From the IMG/VR virus record IMGVR_UViG_3300017762_000011, positions 1 through 44,421 of that record: 44,421 bases of DNA; one strand, 5' to 3'. Positions 1 to 44,421 of this stretch are shown one piece after another. This DNA comes from a virus. The position numbers and the translations under genes were made by a program. The notes beneath the pieces are model-generated. The model did not search any database. It was not told the DNA's origin and saw only the letters and a program-made list of their open reading frames with translations. Position 1 is the stretch's first letter. Each line of letters begins with the position of its first letter.

Positions 1-182
1 ATATCGCTTGTCTGAATCCCATCAAAGAATTGGAGACCGGAGTTCATCTCTACCTGAGAGGCACTCACACCGCTCCCTAGACCCTCACATGCCTCTTCTA
101 CCATCTTATGGATCTTATCAAGGTTCAAACCCTCTACAGCGCCATTACGCTTCTTTACTTTAATACCGTGTCCGTTTGTCAT
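1..182 (-). CDS. nrdA: Ribonucleoside-diphosphate reductase alpha subunit, N-terminal fragment
   Basis: This is the first 60 or so codons of a class I ribonucleotide reductase large chain; the rest lies beyond the left edge of the window. The visible protein begins MTNGHGIKVKKRNG and contains the ATP-cone signature LNLDKIHKMVEEACEGL followed by a stretch ending in FFDGIQTSDI, which lines up closely with the start of bacterial NrdA. The family reduces ribonucleotides to deoxyribonucleotides in the cytoplasm, and T4-like phages encode their own copy to feed phage DNA synthesis. The ATG at 182-180 overlaps the primase stop codon as ATGA, so it is translationally linked to that gene. The allosteric ATP cone appears intact. 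The catalytic domain cannot be assessed here. Confidence 0.9.
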   Translation of the reverse strand, partial: MTNGHGIKVKKRNGAVEGLNLDKIHKMVEEACEGLGSGVSASQVEMNSGLQFFDGIQTSD

Positions 183-1168
183 ACTTTCTTCCAGTCGTTT
201 AATTTAAGGGTTGCTTCTAATCCAGCATAGACATTAGAGTCTACCATGTTCTGAACGTCGTGTCCAGCAAGGAACATATCGTTTATGTCCTTTTCCTGTA
301 TCTTCTTGGGCCAAATGACTACCTTATCTCCTCGGTCAATAACTTTAGAGATTCGGTTGACGATTTCTTTGTTGCGTGGTTCATTATCAAATACCCAGAT
401 GTAATTGTTCCAACCAAATGTTCTAACATCAGCATCAGATCCTGCCATAGCAACAGAATTACTGAGGAAGGTAGCATCAAATGGTCCTTCCACAATGTAT
501 ACAGGTTTGTCGTCTTGTATTTTATCCAGTCCGAAGATCTTTGGGTGTTCTTCGTCTAGCATGATCGTTATATATCTTAGTTTTGCCTTAGGGGCGAGCG
601 ATCTGCCTTGGTATCCAAACAGGTTACCTTCTTTGTCTTTAAACGGGATAATAATACGTGGTGAATCTTGTCTTAAGGTATCAAATGTCTTCTTTCTCTT
701 ATTTGTCCAATCTTTAAACTTTGGACAATAGTAAAAATAATCTAAGTCTTTGATACCACGTTGCTCAAGATAAACTCGTGCTGGGTGAGAATTATTTAGC
801 TCTGAAATCTTCTCAAGATCTATATCTTTTTTAACAAATTTTGGTTTGGAAAAAATGAGTTTAGGATTTGGAGTTGCAGTACCCTTGCCAGTGCTACCTT
901 CTTTAAATTTCTCCATGATATATTGATCATAGAGATGTGTATCTTGATCTTTTAAAAAATTAGCAAGAGATCTACCTACGCCACAATTGTGACATTTATA
1001 AGTAAAATTGTTTTTAATCTTAAACAAATACCCCCTCGCTTTGTTGCGTCTCTTTTGAGAGTCACCACAGTAAGGACACCTGAAATTATACAGGTCTGCC
1101 TTCTTACGACTGAAAAGAGTCAAGCGAGGGGATATTAAATTTATGTACTTAACGTCAAGATAACTCAA
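179..1168 (-). CDS. gp61: DNA primase, T4 gp61-like
   Basis: This 329-residue protein is the T4-type primase that lays down RNA primers for lagging-strand synthesis at the replisome with helicase gp41. An N-terminal zinc-binding module is visible as CPYC at residues 31-34 and CHNC at 59-62. A TOPRIM-like catalytic core follows, with VEGPFDA near residue 225 and the acidic motif WVFDNE further on. The length fits the T4 family (about 340 residues). The reading frame opens with a TTG at 1168 that overlaps the end of the upstream gene, and no in-frame ATG occurs before the zinc module. No clear ribosome binding site is visible, so translation may depend on coupling. Its neighbour downstream is nrdA. 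Confidence 0.92.
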   Translation of the reverse strand: MSYLDVKYINLISPRLTLFSRKKADLYNFRCPYCGDSQKRRNKARGYLFKIKNNFTYKCHNCGVGRSLANFLKDQDTHLYDQYIMEKFKEGSTGKGTATPNPKLIFSKPKFVKKDIDLEKISELNNSHPARVYLEQRGIKDLDYFYYCPKFKDWTNKRKKTFDTLRQDSPRIIIPFKDKEGNLFGYQGRSLAPKAKLRYITIMLDEEHPKIFGLDKIQDDKPVYIVEGPFDATFLSNSVAMAGSDADVRTFGWNNYIWVFDNEPRNKEIVNRISKVIDRGDKVVIWPKKIQEKDINDMFLAGHDVQNMVDSNVYAGLEATLKLNDWKKV

Positions 1169-1553
1169 TGAGAGAGGTTTGCACTGCGCTCATATTAGCA
1201 GAAGGTTGAGCAGGTGTCAATGACCTAAGCAATGCTTGACCTGGCACACTGACCAAGAATGAGATCACAGCGAGTCCACCAAAGATAGACCACATCTTTT
1301 TCTCCATCATTCTGAGTCTATCATCTACAAGACGGATGTCTCTCTCACATCCTTTCTTGATAGCATCAGTTTCTTTGTTAAGATCTGAATGGATTCTATC
1401 TATCTTTTCAAATAGAATTCCATCGACTTCACCTTGTTTAGCTAGTTTTTCATTATGTACAGCAAGCAATTGACCCATCTTTACAGAATTTTCCTGTAAG
1501 GAGTCTACAACTTTTTCTAACCTTTCTAGGATAGCTGAGTTGATGTCTGACAT
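1155..1553 (-). CDS. Coiled-coil protein with a membrane segment
   Basis: I do not recognise this 132-residue protein. The first 85 residues are charged and heptad-like, as expected for a coiled coil, and one hydrophobic segment (MWSIFGGLAVISFLVSVPG, about residues 87-105) should span the membrane. A short polar tail rich in Pro, Ser and Thr follows. The topology recalls small phage membrane proteins of the XhlA/holin-accessory kind, but no diagnostic residue supports that reading. The ATG at 1553 is preceded closely by AAGGAT. It overlaps the primase start by 14 bases. Confidence 0.75.
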   Translation of the reverse strand: MSDINSAILERLEKVVDSLQENSVKMGQLLAVHNEKLAKQGEVDGILFEKIDRIHSDLNKETDAIKKGCERDIRLVDDRLRMMEKKMWSIFGGLAVISFLVSVPGQALLRSLTPAQPSANMSAVQTSLIELS

Positions 1554-1559
1554 ATCCTT

Positions 1560-2264
1560 TTAGACGTTGCGAACAGCGAAATCTAGAGCGGATTGATAAG
1601 AAGCAGCATTTTTATTCAGCATATACTGAAACTGTGGCTTATGTGTGTCGTCTAGTTGTGCATAACAAGCAGCAATTCTCTTAGCAGAGAAGTTATCTAG
1701 GTTTTGTACTCCACCATCAGAGAACTGGATCTTAGCAAATGAACCTTCGCCTGCGGGGTTAAGTTCAGATGTTGCAACATCAAGTGCAACTTGGATTACA
1801 TCTTGGTTTTCATTCATAGTATTAGTAGTCACTTCAGTTTGTTCTTTTTTAAGTTTTTTTGTTTGATCAGACGCTTTCTTTTTAAAATCAGAAAGACGTG
1901 CTTTCATTAGCGTATCCATTTCTTTGGTTTTACGCATCATTTTTTCTTTTGCTTCTCCACGTTTCTTCTGGAGATCTTTTTGACGACCCAGTTTCTTACC
2001 CTGAGTAATCTGTTTTTGAGCTCTCTCAGTATCTGTAGACAGAGCTTCGGTTACGTTTGTGTCTTCTTTCATTTTTCTTTTTTGGATACGGTCGAAGAGA
2101 GAGCGAGCACCTTTAGAGCGCCCGTCAATATTTTCATTACCTTTTTTATATGCACGATGTTGTCTAGGATTTACCATGACAAATGCAGGTGGTAACTGGA
2201 GACCAGAACCATCCCCTGCGGAATTAATCATTTCTTCTATATTAGGTTTAGTTCCTTTAGACAT
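1560..2264 (-). CDS. Hypothetical protein, lysine-rich helical
   Basis: This 234-residue protein has no recognised domain. Residues 45-150 are very rich in Lys, Glu, Arg and Gln and should form long helices or a coiled coil. The C-terminal 80 residues look globular, with an acidic and hydrophobic mix (EGSFAKIQFSDGG and onward). The start codon overlaps the end of the upstream gene, and an AGGA lies just before the ATG. A late-promoter-like octamer TCTAAATA sits about 38 bases upstream at 2302-2309, which would make it a late gene and so possibly a virion or assembly protein. That role is inference from promoter type only. Confidence 0.75.
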   Translation of the reverse strand: MSKGTKPNIEEMINSAGDGSGLQLPPAFVMVNPRQHRAYKKGNENIDGRSKGARSLFDRIQKRKMKEDTNVTEALSTDTERAQKQITQGKKLGRQKDLQKKRGEAKEKMMRKTKEMDTLMKARLSDFKKKASDQTKKLKKEQTEVTTNTMNENQDVIQVALDVATSELNPAGEGSFAKIQFSDGGVQNLDNFSAKRIAACYAQLDDTHKPQFQYMLNKNAASYQSALDFAVRNV

Positions 2265-2593
2265 TCCTGGTCAACATCCTCATTAAGTTTGGGTGGTAAT
2301 CTATTTAGAAACAACATGAACGCCTTGATTACAGACCAATATGTTGCTTCTATTCTGTAAAATAGCAGTGGGGTTGCTGCATCATCAAAAACATTATATA
2401 AAACTATCACATGATTAAGTAATAGGTGAGTCTTTAACTCTCCCGTTGTCTCGTATCTCTTCAGTAGTCTTTTAATATACTTAAATCTCTTTAAGTCTTC
2501 TTCAAAATCTGAATAAGTTACGGACAACGGGTTGTTATAATTTTGAATTGCAAAGAATAACCAGTTTTCATGGTTCAGTTCACTTATATTCAT
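2237..2593 (-). CDS. Hypothetical protein, conserved-looking small helical protein
   Basis: This 118-residue protein is predicted to be alpha-helical, with alternating aromatic and charged segments such as NWLFFAIQNYNNP and YWSVIKAFMLFLNRLPP. I do not recognise a catalytic motif or a signal peptide. The ATG lies four bases after the stop codon of the Ig-like protein gene, so the two are probably cotranscribed, and its 3' end overlaps the next gene by 28 bases. Proteins of this size and composition occur beside virion genes in marine T4-like phages, but I cannot name a family with confidence. Confidence 0.75.
   Translation of the reverse strand: MNISELNHENWLFFAIQNYNNPLSVTYSDFEEDLKRFKYIKRLLKRYETTGELKTHLLLNHVIVLYNVFDDAATPLLFYRIEATYWSVIKAFMLFLNRLPPKLNEDVDQECLKELNLI
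2302..2309 (-). promoter_or_regulatory. Late promoter candidate TCTAAATA
   Basis: The minus strand reads TCTAAATA inside the 118-residue gene, 38 bases before the ATG of the 234-residue gene. The octamer is identical to those before genes 17 and 18. Confidence 0.55.
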
Positions 2594-2596
2594 TCA

Positions 2597-3214
2597 TTAG
2601 CTACCGAATGTTAGTGTTGCTGCACCATTAGACATTACTTCTTCAGTACCACCCGCAGAGGTGATCTTGACTCTAAACTTGTTACCGTCCAGAGTATCGC
2701 CAGCGAGACCACTGTAAGCAAGAGTTGCTGTCGTGAAGTCTGCATAAGTAATACCTGTGTCTGTGCCAGCAGCGATGTTAACCCAACGCTTACCAGTTGC
2801 AGTTTGACGCTGCCACTGATATGCAAGTGCTCCAGGTGTTCCTGTTGTCGTAGTGGTGAGGGTGTAAGTACCAGCACCCGAAGAAGATGTAGAGTTAGCA
2901 GGTTGAACCGTAATGGTTACTGCCGATGCTACATCTGCTGCGATAGTGTCATCAGTTTGTGTCTCGTTAGAATTGAGATCAGGGTTAGCGATATTCACAA
3001 GTTGCTCTGCTTTATGGCGAGTGTTGCCATCCGCATCAGTATATGTGAAATAGGACCACCAACCAGGAGCGGTGATACCACGGGATCTAGTTTCTGCTAG
3101 TTGCGCCTCAGTTTTGTCAACAAAGACAGTTGTTTTTGCTTGACTTGACGCTGCAATGCCCACACCAGCTTTGGTTTTGTTTGCATTGCTGTCAGTTCTT
3201 CCGTAAAGGGACAT
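2597..3214 (-). CDS. Ig-like domain protein, candidate virion decoration protein
   Basis: This 205-residue protein has a short N-terminal module that begins MSLYGRTDSNANKTKAG and contains GWWSYFTYTDADGN. After it comes a bacterial Ig-like domain: residues 95-200 carry VTITVQPANST, a Thr/Ser-rich strand, the core LAYQWQRQ and a late strand NKFRVKITSAGG. Such domains are common on outer capsid or tail proteins of T4-like phages (for example Hoc), where they bind cell-surface or mucus glycans. It is preceded at the correct distance by a perfect late promoter (TATAAATA at 3251-3258), which supports a structural role. Assignment to head rather than tail is not possible from the sequence. No signal peptide is present. 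Confidence 0.8.
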   Translation of the reverse strand: MSLYGRTDSNANKTKAGVGIAASSQAKTTVFVDKTEAQLAETRSRGITAPGWWSYFTYTDADGNTRHKAEQLVNIANPDLNSNETQTDDTIAADVASAVTITVQPANSTSSSGAGTYTLTTTTTGTPGALAYQWQRQTATGKRWVNIAAGTDTGITYADFTTATLAYSGLAGDTLDGNKFRVKITSAGGTEEVMSNGAATLTFGS

Positions 3215-3250
3215 TGACGTGTGCTCCGAATATTACTATTATCTAATGTT

Positions 3251-3258
3251 TATTTATA
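3251..3258 (-). promoter_or_regulatory. T4-type late promoter TATAAATA
   Basis: The minus strand reads TATAAATA, identical to the T4 late promoter recognised by gp55 sigma. It lies 37 bases before the start of the Ig-like protein gene. It directly continues the T-run of the terminator at 3256-3280, so terminator and promoter are fused. Confidence 0.85.
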
Positions 3259-3280
3259 AAAAGGGGGATTGCTCCCCCTA
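3256..3280 (-). terminator. Rho-independent terminator after the 66-residue gene
   Basis: On the minus strand the sequence is AGGGGGA, a GCAA-type loop, then TCCCCCT followed by TTTT. It sits immediately after the stop codon of the gene at 3286-3486. The T-run merges into the late promoter of the next gene. Confidence 0.88.
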
Positions 3281-3285
3281 GAGTA

Positions 3286-3486
3286 TTACTCTTCTCTTGC
3301 TTTAATAGCAGCGGTCACAGTTTCAAGTAGTTTGTCATCCATATCGGTCTTAGTCAGTTTAACTGCCTTACCGAGAATAACTAAACAGATATCAATCAGT
3401 TTTTCTCCAAGTTCCTCGTTTTCAGGGATCTTGGAAACTGCGTCTGAAATTACTTTTGTTGCGAGTGGTAATAGAAAGGATAGCAT
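3286..3486 (-). CDS. Small hypothetical protein
   Basis: This 66-residue protein starts with a hydrophobic amphipathic helix (MLSFLLPLATKVISDAVSK), then an acidic linker PENEELGEK, another hydrophobic helix (IDICLVILGKAVKL) and a charged C-terminus. It resembles a small helical bundle rather than a membrane protein. I do not recognise the family. A late-type octamer AATAAATA lies 25 bases upstream and a strong terminator follows, so it appears to form its own late transcript unit or to end a longer one. Confidence 0.72.
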   Translation of the reverse strand: MLSFLLPLATKVISDAVSKIPENEELGEKLIDICLVILGKAVKLTKTDMDDKLLETVTAAIKAREE

Positions 3487-3510
3487 AATCTTAAATCATA
3501 TTGCATAGCC

Positions 3511-3518
3511 TATTTATT
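3511..3518 (-). promoter_or_regulatory. Late promoter candidate AATAAATA
   Basis: The minus strand reads AATAAATA, one base from the T4 consensus. It is 25 bases before the ATG of the 66-residue gene and overlaps the 3' end of the preceding gene. Confidence 0.65.
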
Positions 3519-3876
3519 TCTCCCACTCGTCTAAGATATCAGTAATCTTTGACATGAATTGTTTGAAAGTTAATAAAGTACCAGAACGATAGTCACGGCG
3601 TGCTTTTTGAACACCACCCTCAAATGATTCTTTTACTTTTCTTTCTTCAATAGGATCAAATCCTCTTCCTTTTACAACAGAAGACCACGGTGCATACAAA
3701 GGACCTTGATAGTTCTTTGCTTCATTAGTTGCGCGGGTGGTCATCCCTTTCTTACCATCAGGAATATTAGGCATCACTTCTACATTACCAGATTTTTTAT
3801 TCTTTAGTTTAGATTTTACCTTCTTTTCCTTTTCATCGCAACCGCACTCTTCACGGAACTTATCAAAGGATTTCAT
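3514..3876 (-). CDS. Hypothetical protein, basic
   Basis: This 120-residue protein begins MKSFDKFREECGCDEKEKK and is followed by a lysine-rich stretch and a globular C-terminal half (residues 50-120) with SFEGGVQKARRDYRSG and a final amphipathic helix. Its opening MKSFDKFREE resembles that of the neighbour starting at 4901 (MKDFKKLREEALR), hinting at a shared N-terminal tag. The ATG overlaps the end of the 265-residue gene by four bases (ATGA), so they are cotranslated. I cannot assign a function. Confidence 0.72.
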   Translation of the reverse strand: MKSFDKFREECGCDEKEKKVKSKLKNKKSGNVEVMPNIPDGKKGMTTRATNEAKNYQGPLYAPWSSVVKGRGFDPIEERKVKESFEGGVQKARRDYRSGTLLTFKQFMSKITDILDEWEK

Positions 3877-4670
3877 TTTTTCTTCTTCGTCATTGAGATG
3901 ATTTTAGTGACCTTCTTACGACGTGCATGTAAATACTTGTCAGACTTATCTACATCACCATCGTTATCGATGTCAGCATCTGCCTTACCAACTGGGTCGA
4001 GTTTCTTCTCAGTTAGTTCAACCTCTTCTTTCTTAGCAGTCTTTGCTGCTTTCTTGAATGCATCCTTAGCAGGATAGTCTTCACTACCTGCTTTTGCAGG
4101 TGCTTCCCCACGCTTTCTCTTAGCATGGATATTAGCATAAAGTCCTTTCTTTGCTTCTTCTAGCTCTTCACCATCATGCTCAATGACCTTACCGTCAGCA
4201 TCTTTTTGATGATGCTCTGTTACTTCCTCTTCCTTTACACAGTTAGGAACTTCTTTACCACCTTTATTCTTAGTTCCCTTTGCCTTATATCCTTTCCAGC
4301 ATGTAGAAGCACCAACGTTATCACGAGCTGCTGCCATACCTTCAGTAGCATATCTCCTCTTCTCTAGGACATAAACTTCACCATCAATTTCAACCTCCTC
4401 TCTTTCTAAAACTTCGTACTCTTCCTTAGTAGCTAGTTGTGCTTTAGGTGACTCCTTCTTAGGTCCCTTTTTCTTTGTCGTAATTTTTTCCAGTTCAGCA
4501 CCATTGGATTGTGGATCCATTCCATCAAAAGGAGCTTCGGATAAATGCAAGTCAGGCATCTCAGTGTTCTGGAAGCAATCGCCACCCATCCACTTACCAT
4601 ACTGTTCCATCAGTCCAGATGAAAACTCGTCACTGTGTCTTACTTTATTAATAGGATCTGGCTTCTTCAT
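3873..4670 (-). CDS. Hypothetical late protein with dockerin/EF-hand-like calcium loop
   Basis: This 265-residue protein is hydrophilic and low in complexity. Near the C-terminus, residues 231-244 read DADIDNDGDVDKSD, a close match to the calcium-binding loop of EF-hand and dockerin type I repeats (Asp at every second position, then Gly). A second recognisable block, residues 120-145, contains NVGASTCWKGYKAKG and two cysteines. The N-terminal 60 residues contain aromatic and acidic patches, and the rest is Lys/Glu-rich. A perfect TATAAATA late promoter sits 27 bases upstream, so it is expected late in infection and may be packaged or act in assembly. Calcium binding is inferred from the loop alone. 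Confidence 0.75.
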   Translation of the reverse strand: MKKPDPINKVRHSDEFSSGLMEQYGKWMGGDCFQNTEMPDLHLSEAPFDGMDPQSNGAELEKITTKKKGPKKESPKAQLATKEEYEVLEREEVEIDGEVYVLEKRRYATEGMAAARDNVGASTCWKGYKAKGTKNKGGKEVPNCVKEEEVTEHHQKDADGKVIEHDGEELEEAKKGLYANIHAKRKRGEAPAKAGSEDYPAKDAFKKAAKTAKKEEVELTEKKLDPVGKADADIDNDGDVDKSDKYLHARRKKVTKIISMTKKKK

Positions 4671-4673
4671 TTC

Positions 4674-4901
4674 TTAAAGGGAGGTTCTTCTCGTATTATT
4701 TATAGATCTAATGTTCTTAATCCATTCACGAAACATATTTCCTTCTTCAGAAATAATGATAGCGTAGTTGCCACCTGCTCTATGAATGTGTCCTTTGTCT
4801 CCTGTACGTGATGACATAACAATATCACCTTCTTTGAAAACTTCATCCTGCCGTTGTTGTTGACGGAGTGCTTCTTCACGCAACTTCTTAAAATCTTTCA
4901 T
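4674..4901 (-). CDS. Small hypothetical protein with a KOW/SH3-like core
   Basis: This 75-residue protein has a charged helical N-terminus (KKLREEALRQQQRQDE) and a core reading FKEGDIVMSSRTGDKGHI followed by NYAIIISEEG, a pattern typical of small beta-barrels of the SH3/KOW type. No catalytic residues are evident. It overlaps the nucleotidylyltransferase gene by an ATGA junction, so it is the fourth member of that late-type run. Its own 3' end contains the late promoter for the next gene. Confidence 0.7.
   Translation of the reverse strand: MKDFKKLREEALRQQQRQDEVFKEGDIVMSSRTGDKGHIHRAGGNYAIIISEEGNMFREWIKNIRSINNTRRTSL
4697..4704 (-). promoter_or_regulatory. T4-type late promoter TATAAATA
   Basis: The minus strand reads TATAAATA, identical to the T4 late consensus, inside the 3' end of the 75-residue gene and 27 bases before the ATG of the 265-residue gene. 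Confidence 0.8.
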
Positions 4902-5461
4902 TTAAAATTCTTAGGTAGTGCCATTGCAATCTCTGCCATAAGAGCACGACAATCACGATCATTTAATGCTCTGGGAATACCCTTTCTGAATGTATCAAAG
5001 TCACCAGCATGTGCTGCACGTCTCATCTTAGTTCCAGAAATGGCAAAGGTATCGCCATCAGCGTCTCTACTTCCAGAAGATTGGATATCAATTTTACGGA
5101 ATGAGAAATCTTTACCATTATATTTATGGAGGAACTGCATAGCAGCAACTCTGTCAGAACCTACAAGGAATATAACTTCATTGTATCCTGCAAGCATAAT
5201 GTCCTGTAAAATTTTAACTGGATCTCTAGGACCACTATAAATTTTACCTTTATGTTCAGGAAACATCTTATCCATATAAAACTTTTTACGATCTGGTGGC
5301 AATGGATTGCTACCTTTTGTATCTACAGTTTGTGAAATGTAGATACGATAATCATGTAACCCTGCAGCTGCTTTTACGCCAGCAAAGTTATCTTTGTGTC
5401 CTGTAGTAGGTGGTTGAAACCTACCAAATGTAAAATAGCACTTGTTACAATTTAACGCCAT
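4898..5461 (-). CDS. Nucleotidylyltransferase of the cytidylyltransferase/NMNAT-like fold
   Basis: This 187-residue enzyme belongs to the HxGH nucleotidylyltransferase superfamily. The nucleotide-binding motif appears as TFGRFQPPTTGH (residues 11-22; the first His of the classical pair is replaced by Thr, leaving TTGH), and the second motif appears as ISGTKMRR around residues 146-153. LVGSDR lies in the middle. Members transfer an NMP to substrates such as NMN, pantetheine phosphate or choline phosphate. The substrate here cannot be read from the sequence. The gene overlaps the upstream ligase-like gene by ten bases and is probably cotranslated with it. Marine phages often carry this protein, annotated as cytidylyltransferase. 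Confidence 0.82.
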   Translation of the reverse strand: MALNCNKCYFTFGRFQPPTTGHKDNFAGVKAAAGLHDYRIYISQTVDTKGSNPLPPDRKKFYMDKMFPEHKGKIYSGPRDPVKILQDIMLAGYNEVIFLVGSDRVAAMQFLHKYNGKDFSFRKIDIQSSGSRDADGDTFAISGTKMRRAAHAGDFDTFRKGIPRALNDRDCRALMAEIAMALPKNFK

Positions 5462-6645
5462 TGCTTCTGAAGAGTAAAGTTGTTGTATGCAAACTCCATA
5501 CGGTTAACAAACTTAATCATACTGCCATCCTTATGCAGAACATATCCTTCAGGAGTTGTGACCTTATATCCTTTCTCTGTCTGGACAAAAGTCCTGAACT
5601 CTTCTAGGTGGTCAAGTTTATCTATAACCATTTGCTTCACTGCTTGCAATTCTTTGTACAGTGTTAGCATTGCTTTGAACTTGTCATTATTTTTCTCAAC
5701 ATATAATTGACTGCCATATACAAGTTCTCTTTTCTTAGTCAGGTTTGCAACTGTTTTGATCTTGGCAAGTTCTTTACTTGTTTTCTCTTCATAGAAATTG
5801 AGCATGGAATACATTGTTTCATCAATGTTTCCAATAGAACGAGCATTCTTAATTTCATTATTGAAAAACTGTTTTAAGTATGATGCAATATGAAACTTAG
5901 CATCTCCAGTAGTTCCTGTTTTAGTAACCAACTCATCTAAAAAATCTCCACATGTACTACACATGCGTTCAATAGTGGAGATATAACGATCAAACTTACC
6001 CATCTCTGCACGAGAAAAACCAACTCTATGCATTGGTGTATCATTTTGAATTACTAAAGCTTCAGTAGATCCTTTTACTTTTGCACCAGCTCTTGCTTGC
6101 ATGTCAGCAACTACGTCTCCAGTATAATGAGTATGAAATACTACACCAACTTTTGCAGTGCCTGCTGCCTTACCAATAGGATGATCTACTGGAATACCAT
6201 AAGTAATAGTATTTGGTCTGAATGTATACAAATCTTCTCCATTAATTCGTTCCCTTCTAATATCAGAAGTAAATAAAAGATCACCTTGTACCACACCTTC
6301 AATACCTAAAGTAGAAAAATAACGAAGAGAGAATTTTAATTTTTCTGCTAGGTCACCATCATACCACCCATCAATCTGTTCTTCACTATAGCAAAGTTTA
6401 GGAGCAGTCTTTGCAAATACAGATTTAGTGCCAACAAAAAACATTCCTGTCTGAGGATCTGTGCCACAAATAACTGAAGGAGCACCGTCCCATTTTGTTT
6501 GCATAAAACCACCACTCTCTTGATGACCCAACATTTTCTTAAGTTCTTTTAAAAAAGACACAGCAGCTTTACAACCCTCAACTCCATAGTTGAGCATTTC
6601 ATCTTCTAGATGTTCTAAATGTTTTAGCTGTTTAATGTTTGACAT
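5452..6645 (-). CDS. Ligase/nucleotidyltransferase-like protein (DUF6267-type)
   Basis: This 397-residue protein resembles marine phage proteins grouped as DUF6267, as far as I can recall. Motifs of covalent nucleotidyltransferases (DNA/RNA ligases and capping enzymes) are visible. Motif I is KWDG at residues 51-54, where the lysine would carry the AMP. A motif III-like strand is VVQGDLLF at 118-125. A motif IV/V-like pair lies near the C-terminus, with EGYV at 366-369 and IKF at 377-379. The spacing between III and IV is unusually long, about 240 residues with an inserted helical region, so it is either a divergent ligase or a related nucleotidylyltransferase. It lies between a nuclease-like gene and a nucleotidylyltransferase gene, with overlapping junctions on both sides. 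Confidence 0.75.
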   Translation of the reverse strand: MSNIKQLKHLEHLEDEMLNYGVEGCKAAVSFLKELKKMLGHQESGGFMQTKWDGAPSVICGTDPQTGMFFVGTKSVFAKTAPKLCYSEEQIDGWYDGDLAEKLKFSLRYFSTLGIEGVVQGDLLFTSDIRRERINGEDLYTFRPNTITYGIPVDHPIGKAAGTAKVGVVFHTHYTGDVVADMQARAGAKVKGSTEALVIQNDTPMHRVGFSRAEMGKFDRYISTIERMCSTCGDFLDELVTKTGTTGDAKFHIASYLKQFFNNEIKNARSIGNIDETMYSMLNFYEEKTSKELAKIKTVANLTKKRELVYGSQLYVEKNNDKFKAMLTLYKELQAVKQMVIDKLDHLEEFRTFVQTEKGYKVTTPEGYVLHKDGSMIKFVNRMEFAYNNFTLQKQWR

Positions 6646-7886
6646 TACTTCTTATAATAATCTCCATTGGTATGTGTAGGATAAACTCCACCTTGTTTGT
6701 TTCTAATATTAAATTTGAAATTATATGATTTAGTTTCAAATAACATATCAATACGTTTACCTTTACCAGTAGCACCACCATAATTAATCTCAACGGTATT
6801 GCTAACAAGAGAAGCAGCTTTGTTCATATAGTCTTGATCTATCTCATAAAATTCTAAATGAGATCCTGTATAATGCGCCATCCAATATCCATAACCAACC
6901 CCACTCTTAATCATATCCTGTAATGCTGTCTTACCAGAAGTTGATAGTTTAGTATCATCAACATGATTTTCTACTGTAGGACCACTTTTAGTTCCGTAGT
7001 TAGCAAATACATCTAAAAATTTTTGTTGATCTATACCAAACATTTCTAGAAATTCTTGACCATCATCAGGCACTTCACCTAGTTTTAATTTTGCTTCTGG
7101 AAATAAAGCTAGATTATCTTTACCACTACTACGTACACCACAGTTAAAGAAAGATAATGTGCTTCCAAACTTTACTGAGATGTATACTGGTTTGTTAGCA
7201 ACTGTCAGTGTAATATCTGTGATAGTCTTTCCAATATCATTTGTAGTTGAACCACCAGCAGAGATAACAATATTACTTCCTTTCTTTTTAAGAGGACGTT
7301 TCTGATTCTTTTCACCCTCGCCTTTTGCGAAGGTAGGTCCTTCTCCAAATTTTTTGACCATGGCATCAATAATCATATTGACATGATCTGGATATTTTTT
7401 AGGTTTTTTACCAGAACAATAATCAATTAAGGATTGAGTAAGATCATCTTCATAAACATTACCCATATTAATTTTTTTACCACCTTTGATTTGTCCACCA
7501 AACTCACTAGTTTTTGTAAAGTCTTCTAAGTCTAAGTAAATATCAACACTACTTACAGCACGAGACACATTTTTTCCAGCAGGAAAATTGCATGTAAATT
7601 CAATATTGTTTTTACCACGAAGACCTTCTCTACACACAGCATCAAAAAGCATCTTTGCAGAATTTTCTTTACCAGCATTTCCTTTGATACTATGAAAATC
7701 TTGAAAGGGTGAAGTTACATACTTACCTGCATTTTTACGAGTGACTGTAAATCCTGCTACCTCAACAATACCAATGTCTGTTGAGAAAAGATTTTCTTTT
7801 CCATTACGTCTTAAAGCTTTATCAAATAAGGTATCCATACGATCAAGATACCTTCCACCATTTCTGAAAAAATCTCCTGCTTTCAT
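6645..7886 (-). CDS. Hypothetical protein with PD-(D/E)XK nuclease-like motifs
   Basis: I do not recognise this 413-residue protein by family. A pattern like the PD-(D/E)XK nuclease core is visible: an acidic helix GNVYEDDLTQSL with Glu146, then Asp224 in a strand (TDITLTV), then PVYISVKF with Lys239. The usual second acidic residue of the ExK pair is Ser here, so catalytic competence is doubtful. The remainder contains Gly/Lys-rich loops and a basic segment (residues 190-204). It is preceded by a GGGAGG ribosome binding site and a TCTAAATA late promoter 22 bases upstream. Its stop codon overlaps the ATG of the ligase-like gene, so it heads the late-type trio. Confidence 0.7.
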   Translation of the reverse strand: MKAGDFFRNGGRYLDRMDTLFDKALRRNGKENLFSTDIGIVEVAGFTVTRKNAGKYVTSPFQDFHSIKGNAGKENSAKMLFDAVCREGLRGKNNIEFTCNFPAGKNVSRAVSSVDIYLDLEDFTKTSEFGGQIKGGKKINMGNVYEDDLTQSLIDYCSGKKPKKYPDHVNMIIDAMVKKFGEGPTFAKGEGEKNQKRPLKKKGSNIVISAGGSTTNDIGKTITDITLTVANKPVYISVKFGSTLSFFNCGVRSSGKDNLALFPEAKLKLGEVPDDGQEFLEMFGIDQQKFLDVFANYGTKSGPTVENHVDDTKLSTSGKTALQDMIKSGVGYGYWMAHYTGSHLEFYEIDQDYMNKAASLVSNTVEINYGGATGKGKRIDMLFETKSYNFKFNIRNKQGGVYPTHTNGDYYKK

Positions 7887-7907
7887 ATGAAAAAACCTCC
7901 CGTCTAA

Positions 7908-8105
7908 CTATTTAGAGGAGAGGTCGAGATAATCTTTTTCATTTTGATATGGGTGTGTTTGTCCTGTCCACAATTCATATCCTTCTTTAAGTTCTGGCAA
8001 GAGCCACTGGTCCACCCGAACACATTGTTCCCAGTTGACAGGATGAGCACAATTCACAACTACCACAGTAAAGAATGCTCGTAAGTGGATCCAGAGACTG
8101 AGCAT
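7908..8105 (-). CDS. Small hypothetical protein with N-terminal hydrophobic segment
   Basis: This 65-residue protein begins with a hydrophobic segment (MLSLWIHLRAFFTVVVVNCA) that could act as a membrane anchor or an uncleaved signal. A polar tail follows, with CVRVDQWLLPELKEGYELW and QTHPYQNEKDYLDL. The start codon overlaps the mazG stop as TAATG, so it is probably cotranslated with mazG. I do not recognise the family. Confidence 0.65.
   Translation of the reverse strand: MLSLWIHLRAFFTVVVVNCAHPVNWEQCVRVDQWLLPELKEGYELWTGQTHPYQNEKDYLDLSSK
7909..7916 (-). promoter_or_regulatory. Late promoter candidate TCTAAATA
   Basis: The minus strand reads TCTAAATA at the end of the 65-residue gene, 22 bases before the ATG of the 413-residue nuclease-like gene. 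The same octamer precedes genes 17 and 18 in this window. Confidence 0.7.
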
Positions 8106-8509
8106 TATCTGTCGTCAACAGCACGAACTTCTGAGTTATGAACATTAAACTCACCACCAGGATAACGCTTCTTCAGTTTGTTGACGTTGGTTTCAATTAC
8201 CTCATCGAAGGATATATCAAGTGCCATTGTAGCTTGAGCAACGTACCACATAACATCACCCAACTCAATGATAAGATGCTCACGATTATCTTCGTTCCAC
8301 GGTTTTCCTTGGAACACCATCTTCTTAATGATCTCAAGGAACTCACCACCCTCAGCATTAATTCCAACCCCAGCAGTAAGAAGTCTCTCAATATTGGCAC
8401 CTTGTCGATCAAGATCACCAATACGATCAGCAAAGTCAACAAAGTTTGTAGAAGCGTCTGAAGTAACTGCTGAAACAAATTCTTCATAGCGTTCAAATTT
8501 AATAGTCAT
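8105..8509 (-). CDS. mazG: MazG-like nucleoside triphosphate pyrophosphohydrolase
   Basis: This 134-residue protein belongs to the all-alpha NTP pyrophosphohydrolase family. The metal-binding helices are visible as EGGEFLEIIKKM and, downstream, ELGDVMWYVAQATMAL, giving the ExxE...ExxD arrangement of MazG. The C-terminal NKLKKRYPGGEF is also typical. The family hydrolyses (d)NTPs to monophosphates; in cyanophages it has been linked to ppGpp control or to recycling of host nucleotides. The ATG at 8509 overlaps the helicase stop as ATGA, which favours it over an in-frame GTG nine bases upstream. Confidence 0.88.
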   Translation of the reverse strand: MTIKFERYEEFVSAVTSDASTNFVDFADRIGDLDRQGANIERLLTAGVGINAEGGEFLEIIKKMVFQGKPWNEDNREHLIIELGDVMWYVAQATMALDISFDEVIETNVNKLKKRYPGGEFNVHNSEVRAVDDR

Positions 8510-9891
8510 ACGTTCCACTCGGCAAATTTAGATAGTCTAGATTGTGTGTCAGCAAATTGCTGGAAGTCCTCACCAGGAGCTTCTTCATTGATACCAATAG
8601 CTGAGGCATCATCAGCAACATCATACAGCCTCATCTTCGATCTGTCAATTCCCACCATGAATTTTCGTGAGGTAACGATGTCTGAGTATCTGTTTTTAAG
8701 TTGTTTGACCATGATGCGACCTTGTTGTTCCAACTCCTCAGTAGAGATAAGGGCAAACATAAAATCAGCAGTGGCAGGAAGACCAAAAGACTCAGAAGTA
8801 TCGGTAAGATCTGGATCGCTATTGCTAAAACCAGAACGAGTGGTCTGAGTAGCACTAACAATAGGGACGTTATGTTCCACAGCAAGACCCCGAAGCTCCT
8901 CAGCAATCGCCTTAACATAGGTATACGAGTTAACAACGGCACCTTTGTACCTCACGCTTGCACATATATTTAAATAATCAATGAATATAAGATCTGGTTT
9001 AAAATCTTTTTTTAATCTGAGATCGCTTAGAAGTCCTTTAAAATGTCCCACATGTGCAGAAGCTGTTGGATACTCCTTGATAATAAGTTTGCCCTGAGTT
9101 TTCCTAGCGATCTCATTAACCTTACTGGTAAAAAGAACCTCAGGTAATTCTGTAATATCTTTTACAGCAACGTTTAAAAGATTTGCGTCAATTCGTTCAG
9201 CAATCTTTTCCTCTGCCATCTCACATGTAATGTAGAGAACGTTGTACCCCTGTGAGAGAGCGGCACCAGCTGCATGGCACATGAATAGAGACTTCCCGAC
9301 ACCTGTACCAGCAAGAGCGACATTGAGAGTCTTGTTAGAGATACCACCTTTCGTGATAAAGTTAAACTTTTCAAGATCAAAGGGAACCTTCTCTTCTTTG
9401 CGATGGTAGAATTCATATCTGTCTGTTGCTTGTTCAATATAATCATGTCCTATGTGTTCGTCGAACGATACCGCCAAGGCTTCTTGGAGTATGGAGGGTA
9501 TCGCATCTCTCGAAAGTTTTTTATCGCCTCCATCTGCGATCTTGATCGAGGACATAAGGGCGAGATAGATTGCTCTGTCTTGACACCATTTTTCTGTTGC
9601 ATCGAGGAGCCACTCTTGGTCAACCCATTCGTCTGATAAGGAGGATACTGTCTGTACCGAACTTTGAAACGATTCGTCAGTAAGGTCATTACGATTTTGT
9701 AAGTTAATCGTAAGAATTTCTTTAGTAGGAACTTTGTCGTACTTAGAAGAAAACTCGGCAATCTCCTCAAAGATAATCTTCTCATGATAATTCTCGTAGT
9801 ATTCTGCTTTGAGAAATGGGACTACCTTTCGATAATACTCCTCGTTATGTAGGAGGTTTCTGAGGATAGTTTCTTCAATCCGTTCAATCAT
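8506..9891 (-). CDS. gp41: Replicative DNA helicase, T4 gp41-like (DnaB family)
   Basis: This 461-residue protein is the hexameric 5'-3' helicase of the phage replisome. The RecA-type core carries Walker A GTGVGKS at residues 195-201, a Walker B strand PDLIFIDYLNI and an arginine-containing region following SATQTTRSGF. The N-terminal 170 residues form the DnaB-type primase-interacting region. The length matches T4 gp41 (475 residues). It starts with an ATG at 9891 that overlaps the upstream methyltransferase by eight bases and ends with an ATGA junction to mazG. In T4, gene 41 follows uvsX almost directly; here two restriction-modification genes have been placed between them. Confidence 0.95.
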   Translation of the reverse strand: MIERIEETILRNLLHNEEYYRKVVPFLKAEYYENYHEKIIFEEIAEFSSKYDKVPTKEILTINLQNRNDLTDESFQSSVQTVSSLSDEWVDQEWLLDATEKWCQDRAIYLALMSSIKIADGGDKKLSRDAIPSILQEALAVSFDEHIGHDYIEQATDRYEFYHRKEEKVPFDLEKFNFITKGGISNKTLNVALAGTGVGKSLFMCHAAGAALSQGYNVLYITCEMAEEKIAERIDANLLNVAVKDITELPEVLFTSKVNEIARKTQGKLIIKEYPTASAHVGHFKGLLSDLRLKKDFKPDLIFIDYLNICASVRYKGAVVNSYTYVKAIAEELRGLAVEHNVPIVSATQTTRSGFSNSDPDLTDTSESFGLPATADFMFALISTEELEQQGRIMVKQLKNRYSDIVTSRKFMVGIDRSKMRLYDVADDASAIGINEEAPGEDFQQFADTQSRLSKFAEWNV

Positions 9892-10741
9892 TAAAATTTA
9901 ACCTAGCAAAGGATTTTTCACTTAACCTTGTTTGAATTAGTTTACCATAGTCTTCATGTAATTCGCAACCCAAATAATGTCTTTGTAATGATTTGGCAAC
10001 CAAGGCAGTAGTACCAGATCCCATAAATGGATCTAATACAAGATCACCTTCTTCACTACCAGCTTTGATACATGGTTCAATTAACTCTGGTGGATACACA
10101 GCAAAGTGTGCTCCCTTGTATGGTTTAGTTTTAATTTCCCATACAGTTTTCTTACGCTTCAACCCCTTACCATCCACAGTTGATTCTTTGATAGCATTAA
10201 CATCAAAATAATAATTTTGACTTTTACTAAACAAGAAAATATACTCGTGAGATTTAGTGCATCTATCTCTCACACTCTCTGGCATTGGATTAGGTTTATT
10301 CCAAATAATATCTTGTCTTAGATACCATCCGTCTGCTCTCATAGCAAAAGCAAACATCCAAGGAATACCAATAAGATCTTTTTCTTTAAGACCTTCTAGT
10401 TTGTTACCTCGTCTGGCACATGTGCTAGGTAAATCTTGGTTAGTTTTAGATACTGATTGTTTATGAATAGCTTGACCTTTACCTGGTCTATAGTTGTAAT
10501 AACTATCACCAAGATTAACCCAGCATGTTCCATCATCAGTAAGACAATTTCTTACCTCACGAAAAACCTTTACAAGATTGTTAACATATTCTTCTGGTGT
10601 TTGTTCCAGACCAATCTGATCTTCTTCACCACCATAGTTACGTAGACCATAGTAAGGTGGTGAGGTAACACACATCCTAGCTTTACTATCAAACTCTTTA
10701 AGAGTTTCACGACAGTCACCGTAGAGAATAGTATCCTTCAA
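9884..10741 (-). CDS. DNA methyltransferase, beta class, partner of the adjacent endonuclease
   Basis: This 285-residue S-adenosylmethionine-dependent methyltransferase has its catalytic motif IV first, as TSPPYY from residue 26, and its cofactor motif I last, as DPFMGSGTT at 237-245. That order defines the beta class. An SPPY rather than DPPY motif is usual for N4-cytosine enzymes, although some N6-adenine enzymes share it. The known MvaI and BcnI systems use N4-cytosine methylation, which agrees with the neighbour. Translation likely begins at TTG 10741, which overlaps the endonuclease stop and has AAGGAG about eight bases upstream. The enzyme would protect phage DNA from the adjacent nuclease. 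Confidence 0.9.
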   Translation of the reverse strand: MKDTILYGDCRETLKEFDSKARMCVTSPPYYGLRNYGGEEDQIGLEQTPEEYVNNLVKVFREVRNCLTDDGTCWVNLGDSYYNYRPGKGQAIHKQSVSKTNQDLPSTCARRGNKLEGLKEKDLIGIPWMFAFAMRADGWYLRQDIIWNKPNPMPESVRDRCTKSHEYIFLFSKSQNYYFDVNAIKESTVDGKGLKRKKTVWEIKTKPYKGAHFAVYPPELIEPCIKAGSEEGDLVLDPFMGSGTTALVAKSLQRHYLGCELHEDYGKLIQTRLSEKSFARLNFND

Positions 10742-11427
10742 TTGATGCTCTCCTTAACAAATAGTTCTTCCATTTTACCATGATTCATACGGAATGCAGT
10801 ACCACGATTACGAAGAGATTTGCCAATCATCTTCTGTGTACGCATACGAATATCAATAGCAATCATATTATTCTCGATTGCAGTGCGAAACAAGTTCTTG
10901 TCAGTACCAATGAAACGGTATGCTTCATTGTAATGGAAGTATTCTACACCGTCACGTTTCTCAACGTCAGCAAATACTTTCACACATGCAGGAAACTTCT
11001 TAGCAAACTGATTAATCAATGTGTCCCAATCCCACATAACAATAATAACATTGCCATGACAGATAGCACAGTAGTCATCAGTGGTCACGATCTGAAGACC
11101 ACGCTTATTAACAGTTTTAGTTACAGTAGATTGTCCACTCAACTCACCAATCTTTGTGGTGTGAGGGAAACCATATGTTTCAATATAATCTCTCTGGGGT
11201 ACAACCCAATCACCCTCTTTAGCGAACAGTGTTTGCTTACCACCAGCACCTTTACGTGCTGTCTTTAACTCATTGCCATCAATATCTGGTCCTGCAATGT
11301 TATTCTCTTCCAGTCCCAATTCTTGCTCGAAGGTGTGACCCACACCAGTGTTACCTGTACGGTGGGTTTTAATGTAACCACGTTCTTTGATCGCATTAAA
11401 TTTTTGCTTGAACGTTATGAGATCCAT
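10738..11427 (-). CDS. Putative type II restriction endonuclease, MvaI/BcnI family
   Basis: This 229-residue protein matches the MvaI/BcnI family, as I know it, which cleaves CCNGG-type sites as a monomer and is related to MutH. The N-terminal block GVGHTFEQELGLEEN (residues 28-42) is followed by PDIDGNELK, giving Asp48, Glu53 and Lys55 in the D-x4-E-x-K active-site layout of the PD-(D/E)XK fold. The ATG at 11427 is preferred because GAGGA lies about seven bases before it; the frame remains open 26 codons further without a better start. It has its own sigma-70-type promoter and overlaps the methyltransferase start, so the two form a restriction-modification operon. A MutH-like nicking role is the main alternative. 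Confidence 0.82.
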   Translation of the reverse strand: MDLITFKQKFNAIKERGYIKTHRTGNTGVGHTFEQELGLEENNIAGPDIDGNELKTARKGAGGKQTLFAKEGDWVVPQRDYIETYGFPHTTKIGELSGQSTVTKTVNKRGLQIVTTDDYCAICHGNVIIVMWDWDTLINQFAKKFPACVKVFADVEKRDGVEYFHYNEAYRFIGTDKNLFRTAIENNMIAIDIRMRTQKMIGKSLRNRGTAFRMNHGKMEELFVKESIN

Positions 11428-11454
11428 GGGTAATCCTCGATGGTTGATAGACAT

Positions 11455-11483
11455 ACTATACAATGAAAAAGGGGGTCTTGCAA
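11455..11483 (-). promoter_or_regulatory. Sigma-70-type promoter for the restriction-modification pair
   Basis: On the minus strand TTGCAA (11483-11478) and TATAGT (11460-11455) are separated by exactly 17 bases. The -35 element lies inside the loop and stem of the uvsX terminator. The start codon of the endonuclease is 28 bases downstream of the -10 element. Confidence 0.65.
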
Positions 11484-11489
11484 CCCCCT
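11465..11489 (-). terminator. Rho-independent terminator after uvsX
   Basis: On the minus strand AGGGGGT and ACCCCCT form a 7-base-pair stem with a TGCAAG loop, followed by a run of T. It follows the uvsX stop codon by about 13 bases. Confidence 0.85.
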
Positions 11490-11501
11490 GTAGACAGCTT
11501 G

Positions 11502-12515
11502 TCAATTGCCATAGGTGAATTCTTGTTTAGCTGCTTCTTCTAGTTTTGCCATCACTTCTTCAGTGAAATACTTCTCAGGACTTGAGAGAATAGATTTAGG
11601 ATAAACAGAAGATTCACCAACCTTAATACGATTACCAACCCGCTGGAAGACCCCGTATTGTTCACCCAACTCCAATAACCCGTAATATTTGTCCAGTCCA
11701 CGGTCGTCAAAAAATAGACGTGTCTCAATCTTACTACCCTCCTTAGTTAAACGTGATTTCTTTGCTTCACACTTGATGATGTTACCTACCAATTCAGTAC
11801 CATCTTTCTCTTTCTTTTTACCAAGATAGATGATAGTAGATGCAGCATACTTAAGACCTGTACCACCACCCATTTCTTTCATCGGAACATAGGAACCGAT
11901 AACATCATATGTATGGTTGGTAACAATCATAGGAACTTGTGCTTGACCCAGTTTAAGTGTAAGCACACGAAAGGCACCCTTGATCAACTGACTCTTAGTC
12001 ATGTCCCTGACCTGCTTATCGTTAGCAACGTCTTCCATCTCCTTGTTAGTTGAAAGCATACCAAGAGAATCTAACACAAACATCATAGGTTCACGTTTGT
12101 CTTTAGGTTCTTTCATATACTTGTCAACGATACGACAAGCTTGAGTCCTGAACTCTTCAATAGTTGAGACAGGAAACAAAACCATGCGTTGAGAATCAAT
12201 ACCACGCGACTCAATCATGTCACGGGAAATGGCGGATTCAGTTTCAAAATAAATGACGCCACCTGTAGGATTATCGCGGAGGAAATTACGAACGACACTA
12301 AGAGCAAAAAAAGTTTTTCCAGTGCTTGATTCTCCTGCAAGAGCGGTGACTTTGTTTGAAGGAAGACCTCCATACAACGAACCACTAACCAAGGCGTTAA
12401 AGATATAACTGCCAGTATCAACGTAATCAGTAATGTCGCCAGCAGCGACTCCTTCACTAACCAAACCAGCAAATTCATTGCCACTATCTTTAATTACAGA
12501 ATTTAAGAATCCCAT
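11502..12515 (-). CDS. uvsX: RecA-like recombinase UvsX
   Basis: This 337-residue strand-exchange protein is the T4 RecA homologue. Walker A is GESSTGKT at residues 61-68, the Walker B strand reads [12 protein letters not shown], and the region [16 protein letters not shown] with [13 protein letters not shown] matches the L1/L2 DNA-binding area of UvsX. It forms filaments on single-stranded DNA and acts with UvsY and UvsW in recombination-dependent replication and repair. The ATG at 12515 overlaps the end of a 58-residue gene and has GAGGA 12 bases upstream. A strong terminator follows the stop codon. Confidence 0.95.
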
Positions 12516-12679
12516 TGTGTTGCTTCGTCCTCGTAAAAGTTTACATAATTATAATTTTTGCTCATTAGTCTAGCAAAACCAAGAGCAGTTTTGTAGTCCT
12601 CAAAGCACTTAATGTCCTCGGGTCCTACTTGACCGACAAGATGGTTAGTCCATGTGACTACAAAGACTTTCTTATTCAT
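12503..12679 (-). CDS. Small conserved-looking protein between gp43 and uvsX
   Basis: A 58-residue reading frame runs from an ATG that overlaps the polymerase stop (ATGA at 12679-12676) to a TAA 13 bases inside uvsX. The protein begins [17 protein letters not shown] and ends [12 protein letters not shown], with a middle helix ([14 protein letters not shown]). The beta strand, helix and aromatic pattern looks like a genuine small fold, and overlap on both sides is typical of this genome. I do not know its function. It carries the putative uvsX promoter within its coding sequence. Confidence 0.65.
12548..12576 (-). promoter_or_regulatory. Sigma-70-type promoter candidate for uvsX
   Basis: On the minus strand TTGCTA (12576-12571) and TATAAT (12553-12548) are 17 bases apart. 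The element lies within the 58-residue gene, 33 bases before the uvsX ATG. It has a perfect -10 and a partial -35 element. Confidence 0.5.
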
Positions 12680-15165
12680 TCAAAGAAACTCCCAATGCTG
12701 ATAGTCTTTTGATGCTGCCATCCAATGCATTGTAGCACATTCTTCAGAGGTTCCAAGAAACTCTTTTCAAATTGTGTTTGATAATCCACATACTTCTCAA
12801 TACCAAACTCTTTTGGTAATTCACCAAAGAAGCTAATTACATTCTCATGTAATGGGTTTGGTGTTTTGAGATACATGAACTTAACCTTCTCACCTTCCTG
12901 TATCAAGGCATGTTTATTTTCTACCTTATGCTTTTTCACATAATGATTATACAGGAGAGCACCCCTCACATGGATTGGGGTTCCTTTGGAATAGATCTCC
13001 GTAGGGTGACGGTACTTGGCAAGGTTGTTAACTCCTCTGGGAAAGGCAACTTCTTCGTAGGGACGTTCCCTCGTTTCTGTTCGCACAACATTGATGAAAG
13101 TGATAAGTTCATCATTTGTGTTGCCGATAATAATCTTAAACGCTGCATATAACTTGTCTCTAAAATACGCTGGTGTCGATGACCTAGCGGTTTCAAGACC
13201 CATGATTTTCATCTTGGGTTCTTTATATCTAACACCCTCACTGTCCCATACGTTAAGAATGTAACGCTTCTTTGCAGTCCAGATACCACGATCAGCGATG
13301 TTCTCACGCTTCATACTCATCTTTTGTTCATACGCCGATACATACGACGCAAGTTCTTGATATGAACGTTCGATAAAAGGTTCCAGTTTCTCTTCACAGA
13401 TCTTGTCAAGTAAACCAACAACTGCTGCTTTATCACCAGACTTATGACCAAGAAATTTATTAACAAGAGGTCCGAGATTAAGATAGATTGAGTCAGTGTC
13501 GGATGCAATGACATAATCCTCCTTTTCAGTGGAGAGCAGTTTATTTAGGTATTCATTCATGCGGTTTTCAATCCAACGAATTGATACCTGACCTGAAAGA
13601 GTAATAGCTTCTGCATTAGCAAGACGATAATACCTGAAGTGTTCGTTGCCGATAGCACCATAAGCAGAGTTCAAAGAGATCTTCTTTGCCATCTGAATAT
13701 TATTACAACGGGCGATCTCTTTCATGAGTTCAACAGTAGGAGTCTTCTCGTACTGTTGCTTTGCTTTGATCATCCGCTTCTTGAAGATGACACGAGAGTC
13801 ATACATCTTCTTCATCATCTGAGGAAGAAACCCATGCTTCTCTTTTGTGTACTGTGCGCCATTAGCACACACAGCATACTCGCCGTCAATGTTTATCTCC
13901 TTACGAAGTATTCTATCAACCGTAGCTTCTGGATGTCGTTTGTCCTTGAGAGTTTCGGGAGAAATGTTGTACTGCATAATGAGGTGAGGATACAAAGAGT
14001 TGAGATCAAAAGACACAACCCAATCATAGAATCCAGGCTTCGGTTCTTTGACATATGCCCCCGCATACTTTTCAGATTTATCGTTTTGTGTCTTAGGAGG
14101 GATAGCAATCTTACGCCTAAGAAGTTCACAGTAAATGTAGTTGTCCCACATACGAACCTGTGAGAATACATCCTCATAGTTTACCTTAGCATCATATGCC
14201 ATGGTGTATGCAAGTTCAATCAACTTCATCTTGTCATCTAGTTGATCTACCAGACGAACGTCATGGATGTTGTAATCAATAAATTTTTGCCAGTCCTTCT
14301 CATAGAACTCTTTGAATGTATCAAACTCAGAGTGATCTAGTTTTTTAGATCCAAGTTCAACAAAAGCAATATGATCTAGACGGTAAGATTCTTGGTTAGT
14401 ATAAGTAAATTTCTTATACAACTCAAGATAGTCTAGAGTAGAAATTCCAAGAGTATCAACTGCTAATTGTTTTCTACCTTTAATATAAATCTCACGTTGA
14501 GAAACAAGTTTCCAAGGAGACAATAGCTTTACAAATTTATCACCAAGAATACGTTCAATACGATTACATATGTAAGGCATATCAAACAACTGCACGTTCC
14601 ATCCAGTAATTACATCTGGAAAATTTTCCTGCCAGTATTCAAGGAATGCACCCAACATACCTTCTTCTGATCGGAAATGCAAGTAGTCCACCATGGGGTC
14701 TTTGTTATTGTATGGACGTGCCCCAAACACAATAATTCGACCAGTGAAACTATCCTTTATGGATATAGCAAGGATTTCTTGATCGGCAGTTTCAATATTA
14801 GGAAATCCGTTTTCAGCAGCGGTTTCAATATCGATGGTAAATACACGGATCTTTGTGCTGTCAAACTTAAGTTCCTCTTCAGGATGCTGCTCAGCTATGT
14901 ATTGATATAAAAATCTAGAGTTACCATATATTTTAAATTCCTCTACCTCCTTATACTGTTTTATAAAATCTCTCGCTTCAGTGATAGAACCAAACTTATG
15001 TGGTTCCACACAATCTCCTTCTAGTGTACGCCACTCTGAATAATTTTTACTAGGCAAATACAGCGTAGGGTTGAAAGGAACCCTCACGCTGTAACGATTG
15101 CCATTCTCATAACCACGCACAAGCAGACGATTACCTGCTTGCTCAACACTAGTGTAAAAATTCAT
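12676..15165 (-). CDS. gp43: Family B DNA polymerase, T4 gp43-like
   Basis: This 829-residue replicative polymerase has the 3'-5' exonuclease domain first, with Exo I DIET at residues 112-115 and a later NVQLFDMPY (Exo II). The polymerase domain follows, with motif A FDLNSLYPHLI, motif B KKISLNSAYGAIGNEHF and motif C SDTDSIYLN. It is shorter than T4 gp43 (898 residues), as is usual in marine relatives, and is intact, with no split or intein. The C-terminus ends in a hydrophobic SIGSFFE, consistent with a clamp-binding tail. The start overlaps the upstream Sm-like gene by four bases. RegA, encoded nearby, is the likely translational repressor. Confidence 0.96.
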   Translation of the reverse strand: MNFYTSVEQAGNRLLVRGYENGNRYSVRVPFNPTLYLPSKNYSEWRTLEGDCVEPHKFGSITEARDFIKQYKEVEEFKIYGNSRFLYQYIAEQHPEEELKFDSTKIRVFTIDIETAAENGFPNIETADQEILAISIKDSFTGRIIVFGARPYNNKDPMVDYLHFRSEEGMLGAFLEYWQENFPDVITGWNVQLFDMPYICNRIERILGDKFVKLLSPWKLVSQREIYIKGRKQLAVDTLGISTLDYLELYKKFTYTNQESYRLDHIAFVELGSKKLDHSEFDTFKEFYEKDWQKFIDYNIHDVRLVDQLDDKMKLIELAYTMAYDAKVNYEDVFSQVRMWDNYIYCELLRRKIAIPPKTQNDKSEKYAGAYVKEPKPGFYDWVVSFDLNSLYPHLIMQYNISPETLKDKRHPEATVDRILRKEINIDGEYAVCANGAQYTKEKHGFLPQMMKKMYDSRVIFKKRMIKAKQQYEKTPTVELMKEIARCNNIQMAKKISLNSAYGAIGNEHFRYYRLANAEAITLSGQVSIRWIENRMNEYLNKLLSTEKEDYVIASDTDSIYLNLGPLVNKFLGHKSGDKAAVVGLLDKICEEKLEPFIERSYQELASYVSAYEQKMSMKRENIADRGIWTAKKRYILNVWDSEGVRYKEPKMKIMGLETARSSTPAYFRDKLYAAFKIIIGNTNDELITFINVVRTETRERPYEEVAFPRGVNNLAKYRHPTEIYSKGTPIHVRGALLYNHYVKKHKVENKHALIQEGEKVKFMYLKTPNPLHENVISFFGELPKEFGIEKYVDYQTQFEKSFLEPLKNVLQCIGWQHQKTISIGSFFE

Positions 15166-15419
15166 TCAAGACATTCAATATAACGAGCAAGGAGTACCTT
15201 GCTTGGGTTGGTCACTACAGTAATGTCAGAAGATCTAACATTAAACTCAGTCTCCGATGAGTGAGTTGCCCAAGGAGTTAGTTGACCTTCACAGTCTACC
15301 AGATAAGGTTTGATTAACCACACATCAGGGTCACCTGATAAAGTGTCCCCCTCAGTAGGTTCTACCTGAGCGATGATCCACTCATTCGCTAGCTTCAGCA
15401 GGTTCGCTTTCAGTTCCAT
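15162..15419 (-). CDS. Sm-like family protein, third tandem paralogue (divergent)
   Basis: This 85-residue protein appears to be the most divergent of three neighbouring paralogues. It shares the layout hydrophobic strand (LLKLANEWIIAQVE), PYLVDCEGQ, a W residue before a strand (PWATHSSETEFNV) and SDITVVTNPSKVLLARY, which lines up with PYVL...W.P...I...P...Y in the two upstream proteins. The barrel-like strand pattern suggests an Sm/LSm or SH3-type fold, but RNA binding is only inference. It overlaps its upstream paralogue by 38 bases and gp43 by four bases. Confidence 0.7.
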   Translation of the reverse strand: MELKANLLKLANEWIIAQVEPTEGDTLSGDPDVWLIKPYLVDCEGQLTPWATHSSETEFNVRSSDITVVTNPSKVLLARYIECLE

Positions 15420-15795
15420 CAGTTACCTCAAAGAAAATATCTTTTTGTTCAAGTCCGACCTCCTTGAGTTTTTCAGTGTAGTTATCAAGAATATTATTAT
15501 CTGGATATACAACACTAATAATGTGTTCCCCACTAATTCTATGTTCTTCTACAGGAGAAAAAGGACACCAACGAGTATAGTTGATAGGGATAGTTCCATT
15601 TGTATTAACATCTCCAAGTGACAAAACATATGGATATAGCATACGATATCCAACTACTTTTTTATCTTCGTCACGAACATCTCCAAAGAGGCAAAGAACA
15701 CTCTGACTCGTGGTTAAATTAACAATCCTAATATTGTGATTAGTTCTTAGTGGTTGCTGTTCAGTTTGTTCTGTTGATTCAATTTGCTCAGTCAT
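15382..15795 (-). CDS. Sm-like family protein, second tandem paralogue
   Basis: This 137-residue protein has a Glu/Gln-rich N-terminal tail (residues 1-18), then a strand-rich core (HNIRIVNLTTSQSVLCLFG, then YRMLYPYVLSLGD) and TRWCPFSPVEEHRIS followed by IISVVYPDNNILDNYTEKL. The same order of landmarks occurs in the next gene upstream and in the protein at 29857-30255. The C-terminus is acidic. I infer a shared small beta-barrel fold of the LSm kind. Its start overlaps the upstream paralogue by four bases (ATGA). Confidence 0.72.
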   Translation of the reverse strand: MTEQIESTEQTEQQPLRTNHNIRIVNLTTSQSVLCLFGDVRDEDKKVVGYRMLYPYVLSLGDVNTNGTIPINYTRWCPFSPVEEHRISGEHIISVVYPDNNILDNYTEKLKEVGLEQKDIFFEVTDGTESEPAEASE

Positions 15796-16139
15796 AATAC
15801 CTCTGGATTAATAGTTTCACCTTCTTTCTTTTCTTTAATTTTATTTTCATATGCGTTTTGCAATCCTGGTTCAGGAGTGCTAATTGTCATCACACTATCA
15901 TATGGAATTTTAAATTGCCAATCTGGAGTGTAAGGATTCCATTTACTAAACCTGACTTGGTATTCCATACCATGCTGTTCAGTAAGATATTGGGGAGTGC
16001 CATCATCAAGGTTTAAGATGTAAGGTTCTTCCATCAAAAGACAAACACCTTTACGGTCTTCACCTTCTTCATCAAAGATTTCTTTTAACTCAGTAATGAT
16101 TCGATCTCCCGTTTTCAATGTAACGATAGATACTGCCAT
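15792..16139 (-). CDS. Sm-like family protein, first tandem paralogue
   Basis: This 115-residue protein opens with MAVSIVTLKTGDRIITELKE, the L-x-T-G-x-x-I-I-x-x-L pattern of an LSm strand 1-2 hairpin. EEPYILNLDDG, VRFSKWNPYTPDWQF and YDSVMTISTPEPGLQNAY follow. Each block can be matched to the two genes downstream and to the protein beside gp55. LSm folds in phages and bacteria (for example Hfq) bind RNA, but no RNA-binding residues are diagnostic here. The gene heads a transcription unit with a near-consensus sigma-70 promoter at 16160-16188, so early expression is likely. Confidence 0.75.
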   Translation of the reverse strand: MAVSIVTLKTGDRIITELKEIFDEEGEDRKGVCLLMEEPYILNLDDGTPQYLTEQHGMEYQVRFSKWNPYTPDWQFKIPYDSVMTISTPEPGLQNAYENKIKEKKEGETINPEVL

Positions 16140-16159
16140 AGCTATAAGCGTTTAATTTT

Positions 16160-16188
16160 ATTATACCACCAAAAAAAGGAGGAGTCAA
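16160..16188 (-). promoter_or_regulatory. Sigma-70-type promoter for the Sm-like trio and gp43
   Basis: On the minus strand TTGACT (16188-16183) and a perfect TATAAT (16165-16160) are 17 bases apart. The -35 element lies inside the terminator hairpin of the hsp20 transcript. The first downstream ATG is at 16139. Confidence 0.82.
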
Positions 16189-16212
16189 CCTGTTTGTTGG
16201 CAGGTGCTCCTC
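16171..16212 (-). terminator. Rho-independent terminator after hsp20
   Basis: On the minus strand GAGGAG and CTCCTC pair, with a second inner stem ACCTG/CAGGT, and a run of seven T residues follows. The hairpin overlaps the -35 element of the next promoter. Confidence 0.82.
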
Positions 16213-16229
16213 GCGGCGACGATATGATT

Positions 16230-16237
16230 TATTTAGA
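16230..16237 (-). promoter_or_regulatory. TCTAAATA late-promoter-like octamer
   Basis: The minus strand reads TCTAAATA at the very end of hsp20, about 90 bases before the Sm-like gene. A terminator lies between them, so it may be fortuitous. It is listed because the octamer is identical to that before genes 17 and 18. Confidence 0.3.
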
Positions 16238-16682
16238 AGTGTTTTTTACGCTGTTGTTTTTCTGGTAGTTCTTTTTTCAATGTGATTATTAATAGACCAT
16301 TATTGAATTCTACGGTCTCGACTTCTACATCGTCTGACATCTGCCAGTTACGTGCAAATGTTCTATATGAAATTCCTTTATGTGCGTAATTTTTTTCTTT
16401 ATCTGCTGGTGCTTTTTTAGCGGATACTGTTAAGACGTTTCGTTCCGTCTCCACATTTAGATCCTCTTCTGAAAATCCAGCAAGAGCGACCTCCAATATT
16501 GTTCTACCACCAGGTCCATTAATGACATTGTAAGGAGGGTAGCTTGTTCCTGCTCCAGCAAGAGATTCAAGTCTGTGGAATGTTTCATCGAACCCGAGTG
16601 AAAATGGGGAAAGTTGTTGCCATGCATAATTGTTAACCATTGTCCTTAAATAAGCGACGTTTATATGTGACCCGTTAGGCAT
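16233..16682 (-). CDS. hsp20: Small heat-shock protein, Hsp20 family
   Basis: This 149-residue alpha-crystallin-type chaperone has a core domain with TILEVALAGFSEEDLNVE, then VLTVSAKK, YRTFARNWQMSDDVEVETVEF and the hallmark NGLLIITLKKE near the C-terminus. Such proteins hold unfolded polypeptides, and T4-like cyanophages characteristically carry one between regA and gene 43, as here. The ATG at 16682 lies four bases after AGGAG; a GTG three bases upstream is an alternative, as is an ATG at 16641 (MVNNYAWQQ), which has its own AAGGACA. A terminator follows the stop codon. Confidence 0.9.
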   Translation of the reverse strand: MPNGSHINVAYLRTMVNNYAWQQLSPFSLGFDETFHRLESLAGAGTSYPPYNVINGPGGRTILEVALAGFSEEDLNVETERNVLTVSAKKAPADKEKNYAHKGISYRTFARNWQMSDDVEVETVEFNNGLLIITLKKELPEKQQRKKHF

Positions 16683-16747
16683 CACACTCCTATTTAACGA
16701 TAACAGTTTAAACGTTAATAACGGTTTTCCTTATTAAAAATTGCGGT

Positions 16748-17179
16748 TTACTCTACCTCTTGTTTCTTACGACCGATATTATATTTGGACTCAAGCGTCC
16801 ATTCACCTTTCTCCTTAAAGGAGAGAACTTTAATTTGATTGAGTGGTGCTAGGTCAGCAATTTTTTCCTGACTCTCTGTATTAATATTAACCAGTCCCCA
16901 GTCAACTAAAAGTTGAACGATACGGTTACGACGTTGTGCATCATTCAAAGAAAAATTTGTGTTCTTGCCATCAAGGGCAAACAACTCTTTGAAGTGTACA
17001 ATAAAATATCTTCCTTGCTTATGGAGAATGTGGCAGGATTGATAAATCTTTTTTTCTTTACGTGATGCAACACCAATCCTTGTTAATGTTTCTCTCACTT
17101 TTAAAAAATCATCTGGTTCATTTAGGACGACTTCAACCATATCGGTTTGTCTCCATTGAATCTCAATTTCACCGCTCAT
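16748..17179 (-). CDS. regA: Translational repressor RegA
   Basis: This 143-residue protein closely matches T4 RegA: DDFLKVRETLTRIGVASRKEKKIYQSCHI is cognate to the conserved N-terminal RNA-binding face (I quote it only to show the match: FLKVRETLTR and YQSCHILHKQGRYFIVHFKE). A conserved RRNRIVQLLVDWGL and KVLSFKEKGEW follow. RegA binds the start regions of early phage mRNAs and blocks their translation. The ATG at 17179 is preceded by AAGGTGGTAAAC, making it better than the in-frame GTG nine bases upstream. It overlaps gp62 by 11 bases. Confidence 0.94.
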   Translation of the reverse strand: MSGEIEIQWRQTDMVEVVLNEPDDFLKVRETLTRIGVASRKEKKIYQSCHILHKQGRYFIVHFKELFALDGKNTNFSLNDAQRRNRIVQLLVDWGLVNINTESQEKIADLAPLNQIKVLSFKEKGEWTLESKYNIGRKKQEVE

Positions 17180-17558
17180 GTTTACCACCTTTACTCAATG
17201 CTTTTGTAATATGATTTAATTGATCCTTGGTGAGAATTCTAAGAGCTTGTAGAGCTTTATCGTCATTATAACCATAATACTCTTTTACTAACTCAAGATA
17301 GTCAATAGAATCTTTTCGTGCCCAAGTAGAAAAACGTTTCCTAGGTTTCACACTATTTAGTAAAAAATCATACTGTAACTTCTTTGGTAGATGAGGATTC
17401 TTATTCAGTTCATTGACATAAAGAATAGTATCAGTAAAAGAAGACAGACATCTGTTAACAATATATGGGGGATACTTTCTCTCAGCATCTATATCGTCAT
17501 CAAGAATATTCTTTTTGGATTGGTTGATTGAGTAGAGATAGTCTTTCAGTTGGTACAT
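17169..17558 (-). CDS. gp62: Clamp loader small subunit, gp62-like
   Basis: This 129-residue protein matches the short form of gp62 seen in marine T4-like phages: YPPYIVNRCLSSFTDTI, KKLQYDFLLNSVKPRKRF and KEYYGYNDDKALQALRILTKDQL. It binds gp44 to form the ATPase complex that opens the sliding clamp gp45. T4 gp62 is longer (187 residues), so an N-terminal portion is missing relative to T4 but not relative to the marine group. It lies directly upstream of regA, as in T4. Its start lies inside the membrane-protein gene, overlapping by 59 bases. Confidence 0.88.
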   Translation of the reverse strand: MYQLKDYLYSINQSKKNILDDDIDAERKYPPYIVNRCLSSFTDTILYVNELNKNPHLPKKLQYDFLLNSVKPRKRFSTWARKDSIDYLELVKEYYGYNDDKALQALRILTKDQLNHITKALSKGGKHER

Positions 17559-17724
17559 TGTCGTTCCAGTGTCTTACGTTTCCAGCGATGATAAAACAGT
17601 TAGTAATTAATAACTGAGTAAAAATGATAGTTCTAATGGTGCATATGATATTATCATATCTCTTAGTTTTATTATCATTGAATGATCCTAAGGAGTATTT
17701 CCAGATCTTCCAAAGTTCTTTCAT
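17500..17724 (-). CDS. Small membrane protein
   Basis: This 74-residue protein has a basic and aromatic N-terminus (MKELWKIWKYSLGSFND) and one clear transmembrane segment (TIIFTQLLITNCFIIAG, about residues 32-48) followed by NVRHWND. I recall similar small membrane proteins with the ending ITNCFIIAG plus RHWND beside gene 62 in cyanomyoviruses. Their function is unknown. The large overlap with gp62 (59 bases) is unusual but both frames look real. Confidence 0.75.
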   Translation of the reverse strand: MKELWKIWKYSLGSFNDNKTKRYDNIICTIRTIIFTQLLITNCFIIAGNVRHWNDNVPTERLSLLNQPIQKEYS

Positions 17725-17727
17725 AGA

Positions 17728-17871
17728 TCATTTAAATGTTGCAGTGACGCCCACTACAGTACAACCAGGATTACGAGCAAGAGCGACCTTGCGAGCATCT
17801 TGATAATCAACAGCGATCACCTCTTCCTTGAAGACGGTGCCTGCTTTGTATAGGGTGACTTCACACTTCAT
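17728..17871 (-). CDS. Small conserved-looking protein
   Basis: A 47-residue frame starts at the ATG overlapping the end of dam and stops four bases before the next gene. It reads MKCEVTLYKAGTVFKEEV, then IAVDYQDARKVALARNPG and TVVGVTATFK, a strand-helix-strand mini-fold. Proteins with a YxDAKxxALARNP block occur in many marine T4-like phages, as I recall. Function unknown. Confidence 0.7.
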   Translation of the reverse strand: MKCEVTLYKAGTVFKEEVIAVDYQDARKVALARNPGCTVVGVTATFK

Positions 17872-18700
17872 AATTAAAAAGGACTAGTTCCTTACGAGCT
17901 GCTTGATCTGTATTATAACTCCCCACGCTCCTCATGGTGTAAGTGTGTGCAAATTCAGCAGCTGTCCACTCATCGAAACGATCTCTGATAAGTTGTGATG
18001 AATTATAAGACACAAGTTGTGGACCAATAAATCGATCACACTTGACAGCAAAATGATCATGGTTAAAACCACTATGCATATTACCTTTCTTACCATAGAG
18101 ATTAGAACCAATCTCATAAGGAGGATCTAGATAAGTGAAAGCATTCTTATCATCAGTAAGAAGTTGTTCGTAACTGAGGTTAGTGATCTCCCACTTAGAA
18201 ATCATTCCTGAATATTCAGGGAGTTTATCAATGCCTCGCATCGAGAAATTGCTATCTGACGCTTGCTTGCTGAAGGACGAGGACTCAGTGAGACCAGAGA
18301 AAGAGCACTTATTAACAATATAAAAACACACAGCAGCAGATAGGTTGGATGTTGAATCATCGTTTAGTTTCTCCTTAGCTTCTAGAAATAATAGTTTTGC
18401 TGATACTGGTTCTGGGTGACGATTCTTGAGTTGGACTAACTGGTCACGAAGTTCTTGTCCTTGATCTTGAAGCACTCGCCAAAAGTTATAGAGTGGTCCA
18501 TACAAATCGTTTACCCAGATGTTTAGGTGTGGATACCTTTTGCCAATTTCTAATGCTACAGATCCACCACCAACAAATGGTTCACGATACTCAGTGTAAT
18601 CTTTCAGGTTAGGAATGTACTGAAAGAGTTTACTCAGGGCACGACTCTTCCCGCCTGGATACCTGAGGGGTGTCTTCAATGACTTCAATGTCTGGGGCAT
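17861..18700 (-). CDS. dam: DNA adenine methyltransferase, Dam/D12 class
   Basis: This 279-residue alpha-class N6-adenine methyltransferase shows the family opening LRYPGGKS at residues 12-19, the cofactor motif EPFVGGGSV at 40-48 and the catalytic DPPY at 192-195. T4 Dam and the D12-class enzymes share these features and usually methylate GATC, although the site is not provable here. GATC is common in the window, so the sequence is not under GATC avoidance. It starts with an ATG inside the upstream gene (71-base overlap) and sits between clamp loader genes 44 and 62, an unusual insertion point compared with T4. Confidence 0.9.
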   Translation of the reverse strand: MPQTLKSLKTPLRYPGGKSRALSKLFQYIPNLKDYTEYREPFVGGGSVALEIGKRYPHLNIWVNDLYGPLYNFWRVLQDQGQELRDQLVQLKNRHPEPVSAKLLFLEAKEKLNDDSTSNLSAAVCFYIVNKCSFSGLTESSSFSKQASDSNFSMRGIDKLPEYSGMISKWEITNLSYEQLLTDDKNAFTYLDPPYEIGSNLYGKKGNMHSGFNHDHFAVKCDRFIGPQLVSYNSSQLIRDRFDEWTAAEFAHTYTMRSVGSYNTDQAARKELVLFNYEV

Positions 18701-18887
18701 GGTATTTAAGGTATTCGCGAAAGATCATTTTCATTTCACGCTCTGTCATTCCACAATGATCAGCAGCATGAGGTAGGTTCATTGTAGCATGAAACAATGC
18801 TTCATTTGCTTCCTGAACATTTTCTGGTGTTGTTTTGACTTTGGATGTATGCCCAGTGTCTTGCTGATTCGTTTTCAAGTCTTTCAA
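18630..18887 (-). CDS. Small helix-turn-helix-like protein
   Basis: This 85-residue protein has a polar N-terminus and a compact helical centre: LPHAADHCGMTEREMKMIFREYLKYHA (two pieces, LPHAADHCGMTER and EMKMIFREYLKYHA) looks like a helix-turn-helix in which GMTERE forms the turn and start of the recognition helix. The tail is acidic then basic. A TTG at 18887 is the only upstream start that reaches the N-terminal part, and GGAGG lies about six bases before it. An in-frame ATG at MNLPHAAD is an alternative. A regulatory role, for example late-transcription coactivator, is possible but not shown. Confidence 0.7.
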   Translation of the reverse strand: MKDLKTNQQDTGHTSKVKTTPENVQEANEALFHATMNLPHAADHCGMTEREMKMIFREYLKYHAPDIEVIEDTPQVSRREESCPE

Positions 18888-18945
18888 TCATTTCCTCCAT
18901 CATTAATTGTTTAGGTTCTTTTTCAATAAATTTGAGTAGTGTCAT
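18802..18945 (-). CDS. Microprotein downstream of gp44
   Basis: A 47-residue frame starts at an ATG overlapping the gp44 stop (ATGA, 18945-18942). It reads MTLLKFIEKEPKQLMMEEMIERLENESARHW and then continues into a less convincing tail encoded over the start of the next gene. The N-terminal 31 residues form a plausible amphipathic helix. It may instead be a leader that carries ribosomes to the TTG start of the next gene, which lies inside it. Confidence 0.45.
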   Translation of the reverse strand: MTLLKFIEKEPKQLMMEEMIERLENESARHWAYIQSQNNTRKCSGSK

Positions 18946-19886
18946 TTGAATTCACAACCCATCATGATCTCTGTTAAACATGCTAGCAGGTTGATCTCTT
19001 GATCAGGAACAATAGGAATACTGTTCATGTATTTGGCAATCACAAGAACAGCTTCTGGAATAGAAGCAGGTTTCAATACAACATACAAACTATCGTAAAC
19101 TTTACGCATCACCATTGTAGGATCGTTGTCCATATTCTGAACAACCCAATTCTTAACATCAGTAAACTTTTTCTTCTTCAAGGACGAAAGTAAAGTGTCA
19201 AGATTGACATCAGCAACATCCACAAGAATAGCAGACGTAATAGCACCAGTAGCGGCATAGCGTTGGCACTCATTAATAAGACGCCTCCAGTCAGGATAAT
19301 AACGCTTAGTAATTTTAGCGAGAACTTTGTCTTCATACTCTACATTCTCGTTAGTAAGAATAGTTTTCAAACGGGTAAAGAACTGACCCTGCAAAGCTAC
19401 TGCTTGTTCAGGTTTGATTCTAAAATCAACAACAGTGCATCGAGAATGCAACGGTTCAATAATCTTGTTAATGAAGTTGCATGTGAAGATGAAACGACAG
19501 TTTCCATGAAACTCCTCTACAGCGGTCCTCAAGGACAACTGAACATCGTTAGTTGTGTTGTCTGCCTCATCGATGATAACGACCTTATGAGACGCTCCAG
19601 AGGTCAGAGAGACAGTAGTAGCAAACTGACGGACTCTGTTCCTCACAGTGTCTAGGAAGCGTCCCTCATCAGATCCATTGATCACGATGTAAGAAGCACC
19701 AATCTCTTCACACAGCGCCTTAGCAATGGTTGTCTTGCCGACGCCAGCAGTGCCATTCAACAGCAGGTTAGGAAGCTCTCCTTGATTGACGAAACCCTGA
19801 AACACTTCTTTGGTGTTAGCAGGAAGGATACAATCTTCAACAATGTTTGGGCGGTATTTCTCCACCCACAAAAACTCTTTGCTCAT
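18942..19886 (-). CDS. gp44: Clamp loader large subunit, gp44-like
   Basis: This 314-residue AAA+ ATPase loads the sliding clamp gp45 with gp62. Walker A is GTAGVGKTT at residues 45-53, Walker B is the DEAD box at 106-109, and the SRC motif (sensor and arginine finger) is at 148-150. The N-terminal WVEKYRPNIVEDCILP is diagnostic of the RFC/gp44 family. The length matches T4 gp44 (319 residues). It follows gp45 and three small genes in the same direction, as in other marine relatives. Confidence 0.95.
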   Translation of the reverse strand: MSKEFLWVEKYRPNIVEDCILPANTKEVFQGFVNQGELPNLLLNGTAGVGKTTIAKALCEEIGASYIVINGSDEGRFLDTVRNRVRQFATTVSLTSGASHKVVIIDEADNTTNDVQLSLRTAVEEFHGNCRFIFTCNFINKIIEPLHSRCTVVDFRIKPEQAVALQGQFFTRLKTILTNENVEYEDKVLAKITKRYYPDWRRLINECQRYAATGAITSAILVDVADVNLDTLLSSLKKKKFTDVKNWVVQNMDNDPTMVMRKVYDSLYVVLKPASIPEAVLVIAKYMNSIPIVPDQEINLLACLTEIMMGCEFK

Positions 19887-19892
19887 AATAAA

Positions 19893-20096
19893 TTATTCAA
19901 AAATAGGAAGGATGCGTTGTCTCATTTCTTTGAGTTGTTCTAAGTCATTCCCATACTCACCCATGTTCATGTAAACACAATCAATATAGCGTAAATCGTT
20001 ACGCTGTGCATCTAGAGTAAAGGAATCGCAATACTCAAGAATCTCATATGGTACATCAACTTGCCTGTCATAATCAATAGTCACAATCAAATCCAA
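19893..20096 (-). CDS. Small hypothetical protein
   Basis: This 67-residue protein begins MDLIVTIDYDRQVDVPYEI and contains a central segment LDAQRNDLRYIDCVYMNMGEY followed by a C-terminal helix LEQLKEMRQRILPIF. It is acidic and looks like a compact alpha/beta protein. It overlaps the end of the gene upstream by ten bases and ends six bases before gp44. I do not recognise it. Confidence 0.7.
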   Translation of the reverse strand: MDLIVTIDYDRQVDVPYEILEYCDSFTLDAQRNDLRYIDCVYMNMGEYGNDLEQLKEMRQRILPIFE

Positions 20097-20596
20097 TCAG
20101 GTTTACGTTCTGGAGCACGAAGATAGTTGGTAGCTACCCAAGGTTTAGATGCAATATACATTTTGTACTTGCTGTAGATGTCAACAGTATCATACTTGAA
20201 TTCATCAGGACCTGCAAAGACAAAAGGTGTATGCATAGTATTGTCTGCTGATGGTAAGAGATGTGTTATCTCTAGTAGTGGTTTAGAACAAGAATGAACT
20301 TTACCGTATCTGTGTGTGTACTCAGCACATAGAGAAAGACCATGTGTAAGTAACCACCATGCATTTGCTAGAGAATCATTTGCCCAGATAGTGCAAGGAT
20401 GATTACGGAATGCACCTTTCTCTGTCTTGTATGGTTGACCATCGTTACGATGTATTTTACCGTAGCTATGACCCCACTCTTCAGAGCAAACAATAGAAAG
20501 CATTTGACATGTTTCTAATGGCATCTTGACAACGTGTTTGTCAGGCAAGCACTGTGCTGAGATAGTGGGATCAGGGTCTGTTACAAATATGTTCAT
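20087..20596 (-). CDS. Conserved phage protein, possible DNA glycosylase-type
   Basis: This protein, 169 residues from the ATG at 20596, begins MNIFVTDPDPTISAQCLPDK and continues HVVKMPLETCQMLS. It also has FRNHPCTIWANDSLANAWWLLTHG and a C-terminal KMYIASKPW. I recall this DKHVVKM-type family from many phages, sometimes annotated as pyrimidine-dimer glycosylase. I cannot confirm the activity, and it does not resemble T4 endonuclease V in its motifs. The conserved Asp, His and Lys near the N-terminus would be candidates for an active site. The frame extends upstream to a TTG, but the ATG overlapping the membrane-protein stop as ATGA is preferred. Confidence 0.75.
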   Translation of the reverse strand: MNIFVTDPDPTISAQCLPDKHVVKMPLETCQMLSIVCSEEWGHSYGKIHRNDGQPYKTEKGAFRNHPCTIWANDSLANAWWLLTHGLSLCAEYTHRYGKVHSCSKPLLEITHLLPSADNTMHTPFVFAGPDEFKYDTVDIYSKYKMYIASKPWVATNYLRAPERKPDWI

Positions 20597-20784
20597 AGCA
20601 AATGTGATATAGAAATCACTAGGAGGAATGTAATCATAATAACTACATCCCAAGATTTTGTCCTTACGAAGTAAGGAATTGAAATACTATCACCCACTAG
20701 TTGTAATGCAACACCAAATGTTGTATTGATATGAAGGATAGTAAAGTAAGCAATAATCACAAGACCACTGCCCAACACTCTCAT
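20593..20784 (-). CDS. Small membrane protein with two hydrophobic segments
   Basis: This protein is 63 residues from ATG 20784 (a TTG at 20802 that overlaps the gp45 stop is the alternative). It has two transmembrane candidates: GLVIIAYFTILHINTTFGVAL and, near the C-terminus, WDVVIMITFLLVISISHLL. The central region SISIPYFVRTKSWD would be the loop. Similar small two-pass proteins lie next to the clamp gene in marine T4-like phages, as I recall. The function is unknown; the C-terminus overlaps the next start as ATGA. Confidence 0.7.
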   Translation of the reverse strand: MRVLGSGLVIIAYFTILHINTTFGVALQLVGDSISIPYFVRTKSWDVVIMITFLLVISISHLL

Positions 20785-20798
20785 TGGAACAGTAACGT

Positions 20799-21473
20799 TC
20801 AATTGGGTTCAAGAGCAATGTAGTATGTAAGGTCAACATCATTATTAATCCACTCGGAAATTAGATGCTGAGATACCTTAACAGTATAGTCACCTGGTAG
20901 AACACGAATGTTTTCAATCTTGAGATCAAGACTAAAGGTGCCAGTAGCACAACCTGCCACAGTGATATCGTAAGTATTACTGGTATCATTTTCTTTGTCC
21001 CTGAGGATAAGTTTGATTTCTTCAGACTCCTTCTCAGAATAGAAAGTAAGATCTGGCAAACTGTAAACAGCAGATGCTTTTTGCAAAGCTACAAGATCAT
21101 CAGAAGAAAGATTAAACTCTACATCAGAACCAGGAAACTTTACATTTTTTTCTGGAGCAGACTTGAGCGTAATTTCAGGATCCGAAAAATAATACTTAGC
21201 AGACTGACGACCGCCACGGATAGAAACAAAATCGCTAGATGTGAATTCCAGTTGAGGATCGTTAAACAGAGAAATACCGCTAAGGAACTGACTGAGATCA
21301 TAAATTGCGAAGTCACTAGGAAATACTTCTTCGCCAGTGAATTTTGCCAGAATGTTTTCTGCATTGCTAATGGTTCGTACTGTGCTCCCTTGACGAAATA
21401 CGATTGACGAATTGATCGTAGAAAAATTCTTAAGGACATCTAGAGTTTTTCTGGAAAGGATAACTTTGCTCAT
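20799..21473 (-). CDS. gp45: Sliding clamp, gp45-like
   Basis: This 224-residue protein forms the trimeric DNA clamp that gives the polymerase its processivity and, in T4, also activates late transcription with gp55 and gp33. The family signature is visible as MSKVILSRKTLDVLKNFSTIN at the start (quoted in part), SDFAIYDLSQFLSGISLF and SDFVSIRGGRQSAKYYFSDP. The length equals T4 gp45 (228 residues). It is the first of the gp45-44-62 clamp genes and overlaps the DUF3310 gene by four bases. Confidence 0.93.
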   Translation of the reverse strand: MSKVILSRKTLDVLKNFSTINSSIVFRQGSTVRTISNAENILAKFTGEEVFPSDFAIYDLSQFLSGISLFNDPQLEFTSSDFVSIRGGRQSAKYYFSDPEITLKSAPEKNVKFPGSDVEFNLSSDDLVALQKASAVYSLPDLTFYSEKESEEIKLILRDKENDTSNTYDITVAGCATGTFSLDLKIENIRVLPGDYTVKVSQHLISEWINNDVDLTYYIALEPN

Positions 21474-21757
21474 TGAGGATAGGATTCAGTAATGTTTGAT
21501 TTGTCAGAGAAGTGAAGAAGGAGTAGACCGTAGTGTAAGATCTTAATGATATCACGACGGGCAGTGCCTTTCTTGTCATAGCGTGAAGCGTACTTGAGGA
21601 TGTTGCAACGGCAGAATGCCTCAGCGTCTCCACATGCTTCAATCAAGTCTAACGTTTGAATGGCATCGTTGCCAGCAGAATAGTGTTGTCCATAGGTTCC
21701 TGTAATGTAATCACGTAGCTCTGCTAACAGAGCTTCTTCATTATATTTTAAACTCAT
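21470..21757 (-). CDS. DUF3310-like protein
   Basis: This 95-residue protein carries HYSAGNDAIQTLDLIEACGDAEAFCRCN (split: HYSAGNDAIQTLDLIEACG and DAEAFCRCN), then ILKYASRYDKKGTARRDIIK and ILHYGLLLL. This is the pattern of the DUF3310/SaV-like family, which includes the T7 nucleotide kinase gp1.7. Such proteins are common in phages and have been tied to nucleotide metabolism or to host kinase inhibition. Its metal-type or nucleotide-binding residues cannot be judged here. The ATG at 21757 overlaps the upstream stop as ATGA; the frame extends to an upstream TTG that is less likely. Confidence 0.75.
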   Translation of the reverse strand: MSLKYNEEALLAELRDYITGTYGQHYSAGNDAIQTLDLIEACGDAEAFCRCNILKYASRYDKKGTARRDIIKILHYGLLLLHFSDKSNITESYPQ

Positions 21758-21936
21758 CGTTCCCAAATATATTCAATATTATCATGGTAGCATTTAAATA
21801 CGCTGCCGTCAATCCCCTGCATATAGAGTTCTATACCTTTGCCACCTACAATTTTAGCGGTACGGCACTGGGTGCCTCGCAAAATTACGAGACGACCCAT
21901 GTAACCATGGAATTTATCAGAAAGAGACATCGCCAT
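21754..21936 (-). CDS. Small SH3/KOW-like protein
   Basis: This 60-residue protein starts at the ATG at 21936, which has GAGGAGGAACAAG upstream, inside the end of cobS. It reads GRLVILRGTQCRTAKIVGGKG and ELYMQGIDGSVFKCYHDNIEY, a strand-rich pattern suggestive of a small beta-barrel of the KOW or SH3 type. The upstream extension of the frame overlaps cobS in another frame and is not likely coding. Its function is unknown. Confidence 0.72.
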   Translation of the reverse strand: MAMSLSDKFHGYMGRLVILRGTQCRTAKIVGGKGIELYMQGIDGSVFKCYHDNIEYIWER

Positions 21937-23020
21937 CTTGTTCCTCCTCTTCAGTTTGAATGTCAGCATCAATCTTATCATACAATTCGATGAATGACTG
22001 TTTAGTCTCATCATCAAAACGGTTCACGCAAACTTTGATAGCTTTCATACGGTTCTGCCAGATAGCAAATGCACGAATGATGTGAACGAGTCTACGAGTA
22101 GAGATTACCTCATCAATACCACCGTCTTTGAAAGTCTTACGGATAATGTCTGCCCAGTTGGCAAGGTTAGTACAGAACTCTTCATCAAGAACACCTAGGT
22201 TACCTGCTGCTTTCTGAAGAATTTTAGTTTCAGTAACAGGAGAAGGATACTCTTGCTCAAAAGTCAAAGCAAATCTCTCAAGGAATGCTTCATTCAATAC
22301 GTTAGTACCGATAAACCTACCGTCTTCAGATCCCTTACCCTTAGTATTAGCAGTAGCAATGATGTTAAATCCTGATGTTGGTTTTACATAACGACCAGTC
22401 TTCTTAAGGAATACACCTTTGCCTTCTAGAACAGATTGCAAGCAGAGGATTTTGTTAGACGCAAGGTCAACTTCATCTAGAAGCAACACAGCTCCACGTT
22501 CCAAAGCTTCGATGACAGGACCATTATGCCAAGCAGTTTCGCCGTTAACAAGACGGAACCCACCAATAAGATCGTCCTCGTCAGTTTCAATGGTAATGTT
22601 TACCCGAATCAGTTCCCTATTTAGAGCAGCACATGCTTGCTCAACAGAGAAAGTCTTACCGTTTCCTGACAATCCAGTAATGAATGTAGGGTAGAACAAT
22701 TTAGATTGGATAATTTTCTTTACATCAGTAAAGTTACCAAAAGGAATAAAATTAGGATCCTTATCAGGAATAAGGTTTTGCTCTAGAGCAGGAATAGCTG
22801 CAGGTGCTTGATAAGTTTGCTCAAGTTTTTCTTGAACCGTCAGGTTCCACTTACCAATACCTTGCTTATAAGTTTTTAGTCTCTTTTTAACAGTAGCGAG
22901 AGAGCAGTTGAAATGCTCAGATGCTTCAAACAATTGCTTGGTGTTTACCTCAGTACCAACTTTATCAGAAAGGTAAGTAACGAGGTCTTCAGTTGAAACT
23001 GGAACAGGAGCGAAAGGCAT
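21917..23020 (-). CDS. cobS: CobS-like AAA+ ATPase (MoxR class)
   Basis: This 367-residue ATPase resembles CobS, the AAA+ subunit of aerobic cobaltochelatase, and MoxR-type chaperones. An N-terminal helical domain (residues 10-65) precedes GLSGNGKT (116-123), a Walker B strand AVLLLDEVD and the sensor region FNIIATANTKGKGSEDGRF. The gene is a well-known accessory gene of marine T4-like phages, but no cobN is present, so classical cobalamin synthesis is unlikely. The CobT-like gene immediately upstream is its natural partner. Its promoter may lie at the -10-like TATACT (23046-23051). Confidence 0.9.
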   Translation of the reverse strand: MPFAPVPVSTEDLVTYLSDKVGTEVNTKQLFEASEHFNCSLATVKKRLKTYKQGIGKWNLTVQEKLEQTYQAPAAIPALEQNLIPDKDPNFIPFGNFTDVKKIIQSKLFYPTFITGLSGNGKTFSVEQACAALNRELIRVNITIETDEDDLIGGFRLVNGETAWHNGPVIEALERGAVLLLDEVDLASNKILCLQSVLEGKGVFLKKTGRYVKPTSGFNIIATANTKGKGSEDGRFIGTNVLNEAFLERFALTFEQEYPSPVTETKILQKAAGNLGVLDEEFCTNLANWADIIRKTFKDGGIDEVISTRRLVHIIRAFAIWQNRMKAIKVCVNRFDDETKQSFIELYDKIDADIQTEEEEQDGDVSF

Positions 23021-23045
23021 GATGTGTTTTGTTGTCTATGAATAT

Positions 23046-23078
23046 AGTATAGGGTATGGAGGGGTCACTGACGACCCC
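23046..23078 (-). promoter_or_regulatory. Hairpin plus promoter-like element before cobS
   Basis: On the minus strand GGGGTC and GACCCC (23078-23061) form a 6-base-pair stem with a 6-base loop but no T-run. TATACT at 23051-23046 resembles a -10 box, yet I find no good -35 element at 16-18 bases. The arrangement parallels the uvsX terminator and promoter, so it may be a weakened version. Confidence 0.4.
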
Positions 23079-23093
23079 ATGTGTACCAGTTTG

Positions 23094-25274
23094 TCAACTG
23101 ACATACTCTACGAAAGAATTGAGTAGTTTTTTGTTGGTGGACTTACTAGCAAGCATCTTTTTAAATGCACGAGAGATCTCATTTTTCTTAGCACCAGACT
23201 CAACGTTCAACTCTGTATTTTGATTTAGAGAATTACTACTAATAGCATACAGAGCAGAGAATGCTGCAGGATTAGGAATGATTGCCGATTTTTCTTTCTT
23301 CCACTGCTTTTGGATTTCAGTGTATTTTGCAAAATCAGCATAGCGTCCAACGAAACTAGACAACTGACTGCCCTGTAGAATACGGAAACCAATTACATTT
23401 ACATCAGGGTTACGATCACGAACCTGCTGGATGAAGATGTTAGTGATAGTGTCATATTCAAACTCAGGATAGACACGACCAGTCTGACGATCACGAAGGC
23501 AATTGCCCCAGTCAATACGAGAAGGACGGATGATGTTCTCATCTTTATGTTCAAGATACTGCTCTCTACCATAAGCAGATTGACATCCTTCACCGTCAGT
23601 CAAGATACAAACATTAACTTTCTGAAGATCATTTTGTTTTTTGAATTCAGGAATAATGTAGTTAAGCAAAACAATAGCTTCGTTCAAAGGAGTTCCTGAA
23701 AGAGTAACACCAATTGTATTTTGGTAACCATTATAATTTGCATAATAGTTTGCTTCTCTATACAAGTTCTTACACATACGCTCATAGTTGCGAGAGTTAG
23801 AACGAGAAGAAATAAAGTTCATCAAATGAAAACATTGAGGATCAATAAAAAACTCATTCTTTTTTAATCCTTCCCAACTACGATAGTAAGAATCATAACT
23901 AACATGCTCTGGAGTTTCGCCTGCTATATTTGCTATGGCACGTTTTGCTGCAATCCACTCATTAGTAAATGCATAGACTTCAAATGGAATCTGTACTTTC
24001 TTACAGAATGCAGTGAGGTTAAGAAGTTGTTTGACAGTTGGCAATAGCTCATGCTGCATAGAACCAGACCAGTCAAGAATGAAGATCAGTCCATGGTTCT
24101 TACCATCAGGAACAACAGTTACTTTTTTGAAAATGTCTTCGTTATAAAGATAAGTATGTAACTTTGAAGTATCAAGCACACCAGTCTTAGATTGACCAGC
24201 ACGAGCATAAGCGTCAGCAGACTTACGACATTCAAATTCCTTAACAAGATAGTTTACCTCTTTCTGTGACTGCTTGCGAAAATCTTGATACTGACTATCA
24301 ACCTGAGAGTAAACATCATCGATATCAGATGCTTGACTATCAATCCAATCATGAAGGACAGTCCAATCTACAAGGTGGTTTTCTAGATCAACGTTTTTAG
24401 GGATCTCAATATATGTAGTGCTACGACCATAATTACGAGAGGAAAGATTTTCTGCTTTCTCATTGAAAGAACGTTGAGTTGAAGAAGTATCTCCTCCTCC
24501 AGAACCATCATCCTCTTCATCTTCATCCTCTTCATCTTCAAAAGAATCTGCATTAGATGTAGATCCTGCACCACCAAAGTTAGGTTGGATATCAGGTTGA
24601 TCTTTATCTGAAGATTCTCCAGATGCTTCCTCAGCAGATTCTACTCCTTCTGCATTTTCATCTTCTTCAGTTTCTTCCTCATCAGATTGTTCAGGAGAAT
24701 CTTGAGGAATATTAGCAACCGTTTCTTCAAACTGCTTACTGAACTCATGTACGTCAACCGCAATCTGTAGAACTTCTTCAAAAGTTTCTGCGAGATCAGT
24801 ACGAGCAACAAATAATTTTTCTTCAGTAGAGAAAGGAATAAGTGCATTAGCACCAATCTTAAAGTGTAGATTGATACGGTCAATCAAACTGAGTTTAGTA
24901 AGATCTTCTCCCTGAATATTAAAGAAGTCACGATCGTTTAATTCTTTGTAACCACCAGCAAAAGACTTACGAAGACCTGGATACTTACGCTTCATTAGTT
25001 TCTCGATACGAGCGTCTTCAATTACATTGACAAAATCCATAGGACAGTCAGCAATGTCTCTCCAGTCTTTGTTAGGAGTGAATAGTGCATGACCCACTTC
25101 GTGACCGACAAGCATATCATATACAATGTCTGATGCTTTGTCCCAGTTAGGGAGAGTCAAAATACGACGGTCAACGTCGAAGGAAGCTGTGTAGCACTGC
25201 TTATGCTCTACAACAAGATTCTCTGTAGCGAGAAGACGGGCAAGGTTACCTTTGATTTCTTTGTTGTTTGACAT
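23094..25274 (-). CDS. CobT-like metalloprotease/vWA protein
   Basis: This 726-residue protein has a zinc-protease-like HEVGH motif at residues 58-62 within MLVGHEVGHALF, a long acidic linker (about 190-265) rich in Asp and Glu, and a C-terminal von Willebrand A domain. That domain has the MIDAS sequence DWSGSM near residue 398 and a later TDGEG. CobT-type proteins use the vWA domain to recruit a partner to a MoxR/CobS ATPase. The HEXXH motif suggests a peptidase function in place of, or in addition to, a chelatase role. The stop codon is followed by the hairpin before cobS, and the ATG is preceded by a 14-base palindrome at 25288-25301. Confidence 0.85.
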   Translation of the reverse strand: MSNNKEIKGNLARLLATENLVVEHKQCYTASFDVDRRILTLPNWDKASDIVYDMLVGHEVGHALFTPNKDWRDIADCPMDFVNVIEDARIEKLMKRKYPGLRKSFAGGYKELNDRDFFNIQGEDLTKLSLIDRINLHFKIGANALIPFSTEEKLFVARTDLAETFEEVLQIAVDVHEFSKQFEETVANIPQDSPEQSDEEETEEDENAEGVESAEEASGESSDKDQPDIQPNFGGAGSTSNADSFEDEEDEDEEDDGSGGGDTSSTQRSFNEKAENLSSRNYGRSTTYIEIPKNVDLENHLVDWTVLHDWIDSQASDIDDVYSQVDSQYQDFRKQSQKEVNYLVKEFECRKSADAYARAGQSKTGVLDTSKLHTYLYNEDIFKKVTVVPDGKNHGLIFILDWSGSMQHELLPTVKQLLNLTAFCKKVQIPFEVYAFTNEWIAAKRAIANIAGETPEHVSYDSYYRSWEGLKKNEFFIDPQCFHLMNFISSRSNSRNYERMCKNLYREANYYANYNGYQNTIGVTLSGTPLNEAIVLLNYIIPEFKKQNDLQKVNVCILTDGEGCQSAYGREQYLEHKDENIIRPSRIDWGNCLRDRQTGRVYPEFEYDTITNIFIQQVRDRNPDVNVIGFRILQGSQLSSFVGRYADFAKYTEIQKQWKKEKSAIIPNPAAFSALYAISSNSLNQNTELNVESGAKKNEISRAFKKMLASKSTNKKLLNSFVEYVS

Positions 25275-25287
25275 GTGTCTCTGTTGC

Positions 25288-25301
25288 TGATGTATACATC
25301 A
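25288..25301. repeat. 14-base perfect palindrome upstream of the CobT-like gene
   Basis: TGATGTATACATCA equals its own reverse complement. It lies 14 bases before the ATG of the CobT-like gene in the short spacer after gp46. It could be an operator for a dimeric regulator or an RNA fold near the ribosome site. Confidence 0.5.
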
Positions 25302-25316
25302 TAACAAATAAACAAC

Positions 25317-27062
25317 CTAGCCAACCAGTCCGTGTGTCACTTCGTTAACTGTCACGTTGAGGGTAGAGTAGTTCTTTACCTTCTCCACAGAGATAGTACG
25401 GTCGAACTTATCGTCCATACCCTGCTTGTGACTGATTACAAACACCTTGGTGCTGTCATCAAAATTTCTTAGGATCCATCCTAGATCAGACGTACCCGAT
25501 GTGTCAAGTGATCCATCAAAGATCTCATCTAAAATAAGGAGGTTAGTATCCACGCTATTCTTAAGCTTAGCAATACTACGCCAAGTGAGCAGAAGAGCGA
25601 TATCAATACGAGCTTTTTCGCCTTCACTGAAACTATCGTAAGAGAACACATCACGGTATCTAGATTTGATTTGCTCCTCAAAGTTCTCGTCTAGGGTAAA
25701 ATTGACATAAAACTCCATACGTTGTAAGAAATCGTTAATCAACTTATTCATAGTAGGAAGATAGGTTTTGATGATCCTAGTCTTGATACCATTATCTTTA
25801 AGGAGTTGACCCGCTGTTGTAAGAACATCACGATCAGATTTCAAACTAGCTTGTTGTTTATTCAAACTCTTTTTGTTTTCAACCAAAAGTTCTAGTTTGT
25901 TATACTCCGATTTCTTATCAACATTATCACTGTTTAATTCTACAATTTCTTCTTCAAGTGATTCCACTTGTTTACGAATTGTCATCAGTTGAAAATTGGT
26001 TTGTGAAATTGTAGTGTTGATATCATTTACTGTAGTAGAAAGTTCAGTAAATTTATTAAACCTAGTTTCTTCTTCTCCTATAGCAGAGAGGATATCATTA
26101 TATCCTACAAGCATTTCATCAACTTTACCCCGACCTTCGTCCAGTTTTAGATTACGAAAATCTTCACGTAGGTCTTGTGTACACGTAGGACACACATGGT
26201 TGTTCTCAAAGAACTCAAGTTCTTTCTTACATGTGTTCAGTTTATGTGTTACCTTGATCAAGTATGTGTTCAACTTTCGCAATTTCCCGTTTGATTGCTG
26301 GTACTCATGCATTTCTTCATTAAGATTACAGATTTGTTGTGTCAAAAGAGAAACATCTTCCACACCTTGTAGCTCAGTTTTCTTATATACATCTATCTTT
26401 TCTTTCTTGCGATCAATCTCTTCTTGATTTCTCTTTTCTAAAGTAAGCATAGTTTGCTTTTGCAATTCAATCTTATCCTTTAGAAGATCTAGTTGATAAT
26501 TGATGTCGCGAACTTCATCATTGTTCTCACGCATCTTATCTTTCAAAAGAACATTCATAGTAGAGAATACTTGGATATCCAAGATGTCCTCAATAATATC
26601 GCGACGTTGACCACCAGGCAGTTTCATGAATGGGATAAACGTAGAGGATCCCAACACAACAATCTGTGTAAATGATTTGTAGTTCATCTTGAGCACGTTC
26701 TGCTCAAAGTTTTTCTGCTGATCGTTTACTGAACTTTCTTGATTCCACAACTGTCCATTACAATAGATCTCAAACTTGTTAGGTTTAATACCACGAATAA
26801 CTTTGTAGTCTAGCTTACCAATACGAAACTCAATCTCGACTACGCAATTTTTTTCATTAATACTATTAACTAGAGACCCTTTACTAATCTTGCGAAATGG
26901 TTTTGCAAACAGCGAAAAAGTAAGAGCATCTAAAATGGTGCTCTTGCCTGCTCCGTTGTCTCCAACAATTAAATTTGTTCTACCTTCTTCTAAATTAATT
27001 TCACTAAACACATTACCCGTGGATAAAAAGTTCTTCCAACGGATTTTTTCAAAAATAATCAT
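25317..27062 (-). CDS. gp46: Recombination nuclease subunit gp46 (SbcC/Rad50-like)
   Basis: This 581-residue SMC-type ATPase partners with nuclease gp47 to resect DNA ends for recombination-dependent replication. Walker A is GDNGAGKS at residues 34-41 in the N-terminal half, long coiled-coil stretches follow, and a zinc-hook CPTC lies near residue 290. The C-terminal half has FSEGEKARIDIALLL, the ABC signature, and LILDEIFDGS, the Walker B. Its length matches T4 gp46 (560 residues). It overlaps the DUF3110-like gene by four bases and follows gp47, as in other marine relatives. Confidence 0.95.
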   Translation of the reverse strand: MIIFEKIRWKNFLSTGNVFSEINLEEGRTNLIVGDNGAGKSTILDALTFSLFAKPFRKISKGSLVNSINEKNCVVEIEFRIGKLDYKVIRGIKPNKFEIYCNGQLWNQESSVNDQQKNFEQNVLKMNYKSFTQIVVLGSSTFIPFMKLPGGQRRDIIEDILDIQVFSTMNVLLKDKMRENNDEVRDINYQLDLLKDKIELQKQTMLTLEKRNQEEIDRKKEKIDVYKKTELQGVEDVSLLTQQICNLNEEMHEYQQSNGKLRKLNTYLIKVTHKLNTCKKELEFFENNHVCPTCTQDLREDFRNLKLDEGRGKVDEMLVGYNDILSAIGEEETRFNKFTELSTTVNDINTTISQTNFQLMTIRKQVESLEEEIVELNSDNVDKKSEYNKLELLVENKKSLNKQQASLKSDRDVLTTAGQLLKDNGIKTRIIKTYLPTMNKLINDFLQRMEFYVNFTLDENFEEQIKSRYRDVFSYDSFSEGEKARIDIALLLTWRSIAKLKNSVDTNLLILDEIFDGSLDTSGTSDLGWILRNFDDSTKVFVISHKQGMDDKFDRTISVEKVKNYSTLNVTVNEVTHGLVG

Positions 27063-27325
27063 TCTGCAGAATCTTCAGGTGGTATCAAAAAATCGTCAGG
27101 CGTGATAATGGAAAACTTTTGACCACGGTCTTGACATGCTGCTATTATAACATGATCTTCCATTTCCACAACCTGCATTGGAGGATATTCAATGTCCTCC
27201 TCCATCATCATCAAGTATCTTGATGCATCGTCATTATCAATAAAGATAGGTATAACCCTATCCTTTGCCGTGTCAAACACAGAGTATACACCGTCTGGAT
27301 GATTTTCTAATGTTAGAACAAACAT
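27059..27325 (-). CDS. DUF3110-like protein
   Basis: This 88-residue protein reads MFVLTLENHPDGVYSVFD, then FIDNDDASRYLMMMEEDIEYP and VVEMEDHVIIAACQDRGQKF. The DDAxRYxxxLE plus P-x-x-x-V-E/D pattern recalls DUF3110, a short domain widespread in cyanobacteria and cyanophages. That occurrence, if confirmed, points to a cyanobacterial host. The function is unknown; the context between gp47 and gp46 is a hint that it acts with the recombination nuclease. It overlaps the gp47 stop by one base (TAATG). Confidence 0.7.
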   Translation of the reverse strand: MFVLTLENHPDGVYSVFDTAKDRVIPIFIDNDDASRYLMMMEEDIEYPPMQVVEMEDHVIIAACQDRGQKFSIITPDDFLIPPEDSAE

Positions 27326-28365
27326 TATGCAACATTACAGCTTTCAATATATAGTGTTCTCATTAAAGACTTAAGTTCACTTTTGTCTACGGCAATCTCT
27401 ACTTCATCAATGTACTCATTAAGAAGAGTCATTGTGTCTTTAGTTTCAAGATCTGCATCCTCTATGTTATCTGCATCAACTAAGGTCTCAACAATTTTTA
27501 CATCATGAGCACCTACGTTGTAAAGACGATCAACCAATGTTTCAAACATTTGGTAGTCACGTTTTTCTTCAACGATGAGTTTGATGAACTTGTCTTTATA
27601 ATCAGATACATCTGATTTGTTGTAGTCGGTAGCTGCGTCATCGTAGAAGATCTTCTCAAAGATTTCATACGGATTTCTGATAAACTTAAGTCTATCACTT
27701 TCAGTATCGTAGATATGGAAACCGCGAGAGTCTTTATAATCATTCCAGAACATCTGATAGGGGTTGCCAAGATACTGGACATTACCATGCTTTGACTTAT
27801 GATGAAAATGTCCTGACCATACTCGTTTAAAGTTTTTAAAATCAGAAACTCTAAATCCACCATCAAATTTCATGCCAGGTGTAACTTCAAATCCATCACA
27901 CTCTAGATGACCACACATGATATCAGCGTCAGAGTTTGTCATAACATCTACGCTACTAGCTTTGTTTTCTGAATTGATCCACGGCATCATCAGAAACTTT
28001 TTACTACCAAGTTTAATATGCTTTGGTTCAGCATAGATATTGATATTGCTATACTTCTCTAAAAGAAGTTCGGGTGAATTAATTTTGTTTGTATTTTTAT
28101 AATACGTACAATGGTTACCCAAAATCATATGAACTTTATAATCTACCAGTCGTTTGAAATAATTAGTATCAACACGATTAAAAGTATTATAGTCCATTGA
28201 CTTTCGGTTATCAAAAGTGTCACCTAGATCAATGATAGTATCGATACCTTCTTTTTCAAGAGTTGGAAAGAATACATTGTCATAGAATTTCTGGAAGTAA
28301 TTCCAAAAGGGTAAAGAACCCTTTCGTCCATCAAGATGTTGATCCGTTATTAGTGCTATCTTCAT
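27325..28365 (-). CDS. gp47: Recombination endonuclease gp47 (Mre11-like)
   Basis: This 346-residue metallophosphoesterase is the nuclease partner of gp46. Metal-binding motifs of the family are present in order: DQH at residues 8-10, DLGDTFDNR near 46-54, GNHC near 90, and later GHLECD and GHFHHK. The reading frame extends upstream, but the ATG at 28365 that begins MKIALITDQHLDG matches the family start and gives the usual length. It overlaps the gene upstream by 35 bases. Confidence 0.95.
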   Translation of the reverse strand: MKIALITDQHLDGRKGSLPFWNYFQKFYDNVFFPTLEKEGIDTIIDLGDTFDNRKSMDYNTFNRVDTNYFKRLVDYKVHMILGNHCTYYKNTNKINSPELLLEKYSNINIYAEPKHIKLGSKKFLMMPWINSENKASSVDVMTNSDADIMCGHLECDGFEVTPGMKFDGGFRVSDFKNFKRVWSGHFHHKSKHGNVQYLGNPYQMFWNDYKDSRGFHIYDTESDRLKFIRNPYEIFEKIFYDDAATDYNKSDVSDYKDKFIKLIVEEKRDYQMFETLVDRLYNVGAHDVKIVETLVDADNIEDADLETKDTMTLLNEYIDEVEIAVDKSELKSLMRTLYIESCNVA

Positions 28366-28588
28366 CTTTAATAAATTCTCCTTTTTCGTAATCAAATCTA
28401 GGATGTGGGGCAGACGGCACCCAAGGGTTTTTTGATGTGTTGTGTATAACAATAAACTTATCAGCAGCAAATGTACCTGCAATACTGACTCGAATTTCAT
28501 CATCATCTTTCCAATTAAATGAACCATCTTTTTTAGTATGGTTCATTGCTTCTTGGATCTGGTCAATAACTTCTTGTGTTAGTTTCAT
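28331..28588 (-). CDS. Small hypothetical protein
   Basis: This 85-residue protein from ATG 28588 begins MKLTQEVIDQIQEAMNHTKKD, a helical N-terminus, then DGSFNWKDDDEIRVSIAGTFA and a Pro-rich PWVPSAPHPRFDY. The start overlaps the preceding membrane microprotein as ATGA, so the longer upstream frame is not preferred. Its composition suggests a small DNA- or nucleotide-binding protein, but I do not recognise it. A similar protein is often found before gp47 in marine phages. Confidence 0.7.
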   Translation of the reverse strand: MKLTQEVIDQIQEAMNHTKKDGSFNWKDDDEIRVSIAGTFAADKFIVIHNTSKNPWVPSAPHPRFDYEKGEFIKDEDSTNNGSTS

Positions 28589-28707
28589 TGCAAATACTCC
28601 ACTATCTTTAGTATACCATATGCTGTAAATACTTGAGGAATTATAAAAGCAACCATTGCTACAATCCAAAAGACATAGTAATAATTTTCTTTATTCTGTG
28701 TTCTCAT
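28585..28707 (-). CDS. Membrane microprotein
   Basis: A 40-residue frame is joined on both sides by ATGA overlaps (28707-28704 and 28588-28585). It reads MRTQNKENYYYVFWIVAMVAF and then IIPQVFTAYGILKIVEYLQ, a single hydrophobic segment with a polar N-terminus. The precise overlaps strongly support coding status. It could be a membrane-anchored early protein; function unknown. Confidence 0.7.
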   Translation of the reverse strand: MRTQNKENYYYVFWIVAMVAFIIPQVFTAYGILKIVEYLQ

Positions 28708-28937
28708 TGAGGGGAATGATCTTTAAACTTATCATGGTTGCCATCACCTGGCATTTTACCAAAAGCAATATATTCAACAGCTTGTAGAGAACCTTCCAGT
28801 CTAGTCAAGTCTCTCTCAATTTTAATGTATTCATCATACGCTTCTTGTAGTAATTCTTTTTTCTCAGTTAACTGAGCAGTTCTCTTTGTGAAACGCTCAA
28901 TTAATTGTTCATTGTTTTCTACAGGTTTAATTTTCAT
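28704..28937 (-). CDS. Small coiled-coil protein
   Basis: This 77-residue protein is almost entirely a charged helix with heptad repeats (NEQLIERFTKRTAQLTEKKE and IKIERDLTRLEGSLQAVEY), ending in a short polar tail (GDGNHDKFKDHSPQ). Its ATG lies inside the upstream microprotein frame and its stop overlaps the next start. I do not recognise it. Confidence 0.7.
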   Translation of the reverse strand: MKIKPVENNEQLIERFTKRTAQLTEKKELLQEAYDEYIKIERDLTRLEGSLQAVEYIAFGKMPGDGNHDKFKDHSPQ

Positions 28938-29064
28938 TGTATCTAATTGTTAGTGATTGCAAAAATTCTCCCGTTGGTTTAGAAACTTTCCAAGTTGAAT
29001 CTTTCGATGCAAAGGATAGTTTACAACGTATCTTGTTTGATGAGAGACGAATCATTCTCACCAT
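28927..29064 (-). CDS. Microprotein, basic
   Basis: A 45-residue frame starting MVRMIRLSSNKIRCKLSFASK and ending KPTGEFLQSLTIRYNEN overlaps the start of the next gene by 11 bases. It has alternating strands. A second ATG (MIRLSSNK, 29055) has a better upstream GGTGAG. The region would otherwise be a gap of about 150 bases in a genome with almost no gaps, so coding is plausible but unproven. Confidence 0.45.
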   Translation of the reverse strand: MVRMIRLSSNKIRCKLSFASKDSTWKVSKPTGEFLQSLTIRYNEN

Positions 29065-29083
29065 AGCTAGATTACGTTCCAAT

Positions 29084-29233
29084 TCATTGAGCATCTTCTT
29101 GTGTTTTATTGTATACTATAATTCGATTGCCATCATGTGTAAACATGAGTTCATCATCATGACCCCAACAAAGTTCTTCGTAAAGATCATTAAGTTTTTC
29201 CATGTCATCATATAAGGTGTTGGGGTTTGGCAT
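29084..29233 (-). CDS. Microprotein, acidic
   Basis: A 49-residue frame begins with an ATG that overlaps the gp55 stop codon (TAATG). It reads MPNPNTLYDDMEKLNDLYEE, then LCWGHDDELMFTHDGNRII and VYNKTQEDAQ. The helix followed by two strands looks like a genuine small domain, and the overlap supports translation coupled to gp55. Function unknown. Confidence 0.6.
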   Translation of the reverse strand: MPNPNTLYDDMEKLNDLYEELCWGHDDELMFTHDGNRIIVYNKTQEDAQ

Positions 29234-29739
29234 TATCGATTCATTTTAGTTTCAATGTTTTCTTTGATGCTACCCATGTCAGAATAAGAAGCATTCATAC
29301 CAGACATACTACCATCATATGTGTCTGTGTGCATGACTTCATCATATCCTGACCGTTCTAGGATCTTACCTTTGATCTCTAGCTGCTTCTTTTCTTTTTG
29401 GATCCTACGCAAGAATGCATAGTAAATGATCTGAGTAAAATAAGCGAATGGGTTCTTAGATTTTTCAGGGTCAAAGTTGTCAATATACTGGAGGCAATTT
29501 TCAATGCCGTCACAGATCATGTCCTCACGGAACATGTAGTTAACAAAGTTAGGTTTATAAGATAGGTGTGTTGCGATCTTTAAAAAGCAAGAACCAATAT
29601 AATTGGTAACTCGTGGGCGAGGTTTGCCTGTTTCTTTAGCAGCATGAACGTTTTGCCGAAAGTCAGTGATCGCAGCAAGGAACTCTTTATTATTGACGTA
29701 GTATTCTGTCTTTTTTCGGGTCATTACTGCATATGCCAT
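29233..29739 (-). CDS. gp55: Late-transcription sigma factor gp55
   Basis: This 168-residue protein is the T4-type late sigma factor that directs host RNA polymerase to TATAAATA-class promoters, with clamp gp45 as coactivator. Sigma-region-2-like segments are visible: IATHLSYKPNFVNYMFREDM, then CIENCLQYIDNFDPEKSKNPFAYF (split: DGIENCLQYIDNFDP and EKSKNPFAYFTQIIYYAFL) and RRIQKEKKQ. The C-terminus ends SIKENIETKMNR. The length is close to T4 gp55 (185 residues). Its presence agrees with the many late octamers in the window. It has its own sigma-70 promoter, so it is made early or in the middle phase. Confidence 0.9.
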   Translation of the reverse strand: MAYAVMTRKKTEYYVNNKEFLAAITDFRQNVHAAKETGKPRPRVTNYIGSCFLKIATHLSYKPNFVNYMFREDMICDGIENCLQYIDNFDPEKSKNPFAYFTQIIYYAFLRRIQKEKKQLEIKGKILERSGYDEVMHTDTYDGSMSGMNASYSDMGSIKENIETKMNR

Positions 29740-29764
29740 GGTTTGTTACCATTATCATGTACTA

Positions 29765-29793
29765 AGGATAGCACAATGAATTGGATTTGTAAA
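29765..29793 (-). promoter_or_regulatory. Sigma-70-type promoter for gp55
   Basis: On the minus strand TTTACA (29793-29788) and TATCCT (29770-29765) are 17 bases apart, 26 bases before the gp55 ATG. It lies just after the long hairpin at 29799-29853. Confidence 0.6.
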
Positions 29794-29798
29794 GGGGG

Positions 29799-29853
29799 CT
29801 TGACAGAACCTCATAAACTGAGTACAATTAACCTTGTAGAGGTTCAGGTCAAG
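29799..29853 (-). terminator. Long hairpin, probable terminator after the Sm-like gene
   Basis: Arms of 14 and 15 bases (plus strand 29799-29812 and 29839-29853) pair with one bulge: CTTGAC and GAACCTC on one side, GAGGTTC and GTCAAG on the other. A nested TACAA/TTGTA stem lies in the loop at 29823-29838. The minus-strand sequence after it reads CCCCCTTTA, so the T-run is weak. It ends four bases from the Sm-like gene stop. Confidence 0.6.
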
Positions 29854-29856
29854 GTA

Positions 29857-30255
29857 TTAGCTTTTATTAAAGATATCTTCTAAAGACTTTTTCATTTCTT
29901 TTACTGATCCTAGATATCCAGAATCACGAGTTAATTTCCCTGCTCTTCCAGTTAGACTCTTTCCATTTTCTAACCTCTCTAAAGTTTTTTCGTAGAAGTC
30001 TTGAATCATGGGATCAATTTCAGTCATAGTCATGATATGATCACGCTTAATAATAAACATGTTATCAAACGAGGCGCTGATCCATTCACTAAAAGAAAAA
30101 CCAGATACTTCTAATTGACCTTTCTTTTGTTTTGCAGCTAGAACTTGGAGAGGGTTTTCTAATAATACTTTGTCTTCATCTTCTAAGTAGCAGACTTTAG
30201 ATACTATCTCCTCTCCAGTTGTTAATTTTATTGTTGCATAGAATTCTTCTTCCAT
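29857..30255 (-). CDS. Sm-like family protein beside gp55, fourth paralogue
   Basis: This 132-residue protein opens with EFYATIKLTTGEEIVSKVCYL, matching the TLKTGDRIITEL strand pair of the protein at 15792-16139. The next landmarks also correspond: LLENPLQVLA, FSFSEWISASFDNMFIIKRD and HIMTMTEIDPMIQDFYEKTLE (shown in pieces). A basic C-terminal tail (residues 95-132) is extra. I infer an LSm/Sm-type barrel shared by four proteins in this window. Its position between UvsW and gp55 suggests an early or middle gene. Confidence 0.75.
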   Translation of the reverse strand: MEEEFYATIKLTTGEEIVSKVCYLEDEDKVLLENPLQVLAAKQKKGQLEVSGFSFSEWISASFDNMFIIKRDHIMTMTEIDPMIQDFYEKTLERLENGKSLTGRAGKLTRDSGYLGSVKEMKKSLEDIFNKS

Positions 30256-30257
30256 AT

Positions 30258-31730
30258 TTAACTTGCTCTAAGGTTTACTTTTATTACCTCATACTTAAAA
30301 TTTTCATCATTATAAATGTTGACTCTTTCATTCAAGTGCCGAAGCGTATAATTCTGACCGCCAATGTCATCAGCGATATCGTATAAAGTTGCAATATCTT
30401 TACCTTCACCTTTCCTAAGTACACGACCAATTGATTGGAGGTTACGAATGCGTGACTTACTTGGGGAAGCAAATATAATATTGTGTAATCGTTTAATATT
30501 AATTCCTGTAGAAAAGGTTCCGTAAGAAGCAACAATAACAGCGTTATTTTCCGTCTCGGTAATTTGACGAACAGCTTCTCTATCTTCTACATCAGTACCA
30601 CCATGAACAAAAAATAATTTTCGTTCTGGGTCTATGGTATTATTTATCAACTCATAAAGTGGTTCCCCATGCTTTTCAATATAGTTAAATAGCACTAGGG
30701 TGTTACCCTCAATGTCTTTAACTAGGTTTTTAATAATATTATTTCTTCCTTTATGTTCTACGAGATATTCCATCTCATCATGATATGATTCAAAGTGTTG
30801 CGGAGCATGTTTACACAAAAGTATTTTTATTCTAAACTTAGAGAGATAACCAGATTTGATTAAATCATCTGTTTTAGTTACACGTTCACAATCACCAAAC
30901 AATCCTTCCAACACCCACTTGTGAGTTTTACTCCCGTCTAGGGTTCCAGTAAAACCAAACCTATACTTGGCATTGTGTAGCTTAGTCATGATTCCTGTGA
31001 GGGACTTCGACTTAAATAGGTGTGCCTCATCTCCGATAACACAATCAATATCATCAAAGTATCTTTTTGGAAACTTGTAGATGGATTGCCAGGTTGAAAT
31101 AATGATTGGTTTGTCAGTATTCTTATCTTTGCCTGAATATATCTTATGCACATGATCGTCAGCATTCCACCCGTAATCGTTAAAGTCATTGACCATCTGT
31201 TCTACCAAGGACGTAGTAGGGACGATGATCAGCGTCTTCTTGTTGGTAGCAGTATAGTATCGGACGAGGGAATAAATCATAAGAGACTTCCCAGATCCCG
31301 TAGGAGAAAGAAGTAACTTTCTATTATTTTTTATAGCTTCGTAGACTGCACGATATTGATAGTCGCGAGGTTGAATATCACCACGGACAATTTTATCCAT
31401 GAATGTCTTTACACCAGCAGGAGAAACAAAACCGTTTAGGTCTTCAACATCTCCATACCAATCATTCTTTTCATACTCAACTTTATATTGTCTTTCGTAT
31501 GCCCATGTCTCTAAGTGTTTTCTTAGACCATGATATAATTCACCTGTACCTGGTGAATACAAACGAATAGTTCCGTCCCAGTATTTGTATCTGGGATTCT
31601 TTTTTAAGAACTTAGCTTCAGGAACTTCAAAGGTAAAGTAGTCTGACAGTTCTTGATGAACATGTGGTTCCTTTGAATTAATTGTAATGTAAACTTCGTT
31701 CTTTTTTTTAATACTGAGAGTTGTCATCAT
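30258..31730 (-). CDS. uvsW: Recombination helicase UvsW
   Basis: This 490-residue SF2 helicase unwinds D-loops and R-loops and remodels stalled forks. Walker A is SPTGSGKS at residues 142-149, motif II is GDEAHLF, motif III lies in FGFTGTLDG and motif VI in QSIGRVLRKGEGKD. The N-terminal 120 residues form the DNA-binding domain typical of UvsW. The length matches T4 UvsW (503 residues). The ATG at 31730 overlaps the uvsY stop as ATGATG, and the two recombination proteins are likely cotranslated. Confidence 0.94.
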   Translation of the reverse strand: MMTTLSIKKKNEVYITINSKEPHVHQELSDYFTFEVPEAKFLKKNPRYKYWDGTIRLYSPGTGELYHGLRKHLETWAYERQYKVEYEKNDWYGDVEDLNGFVSPAGVKTFMDKIVRGDIQPRDYQYRAVYEAIKNNRKLLLSPTGSGKSLMIYSLVRYYTATNKKTLIIVPTTSLVEQMVNDFNDYGWNADDHVHKIYSGKDKNTDKPIIISTWQSIYKFPKRYFDDIDCVIGDEAHLFKSKSLTGIMTKLHNAKYRFGFTGTLDGSKTHKWVLEGLFGDCERVTKTDDLIKSGYLSKFRIKILLCKHAPQHFESYHDEMEYLVEHKGRNNIIKNLVKDIEGNTLVLFNYIEKHGEPLYELINNTIDPERKLFFVHGGTDVEDREAVRQITETENNAVIVASYGTFSTGINIKRLHNIIFASPSKSRIRNLQSIGRVLRKGEGKDIATLYDIADDIGGQNYTLRHLNERVNIYNDENFKYEVIKVNLRAS

Positions 31731-32200
31731 TGTCCGTTAACAAATTTCTCCCACTCAATAGCACTCTTGACCTGAAACCCTCTATTAGAAATTTGACGCA
31801 TGACTTGATCTAACCAGTACAACATCTGATCTAGATACTTGATTTTTGCCTCAAGGTTAATGATCTCATCATCACTCTCAAGGTATGTTTTCATTTTCTC
31901 GGAAGTCTTAATGCTTGATCCAAATGGTTTAGCGGCGTAAACTTTAGCGTCTGCCTCTCCAGAGTAATACTCACGCTTTTCCCTAACCAATTTACGGATC
32001 TCAAATTCAAGTGAAGCTTTGATCTGAGAGATGTCAGTGTAATGGTTTAAGTATTTATTATGTTGAAATGGGATGTTAAGAGCTAATTGTCCTAAGTCTG
32101 TGGTATACTGTTTACTCTTGAACTGAAAATCAACTGCAGAATCTTCCGCCCAATCTGCTCTTAACTGTTCAAATTTATTACGAAGAGAATCAAAATTCAT
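31727..32200 (-). CDS. uvsY: Recombination mediator UvsY
   Basis: This 157-residue protein helps UvsX load on single-stranded DNA coated by gp32. The pattern EFEIRKLVREKREYYSGEADAKVY (split: EFEIRKLVREK and REYYSGEADA) and SRGFQVKSAIEWEKF matches T4 UvsY, where YYSG and SRGF are conserved. The rest is helical. The gene order uvsY to uvsW is as in T4. Its start overlaps the tail-tube-like gene by four bases. Confidence 0.9.
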   Translation of the reverse strand: MNFDSLRNKFEQLRADWAEDSAVDFQFKSKQYTTDLGQLALNIPFQHNKYLNHYTDISQIKASLEFEIRKLVREKREYYSGEADAKVYAAKPFGSSIKTSEKMKTYLESDDEIINLEAKIKYLDQMLYWLDQVMRQISNRGFQVKSAIEWEKFVNGQ

Positions 32201-32718
32201 AAAAGTTTCATTGTTTTATCACGAAGGAAGAACTGCTGGTGCTTGAATGTCACCTCCGCAGTAATATATTCCACATCAGTTATTGTAGCATCAAATTGTA
32301 GGTTACTTAAAGATACAGGAAATATATCCCTAAACTCTACAACAAATGCTGGGTTGTATTGTGAAGTAGTGATATGTAATTGTGCGTTAGTATAGATATC
32401 TAATTCATTTGTTGTTCGTTGCATCTGATCTGCATTGCCATTATCTCTCATCCATTTATGAATAGAGTTATAATTAACTAGATCTTCGTCAACAATAAAA
32501 CGCACGACAAAATCCCCGAAGTTAACACCACCGCCAGGTACGATAGGCAAATTCCTAAAAGGACTTGCTACATCAATGGTAGGCATGTTAACATCGGGGA
32601 CATTTGCTGATTGGCAAAAGAAATCTACTCCATCAAACTTCTCTAGTTTAAGGAGATAACCAATAGGGTTTAAGAAGTTCCTATTTCTAGGTTGTTCTTT
32701 ATACCATTCAGCAGACAT
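32197..32718 (-). CDS. Tail-tube-like virion protein (gp19-type fold)
   Basis: This 173-residue protein resembles tail tube and baseplate-tube proteins of T4-like phages: LKLEKFDGVDFFCQSANVPD (N-terminal strand and SANVP), GGVNFGDFVVRFIVDEDLVNY and a strand-rich C-terminus (ITDVEYITAEVTFKHQQFFL). The layout of FxCxSxxxPxxN recalls gp19 (CKSAALPGSN at the other locus). It is preceded by a CATAAATA late promoter and lies next to uvsY, a place where T4 carries baseplate genes. It could be the tube initiator or a baseplate hub component; the exact role is inference. Confidence 0.75.
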   Translation of the reverse strand: MSAEWYKEQPRNRNFLNPIGYLLKLEKFDGVDFFCQSANVPDVNMPTIDVASPFRNLPIVPGGGVNFGDFVVRFIVDEDLVNYNSIHKWMRDNGNADQMQRTTNELDIYTNAQLHITTSQYNPAFVVEFRDIFPVSLSNLQFDATITDVEYITAEVTFKHQQFFLRDKTMKLL

Positions 32719-32739
32719 ATCAACTTCCCAAGCTATAAC

Positions 32740-32747
32740 TATTTATG
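32740..32747 (-). promoter_or_regulatory. Late promoter candidate CATAAATA
   Basis: The minus strand reads CATAAATA, one base from the T4 late octamer, 22 bases before the ATG of the tail-tube-like gene. Confidence 0.7.
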
Positions 32748-32757
32748 GGTTGTTAAA

Positions 32758-33078
32758 TTAACGTTGAAATACTCTTTGAATAGGAACTTGTTTTAATTTA
32801 TCGATAACATCAGACTCGACTCTACTAACAATTTTATCTAACAAGTCTACATCTATGTGCATGAAAGGTGGGATAATACCAAGCAGACGAAGTAAACCAT
32901 CCACAAATAATGCAAGAGTTGTGAATCCTAAGATCATACTAATAACAGTAGCGTCCCGATTATGTTTCGCCATTGAATCTTCGTCTATCTTTCTAGCTTC
33001 ACTAACTGCTTTCTCTACTGCTTGTTCAATCAGTATGTCAATTTCTTCTTTTGTGTAGCTAGTCTGGTTGGTCTTCAT
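32758..33078 (-). CDS. Membrane protein with polar domains
   Basis: This protein is 106 residues from ATG 33078; the frame extends upstream over the previous gene. It has an acidic and basic helix (residues 6-45, with EEIDILIEQAVEKAVSEARK), one transmembrane segment (ATVISMILGFTTLALFVDGLL) and a basic and hydrophobic C-terminus (VSRVESDVIDKLKQVPIQR). It may be an accessory membrane protein or part of a holin-like system, but no hallmark supports a specific claim. A GGAACA lies just before the ATG. It overlaps the preceding gene by 20 bases. Confidence 0.68.
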   Translation of the reverse strand: MKTNQTSYTKEEIDILIEQAVEKAVSEARKIDEDSMAKHNRDATVISMILGFTTLALFVDGLLRLLGIIPPFMHIDVDLLDKIVSRVESDVIDKLKQVPIQRVFQR

Positions 33079-33250
33079 TGTTCCAAAAGTCTTCCCAGTC
33101 TGTGTCTGAGTTTGTAACATCCTTAATATTTTTATTATCTAAGTAAGCTAATTTAATTCCTCTTGATTCTAAAACAATTTTTTTAGCTTCGGTCATTTGT
33201 TTATGATAAAAAACAATTGGTTGTTCATGTAATCCAATATCACCACTCAT
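33059..33250 (-). CDS. Small hypothetical protein
   Basis: This 63-residue protein reads MSGDIGLHEQPIVFYHKQMT, EAKKIVLESRGIKLAYLDNK and an acidic tail DTDWEDFWNNEDQPD. It looks like a small alpha/beta protein with a charged C-terminus. It overlaps its upstream neighbour by 11 bases and its downstream neighbour by 20. I do not recognise it. Confidence 0.68.
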   Translation of the reverse strand: MSGDIGLHEQPIVFYHKQMTEAKKIVLESRGIKLAYLDNKNIKDVTNSDTDWEDFWNNEDQPD

Positions 33251-33422
33251 CTAATTCCTCCTCTTCGTCCCATACTTCATACGGTCCATATTGCATACGT
33301 TTTAATTTTTCAGTCTCTGATCTAAATGATTTTGTTTCTGATATCCAAACAACAAATTTCATTACAATAAAAATTGTTGCTAGTGGAGACAAACATAATA
33401 ATAATATTAATGATTGATTCAT
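33240..33422 (-). CDS. Small membrane protein
   Basis: This 60-residue protein has an N-terminal transmembrane segment (LILLLCLSPLATIFIVMKFVV, residues 5-25), then a charged helix (ETKSFRSETEKLKRM) and an acidic tail (EVWDEEEELDEW). Small proteins of this build follow gene 23 in cyanomyoviruses, as I recall. The ATG overlaps the upstream stop as ATGA. Confidence 0.72.
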   Translation of the reverse strand: MNQSLILLLCLSPLATIFIVMKFVVWISETKSFRSETEKLKRMQYGPYEVWDEEEELDEW

Positions 33423-33595
33423 TGACTATATTCGTTTATGATATCTAATACCTTATCTAGGGAATTATGAGCACCGTCATACCACTGACCTGTCTGACCT
33501 GTTAGACTAGAACTAGTATCTTTATCATACAATTCAGTTTTTAATTTATATACCTTTGCAAGCATGTCTGTTTTACGTAAGCTACCACGAGGCAT
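33419..33595 (-). CDS. Small conserved-looking late gene after gp23
   Basis: A 58-residue frame reads MPRGSLRKTDMLAKVYKLKT, ELYDKDTSSSLTGQTGQWYD and GAHNSLDKVLDIINEYSQ. Helices with a polar linker suggest a small scaffold- or DNA-associated protein. Its ATG is 23 bases after the TTAAATA late-type motif, and its stop overlaps the next ATG. I recall a similar protein, with MPRxSLRKTDM at its start, in marine relatives. Function unknown. Confidence 0.7.
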   Translation of the reverse strand: MPRGSLRKTDMLAKVYKLKTELYDKDTSSSLTGQTGQWYDGAHNSLDKVLDIINEYSQ

Positions 33596-33617
33596 AATAA
33601 TTAATCGATACTACTCC

Positions 33618-33624
33618 TATTTAA
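33618..33624 (-). promoter_or_regulatory. Late promoter candidate TTAAATA
   Basis: The minus strand reads CTTAAATA with AGGAG directly after it, 23 bases before the 58-residue gene and directly after the terminator of gp23. Confidence 0.5.
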
Positions 33625-33626
33625 GC

Positions 33627-33654
33627 ATAAAAAAAGGGACCCCGTAGGGTCCCT
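33627..33654 (-). terminator. Rho-independent terminator after the major capsid gene
   Basis: On the minus strand AGGGACCC and GGGTCCCT form an 8-base-pair stem with a 4-base loop, followed by a long T-run. It lies 21 bases after the gp23 stop codon. Confidence 0.9.
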
Positions 33655-33674
33655 GTGTTGATTTCGTAACCGTA

Positions 33675-35099
33675 TCAGGTGAGGTTCGCAACGCGAACAC
33701 GTCTGTAATACTGGTTGCGGTTGTGTGTAAGTGCCTCGGCATCAGGTGTGCCGTTGCTCTGTACAACGAATGGGTTAGCAACCATACCGTAGCGTGTCTT
33801 GAAGCCAATCTTGGGCTGGAAGGTGCTAGGGTCAATGCTTCTGAGCATTTGTAGGGGAACGTATGGGCAGTAGAACAGTCCACTGTCATAAGGTGAAGAA
33901 CCCTTATAACCAACTACGTAGTAGTGGGTGTTAGAAACGTTAGCAGAGTAAGGATCAACAAAGACCTTAATGCGTCCGTTCATTGTACCTACAAGTAGGT
34001 TACCTGTGTCATCAACTTCACCGATGGAAGGACCACCAGCGCCGCTTAGACCTGAGGAATAGTCGAGTGTGCCAGACATGGCAAGAGCAGAAGCTACATC
34101 AGCAGAAGTGATGATGAAGTTGCCCTTTCCTCTACGAGTTTGCTGCGCGATAGCGTTAGCATCTCTTTCAATCTGGAACATAAGTCCCTTGAATTTCTCA
34201 ACAGACCATCTGCCGTTGCTGTCAACGTCGAGGTCAAATACGCCAGCGTTAGCAACGTTGTTCTGTGCGCCAGACTTAGCGACAGTGTAAACGGTTCTAA
34301 CAACTTCACGGTTGATTTCAGCAAGGATCTCACTAGACAGTAAGTTAGCAAGTTCCTGCTCAGCATCAAGACCATGAATTGCTTTCAAGTCTTGAGCAAG
34401 TTCTAGAGTGTATTCTGCTTTCAAAGCACGAGTCTTTGCAGTAACAGAAGTCTTCTCGATGCTGAAGCTCATCTCGTTGAATAGGGTTGAACCCGATCCT
34501 AGTGCTTCTGCATCTTCTCTAGCGATGTTGCCTGCTTGGCGCTCGTAGTTAGCAGCAGTTGTGCCGCCGCCTGTAGCGTCGTTAAGCAGTGCAGGGTTAG
34601 CATCAGTTGCACCACCGTCTCCAAGAGGAGAAACGGGGTCGTTGTATGCTGCAGGACCCTGTGAGTTACCAGAGAAGTTGGTGTCAGGCTCGTTGTAGAG
34701 TGCTTCTGAACCAGCGCGTAGTGCAGCGCCATTCTCTTGATAATGTGACTTCATAGCAAAGATTAGTCCAGTAGGACCGCTCATTGGTTGAACGCCACAG
34801 ATGTCGTATGCTACCAAGTTAGGCATGGCACGACGGATTAGGGAGATCATTACAGGATCGAAACCTGCAAGTCCACCAGTTTGAGTACCGAGACCGCTAC
34901 CAGATAGTGCGTTTGTACCGATAGCACCAACAGTGTTGGATGCTTCGTTGATCATACCACGCTCTTCACGTAGTTGTGATTCTGTGTTTTCTAACAGAAC
35001 AGCGGTAACAGCCTTTCTATAATTGTCTTTGATGGCAACAGAGCCTTCATGACCTAGAACAGGTGCCCACTTTTCGGTTAGAGCTTTTGAGTTAAACAT
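33675..35099 (-). CDS. gp23: Major capsid protein gp23
   Basis: This 474-residue protein is the T4-type major head subunit with an HK97 fold. The N-terminal propeptide, about 65 residues ending near the GAIGTNAL region, would be cleaved by gp21. The conserved block GFDPVMISLIRRAMPNLVAYDICGVQPMSGPTGLIF (in parts: DPVMISLIRRAMPNLVA, YDICGVQPMSGPTGLIF) and SFSIEKTSVTAKTRALKAEYT are diagnostic. The length is slightly below T4 gp23 (521 residues), which suits marine relatives. A strong terminator follows. The start is 25 bases after a CATAAATT motif that is one base from the CATAAATA form. Confidence 0.97.
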   Translation of the reverse strand: MFNSKALTEKWAPVLGHEGSVAIKDNYRKAVTAVLLENTESQLREERGMINEASNTVGAIGTNALSGSGLGTQTGGLAGFDPVMISLIRRAMPNLVAYDICGVQPMSGPTGLIFAMKSHYQENGAALRAGSEALYNEPDTNFSGNSQGPAAYNDPVSPLGDGGATDANPALLNDATGGGTTAANYERQAGNIAREDAEALGSGSTLFNEMSFSIEKTSVTAKTRALKAEYTLELAQDLKAIHGLDAEQELANLLSSEILAEINREVVRTVYTVAKSGAQNNVANAGVFDLDVDSNGRWSVEKFKGLMFQIERDANAIAQQTRRGKGNFIITSADVASALAMSGTLDYSSGLSGAGGPSIGEVDDTGNLLVGTMNGRIKVFVDPYSANVSNTHYYVVGYKGSSPYDSGLFYCPYVPLQMLRSIDPSTFQPKIGFKTRYGMVANPFVVQSNGTPDAEALTHNRNQYYRRVRVANLT

Positions 35100-35123
35100 T
35101 TTGTTTAATTGCTCCGAATTAAA

Positions 35124-35131
35124 AATTTATG
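35124..35131 (-). promoter_or_regulatory. Degenerate late promoter candidate CATAAATT before gp23
   Basis: The minus strand reads CATAAATT 25 bases before the gp23 ATG. It differs from the T4 octamer at the first and last positions, and the gene is certainly late, so this is the best candidate in the spacer. Confidence 0.45.
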
Positions 35132-35143
35132 GGTTAGTTATTA

Positions 35144-36301
35144 TCAGGATTTCCAGTGGTTGAGTGCGGTAAGGTATTGTGCCATTGCTGGTGTTACCTC
35201 TGCGTTCTCTCCTTCTACTGGAGTTTCGTCTGCAACTTCACTTTGAGTTACAGTTGCTTCCTTGAAATAGGACTCCTTAATGGTTTTCACCTTCTTGGAG
35301 AACTCTTCCTCGGTAGTAAACTCAACACCCTCAGAGAGTGCAGCGAGTTTGTCCTTCTGAGTATCTGCAAGTCCTTCTGAAACAGTGTTCAGAATATTGA
35401 GTTTGGCAGTCTCGTTAAGACGTTTTTGTAATTTCACATTAGCTTTGACCTGTTCGTCAAGGCGCTCTTCCATTTCACGAATAGAGTCAGCCATACCTTC
35501 TACCACGTCAACTTTCTCGTCGGGGATAGCGATATAGTGCTCTTCAAAGAGACCCTTCAGACCTGCGATGAAGTCTTCAGTAATCTCATTTCTGATTCCA
35601 CGGTCCACAGCAACTTGGTTTTGCTCCATCCATGTACCGATGGCGTAGTTCACAGTGCCGTTAACTTCTTCGGATAGTTCTGCCTTAGCGGCATCTACTT
35701 GCTTATCCAATTCAGTGGCAAAGTGTTCTACAAGCTTGTCATACTCTTCAGAAATTTTTGCTTTAACGGCAGCTTCAAAGATTGTCTTTGCCTTTTCAGC
35801 AAACTCTTCTGAGAGTTCTGTGCCCTCTACTAGGGCAGCAACGTCAGCGGAAACATCAAGTTCCTCAAACGAAGGTTTGATAGGATAACCAACAGGACCA
35901 CCTACCTTGGTTCCATATGCAACTTCAGCACCAACTGAAGGGGCAGCATCAGGAGAGTCGCCTGCACGCTGTTGAGGATCACCCGATACTTGAGAGATGG
36001 GTGCAGCGGCTTTAGCGCCAGGATTTTCTTCGCCGTCATCGTCGTCTTCGTTAGGAGCAGTCGATGTACCACCAAGATCAGTTACTGACTGACCTGCTGG
36101 AGCAGCAGAAGGGTCTACTTTTGGTTGGGGATCTTTGCCGCTACCAGAACTAGTCTGTGCGTCAGAGACCTGAGTGGGTTCACTACCAGTGCCAGGGATA
36201 ACAGTTGCAGAAACAGTAGGCATTGGATCTGCCGCGTTCTCTACGATCACCTTTTGCTCGGTAACGAATTCCTCAAACTTTTCGTTAAGCTTGTCTGACA
36301 T
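35144..36301 (-). CDS. gp22: Prohead core scaffold gp22
   Basis: This 385-residue protein is the internal scaffold around which gp23 assembles; gp21 later digests it. The first 130 residues are disordered, rich in Pro, Ala, Gly and Asp, and the remainder is long, charged and helical (EEYDKLVEHFATELDKQVDA and a later EMEERLDEQVKANVKLQKRL). This composition is typical of phage scaffolds. The gene is at the expected place between 21 and 23. A perfect TATAAATA late promoter sits 41 bases upstream. Confidence 0.88.
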   Translation of the reverse strand: MSDKLNEKFEEFVTEQKVIVENAADPMPTVSATVIPGTGSEPTQVSDAQTSSGSGKDPQPKVDPSAAPAGQSVTDLGGTSTAPNEDDDDGEENPGAKAAAPISQVSGDPQQRAGDSPDAAPSVGAEVAYGTKVGGPVGYPIKPSFEELDVSADVAALVEGTELSEEFAEKAKTIFEAAVKAKISEEYDKLVEHFATELDKQVDAAKAELSEEVNGTVNYAIGTWMEQNQVAVDRGIRNEITEDFIAGLKGLFEEHYIAIPDEKVDVVEGMADSIREMEERLDEQVKANVKLQKRLNETAKLNILNTVSEGLADTQKDKLAALSEGVEFTTEEEFSKKVKTIKESYFKEATVTQSEVADETPVEGENAEVTPAMAQYLTALNHWKS

Positions 36302-36341
36302 TTGAGTTTACCTCGTAATTTCCGTATTATTAATCTAAGTT

Positions 36342-36349
36342 TATTTATA
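36342..36349 (-). promoter_or_regulatory. T4-type late promoter TATAAATA
   Basis: The minus strand reads TATAAATA, a perfect T4 late octamer, 41 bases before the gp22 ATG and next to the gp21 stop codon. Confidence 0.85.
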
Positions 36350-36352
36350 GAA

Positions 36353-36997
36353 TCAAAGATTTGAGAGGAAATGCTCAAACACTTTGAGCGTTTTCTCTTC
36401 CATGGAGCGGCGGTTAGCACCTTCCATGTATCTCTGGTATTTAGCAACTTCTCTTTCTTTTAAAAGACCGTTGTCCCATACCCATTCTTTACCTTCCATG
36501 ATTCCATTTACAAAAGCATCAGGTGCGGAAGGATCTGCTACAATATCTGCAGCAGTTGTAAGCATGAAGTCATCTGCAACAACGTTGCAGTCTTCACTTC
36601 TTTGAATGCTTCCCATACCACGAGAGGAAACACCTAACTGAACTCCTTCGCCAAGTAGATTCTTAGCGATGTTACCCATTGGGGTATCTAAAATTTGTGC
36701 CTTTCCAATAAAGTTATTACCCTCTGCTTTGAGAGAAATAATTCTATGCGACACTCTATCGAGATTGATGGTAGGACCATCTGGATGACCGAGTTCACCT
36801 AAAGCACGCTTAGATTGTACGTACTCTTCATTGTATCTCTTGACCTCTCGCTCAAGAACACTATAAGGATACATACGACCATTGCGGTTCTTTAGTTCTG
36901 ATTGAAGGAAGACACCTTCAATATACAGAAGTTTTTTTCCGTTTTTCTCCTCAGTAAGGAGTTTAACGTTTTCAATCGTTTCCGTTATCAGTTTCAT
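36353..36997 (-). CDS. gp21: Prohead protease gp21
   Basis: This 214-residue serine protease cleaves scaffold, core and capsid proteins during head maturation. The catalytic histidine lies in ALGELGHPDGPTINLDRVSH and the serine in LGVSSRGMGSI, as in T4 gp21. The N-terminus MKLITETIENVKLLTEE is typical of the family, so the ATG at 36997 is chosen over an upstream TTG that would extend into the previous gene. Length matches T4 gp21 (212 residues). It overlaps the core-protein gene by 26 bases. Confidence 0.94.
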   Translation of the reverse strand: MKLITETIENVKLLTEEKNGKKLLYIEGVFLQSELKNRNGRMYPYSVLEREVKRYNEEYVQSKRALGELGHPDGPTINLDRVSHRIISLKAEGNNFIGKAQILDTPMGNIAKNLLGEGVQLGVSSRGMGSIQRSEDCNVVADDFMLTTAADIVADPSAPDAFVNGIMEGKEWVWDNGLLKEREVAKYQRYMEGANRRSMEEKTLKVFEHFLSNL

Positions 36998-37193
36998 CGG
37001 GTTCTTCCGTTTCGGTAGGTTCGTCAAAGAATGTATTTGCTACCACTTTTTTGTAACCTGCCATAGCTTCGGAAGCTTTGGAAAATAACATGTCATGGAT
37101 AGCATCGATCGCAGATGCTCTTTGATTATCATTGATTTTTCCAACGATATCTACAGCACCTACTTCGTTATTAACTTCAGTGTTTTCAGGCAT
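36972..37193 (-). CDS. Prohead core protein, gp67/gp68-like position
   Basis: This 73-residue protein lies between portal gp20 and protease gp21, where T4 carries core genes 67 and 68. It is acidic, with a short middle helix (QRASAIDAIHDMLFSKASEAM) and an acidic tail (TETEEPDETDNGND). The position and acidity support a core role, but homology to gp67 or gp68 is not visible by eye. An AATAAATA late-type motif lies 21 bases upstream. Confidence 0.7.
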   Translation of the reverse strand: MPENTEVNNEVGAVDIVGKINDNQRASAIDAIHDMLFSKASEAMAGYKKVVANTFFDEPTETEEPDETDNGND

Positions 37194-37212
37194 AATAATG
37201 ATTCAGTATATT

Positions 37213-38916
37213 TTATTTATTATTTGGAGAAGGTTTAGGTGCGGATTTTGCTCTTTTTAAATCTCTTTCGAGCGCAGCATCAGCTGAGGCAGCATCTCTT
37301 TCTGCAGCATCATCTGCTTGCATACCCTGAATTTCAGGGGCGAGTGCCTGATTTGTTTGCTGCATGTTATCAAGAACATTGACTTCCACAGGATCGATAG
37401 CAAGACCAGTATCAATATCTGATCTCATCTGTTTATCAATCTCACGCATATCCTTAGCAGTTTGTCCAAGAATTTCTTTACGAATATATTCTGTAGAAAA
37501 ATATTTTCCAACAAAAGGATCCATTTGACTAACAGTCATCATACGTTGGTTCATCATTTCAATGTTTTTTAATTCATTAAAATGATTATCAAATAAGAAG
37601 TCATATTGAATATGCTCTTTCATTTCATCCCAATCTTCAGGAGCAATTACTCCTTTAAGGATGAGCTGAGTCTTGAGCATGTCTTGGAACATCTCAGAGA
37701 ATCTCTTGCGGAGACGACCAATGAACTTCGTGAACTTAAGTTCGTCACGGAGGACTTCAGTGGTCTTACCGAGATTGAATCCTTTATTGTCGTCTGTGAG
37801 ACGGGAAGGAGGAAGATTGAGAGAGTTATAAAGTTTCTTTTTAAAATACTCAACGTCCTTAAGTTCTCCAAGGTTCTGTCCTCCAGGCAACGTAGTAATT
37901 TCAGTACCACGTCCACCCTCTCTACGAGGCAACCAGAAATCCTCAAGCATACTCATGTGCTTTTTGTCGTCACGCATTTCACCAGTGTTTGCGTCATACA
38001 CTAGCTTATTACGATAGCGACTCATAACATCACGAAGATATTGTTCCGCTTTTACCTTCGGTAGATTACCAACATCAATGTAGAAAATTCTACGTTCAGG
38101 AGCACGGGACAATCTGTAGATAACAATTGAATCTTCAATCATTCTAAGTTGATTGAGTGTCTTGATTGACTTGTGAAGGAAACCAAGAGTCATTCTTTTG
38201 TTTAAATCTTGTAGTCCAGAAGGACAGAATGTAATTGAATCAGTTGCCATCTTGACACCCTGAGACAAAGACATATCGCCAACTGGTCCTAATACACCAC
38301 CCTTATAAAAACCTTTTGGGTTATAAAGATAGTAGTCAACAAACGTACCGTATTCAAACTCAAGCGCAGTGCCCTTGATTGCCTCACGAGCTAGAGAGTC
38401 TTTCGGTTTGTTTTCAAGTTTTTGACGAACCTTCTTGATCTTCATGGGATCAATGTACCGAAGTTCCGTAATACCTTTCTTTGGATTATCTAAATCGATA
38501 ACCTTGTGATAATAAAGTCTTCCGTCAATATACCAAGATCTGACAATCTCATGTGCGCGATGGTCAAAGTTTAAAAGTTTTTTGAGGTATTCAAATTCGT
38601 CACGAATTTTTCTTTTAATTCCCATGCCAGCATCTAGATTGTCTAGATTAACTTCAACGGGGGTATCGTGAGCATCGCTCACAATAAATTCATTAACGAC
38701 TTCATCAACAGCACTATCAACCTCAGGATGTAGTGCCATGTCACGATAACGACGGATCATTTCAAACTCATTACGAGCTTGATTATCCGTGTCTACATAT
38801 GTTCCATAATATCCACCTGCTGCTACGGCAATTGCCTCATCAGCATTAGGAGGGACAGGGGACTGACCCTTCTGACCCTCCTTGCGATTAATTTGGAAGC
38901 CAAATAACTGACTCAT
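37213..38916 (-). CDS. gp20: Portal vertex protein gp20
   Basis: This 567-residue protein forms the dodecameric portal through which DNA enters the head. Conserved elements include YRDMALHPEVDSAVDEVVNE, the strand ELRYIDPMKIKKVR, IFYIDVGNLPKVKAEQY and the EDFWLPRREGGRGTEITTLPGG block (pieces EDFWLPRREGGRG and TEITTLPGGQNLG). The gene is widely used as a cyanophage marker. The C-terminal 60 residues are Ala/Asp-rich. It starts 32 bases after a GATAAATA late-type promoter. Confidence 0.96.
   Translation of the reverse strand: MSQLFGFQINRKEGQKGQSPVPPNADEAIAVAAGGYYGTYVDTDNQARNEFEMIRRYRDMALHPEVDSAVDEVVNEFIVSDAHDTPVEVNLDNLDAGMGIKRKIRDEFEYLKKLLNFDHRAHEIVRSWYIDGRLYYHKVIDLDNPKKGITELRYIDPMKIKKVRQKLENKPKDSLAREAIKGTALEFEYGTFVDYYLYNPKGFYKGGVLGPVGDMSLSQGVKMATDSITFCPSGLQDLNKRMTLGFLHKSIKTLNQLRMIEDSIVIYRLSRAPERRIFYIDVGNLPKVKAEQYLRDVMSRYRNKLVYDANTGEMRDDKKHMSMLEDFWLPRREGGRGTEITTLPGGQNLGELKDVEYFKKKLYNSLNLPPSRLTDDNKGFNLGKTTEVLRDELKFTKFIGRLRKRFSEMFQDMLKTQLILKGVIAPEDWDEMKEHIQYDFLFDNHFNELKNIEMMNQRMMTVSQMDPFVGKYFSTEYIRKEILGQTAKDMREIDKQMRSDIDTGLAIDPVEVNVLDNMQQTNQALAPEIQGMQADDAAERDAASADAALERDLKRAKSAPKPSPNNK
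37214..37221 (-). promoter_or_regulatory. Late promoter candidate AATAAATA
   Basis: The minus strand reads AATAAATA at the end of gp20, 21 bases before the 73-residue core gene. It probably also serves gp21. Confidence 0.6.
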
Positions 38917-38947
38917 GATTACCTATTCAAATAAGTATGCTTCCAAC

Positions 38948-38955
38948 TATTTATC
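38948..38955 (-). promoter_or_regulatory. Late promoter candidate GATAAATA
   Basis: The minus strand reads GATAAATA, one base from the T4 octamer, 32 bases before the gp20 ATG and touching the gp19 stop. Confidence 0.7.
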
Positions 38956-39541
38956 AGACCACGCCGATGGTACTTACGCCTTCGCGTGAACCACCTTGTG
39001 CAGTGAAATAAGAATACTGCCACTCAACTGTGAATTCTTCAATCTGGTCATTGCTATCATAAGCAAGATCGATTGGAGAAACGTTAGTTGGGAAACAATG
39101 CAGTAGTGTATACTGTCTTAAGACAGCTCCACCTGCAGAAGCATCCTTTTCAAGTTGCTTAACAATTAGTTCACCCATGTAACCATCACTCTTGTTAGGT
39201 TTGAACAGAGGAGCAGAGTTATCATCATGAGTATTGATGGTATTTGCCCACTGCTCAAAGAAGGAGCGTAGTTTAAGATCCTTATCGTTGAAGAATGTTG
39301 CAGTCCATGTATCGAAGGTACGATCACCTGCGATTTTAACTGTTCTTCCTCTGAAAGGAACTTCGATCACACCCAAGTTAGAACCTGGAAGTGCTGCAGA
39401 CTTGCACATTACGTTGATCAAGTCTTGCGAATCGTTTTTATCTAGAACATCAGGAAACTTGATGTCAACCATAAACATGTTAGGTTTGACGCCTTGCCCG
39501 ATATTCTGTAAAAACGAACTTACGTTATTGACTGTTGCCAT
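38954..39541 (-). CDS. gp19: Tail tube protein gp19
   Basis: This 195-residue protein builds the inner tail tube. KPNMFMVDIKFPDVLDKN, CKSAALPGSNLGVIEVPF, VKIAGDRTFDTWTATFFND and the C-terminal FPTNVSPIDLAYDSNDQIEEF match T4 gp19 in order. It lies between the portal and sheath genes as in T4. Its length is slightly above T4 (163 residues). No clear late octamer is visible in the 38-base spacer before it, so it may be read from the sheath promoter. Confidence 0.95.
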   Translation of the reverse strand: MATVNNVSSFLQNIGQGVKPNMFMVDIKFPDVLDKNDSQDLINVMCKSAALPGSNLGVIEVPFRGRTVKIAGDRTFDTWTATFFNDKDLKLRSFFEQWANTINTHDDNSAPLFKPNKSDGYMGELIVKQLEKDASAGGAVLRQYTLLHCFPTNVSPIDLAYDSNDQIEEFTVEWQYSYFTAQGGSREGVSTIGVV

Positions 39542-39579
39542 TGTTTTTTACCTCGTGTTTTTTCTCGTTATATTTTAGA

Positions 39580-41490
39580 TTATCTACCGACGACTTCAGC
39601 GAACGAGACACCCGTTCTTGTAGCAGTTACAGTAACTGTTACGTAATTAATCGAGCGTGTAGGCTTGAGGTAGAGTTCAGCAACAAACTCATTTCTGTCA
39701 ATGACTTCAGGAGTATTGTTGGTATCATCGCAAACAACTAGGAAATCAGTTACACCTCTACGTGCCTGAACCTCAGCAAGGTAAGAACCAATAGAGGAAG
39801 CAAACCCTGAACGAGTTGTTTCATCATTCTGTTCAAATAGAACTGCTTCTGCAAGTCCTCTAGCTCTCTTCTCAACATTGAGGAAGAGACGACGAACGTT
39901 AATACGATCGAAAGAAGAAGGTGATGCAAGTGCAGTCTTGTCTCCAAATAGGATAGGACCTGAGCCAGGGAAGGCAACGATTGGGTTCACTGCACTGGTG
40001 TAAAGATCATCTCTCTGTGCCTTGTTAGGATTGAAAGCAAGTTTTACAACATTTTGTAGACCACCACGACTAGTTCCTGCGGGAGAGAACCAATCATCTA
40101 GAATTGCGGAAGTAGAAACACAAAGACCAGCAACGTCACCGTTACAACCAATGTAACGATACTTGTCGTTGAATCTATCGTATGTGTACTTAAGTCCACT
40201 GTCTTTTACAACGTAAGAACTAGAAGCAATGTTATCCATAAAGGATAGTGTGTTAGCTAATTGAGTTGCAGGTGTAAGTGCAGCACCACCAGAGGTAGCT
40301 ATTTGAGCACCAGACCAAGGAGAAACGAATGCAATGCAATCCTTTCTGCTATTTGCAACAGCAGCAACTGCTTGTGCTTTAGAAATTGTGTCTGCTTCGG
40401 TAGCAGCGTCACCACCCATTAGAACGAAGTCTACAGTGGTTTCTTCAGTGTCTAGGAATAGATCGTATCCTGCTTGTACTTCACCAGCAGTGTATGCATA
40501 GTCATCAGTACCACCAGATAGAGATCCACCAGCAGTAGACTTGATATATGCAATAACCAATGGAGATGCAGCAGTAGCACCGTAAGATGCAGCAGCAGCG
40601 CCAGGATCTTCACCAAGTGTACTAAACTCAGCAGAACTTAATCCTTGACCTGCATAAACAAATCTAGAAAATTCATTAACAGTATTTTTCCAATAAGAAG
40701 AAGCACCTTCAGGTGACTTAGCATCAGAAAGTTTTGAAAGATATGTCAATCTTTCGACAATGGTGTTTGATGTTTCATCAATAACAGCAACGTGTACTTC
40801 GTCAGCAGATAGATAACGCTCGGAAGCGAAAGCAGAAGTGCCAGGACGAGGAGCAATAGATTTATATGTTAAACCAGTTGATCCGATTGGAAGTGCGTTC
40901 CAGTCAGAGTTGGTGAAAGCAGACTTAGTGAAACTGTTACCAGTTACTGCAGGAGCAGCACCTTCTTTAATACCAACAGTGTTAGCATCAATAACAACAG
41001 TAACTTCGTGATCGTTAGCACCGTCATTAACTGTGCCACCAACAGCAAGACCGTGACCAGCTTTGGTCATCTTTGCATCTGCCACTTTATCTACAATAAC
41101 AACACGAAGGTTGTTACCATCTGCGCCAGCATCTCTAGCAGCAAATTTTTCAGTAGTTACGCCTGCATCGAAGTCGTCCTTACTACCAACAAGAACTCCC
41201 GAACCAGAAACTGTTGCGTTTAGAACTCCAGTAGCTGCACGAACAACAGCTAACGTTCCACCATAACGAAGGAATTCGGATGCTATTAACCAATCAGAAG
41301 CGTTTGCCTCATCTGGTGCTCCAAATACATCAATAAGTTCTCTTTCAGAACCAATTTGTACAATTTTGCCTACTGGTCCTTTGCGGAATGAAGAGGACAT
41401 AGCACCACGAAGGGCACTAGAACCAACTACAACTGCATTGGACAAATCACGTTCTCTAATAACAACACCAGGCGAGACTTGACTTGCCAT
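39580..41490 (-). CDS. gp18: Tail sheath protein gp18
   Basis: This 636-residue protein forms the contractile tail sheath. The N-terminus SPGVVIRERDLSNAVVVG and the C-terminal region PIVAFPGSGPILFGDKTAL, with INVRRLFLNVEKRARGLAEAV, match the T4 gp18 and Mu L-type sheath fold. It is close to T4 gp18 (659 residues). A TCTAAATA late promoter is found 37 bases upstream. Confidence 0.95.
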   Translation of the reverse strand: MASQVSPGVVIRERDLSNAVVVGSSALRGAMSSSFRKGPVGKIVQIGSERELIDVFGAPDEANASDWLIASEFLRYGGTLAVVRAATGVLNATVSGSGVLVGSKDDFDAGVTTEKFAARDAGADGNNLRVVIVDKVADAKMTKAGHGLAVGGTVNDGANDHEVTVVIDANTVGIKEGAAPAVTGNSFTKSAFTNSDWNALPIGSTGLTYKSIAPRPGTSAFASERYLSADEVHVAVIDETSNTIVERLTYLSKLSDAKSPEGASSYWKNTVNEFSRFVYAGQGLSSAEFSTLGEDPGAAAASYGATAASPLVIAYIKSTAGGSLSGGTDDYAYTAGEVQAGYDLFLDTEETTVDFVLMGGDAATEADTISKAQAVAAVANSRKDCIAFVSPWSGAQIATSGGAALTPATQLANTLSFMDNIASSSYVVKDSGLKYTYDRFNDKYRYIGCNGDVAGLCVSTSAILDDWFSPAGTSRGGLQNVVKLAFNPNKAQRDDLYTSAVNPIVAFPGSGPILFGDKTALASPSSFDRINVRRLFLNVEKRARGLAEAVLFEQNDETTRSGFASSIGSYLAEVQARRGVTDFLVVCDDTNNTPEVIDRNEFVAELYLKPTRSINYVTVTVTATRTGVSFAEVVGR

Positions 41491-41526
41491 GTTTTTTTAC
41501 CTCTAGATATCAAATTTATCTAAATG

Positions 41527-41534
41527 TATTTAGA
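41527..41534 (-). promoter_or_regulatory. Late promoter candidate TCTAAATA
   Basis: The minus strand reads TCTAAATA 37 bases before the gp18 ATG, in the 84-base spacer after the small zinc-binding gene. A nearby GATAAATT is a second weaker match. Confidence 0.72.
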
Positions 41535-41574
41535 AATTCTTACTGCTCTAGAGGGGAAACAATGCATGAACAAC

Positions 41575-41805
41575 CTACCAGTCTGGATATATCCAATCAG
41601 ACAAAGATTGTTTTATTTTTCTAGAATTTAAAATTCTGTTGATCGTACAATCTTTACATTCATACGAATATGCTGATGGTAATCCTCTCTTAGATCTTCT
41701 AGTCATATAAAAATCTTCAATGAGATTCTTGTTTTTATTGCAAGACCTACATCGTCTTTCTTTAAAAAGAAGGTGTTCTAAACTGAACTGCTCCCCAATA
41801 TCCAT
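41575..41805 (-). CDS. Small zinc-binding protein between gp17 and gp18
   Basis: This 76-residue protein has two Cys pairs, CRSC and CKDC, 32 bases of protein sequence apart by eye, with FYMTRRSKRGLPSAYSYE between. The pattern recalls the zinc knuckle that precedes HNH nucleases in phages, but no HNH motif follows. The ATG at 41805 overlaps the gp17 stop by one base (TGATG). The start upstream within the gp17 frame is not preferred. A regulatory or DNA-binding role is inference. Confidence 0.7.
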   Translation of the reverse strand: MDIGEQFSLEHLLFKERRCRSCNKNKNLIEDFYMTRRSKRGLPSAYSYECKDCTINRILNSRKIKQSLSDWIYPDW

Positions 41806-43454
41806 CAGTAGTTCCACATATATCCAACTTCTTCTTGCTTGTCTCCGTATGCCCACAGATCGCCTTCTGCATCCAGAAAGGTATCATCACCCATGCCATC
41901 ATCAATAAAACCAAAAGGAGACATATCCTGTTCAATTTGATTTCTTTGTTCATCATAGATTCTCCTTCTAATATCTTGGTCAGTCATATCTTTAAAATAT
42001 TCCTGCATGACTAACCATGCAAACAATACCATACACATTACGAGGTCATCATGATAACCTTCATCTGCTTCCCATGCTTGTTTCTTTTGTACAAACGTAG
42101 TTAGCTCTTGGAAAATTTGGAAGTCATTAAACAATAACTTATCTTCTTCAATAATAGCTTTGAGATTAGAGCAACCGATCTTCTTGACAGTTACACTCAT
42201 CTTGACACCTAGTTGTGTTTTCGATCCTGAGAACCCTTGCCCTACGACTTGACCTGCTCTACCACGCATCGCACACATAAGTACGTTGGGATATTCAAGA
42301 TCGTAATTAAGAGTAGCAGCGATAGAATCTCCAATGTCATTTACCTCTACTAGAATATACGGGTTGTTATATTCTTTTGCTACTTGAAAGATTACCGAGG
42401 GAAACAGTACAGGTTTAATCTCATTATTTCTGTACTTCGCAACGATCTGATACGGGACACTGGTGATATCAAACACGAGGAAAGCAGAATAGTCGCCACC
42501 AATTCCTCTGGCAACATCGACAGTAATAATATATTCGTGATCTTTTTCTGCTCTCTTATAAACGTCAAGTCCTGCATTGCTAGCTATGGGGTCATGGAAT
42601 GGTATAGTTTGTAATTTGGATGGACTGATTAAAGTATCAGCAGATCCAAGGAAGTCACACTCAAACTCTTGTGCAAACTGTCTGGGTGAAGTATTTTTAA
42701 TTGTCTCTTCTTTCCACTTAGCATCTCTGCCAGGTACTTGAGACCAGTGAACTTCATTTGTAGTATAATCATTTCTACCTCTACTAGCATCCTCCCACAT
42801 CTTGTAGAAGTGATTCATGCCATTAGGCGTAGAGATAATAATTACTTTTGTTGATTTACCAGAAGTAATAGTAGGATATACTGATGCAAAGAATTGTTCT
42901 GCGACATGGTTAGGGACGAATGCAAACTCGTCAAGGAATAGAATGTTGAAGGACATACCTCTAACCGCACTAGCAGAGGTAGAAGCAGCCAATATTTTAG
43001 ATCCATTTTCGAGTTCGACATTACCTTTGTTCCATACTAATATTCCATGTTGCATCCATTTAGGTAGATTCTCGTAGGCAAGTTGTAATCTTCCTAGCAG
43101 TTCCCTAGCGGTAGATGCCTTGTTTGCAAGAATACCAATGTTGACACTATCATAAAAAATTGCGTAATAAAGAAGATAGGCAACCACAGTGGTACTTTTA
43201 CCTGTCTGTCTAGGTAGCTTTGCGATGTTGAATCTGTTTTCATGAAAATCATTTAGAATCTTTTTTTGAAAATCATACATGCTGAAAGGAACCAAACCTT
43301 CATCCAGCGAGATGATCTTGATATAGTTCATTGCAAAATAGATGGGATCACTCTTACACTTGATCCACTCATCAATTTGCTTTTTTGTAAACTGTATTGG
43401 GGTCCCAGCCTTTTTCAGGTTGGGATTACCCAAATATACATCATTACTTGCCAC
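41805..43454 (-). CDS. gp17: Terminase large subunit gp17
   Basis: This 549-residue motor ATPase and nuclease packages DNA into the prohead. Walker A is PRQTGKST at residues 81-88, Walker B is NILFLDEFAF, and the nuclease domain carries TVDVARGIGGDYSAF, with the catalytic Asp residues, and a later DDLVMCMVLFAW. T4 gp17 is 610 residues, so this is the shorter marine form. The only start before the conserved region is a GTG at 43454, with no obvious ribosome site, and a TCTAAATA promoter lies 25 bases upstream. Confidence 0.96.
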   Translation of the reverse strand: MASNDVYLGNPNLKKAGTPIQFTKKQIDEWIKCKSDPIYFAMNYIKIISLDEGLVPFSMYDFQKKILNDFHENRFNIAKLPRQTGKSTTVVAYLLYYAIFYDSVNIGILANKASTARELLGRLQLAYENLPKWMQHGILVWNKGNVELENGSKILAASTSASAVRGMSFNILFLDEFAFVPNHVAEQFFASVYPTITSGKSTKVIIISTPNGMNHFYKMWEDASRGRNDYTTNEVHWSQVPGRDAKWKEETIKNTSPRQFAQEFECDFLGSADTLISPSKLQTIPFHDPIASNAGLDVYKRAEKDHEYIITVDVARGIGGDYSAFLVFDITSVPYQIVAKYRNNEIKPVLFPSVIFQVAKEYNNPYILVEVNDIGDSIAATLNYDLEYPNVLMCAMRGRAGQVVGQGFSGSKTQLGVKMSVTVKKIGCSNLKAIIEEDKLLFNDFQIFQELTTFVQKKQAWEADEGYHDDLVMCMVLFAWLVMQEYFKDMTDQDIRRRIYDEQRNQIEQDMSPFGFIDDGMGDDTFLDAEGDLWAYGDKQEEVGYMWNY

Positions 43455-43478
43455 GACAAAAAATTAGTTCACTATTAA

Positions 43479-43486
43479 TATTTAGA
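43479..43486 (-). promoter_or_regulatory. Late promoter candidate TCTAAATA
   Basis: The minus strand reads TCTAAATA 25 bases before the gp17 GTG start, overlapping the stop codon of the upstream gene. Confidence 0.7.
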
Positions 43487-43766
43487 AATCAAAATTCTTA
43501 TTAAGTTCTTCCATAGCATCTTTCTTTCCTTTGAGCATACCGTCAATAAAACCAGAACGATATTCCCAAGTTTGTCCACCCTCTTTCCCTTTCATGGGAT
43601 TGATGCACTGATCGTTTCCATGCTTATTACAAACAAGACCAGCAAGATCAAGTTCACTAGAGTCAGATGAAGCTCCAGTGCCACGCCAGACATGTGTACC
43701 ATTGATCCAAGTTGCTCCACATTTTTCACATTCTTTTCTTTCCAGTTTTAAATTTGAAAATTCCAT
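43482..43766 (-). CDS. Small zinc-binding protein
   Basis: This 94-residue protein has a zinc ribbon-like CEKC near residue 13-16 (KECEKCGATWINGTHVWRG), then DLAGLVCNKHGNDQCINP with more cysteines. The rest is a charged helix. I recall a similar CEKCGATWINGxHxW protein in cyanomyoviruses. Its position directly before terminase gp17 suggests a packaging or assembly-related role, but none is shown. Confidence 0.72.
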   Translation of the reverse strand: MEFSNLKLERKECEKCGATWINGTHVWRGTGASSDSSELDLAGLVCNKHGNDQCINPMKGKEGGQTWEYRSGFIDGMLKGKKDAMEELNKNFDF

Positions 43767-43768
43767 AA

Positions 43769-43999
43769 TTACTCCTGTGCTTCAATATGAGTGAAAGTAT
43801 AATCAGCAAGCATAGCAAATAATTGTTGCTTGATCATATGTAAATATTCTTGCTCTTCAGCGGGACGTGCAGGGGAGCCTGGCCACATTTCCAAAGAATA
43901 GCAGACTACAGAGTATAATGACTTAACGTCATGTATACCCATTCTAAATTCGCAATACCAATCCTCATCATAATCATAATTAGGATTTGTATTATTCAT
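43769..43999 (-). CDS. Small hypothetical protein
   Basis: This 76-residue protein has an acidic Asn/Tyr/Asp-rich N-terminus (MNNTNPNYDYDEDWYCEF), then a core with MGIHDVKSLYSVVCYSLEMWPGS (pieces MGIHDVKSLYSVVCYSLE and MWPGSPARPAEE) and a C-terminal helix. I do not recognise it. It ends two bases before the next gene and overlaps the previous gene as ATGA. Confidence 0.7.
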   Translation of the reverse strand: MNNTNPNYDYDEDWYCEFRMGIHDVKSLYSVVCYSLEMWPGSPARPAEEQEYLHMIKQQLFAMLADYTFTHIEAQE

Positions 44000-44196
44000 T
44001 CGATGTACTTTTCGATAACCTCTAGTTGATCATGCCAGTGTGAAATAGCACTGACTTCAGCTTCTAATGCAGACATAACATCTGGATGTTCTCCAATTCC
44101 TACAGGATTTTGAAGATAAACTTCAACATTAATTTTATGTTTTTCAATTTGACCTAAGGCATGTTGCTTAAGTGCGCTAATCATTTTGTCTCTCAT
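43996..44196 (-). CDS. Small conserved-looking protein
   Basis: This 66-residue protein begins MRDKMISALKQHALGQIEKH and continues KINVEVYLQNPVGIGEHPDV, then MSALEAEVSAISHWHDQLEV. It is helical, with the mid-block NPVGIGEHPDV that I recall from marine T4-like phages. Function unknown. Its stop overlaps the next start as ATGA. Confidence 0.72.
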   Translation of the reverse strand: MRDKMISALKQHALGQIEKHKINVEVYLQNPVGIGEHPDVMSALEAEVSAISHWHDQLEVIEKYIE

Positions 44197-44201
44197 ATTA
44201 T

Positions 44202-44421
44202 TTACTCTGTTAAAGTACCATGTTGTCTACGAATTTCGCGAAGTGCTTCTAAGTTCATATCTTTAGTGCCTCCGTCGTATGCATGAGCGAAACCTTCTGT
44301 AATCATTTGCTCGTTAAGGGACACACTGTCGTCCCCAATGTAAAGCCAACCCAGAAGACGCCCGTATTTGCCAGTGCCACCAACAAGTTCAGTCCTAACA
44401 GACAACTCATCATCACCAGCC
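44202..44421 (-). CDS. Staphylococcal-nuclease-like (SNase) endonuclease, C-terminal fragment
   Basis: This frame is open at the right end of the window, so the N-terminus is missing. The visible 72 or so residues read AGDDELSVRTELVGG, then KYGRLLGWLYIGDDSVSLNE and MITEGFAHAYDGGTK. This matches the SNase fold end, in which VRTE and KYGR(x)L contain catalytic residues of the family. The domain is a calcium-dependent nuclease; phages often carry it near packaging genes. An in-frame TTG at 44405 is not the true start, since the frame continues upstream. Confidence 0.75.
   Translation of the reverse strand, partial: AGDDELSVRTELVGGTGKYGRLLGWLYIGDDSVSLNEQMITEGFAHAYDGGTKDMNLEALREIRRQHGTLTE

Follow-up and report, generated by a model that had tools for sequence, protein, structure and literature searches.

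The window, the whole 44,421-nucleotide stretch of viral DNA analysed here (IMG/VR record IMGVR_UViG_3300017762_000011), comes from a Kyanoviridae-like, lytic T4-like cyanophage. We propose, with a probability of roughly 0.7, that it encodes a working type II restriction-modification pair with which the phage would methylate its own DNA and cut the unmodified DNA of its host or of rival phages, both the target and the role being deduced from comparison of phage sequences. The likely target of the endonuclease is CCWGG, which is the recognition site of R.MvaI. The features of the locus, in the order of transcription, are as follows.

11502..12515, minus strand: uvsX (RecA-like recombinase), the 5' flank; Pfam RecA, E=2.3e-12
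11470..11489, minus strand: terminator-like hairpin after uvsX, AGGGGGT TGCA AGACCCCCT and then a T-rich tail; it holds the -35 hexamer
11455..11483, minus strand: sigma-70-like promoter TTGCAA-17-TATAGT, 5' of the endonuclease; a pattern match that is not above shuffles by itself
10738..11427, minus strand: type II restriction endonuclease of the MvaI/BcnI family, 229 aa, from ATG at 11427 to the stop at 10738; catalytic D48, E53 and K55
10738..10741, minus strand: TTGA shared by the end of the endonuclease gene and the start of the methyltransferase gene, a 4-nt overlap read from the sequence
9884..10741, minus strand: beta-class amino methyltransferase (SPPY), putative protector of the same site, 285 aa; TTG at 10741, stop at 9884
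8506..9891, minus strand: gene 41 replicative helicase (DnaB-like), the 3' flank; Pfam DnaB_C, E=2.4e-18; synteny with ACG-2014h and S-RSM4

The sequence-only reading had taken the 229-residue protein for an MvaI/BcnI-type endonuclease with Asp48, Glu53 and Lys55 in its active site, and this was borne out. The protein matched Pfam MvaI_BcnI (PF15515) over its full length (profile positions 2-227 of 227, E=3.8e-38, 132.2 bits with a cut-off of 25), and in the PDB its sequence matched R.MvaI (4.1e-17) and R.BcnI (2.7e-6). The 255-aa reading with a TTG start that extends up to 11505 is merely a longer open frame of the same gene. The AlphaFold2 model (pLDDT 92.2) could be overlaid on R.MvaI bound to DNA (2oaa; Z 24.0, rmsd 3.1, 227 aligned) and on R.BcnI bound to DNA (2odi; Z 22.5, rmsd 3.0, 221 aligned), and the structure alignments gave 26-28% identity to R.MvaI. 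A relationship to MutH had also been raised. MvaI_BcnI was the only Pfam family found at E<=1, with MutH not among the matches, and MutH proved to be a distant fold relative (Z 9.1, compared with 24.0 for R.MvaI), for which reason a MutH-like role in mismatch repair was rejected.

All three residues of the D-x4-E-x-K layout are in place in the window enzyme. They are invariant across 15 phage and cellular homologues; when the sampling was broadened to 29, E53 and K55 were again invariant and D48 was found in 27. For BcnI, the PD and D/EXK elements are described as lying 4 residues apart (PMC4081073). Judged from dN/dS values of 0.083-0.151 in eight pairs, the endonuclease is under purifying selection.

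The downstream protein matched Pfam N6_N4_Mtase (PF01555, E=7.4e-57) and the DNA methyltransferases of PHROG 67 (E=3.3e-75), and the Pfam and PDB E-values of the two proteins exclude chance as the source of these matches. SPPY (residue 27) precedes DPFMGSGT (residue 237), which puts motif IV before motif I, the beta order. The overlap of the endonuclease with a beta-class SPPY methyltransferase was confirmed. At homologous loci, too, the two reading frames adjoin or overlap. Endonuclease homologues were found in some sixty phage contigs, and at 42 of 60 IMG/VR loci a methyltransferase of the window type lies directly downstream of the endonuclease; six of the other 18 loci end at the endonuclease. 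The same pair is present in several unrelated gene contexts. Among phage records, 303 matched the methyltransferase and one matched the endonuclease. Cellular relatives of the endonuclease were seen only on plasmids, as the 2 loci found in a profile search of genome contigs both belong to metagenome-assembled bins.

The RecA and DnaB_C matches uphold the placement of the pair between uvsX and gene 41, the latter being overlapped by the methyltransferase by 8 nt. The window uvsX is 90.5% identical to that of Synechococcus phage ACG-2014h, and in five named relatives uvsX overlaps gene 41 directly, with no insert. When 80 related uvsX loci were surveyed, both genes were found in 5, whereas the slot was empty in 53 and held only a methyltransferase of the same family in 17. 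The endonuclease and methyltransferase trees disagree, which implies that endonucleases have been swapped while the methyltransferase next to them stayed in place. Between the window and locus L006, synonymous divergence is 0.27 in the endonuclease and 0.035 in the methyltransferase, with the low identity concentrated in nt 61-180; for the methyltransferase the dN/dS pair formed by the window and L012 was saturated. Since the slot so often holds the methyltransferase alone and the endonucleases appear to have been exchanged independently, the two genes probably did not arrive together as a single unit. The earlier description of a complete pair inserted at this site therefore stands as to pairing, position and intact active site, and probably does not hold for insertion as one unit. 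The promoter with 17-base spacing and the uvsX terminator fused to it are both there as described, but the counts of the bare patterns do not exceed those in shuffles (promoter-like, 8 against a mean of 6.0; terminator-like, 1 against 0.8). Upstream of homologues that lie in other gene contexts (L020-L024), a hairpin and after it a TATAAT-like box could also be made out by eye.

An endonuclease homologue without any detectable N4/N6-type methyltransferase is present in five sizeable phage contigs. In four of these no CCWGG was observed, against dinucleotide and maximal-Markov expectations of 120 and 91 in G032, 28 and 21 in G009, 33 and 20 in G041, and 23.5 and 16 in G031; CCSGG was near or above expectation in all four. 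In each of them CCWGG was the most strongly eliminated of 736 palindromic motifs, and in G032 it was the sole motif lost at an expectation above 20. G009 and G041 are related (83% in one protein), so these represent fewer than four independent cases, and their enzymes are only about 33% identical to the window endonuclease, so that CCWGG is carried over to the window by family. In G031 a PF05869 Dam gene lies directly upstream, and a PF02086 gene is also present. Relatives without a detected homologue served as controls: 11 relatives of G032 had a pooled CCWGG count of 159 (dinucleotide expectation 128, maximal-Markov 185), and one relative of G009 had 28 (16 and 23). In the search for relatives of G009, its 1041-aa protein found itself only, and the phage records contained no match to the 358-aa protein. 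CCWGG was kept in all 13 sampled contigs with a window-type methyltransferase, at 0.47-1.11 of the dinucleotide expectation. Zero-CCWGG contigs made up 4/5 of those without a detected N4/N6-type methyltransferase and 0/13 of those with the window type (Fisher P=0.0016), although these counts are not independent and one contig, G003, is near-identical to the window. The total loss of CCWGG from the readable DNA of some phages that have a similar cutter and no methyltransferase of this kind detected suggests that these cutters really work. Together with the purifying selection, this pattern in other phages supports the earlier proposal that the window may encode a working restriction enzyme.

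Some contigs remained outside this comparison. G023 (8.7 kb) and G028 (4.5 kb), which encode the endonuclease but gave no match to PF01555, break off at the endonuclease gene and were therefore excluded from the site counts (7 and 4 CCWGG). Eight contigs with other methyltransferase-type matches were placed in neither class, their observed CCWGG against dinucleotide expectation being G033 94/41, G034 12/12, G035 1/27, G036 4/67, G037 39/52, G039 29/26, G040 7/52 and G042 3/65. Within the cyanophages, CCWGG is somewhat scarcer in the window (31 in 44 kb) than in four relatives without the pair (219 in 173 kb; P=1.8e-4), and of 60 motifs none drops more strongly; over the 5 loci with both genes the drop ranks 6 of 64. 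Loci with a methyltransferase-only slot also have a lower density (5.8 against 9.9 CCWGG per 10 kb), but a link with CCWGG loss was rejected for them, since CCWGG ranks only 12 of 64 motifs there. CCSGG as a target was set aside as uninformative in cyanophages, since their DNA lacks almost every CCGG whether or not it encodes the enzyme; ACG-2014h, which has no endonuclease, has 1 CCGG in 100 kb where 88 are expected.

One contig counts against the reading of a working CCWGG-cutting enzyme. G001 (127 kb) has an intact endonuclease, 65% identical to that of the window, and yet 102 CCWGG where 90-119 are expected. No other contig without a detected methyltransferase has an enzyme closer to that of the window, and G001 is a linear contig that is possibly incomplete. 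A profile search of it for PF01555, PF00145, PF02086 and PF05869 methyltransferases found none, and protection by cytosine hydroxymethylation or deazaguanine was rejected, as neither PF00303 (thymidylate-synthase-like hydroxymethylase) nor PF06508 (QueC) was found in it. G001 is an unexplained exception.

It is conceivable, though rather unlikely, that restriction systems of the hosts and not the phages' own enzymes drove the loss of CCWGG from G032, G009, G041 and G031. Such host-driven site avoidance is described as common in non-temperate phages (PMC6286503). Other motifs, for example GGCC, are also scarce in three of the four contigs, and G035, G036 and G040 are without most of their CCWGG despite matches to N4/N6-type methyltransferases. 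Host restriction does not readily explain, however, why the relatives of G032 and G009 without a detected endonuclease have normal CCWGG, why only this motif was lost from G032 at such an expectation, or why the lost site is exactly that of R.MvaI. Another unlikely alternative is a classical orphan anti-restriction role for the methyltransferase, with the adjoining endonuclease carried along as a passenger that lacks either a matched target or activity. The many cyanophages with a methyltransferase of this family and no endonuclease match, the methyltransferase-only slots and the CCWGG kept in G001 would all fit a passenger, but a passenger would not be expected to have a dN/dS of 0.08-0.15 and intact active-site residues, to overlap the methyltransferase in a fixed order at 42 of 60 loci, or to have homologues in four phages that lack such a methyltransferase and are wholly devoid of CCWGG.

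The coexistence of empty, methyltransferase-only and full alleles at one precise junction, and the exchange of endonucleases with recombination patches (window and L006), could suggest that the endonuclease gene spreads selfishly in the manner of a homing gene, being copied into the empty uvsX-41 junctions of relatives that infect the same cell. This we regard as highly improbable, since the endonuclease matched no Pfam family other than MvaI_BcnI, short type II sites do not serve as homing sites, CCWGG was not seen by eye in the sequence stretches around five empty junctions, and the pair occurs in unrelated gene contexts. No HNH, GIY-YIG or LAGLIDADG family was listed for the endonuclease at E<=1, although absence from that list is not proof. 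In the favoured reading the methyltransferase and endonuclease of the window would have matching specificity, which fits both the exchange of endonucleases beside a conserved methyltransferase and the retention of CCWGG where the methyltransferase is present.

In the restriction-modification system proposed here, the methyltransferase, probably forming N4-methylcytosine, would modify CCWGG in phage DNA, and the MvaI-like endonuclease, expressed from its own promoter, would cut unmodified CCWGG. Since virion DNA would arrive already methylated, the endonuclease could be made early, as it presumably is. Its targets would be the host chromosome, for nucleotide salvage and shut-off, and the unmodified DNA of competing phages; host DNA degradation and rival exclusion are both plausible roles. 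In T4, EndoII and EndoIV together with modified cytosine destroy unmodified host DNA and spare the phage's own; this is a functional analogy with the window pair, although the enzymes are unrelated and the protection is base hypermodification and not site methylation. The restriction-modification of chlorella viruses likewise has a role in host-DNA degradation. Systems with both endonuclease and methyltransferase (CviAII and others) are described for these viruses (PMC4081073), but their hosts are eukaryotic algae.

The window enzyme has the family match, fold and active-site layout of R.MvaI and R.BcnI, from which it differs in being phage-borne and in having 26-28% identity to R.MvaI. The methyltransferases beside plasmid MvaI/BcnI genes are different: in the one on a Halorubrum plasmid motif I precedes TSPPY, the one on a Lactococcus plasmid is 728 aa long, and neither has more than short motif matches in common with the window methyltransferase (P0002). 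Closer relatives, of the same family and 73-76% identical, are the orphan cyanophage methyltransferases of P-SSM2 (PSSM2_041), S-SSM5 (SSSM5_062) and S-SSM4 (CYXG_00137), but these have no adjoining endonuclease annotated and are located outside the uvsX-gene 41 interval.

Restriction enzymes are usually viewed as a bacterial weapon against phages. Their genes are described as rare on bacteriophages in a review (PMC4081073), and our literature search turned up no account of a phage with an MvaI-type enzyme. Here a complete pair lies among the replication genes of a cyanophage whose relatives infect Synechococcus, and the zero-CCWGG phages provide a natural experiment that points to both activity and target without biochemistry. 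More tentatively, it is possible that marine and other phages use MvaI-type restriction enzymes as offensive nucleases, sparing themselves either by a resident beta-class methyltransferase, as in the window and most of its close relatives, or by erasing CCWGG completely from the genome, that the orphan cyanophage methyltransferases are in part an immunity against rival endonucleases, and that the states of the uvsX-41 slot are steps in assembling a restriction system. If confirmed, the pair would give cyanophages a testable route to degrade host DNA or exclude rivals, would offer a rationale for some of the orphan methyltransferases in phages, and would let the assembly of a restriction system from its parts be followed.

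The sequence-only reading had assigned the two genes of the pair to a MvaI/BcnI-type endonuclease and a SPPY methyltransferase, and both assignments hold:

11427-10738, minus strand, endonuclease of 229 aa with residues D48, E53 and K55 present
10741-9884, minus strand, methyltransferase (N6_N4_Mtase, 7.4e-57)

The Pfam MvaI_BcnI match spans the whole profile (E = 3.8e-38), and the PDB sequence matches were R.MvaI (4.1e-17) and R.BcnI (2.7e-6), to which the family profile of the endonuclease gave 5e-40 and 4.5e-32, while no PHROG family matched below E = 0.25. The AlphaFold2 model (pLDDT 92.2) overlays on DNA-bound R.MvaI over 227 residues (Z 24.0) and on R.BcnI over 221 (Z 22.5), whereas the modelled likeness to MutH is far lower (Z 9.1). 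The MvaI/BcnI half of the proposed profile and structure comparison was confirmed, and MutH proved a distant relative in fold. Among 29 aligned distant homologues, D48 is replaced by asparagine in two. In the methyltransferase the SPPY motif precedes the SAM motif, and SPPY presumably suggests N4-methylcytosine as the product.

The minus-strand gene order is polymerase gp43, a 58-aa ORF, uvsX, endonuclease, methyltransferase, gene 41 and MazG, with a hairpin and a putative sigma-70-like promoter 5' of the pair. The uvsX product shares 90.5% identity with its counterpart in Synechococcus phage ACG-2014h (Kyanoviridae). There the uvsX and gene 41 reading frames have an 11-nt overlap and no insert, and the two genes likewise overlap in S-RSM4, S-CAM4, S-H9-1 and S-WAM2. 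In a survey of the best 80 distinct loci of at least 597 from the uvsX search, the slot was empty in 53, held a methyltransferase of the window family alone in 17 (61-75% identical), both genes in five and another insert in two, with gene 41 missing from the contig in three. Inserts other than this pair, of ~530 and ~510 nt, lie at the junction in L257 and L262. A second methyltransferase, of the D12-class Dam type, lies between gp44 and gp62 (17861-18700, minus strand), as it does in ACG-2014h and S-RSM4.

Only one of 50,697 phage records, the unannotated Marine virus AG-345-L05, matched the endonuclease, unchanged with three homologues as query; 303 matched the methyltransferase. Relatives were present in 21 plasmid records. 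The endonuclease family profile found 60 IMG/VR loci, and a distant query added two contigs. A window-type methyltransferase directly follows the endonuclease in 42 of the 60, and the pair occurs in several gene contexts; the contig stops at the endonuclease in six, and the methyltransferase is absent in 12 (11 with distant enzymes, plus L094 on contig G001). Phage-like contigs binned as a euryarchaeal (L071) and a Rhodopirellula MAG (L072) also carry the pair, the latter with a length of 14,985, equal to that of a pair-bearing IMG/VR contig. At locus L018 (3172-4597), ~1.4 kb upstream of the endonuclease, a second PF01555 methyltransferase shares an overlap with a 197-aa protein that has no Pfam match, and the two could be another phage restriction pair.

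Loci L104 and L106 share the window's slot and have methyltransferases 93-94% identical to its own, with endonucleases only 58% and 54% identical; at L012 the endonuclease is 86% and the methyltransferase 72% identical. These identities are discordant, so the endonuclease has been swapped next to a methyltransferase that stayed in place, or the other way round. In the comparison of the window with L006, the endonuclease shows a synonymous divergence of 0.27 and the methyltransferase one of 0.035, and the divergence clusters in the first 240 nt. The dN/dS is 0.083-0.151 for the endonuclease (eight pairs) and 0.042-0.097 for the methyltransferase (five pairs with a value).

CCWGG site counts covered 27 contig DNA sets, partial records among them: five without any PF01555 match, 13 with a window-type methyltransferase, eight with other matches and one enzyme-free control. 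All 13 of the second group retained sites, while four of the five in the first had none (P = 0.0016); the rows are not independent because G009 and G041 are related and G003 is near-identical to the window.

Site counts in the four contigs without CCWGG (contig; CCWGG observed; expected, dinucleotide/maximal-order Markov; CCSGG observed/dinucleotide expected; lowest CCWGG count when one piece was dinucleotide-shuffled 200 times)
G032 (175 kb); 0; 120/91; 110/65; 14
G009; 0; 28/21; 24/16; 14
G041; 0; 33/20; 21/21; 13
G031; 0; 23.5/16; 15/13; 5

Out of 736 motifs, CCWGG was in each contig the most eliminated among those with an expectation of at least 12. Their enzymes are ~33% identical to the window endonuclease, and in G031 a PF05869 methyltransferase immediately precedes the enzyme and a PF02086 gene is also present. 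At L116, on a contig without CCWGG, the distant MvaI homologue has a PF05869 Dam methyltransferase (5728-6300) as its immediate upstream neighbour. Another contig with a distant homologue (G042; L150, L151) lacks GATC (0 of 144 expected), AGCT (0 of 138) and CTAG (0 of 90).

Eleven relatives of G032 (216 kb) without a MvaI_BcnI match had 159 CCWGG sites against 128/185 expected, and one relative of G009 (15 kb) had 28 against 16/23, the model that gave no match there detecting the G032 gene; since these controls are fragments, gene absence means no match in the DNA examined. The window has 31 sites in 44 kb against 219 in 173 kb of four pair-free relatives (P = 1.8e-4), the largest drop of 60 motifs, a fit to slight self-damage by an active enzyme that is only suggestive. 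The exception among contigs without PF01555 is G001, with a normal count (102 against 90 dinucleotide and 119 maximal-order Markov) and an enzyme that shares 65% identity with the window endonuclease and keeps its D48, E53 and K55 residues. No PF01555, PF00145, PF02086, PF05869, thymidylate-synthase-like hydroxymethylase or QueC gene was found in this contig; perhaps the contig is incomplete, the enzyme inactive or the recognition site a different one. CCGG and GGCC are nearly missing from cyanophage contigs (window, L044-L048, L049-L051, L062, L063), with or without the endonuclease, and from 100 kb of ACG-2014h (1 against 88 and 12 against 129 expected), probably through host-driven avoidance.

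The enzyme kinds themselves are already known; in the literature searched we found no description of a complete pair at the uvsX-41 position, of endonuclease exchange beside a resident phage methyltransferase, or of endonuclease-bearing phages without CCWGG in the sequenced DNA seen. Host degradation and rival exclusion are both candidate roles, neither favoured by the data. Most likely, virion DNA would already be methylated on arrival, the pair would be expressed from its own promoter, hemimethylated daughter DNA would remain protected and then be re-methylated, and the endonuclease would cleave CCWGG wherever it is unmodified, both on the host chromosome and in rival phage DNA.
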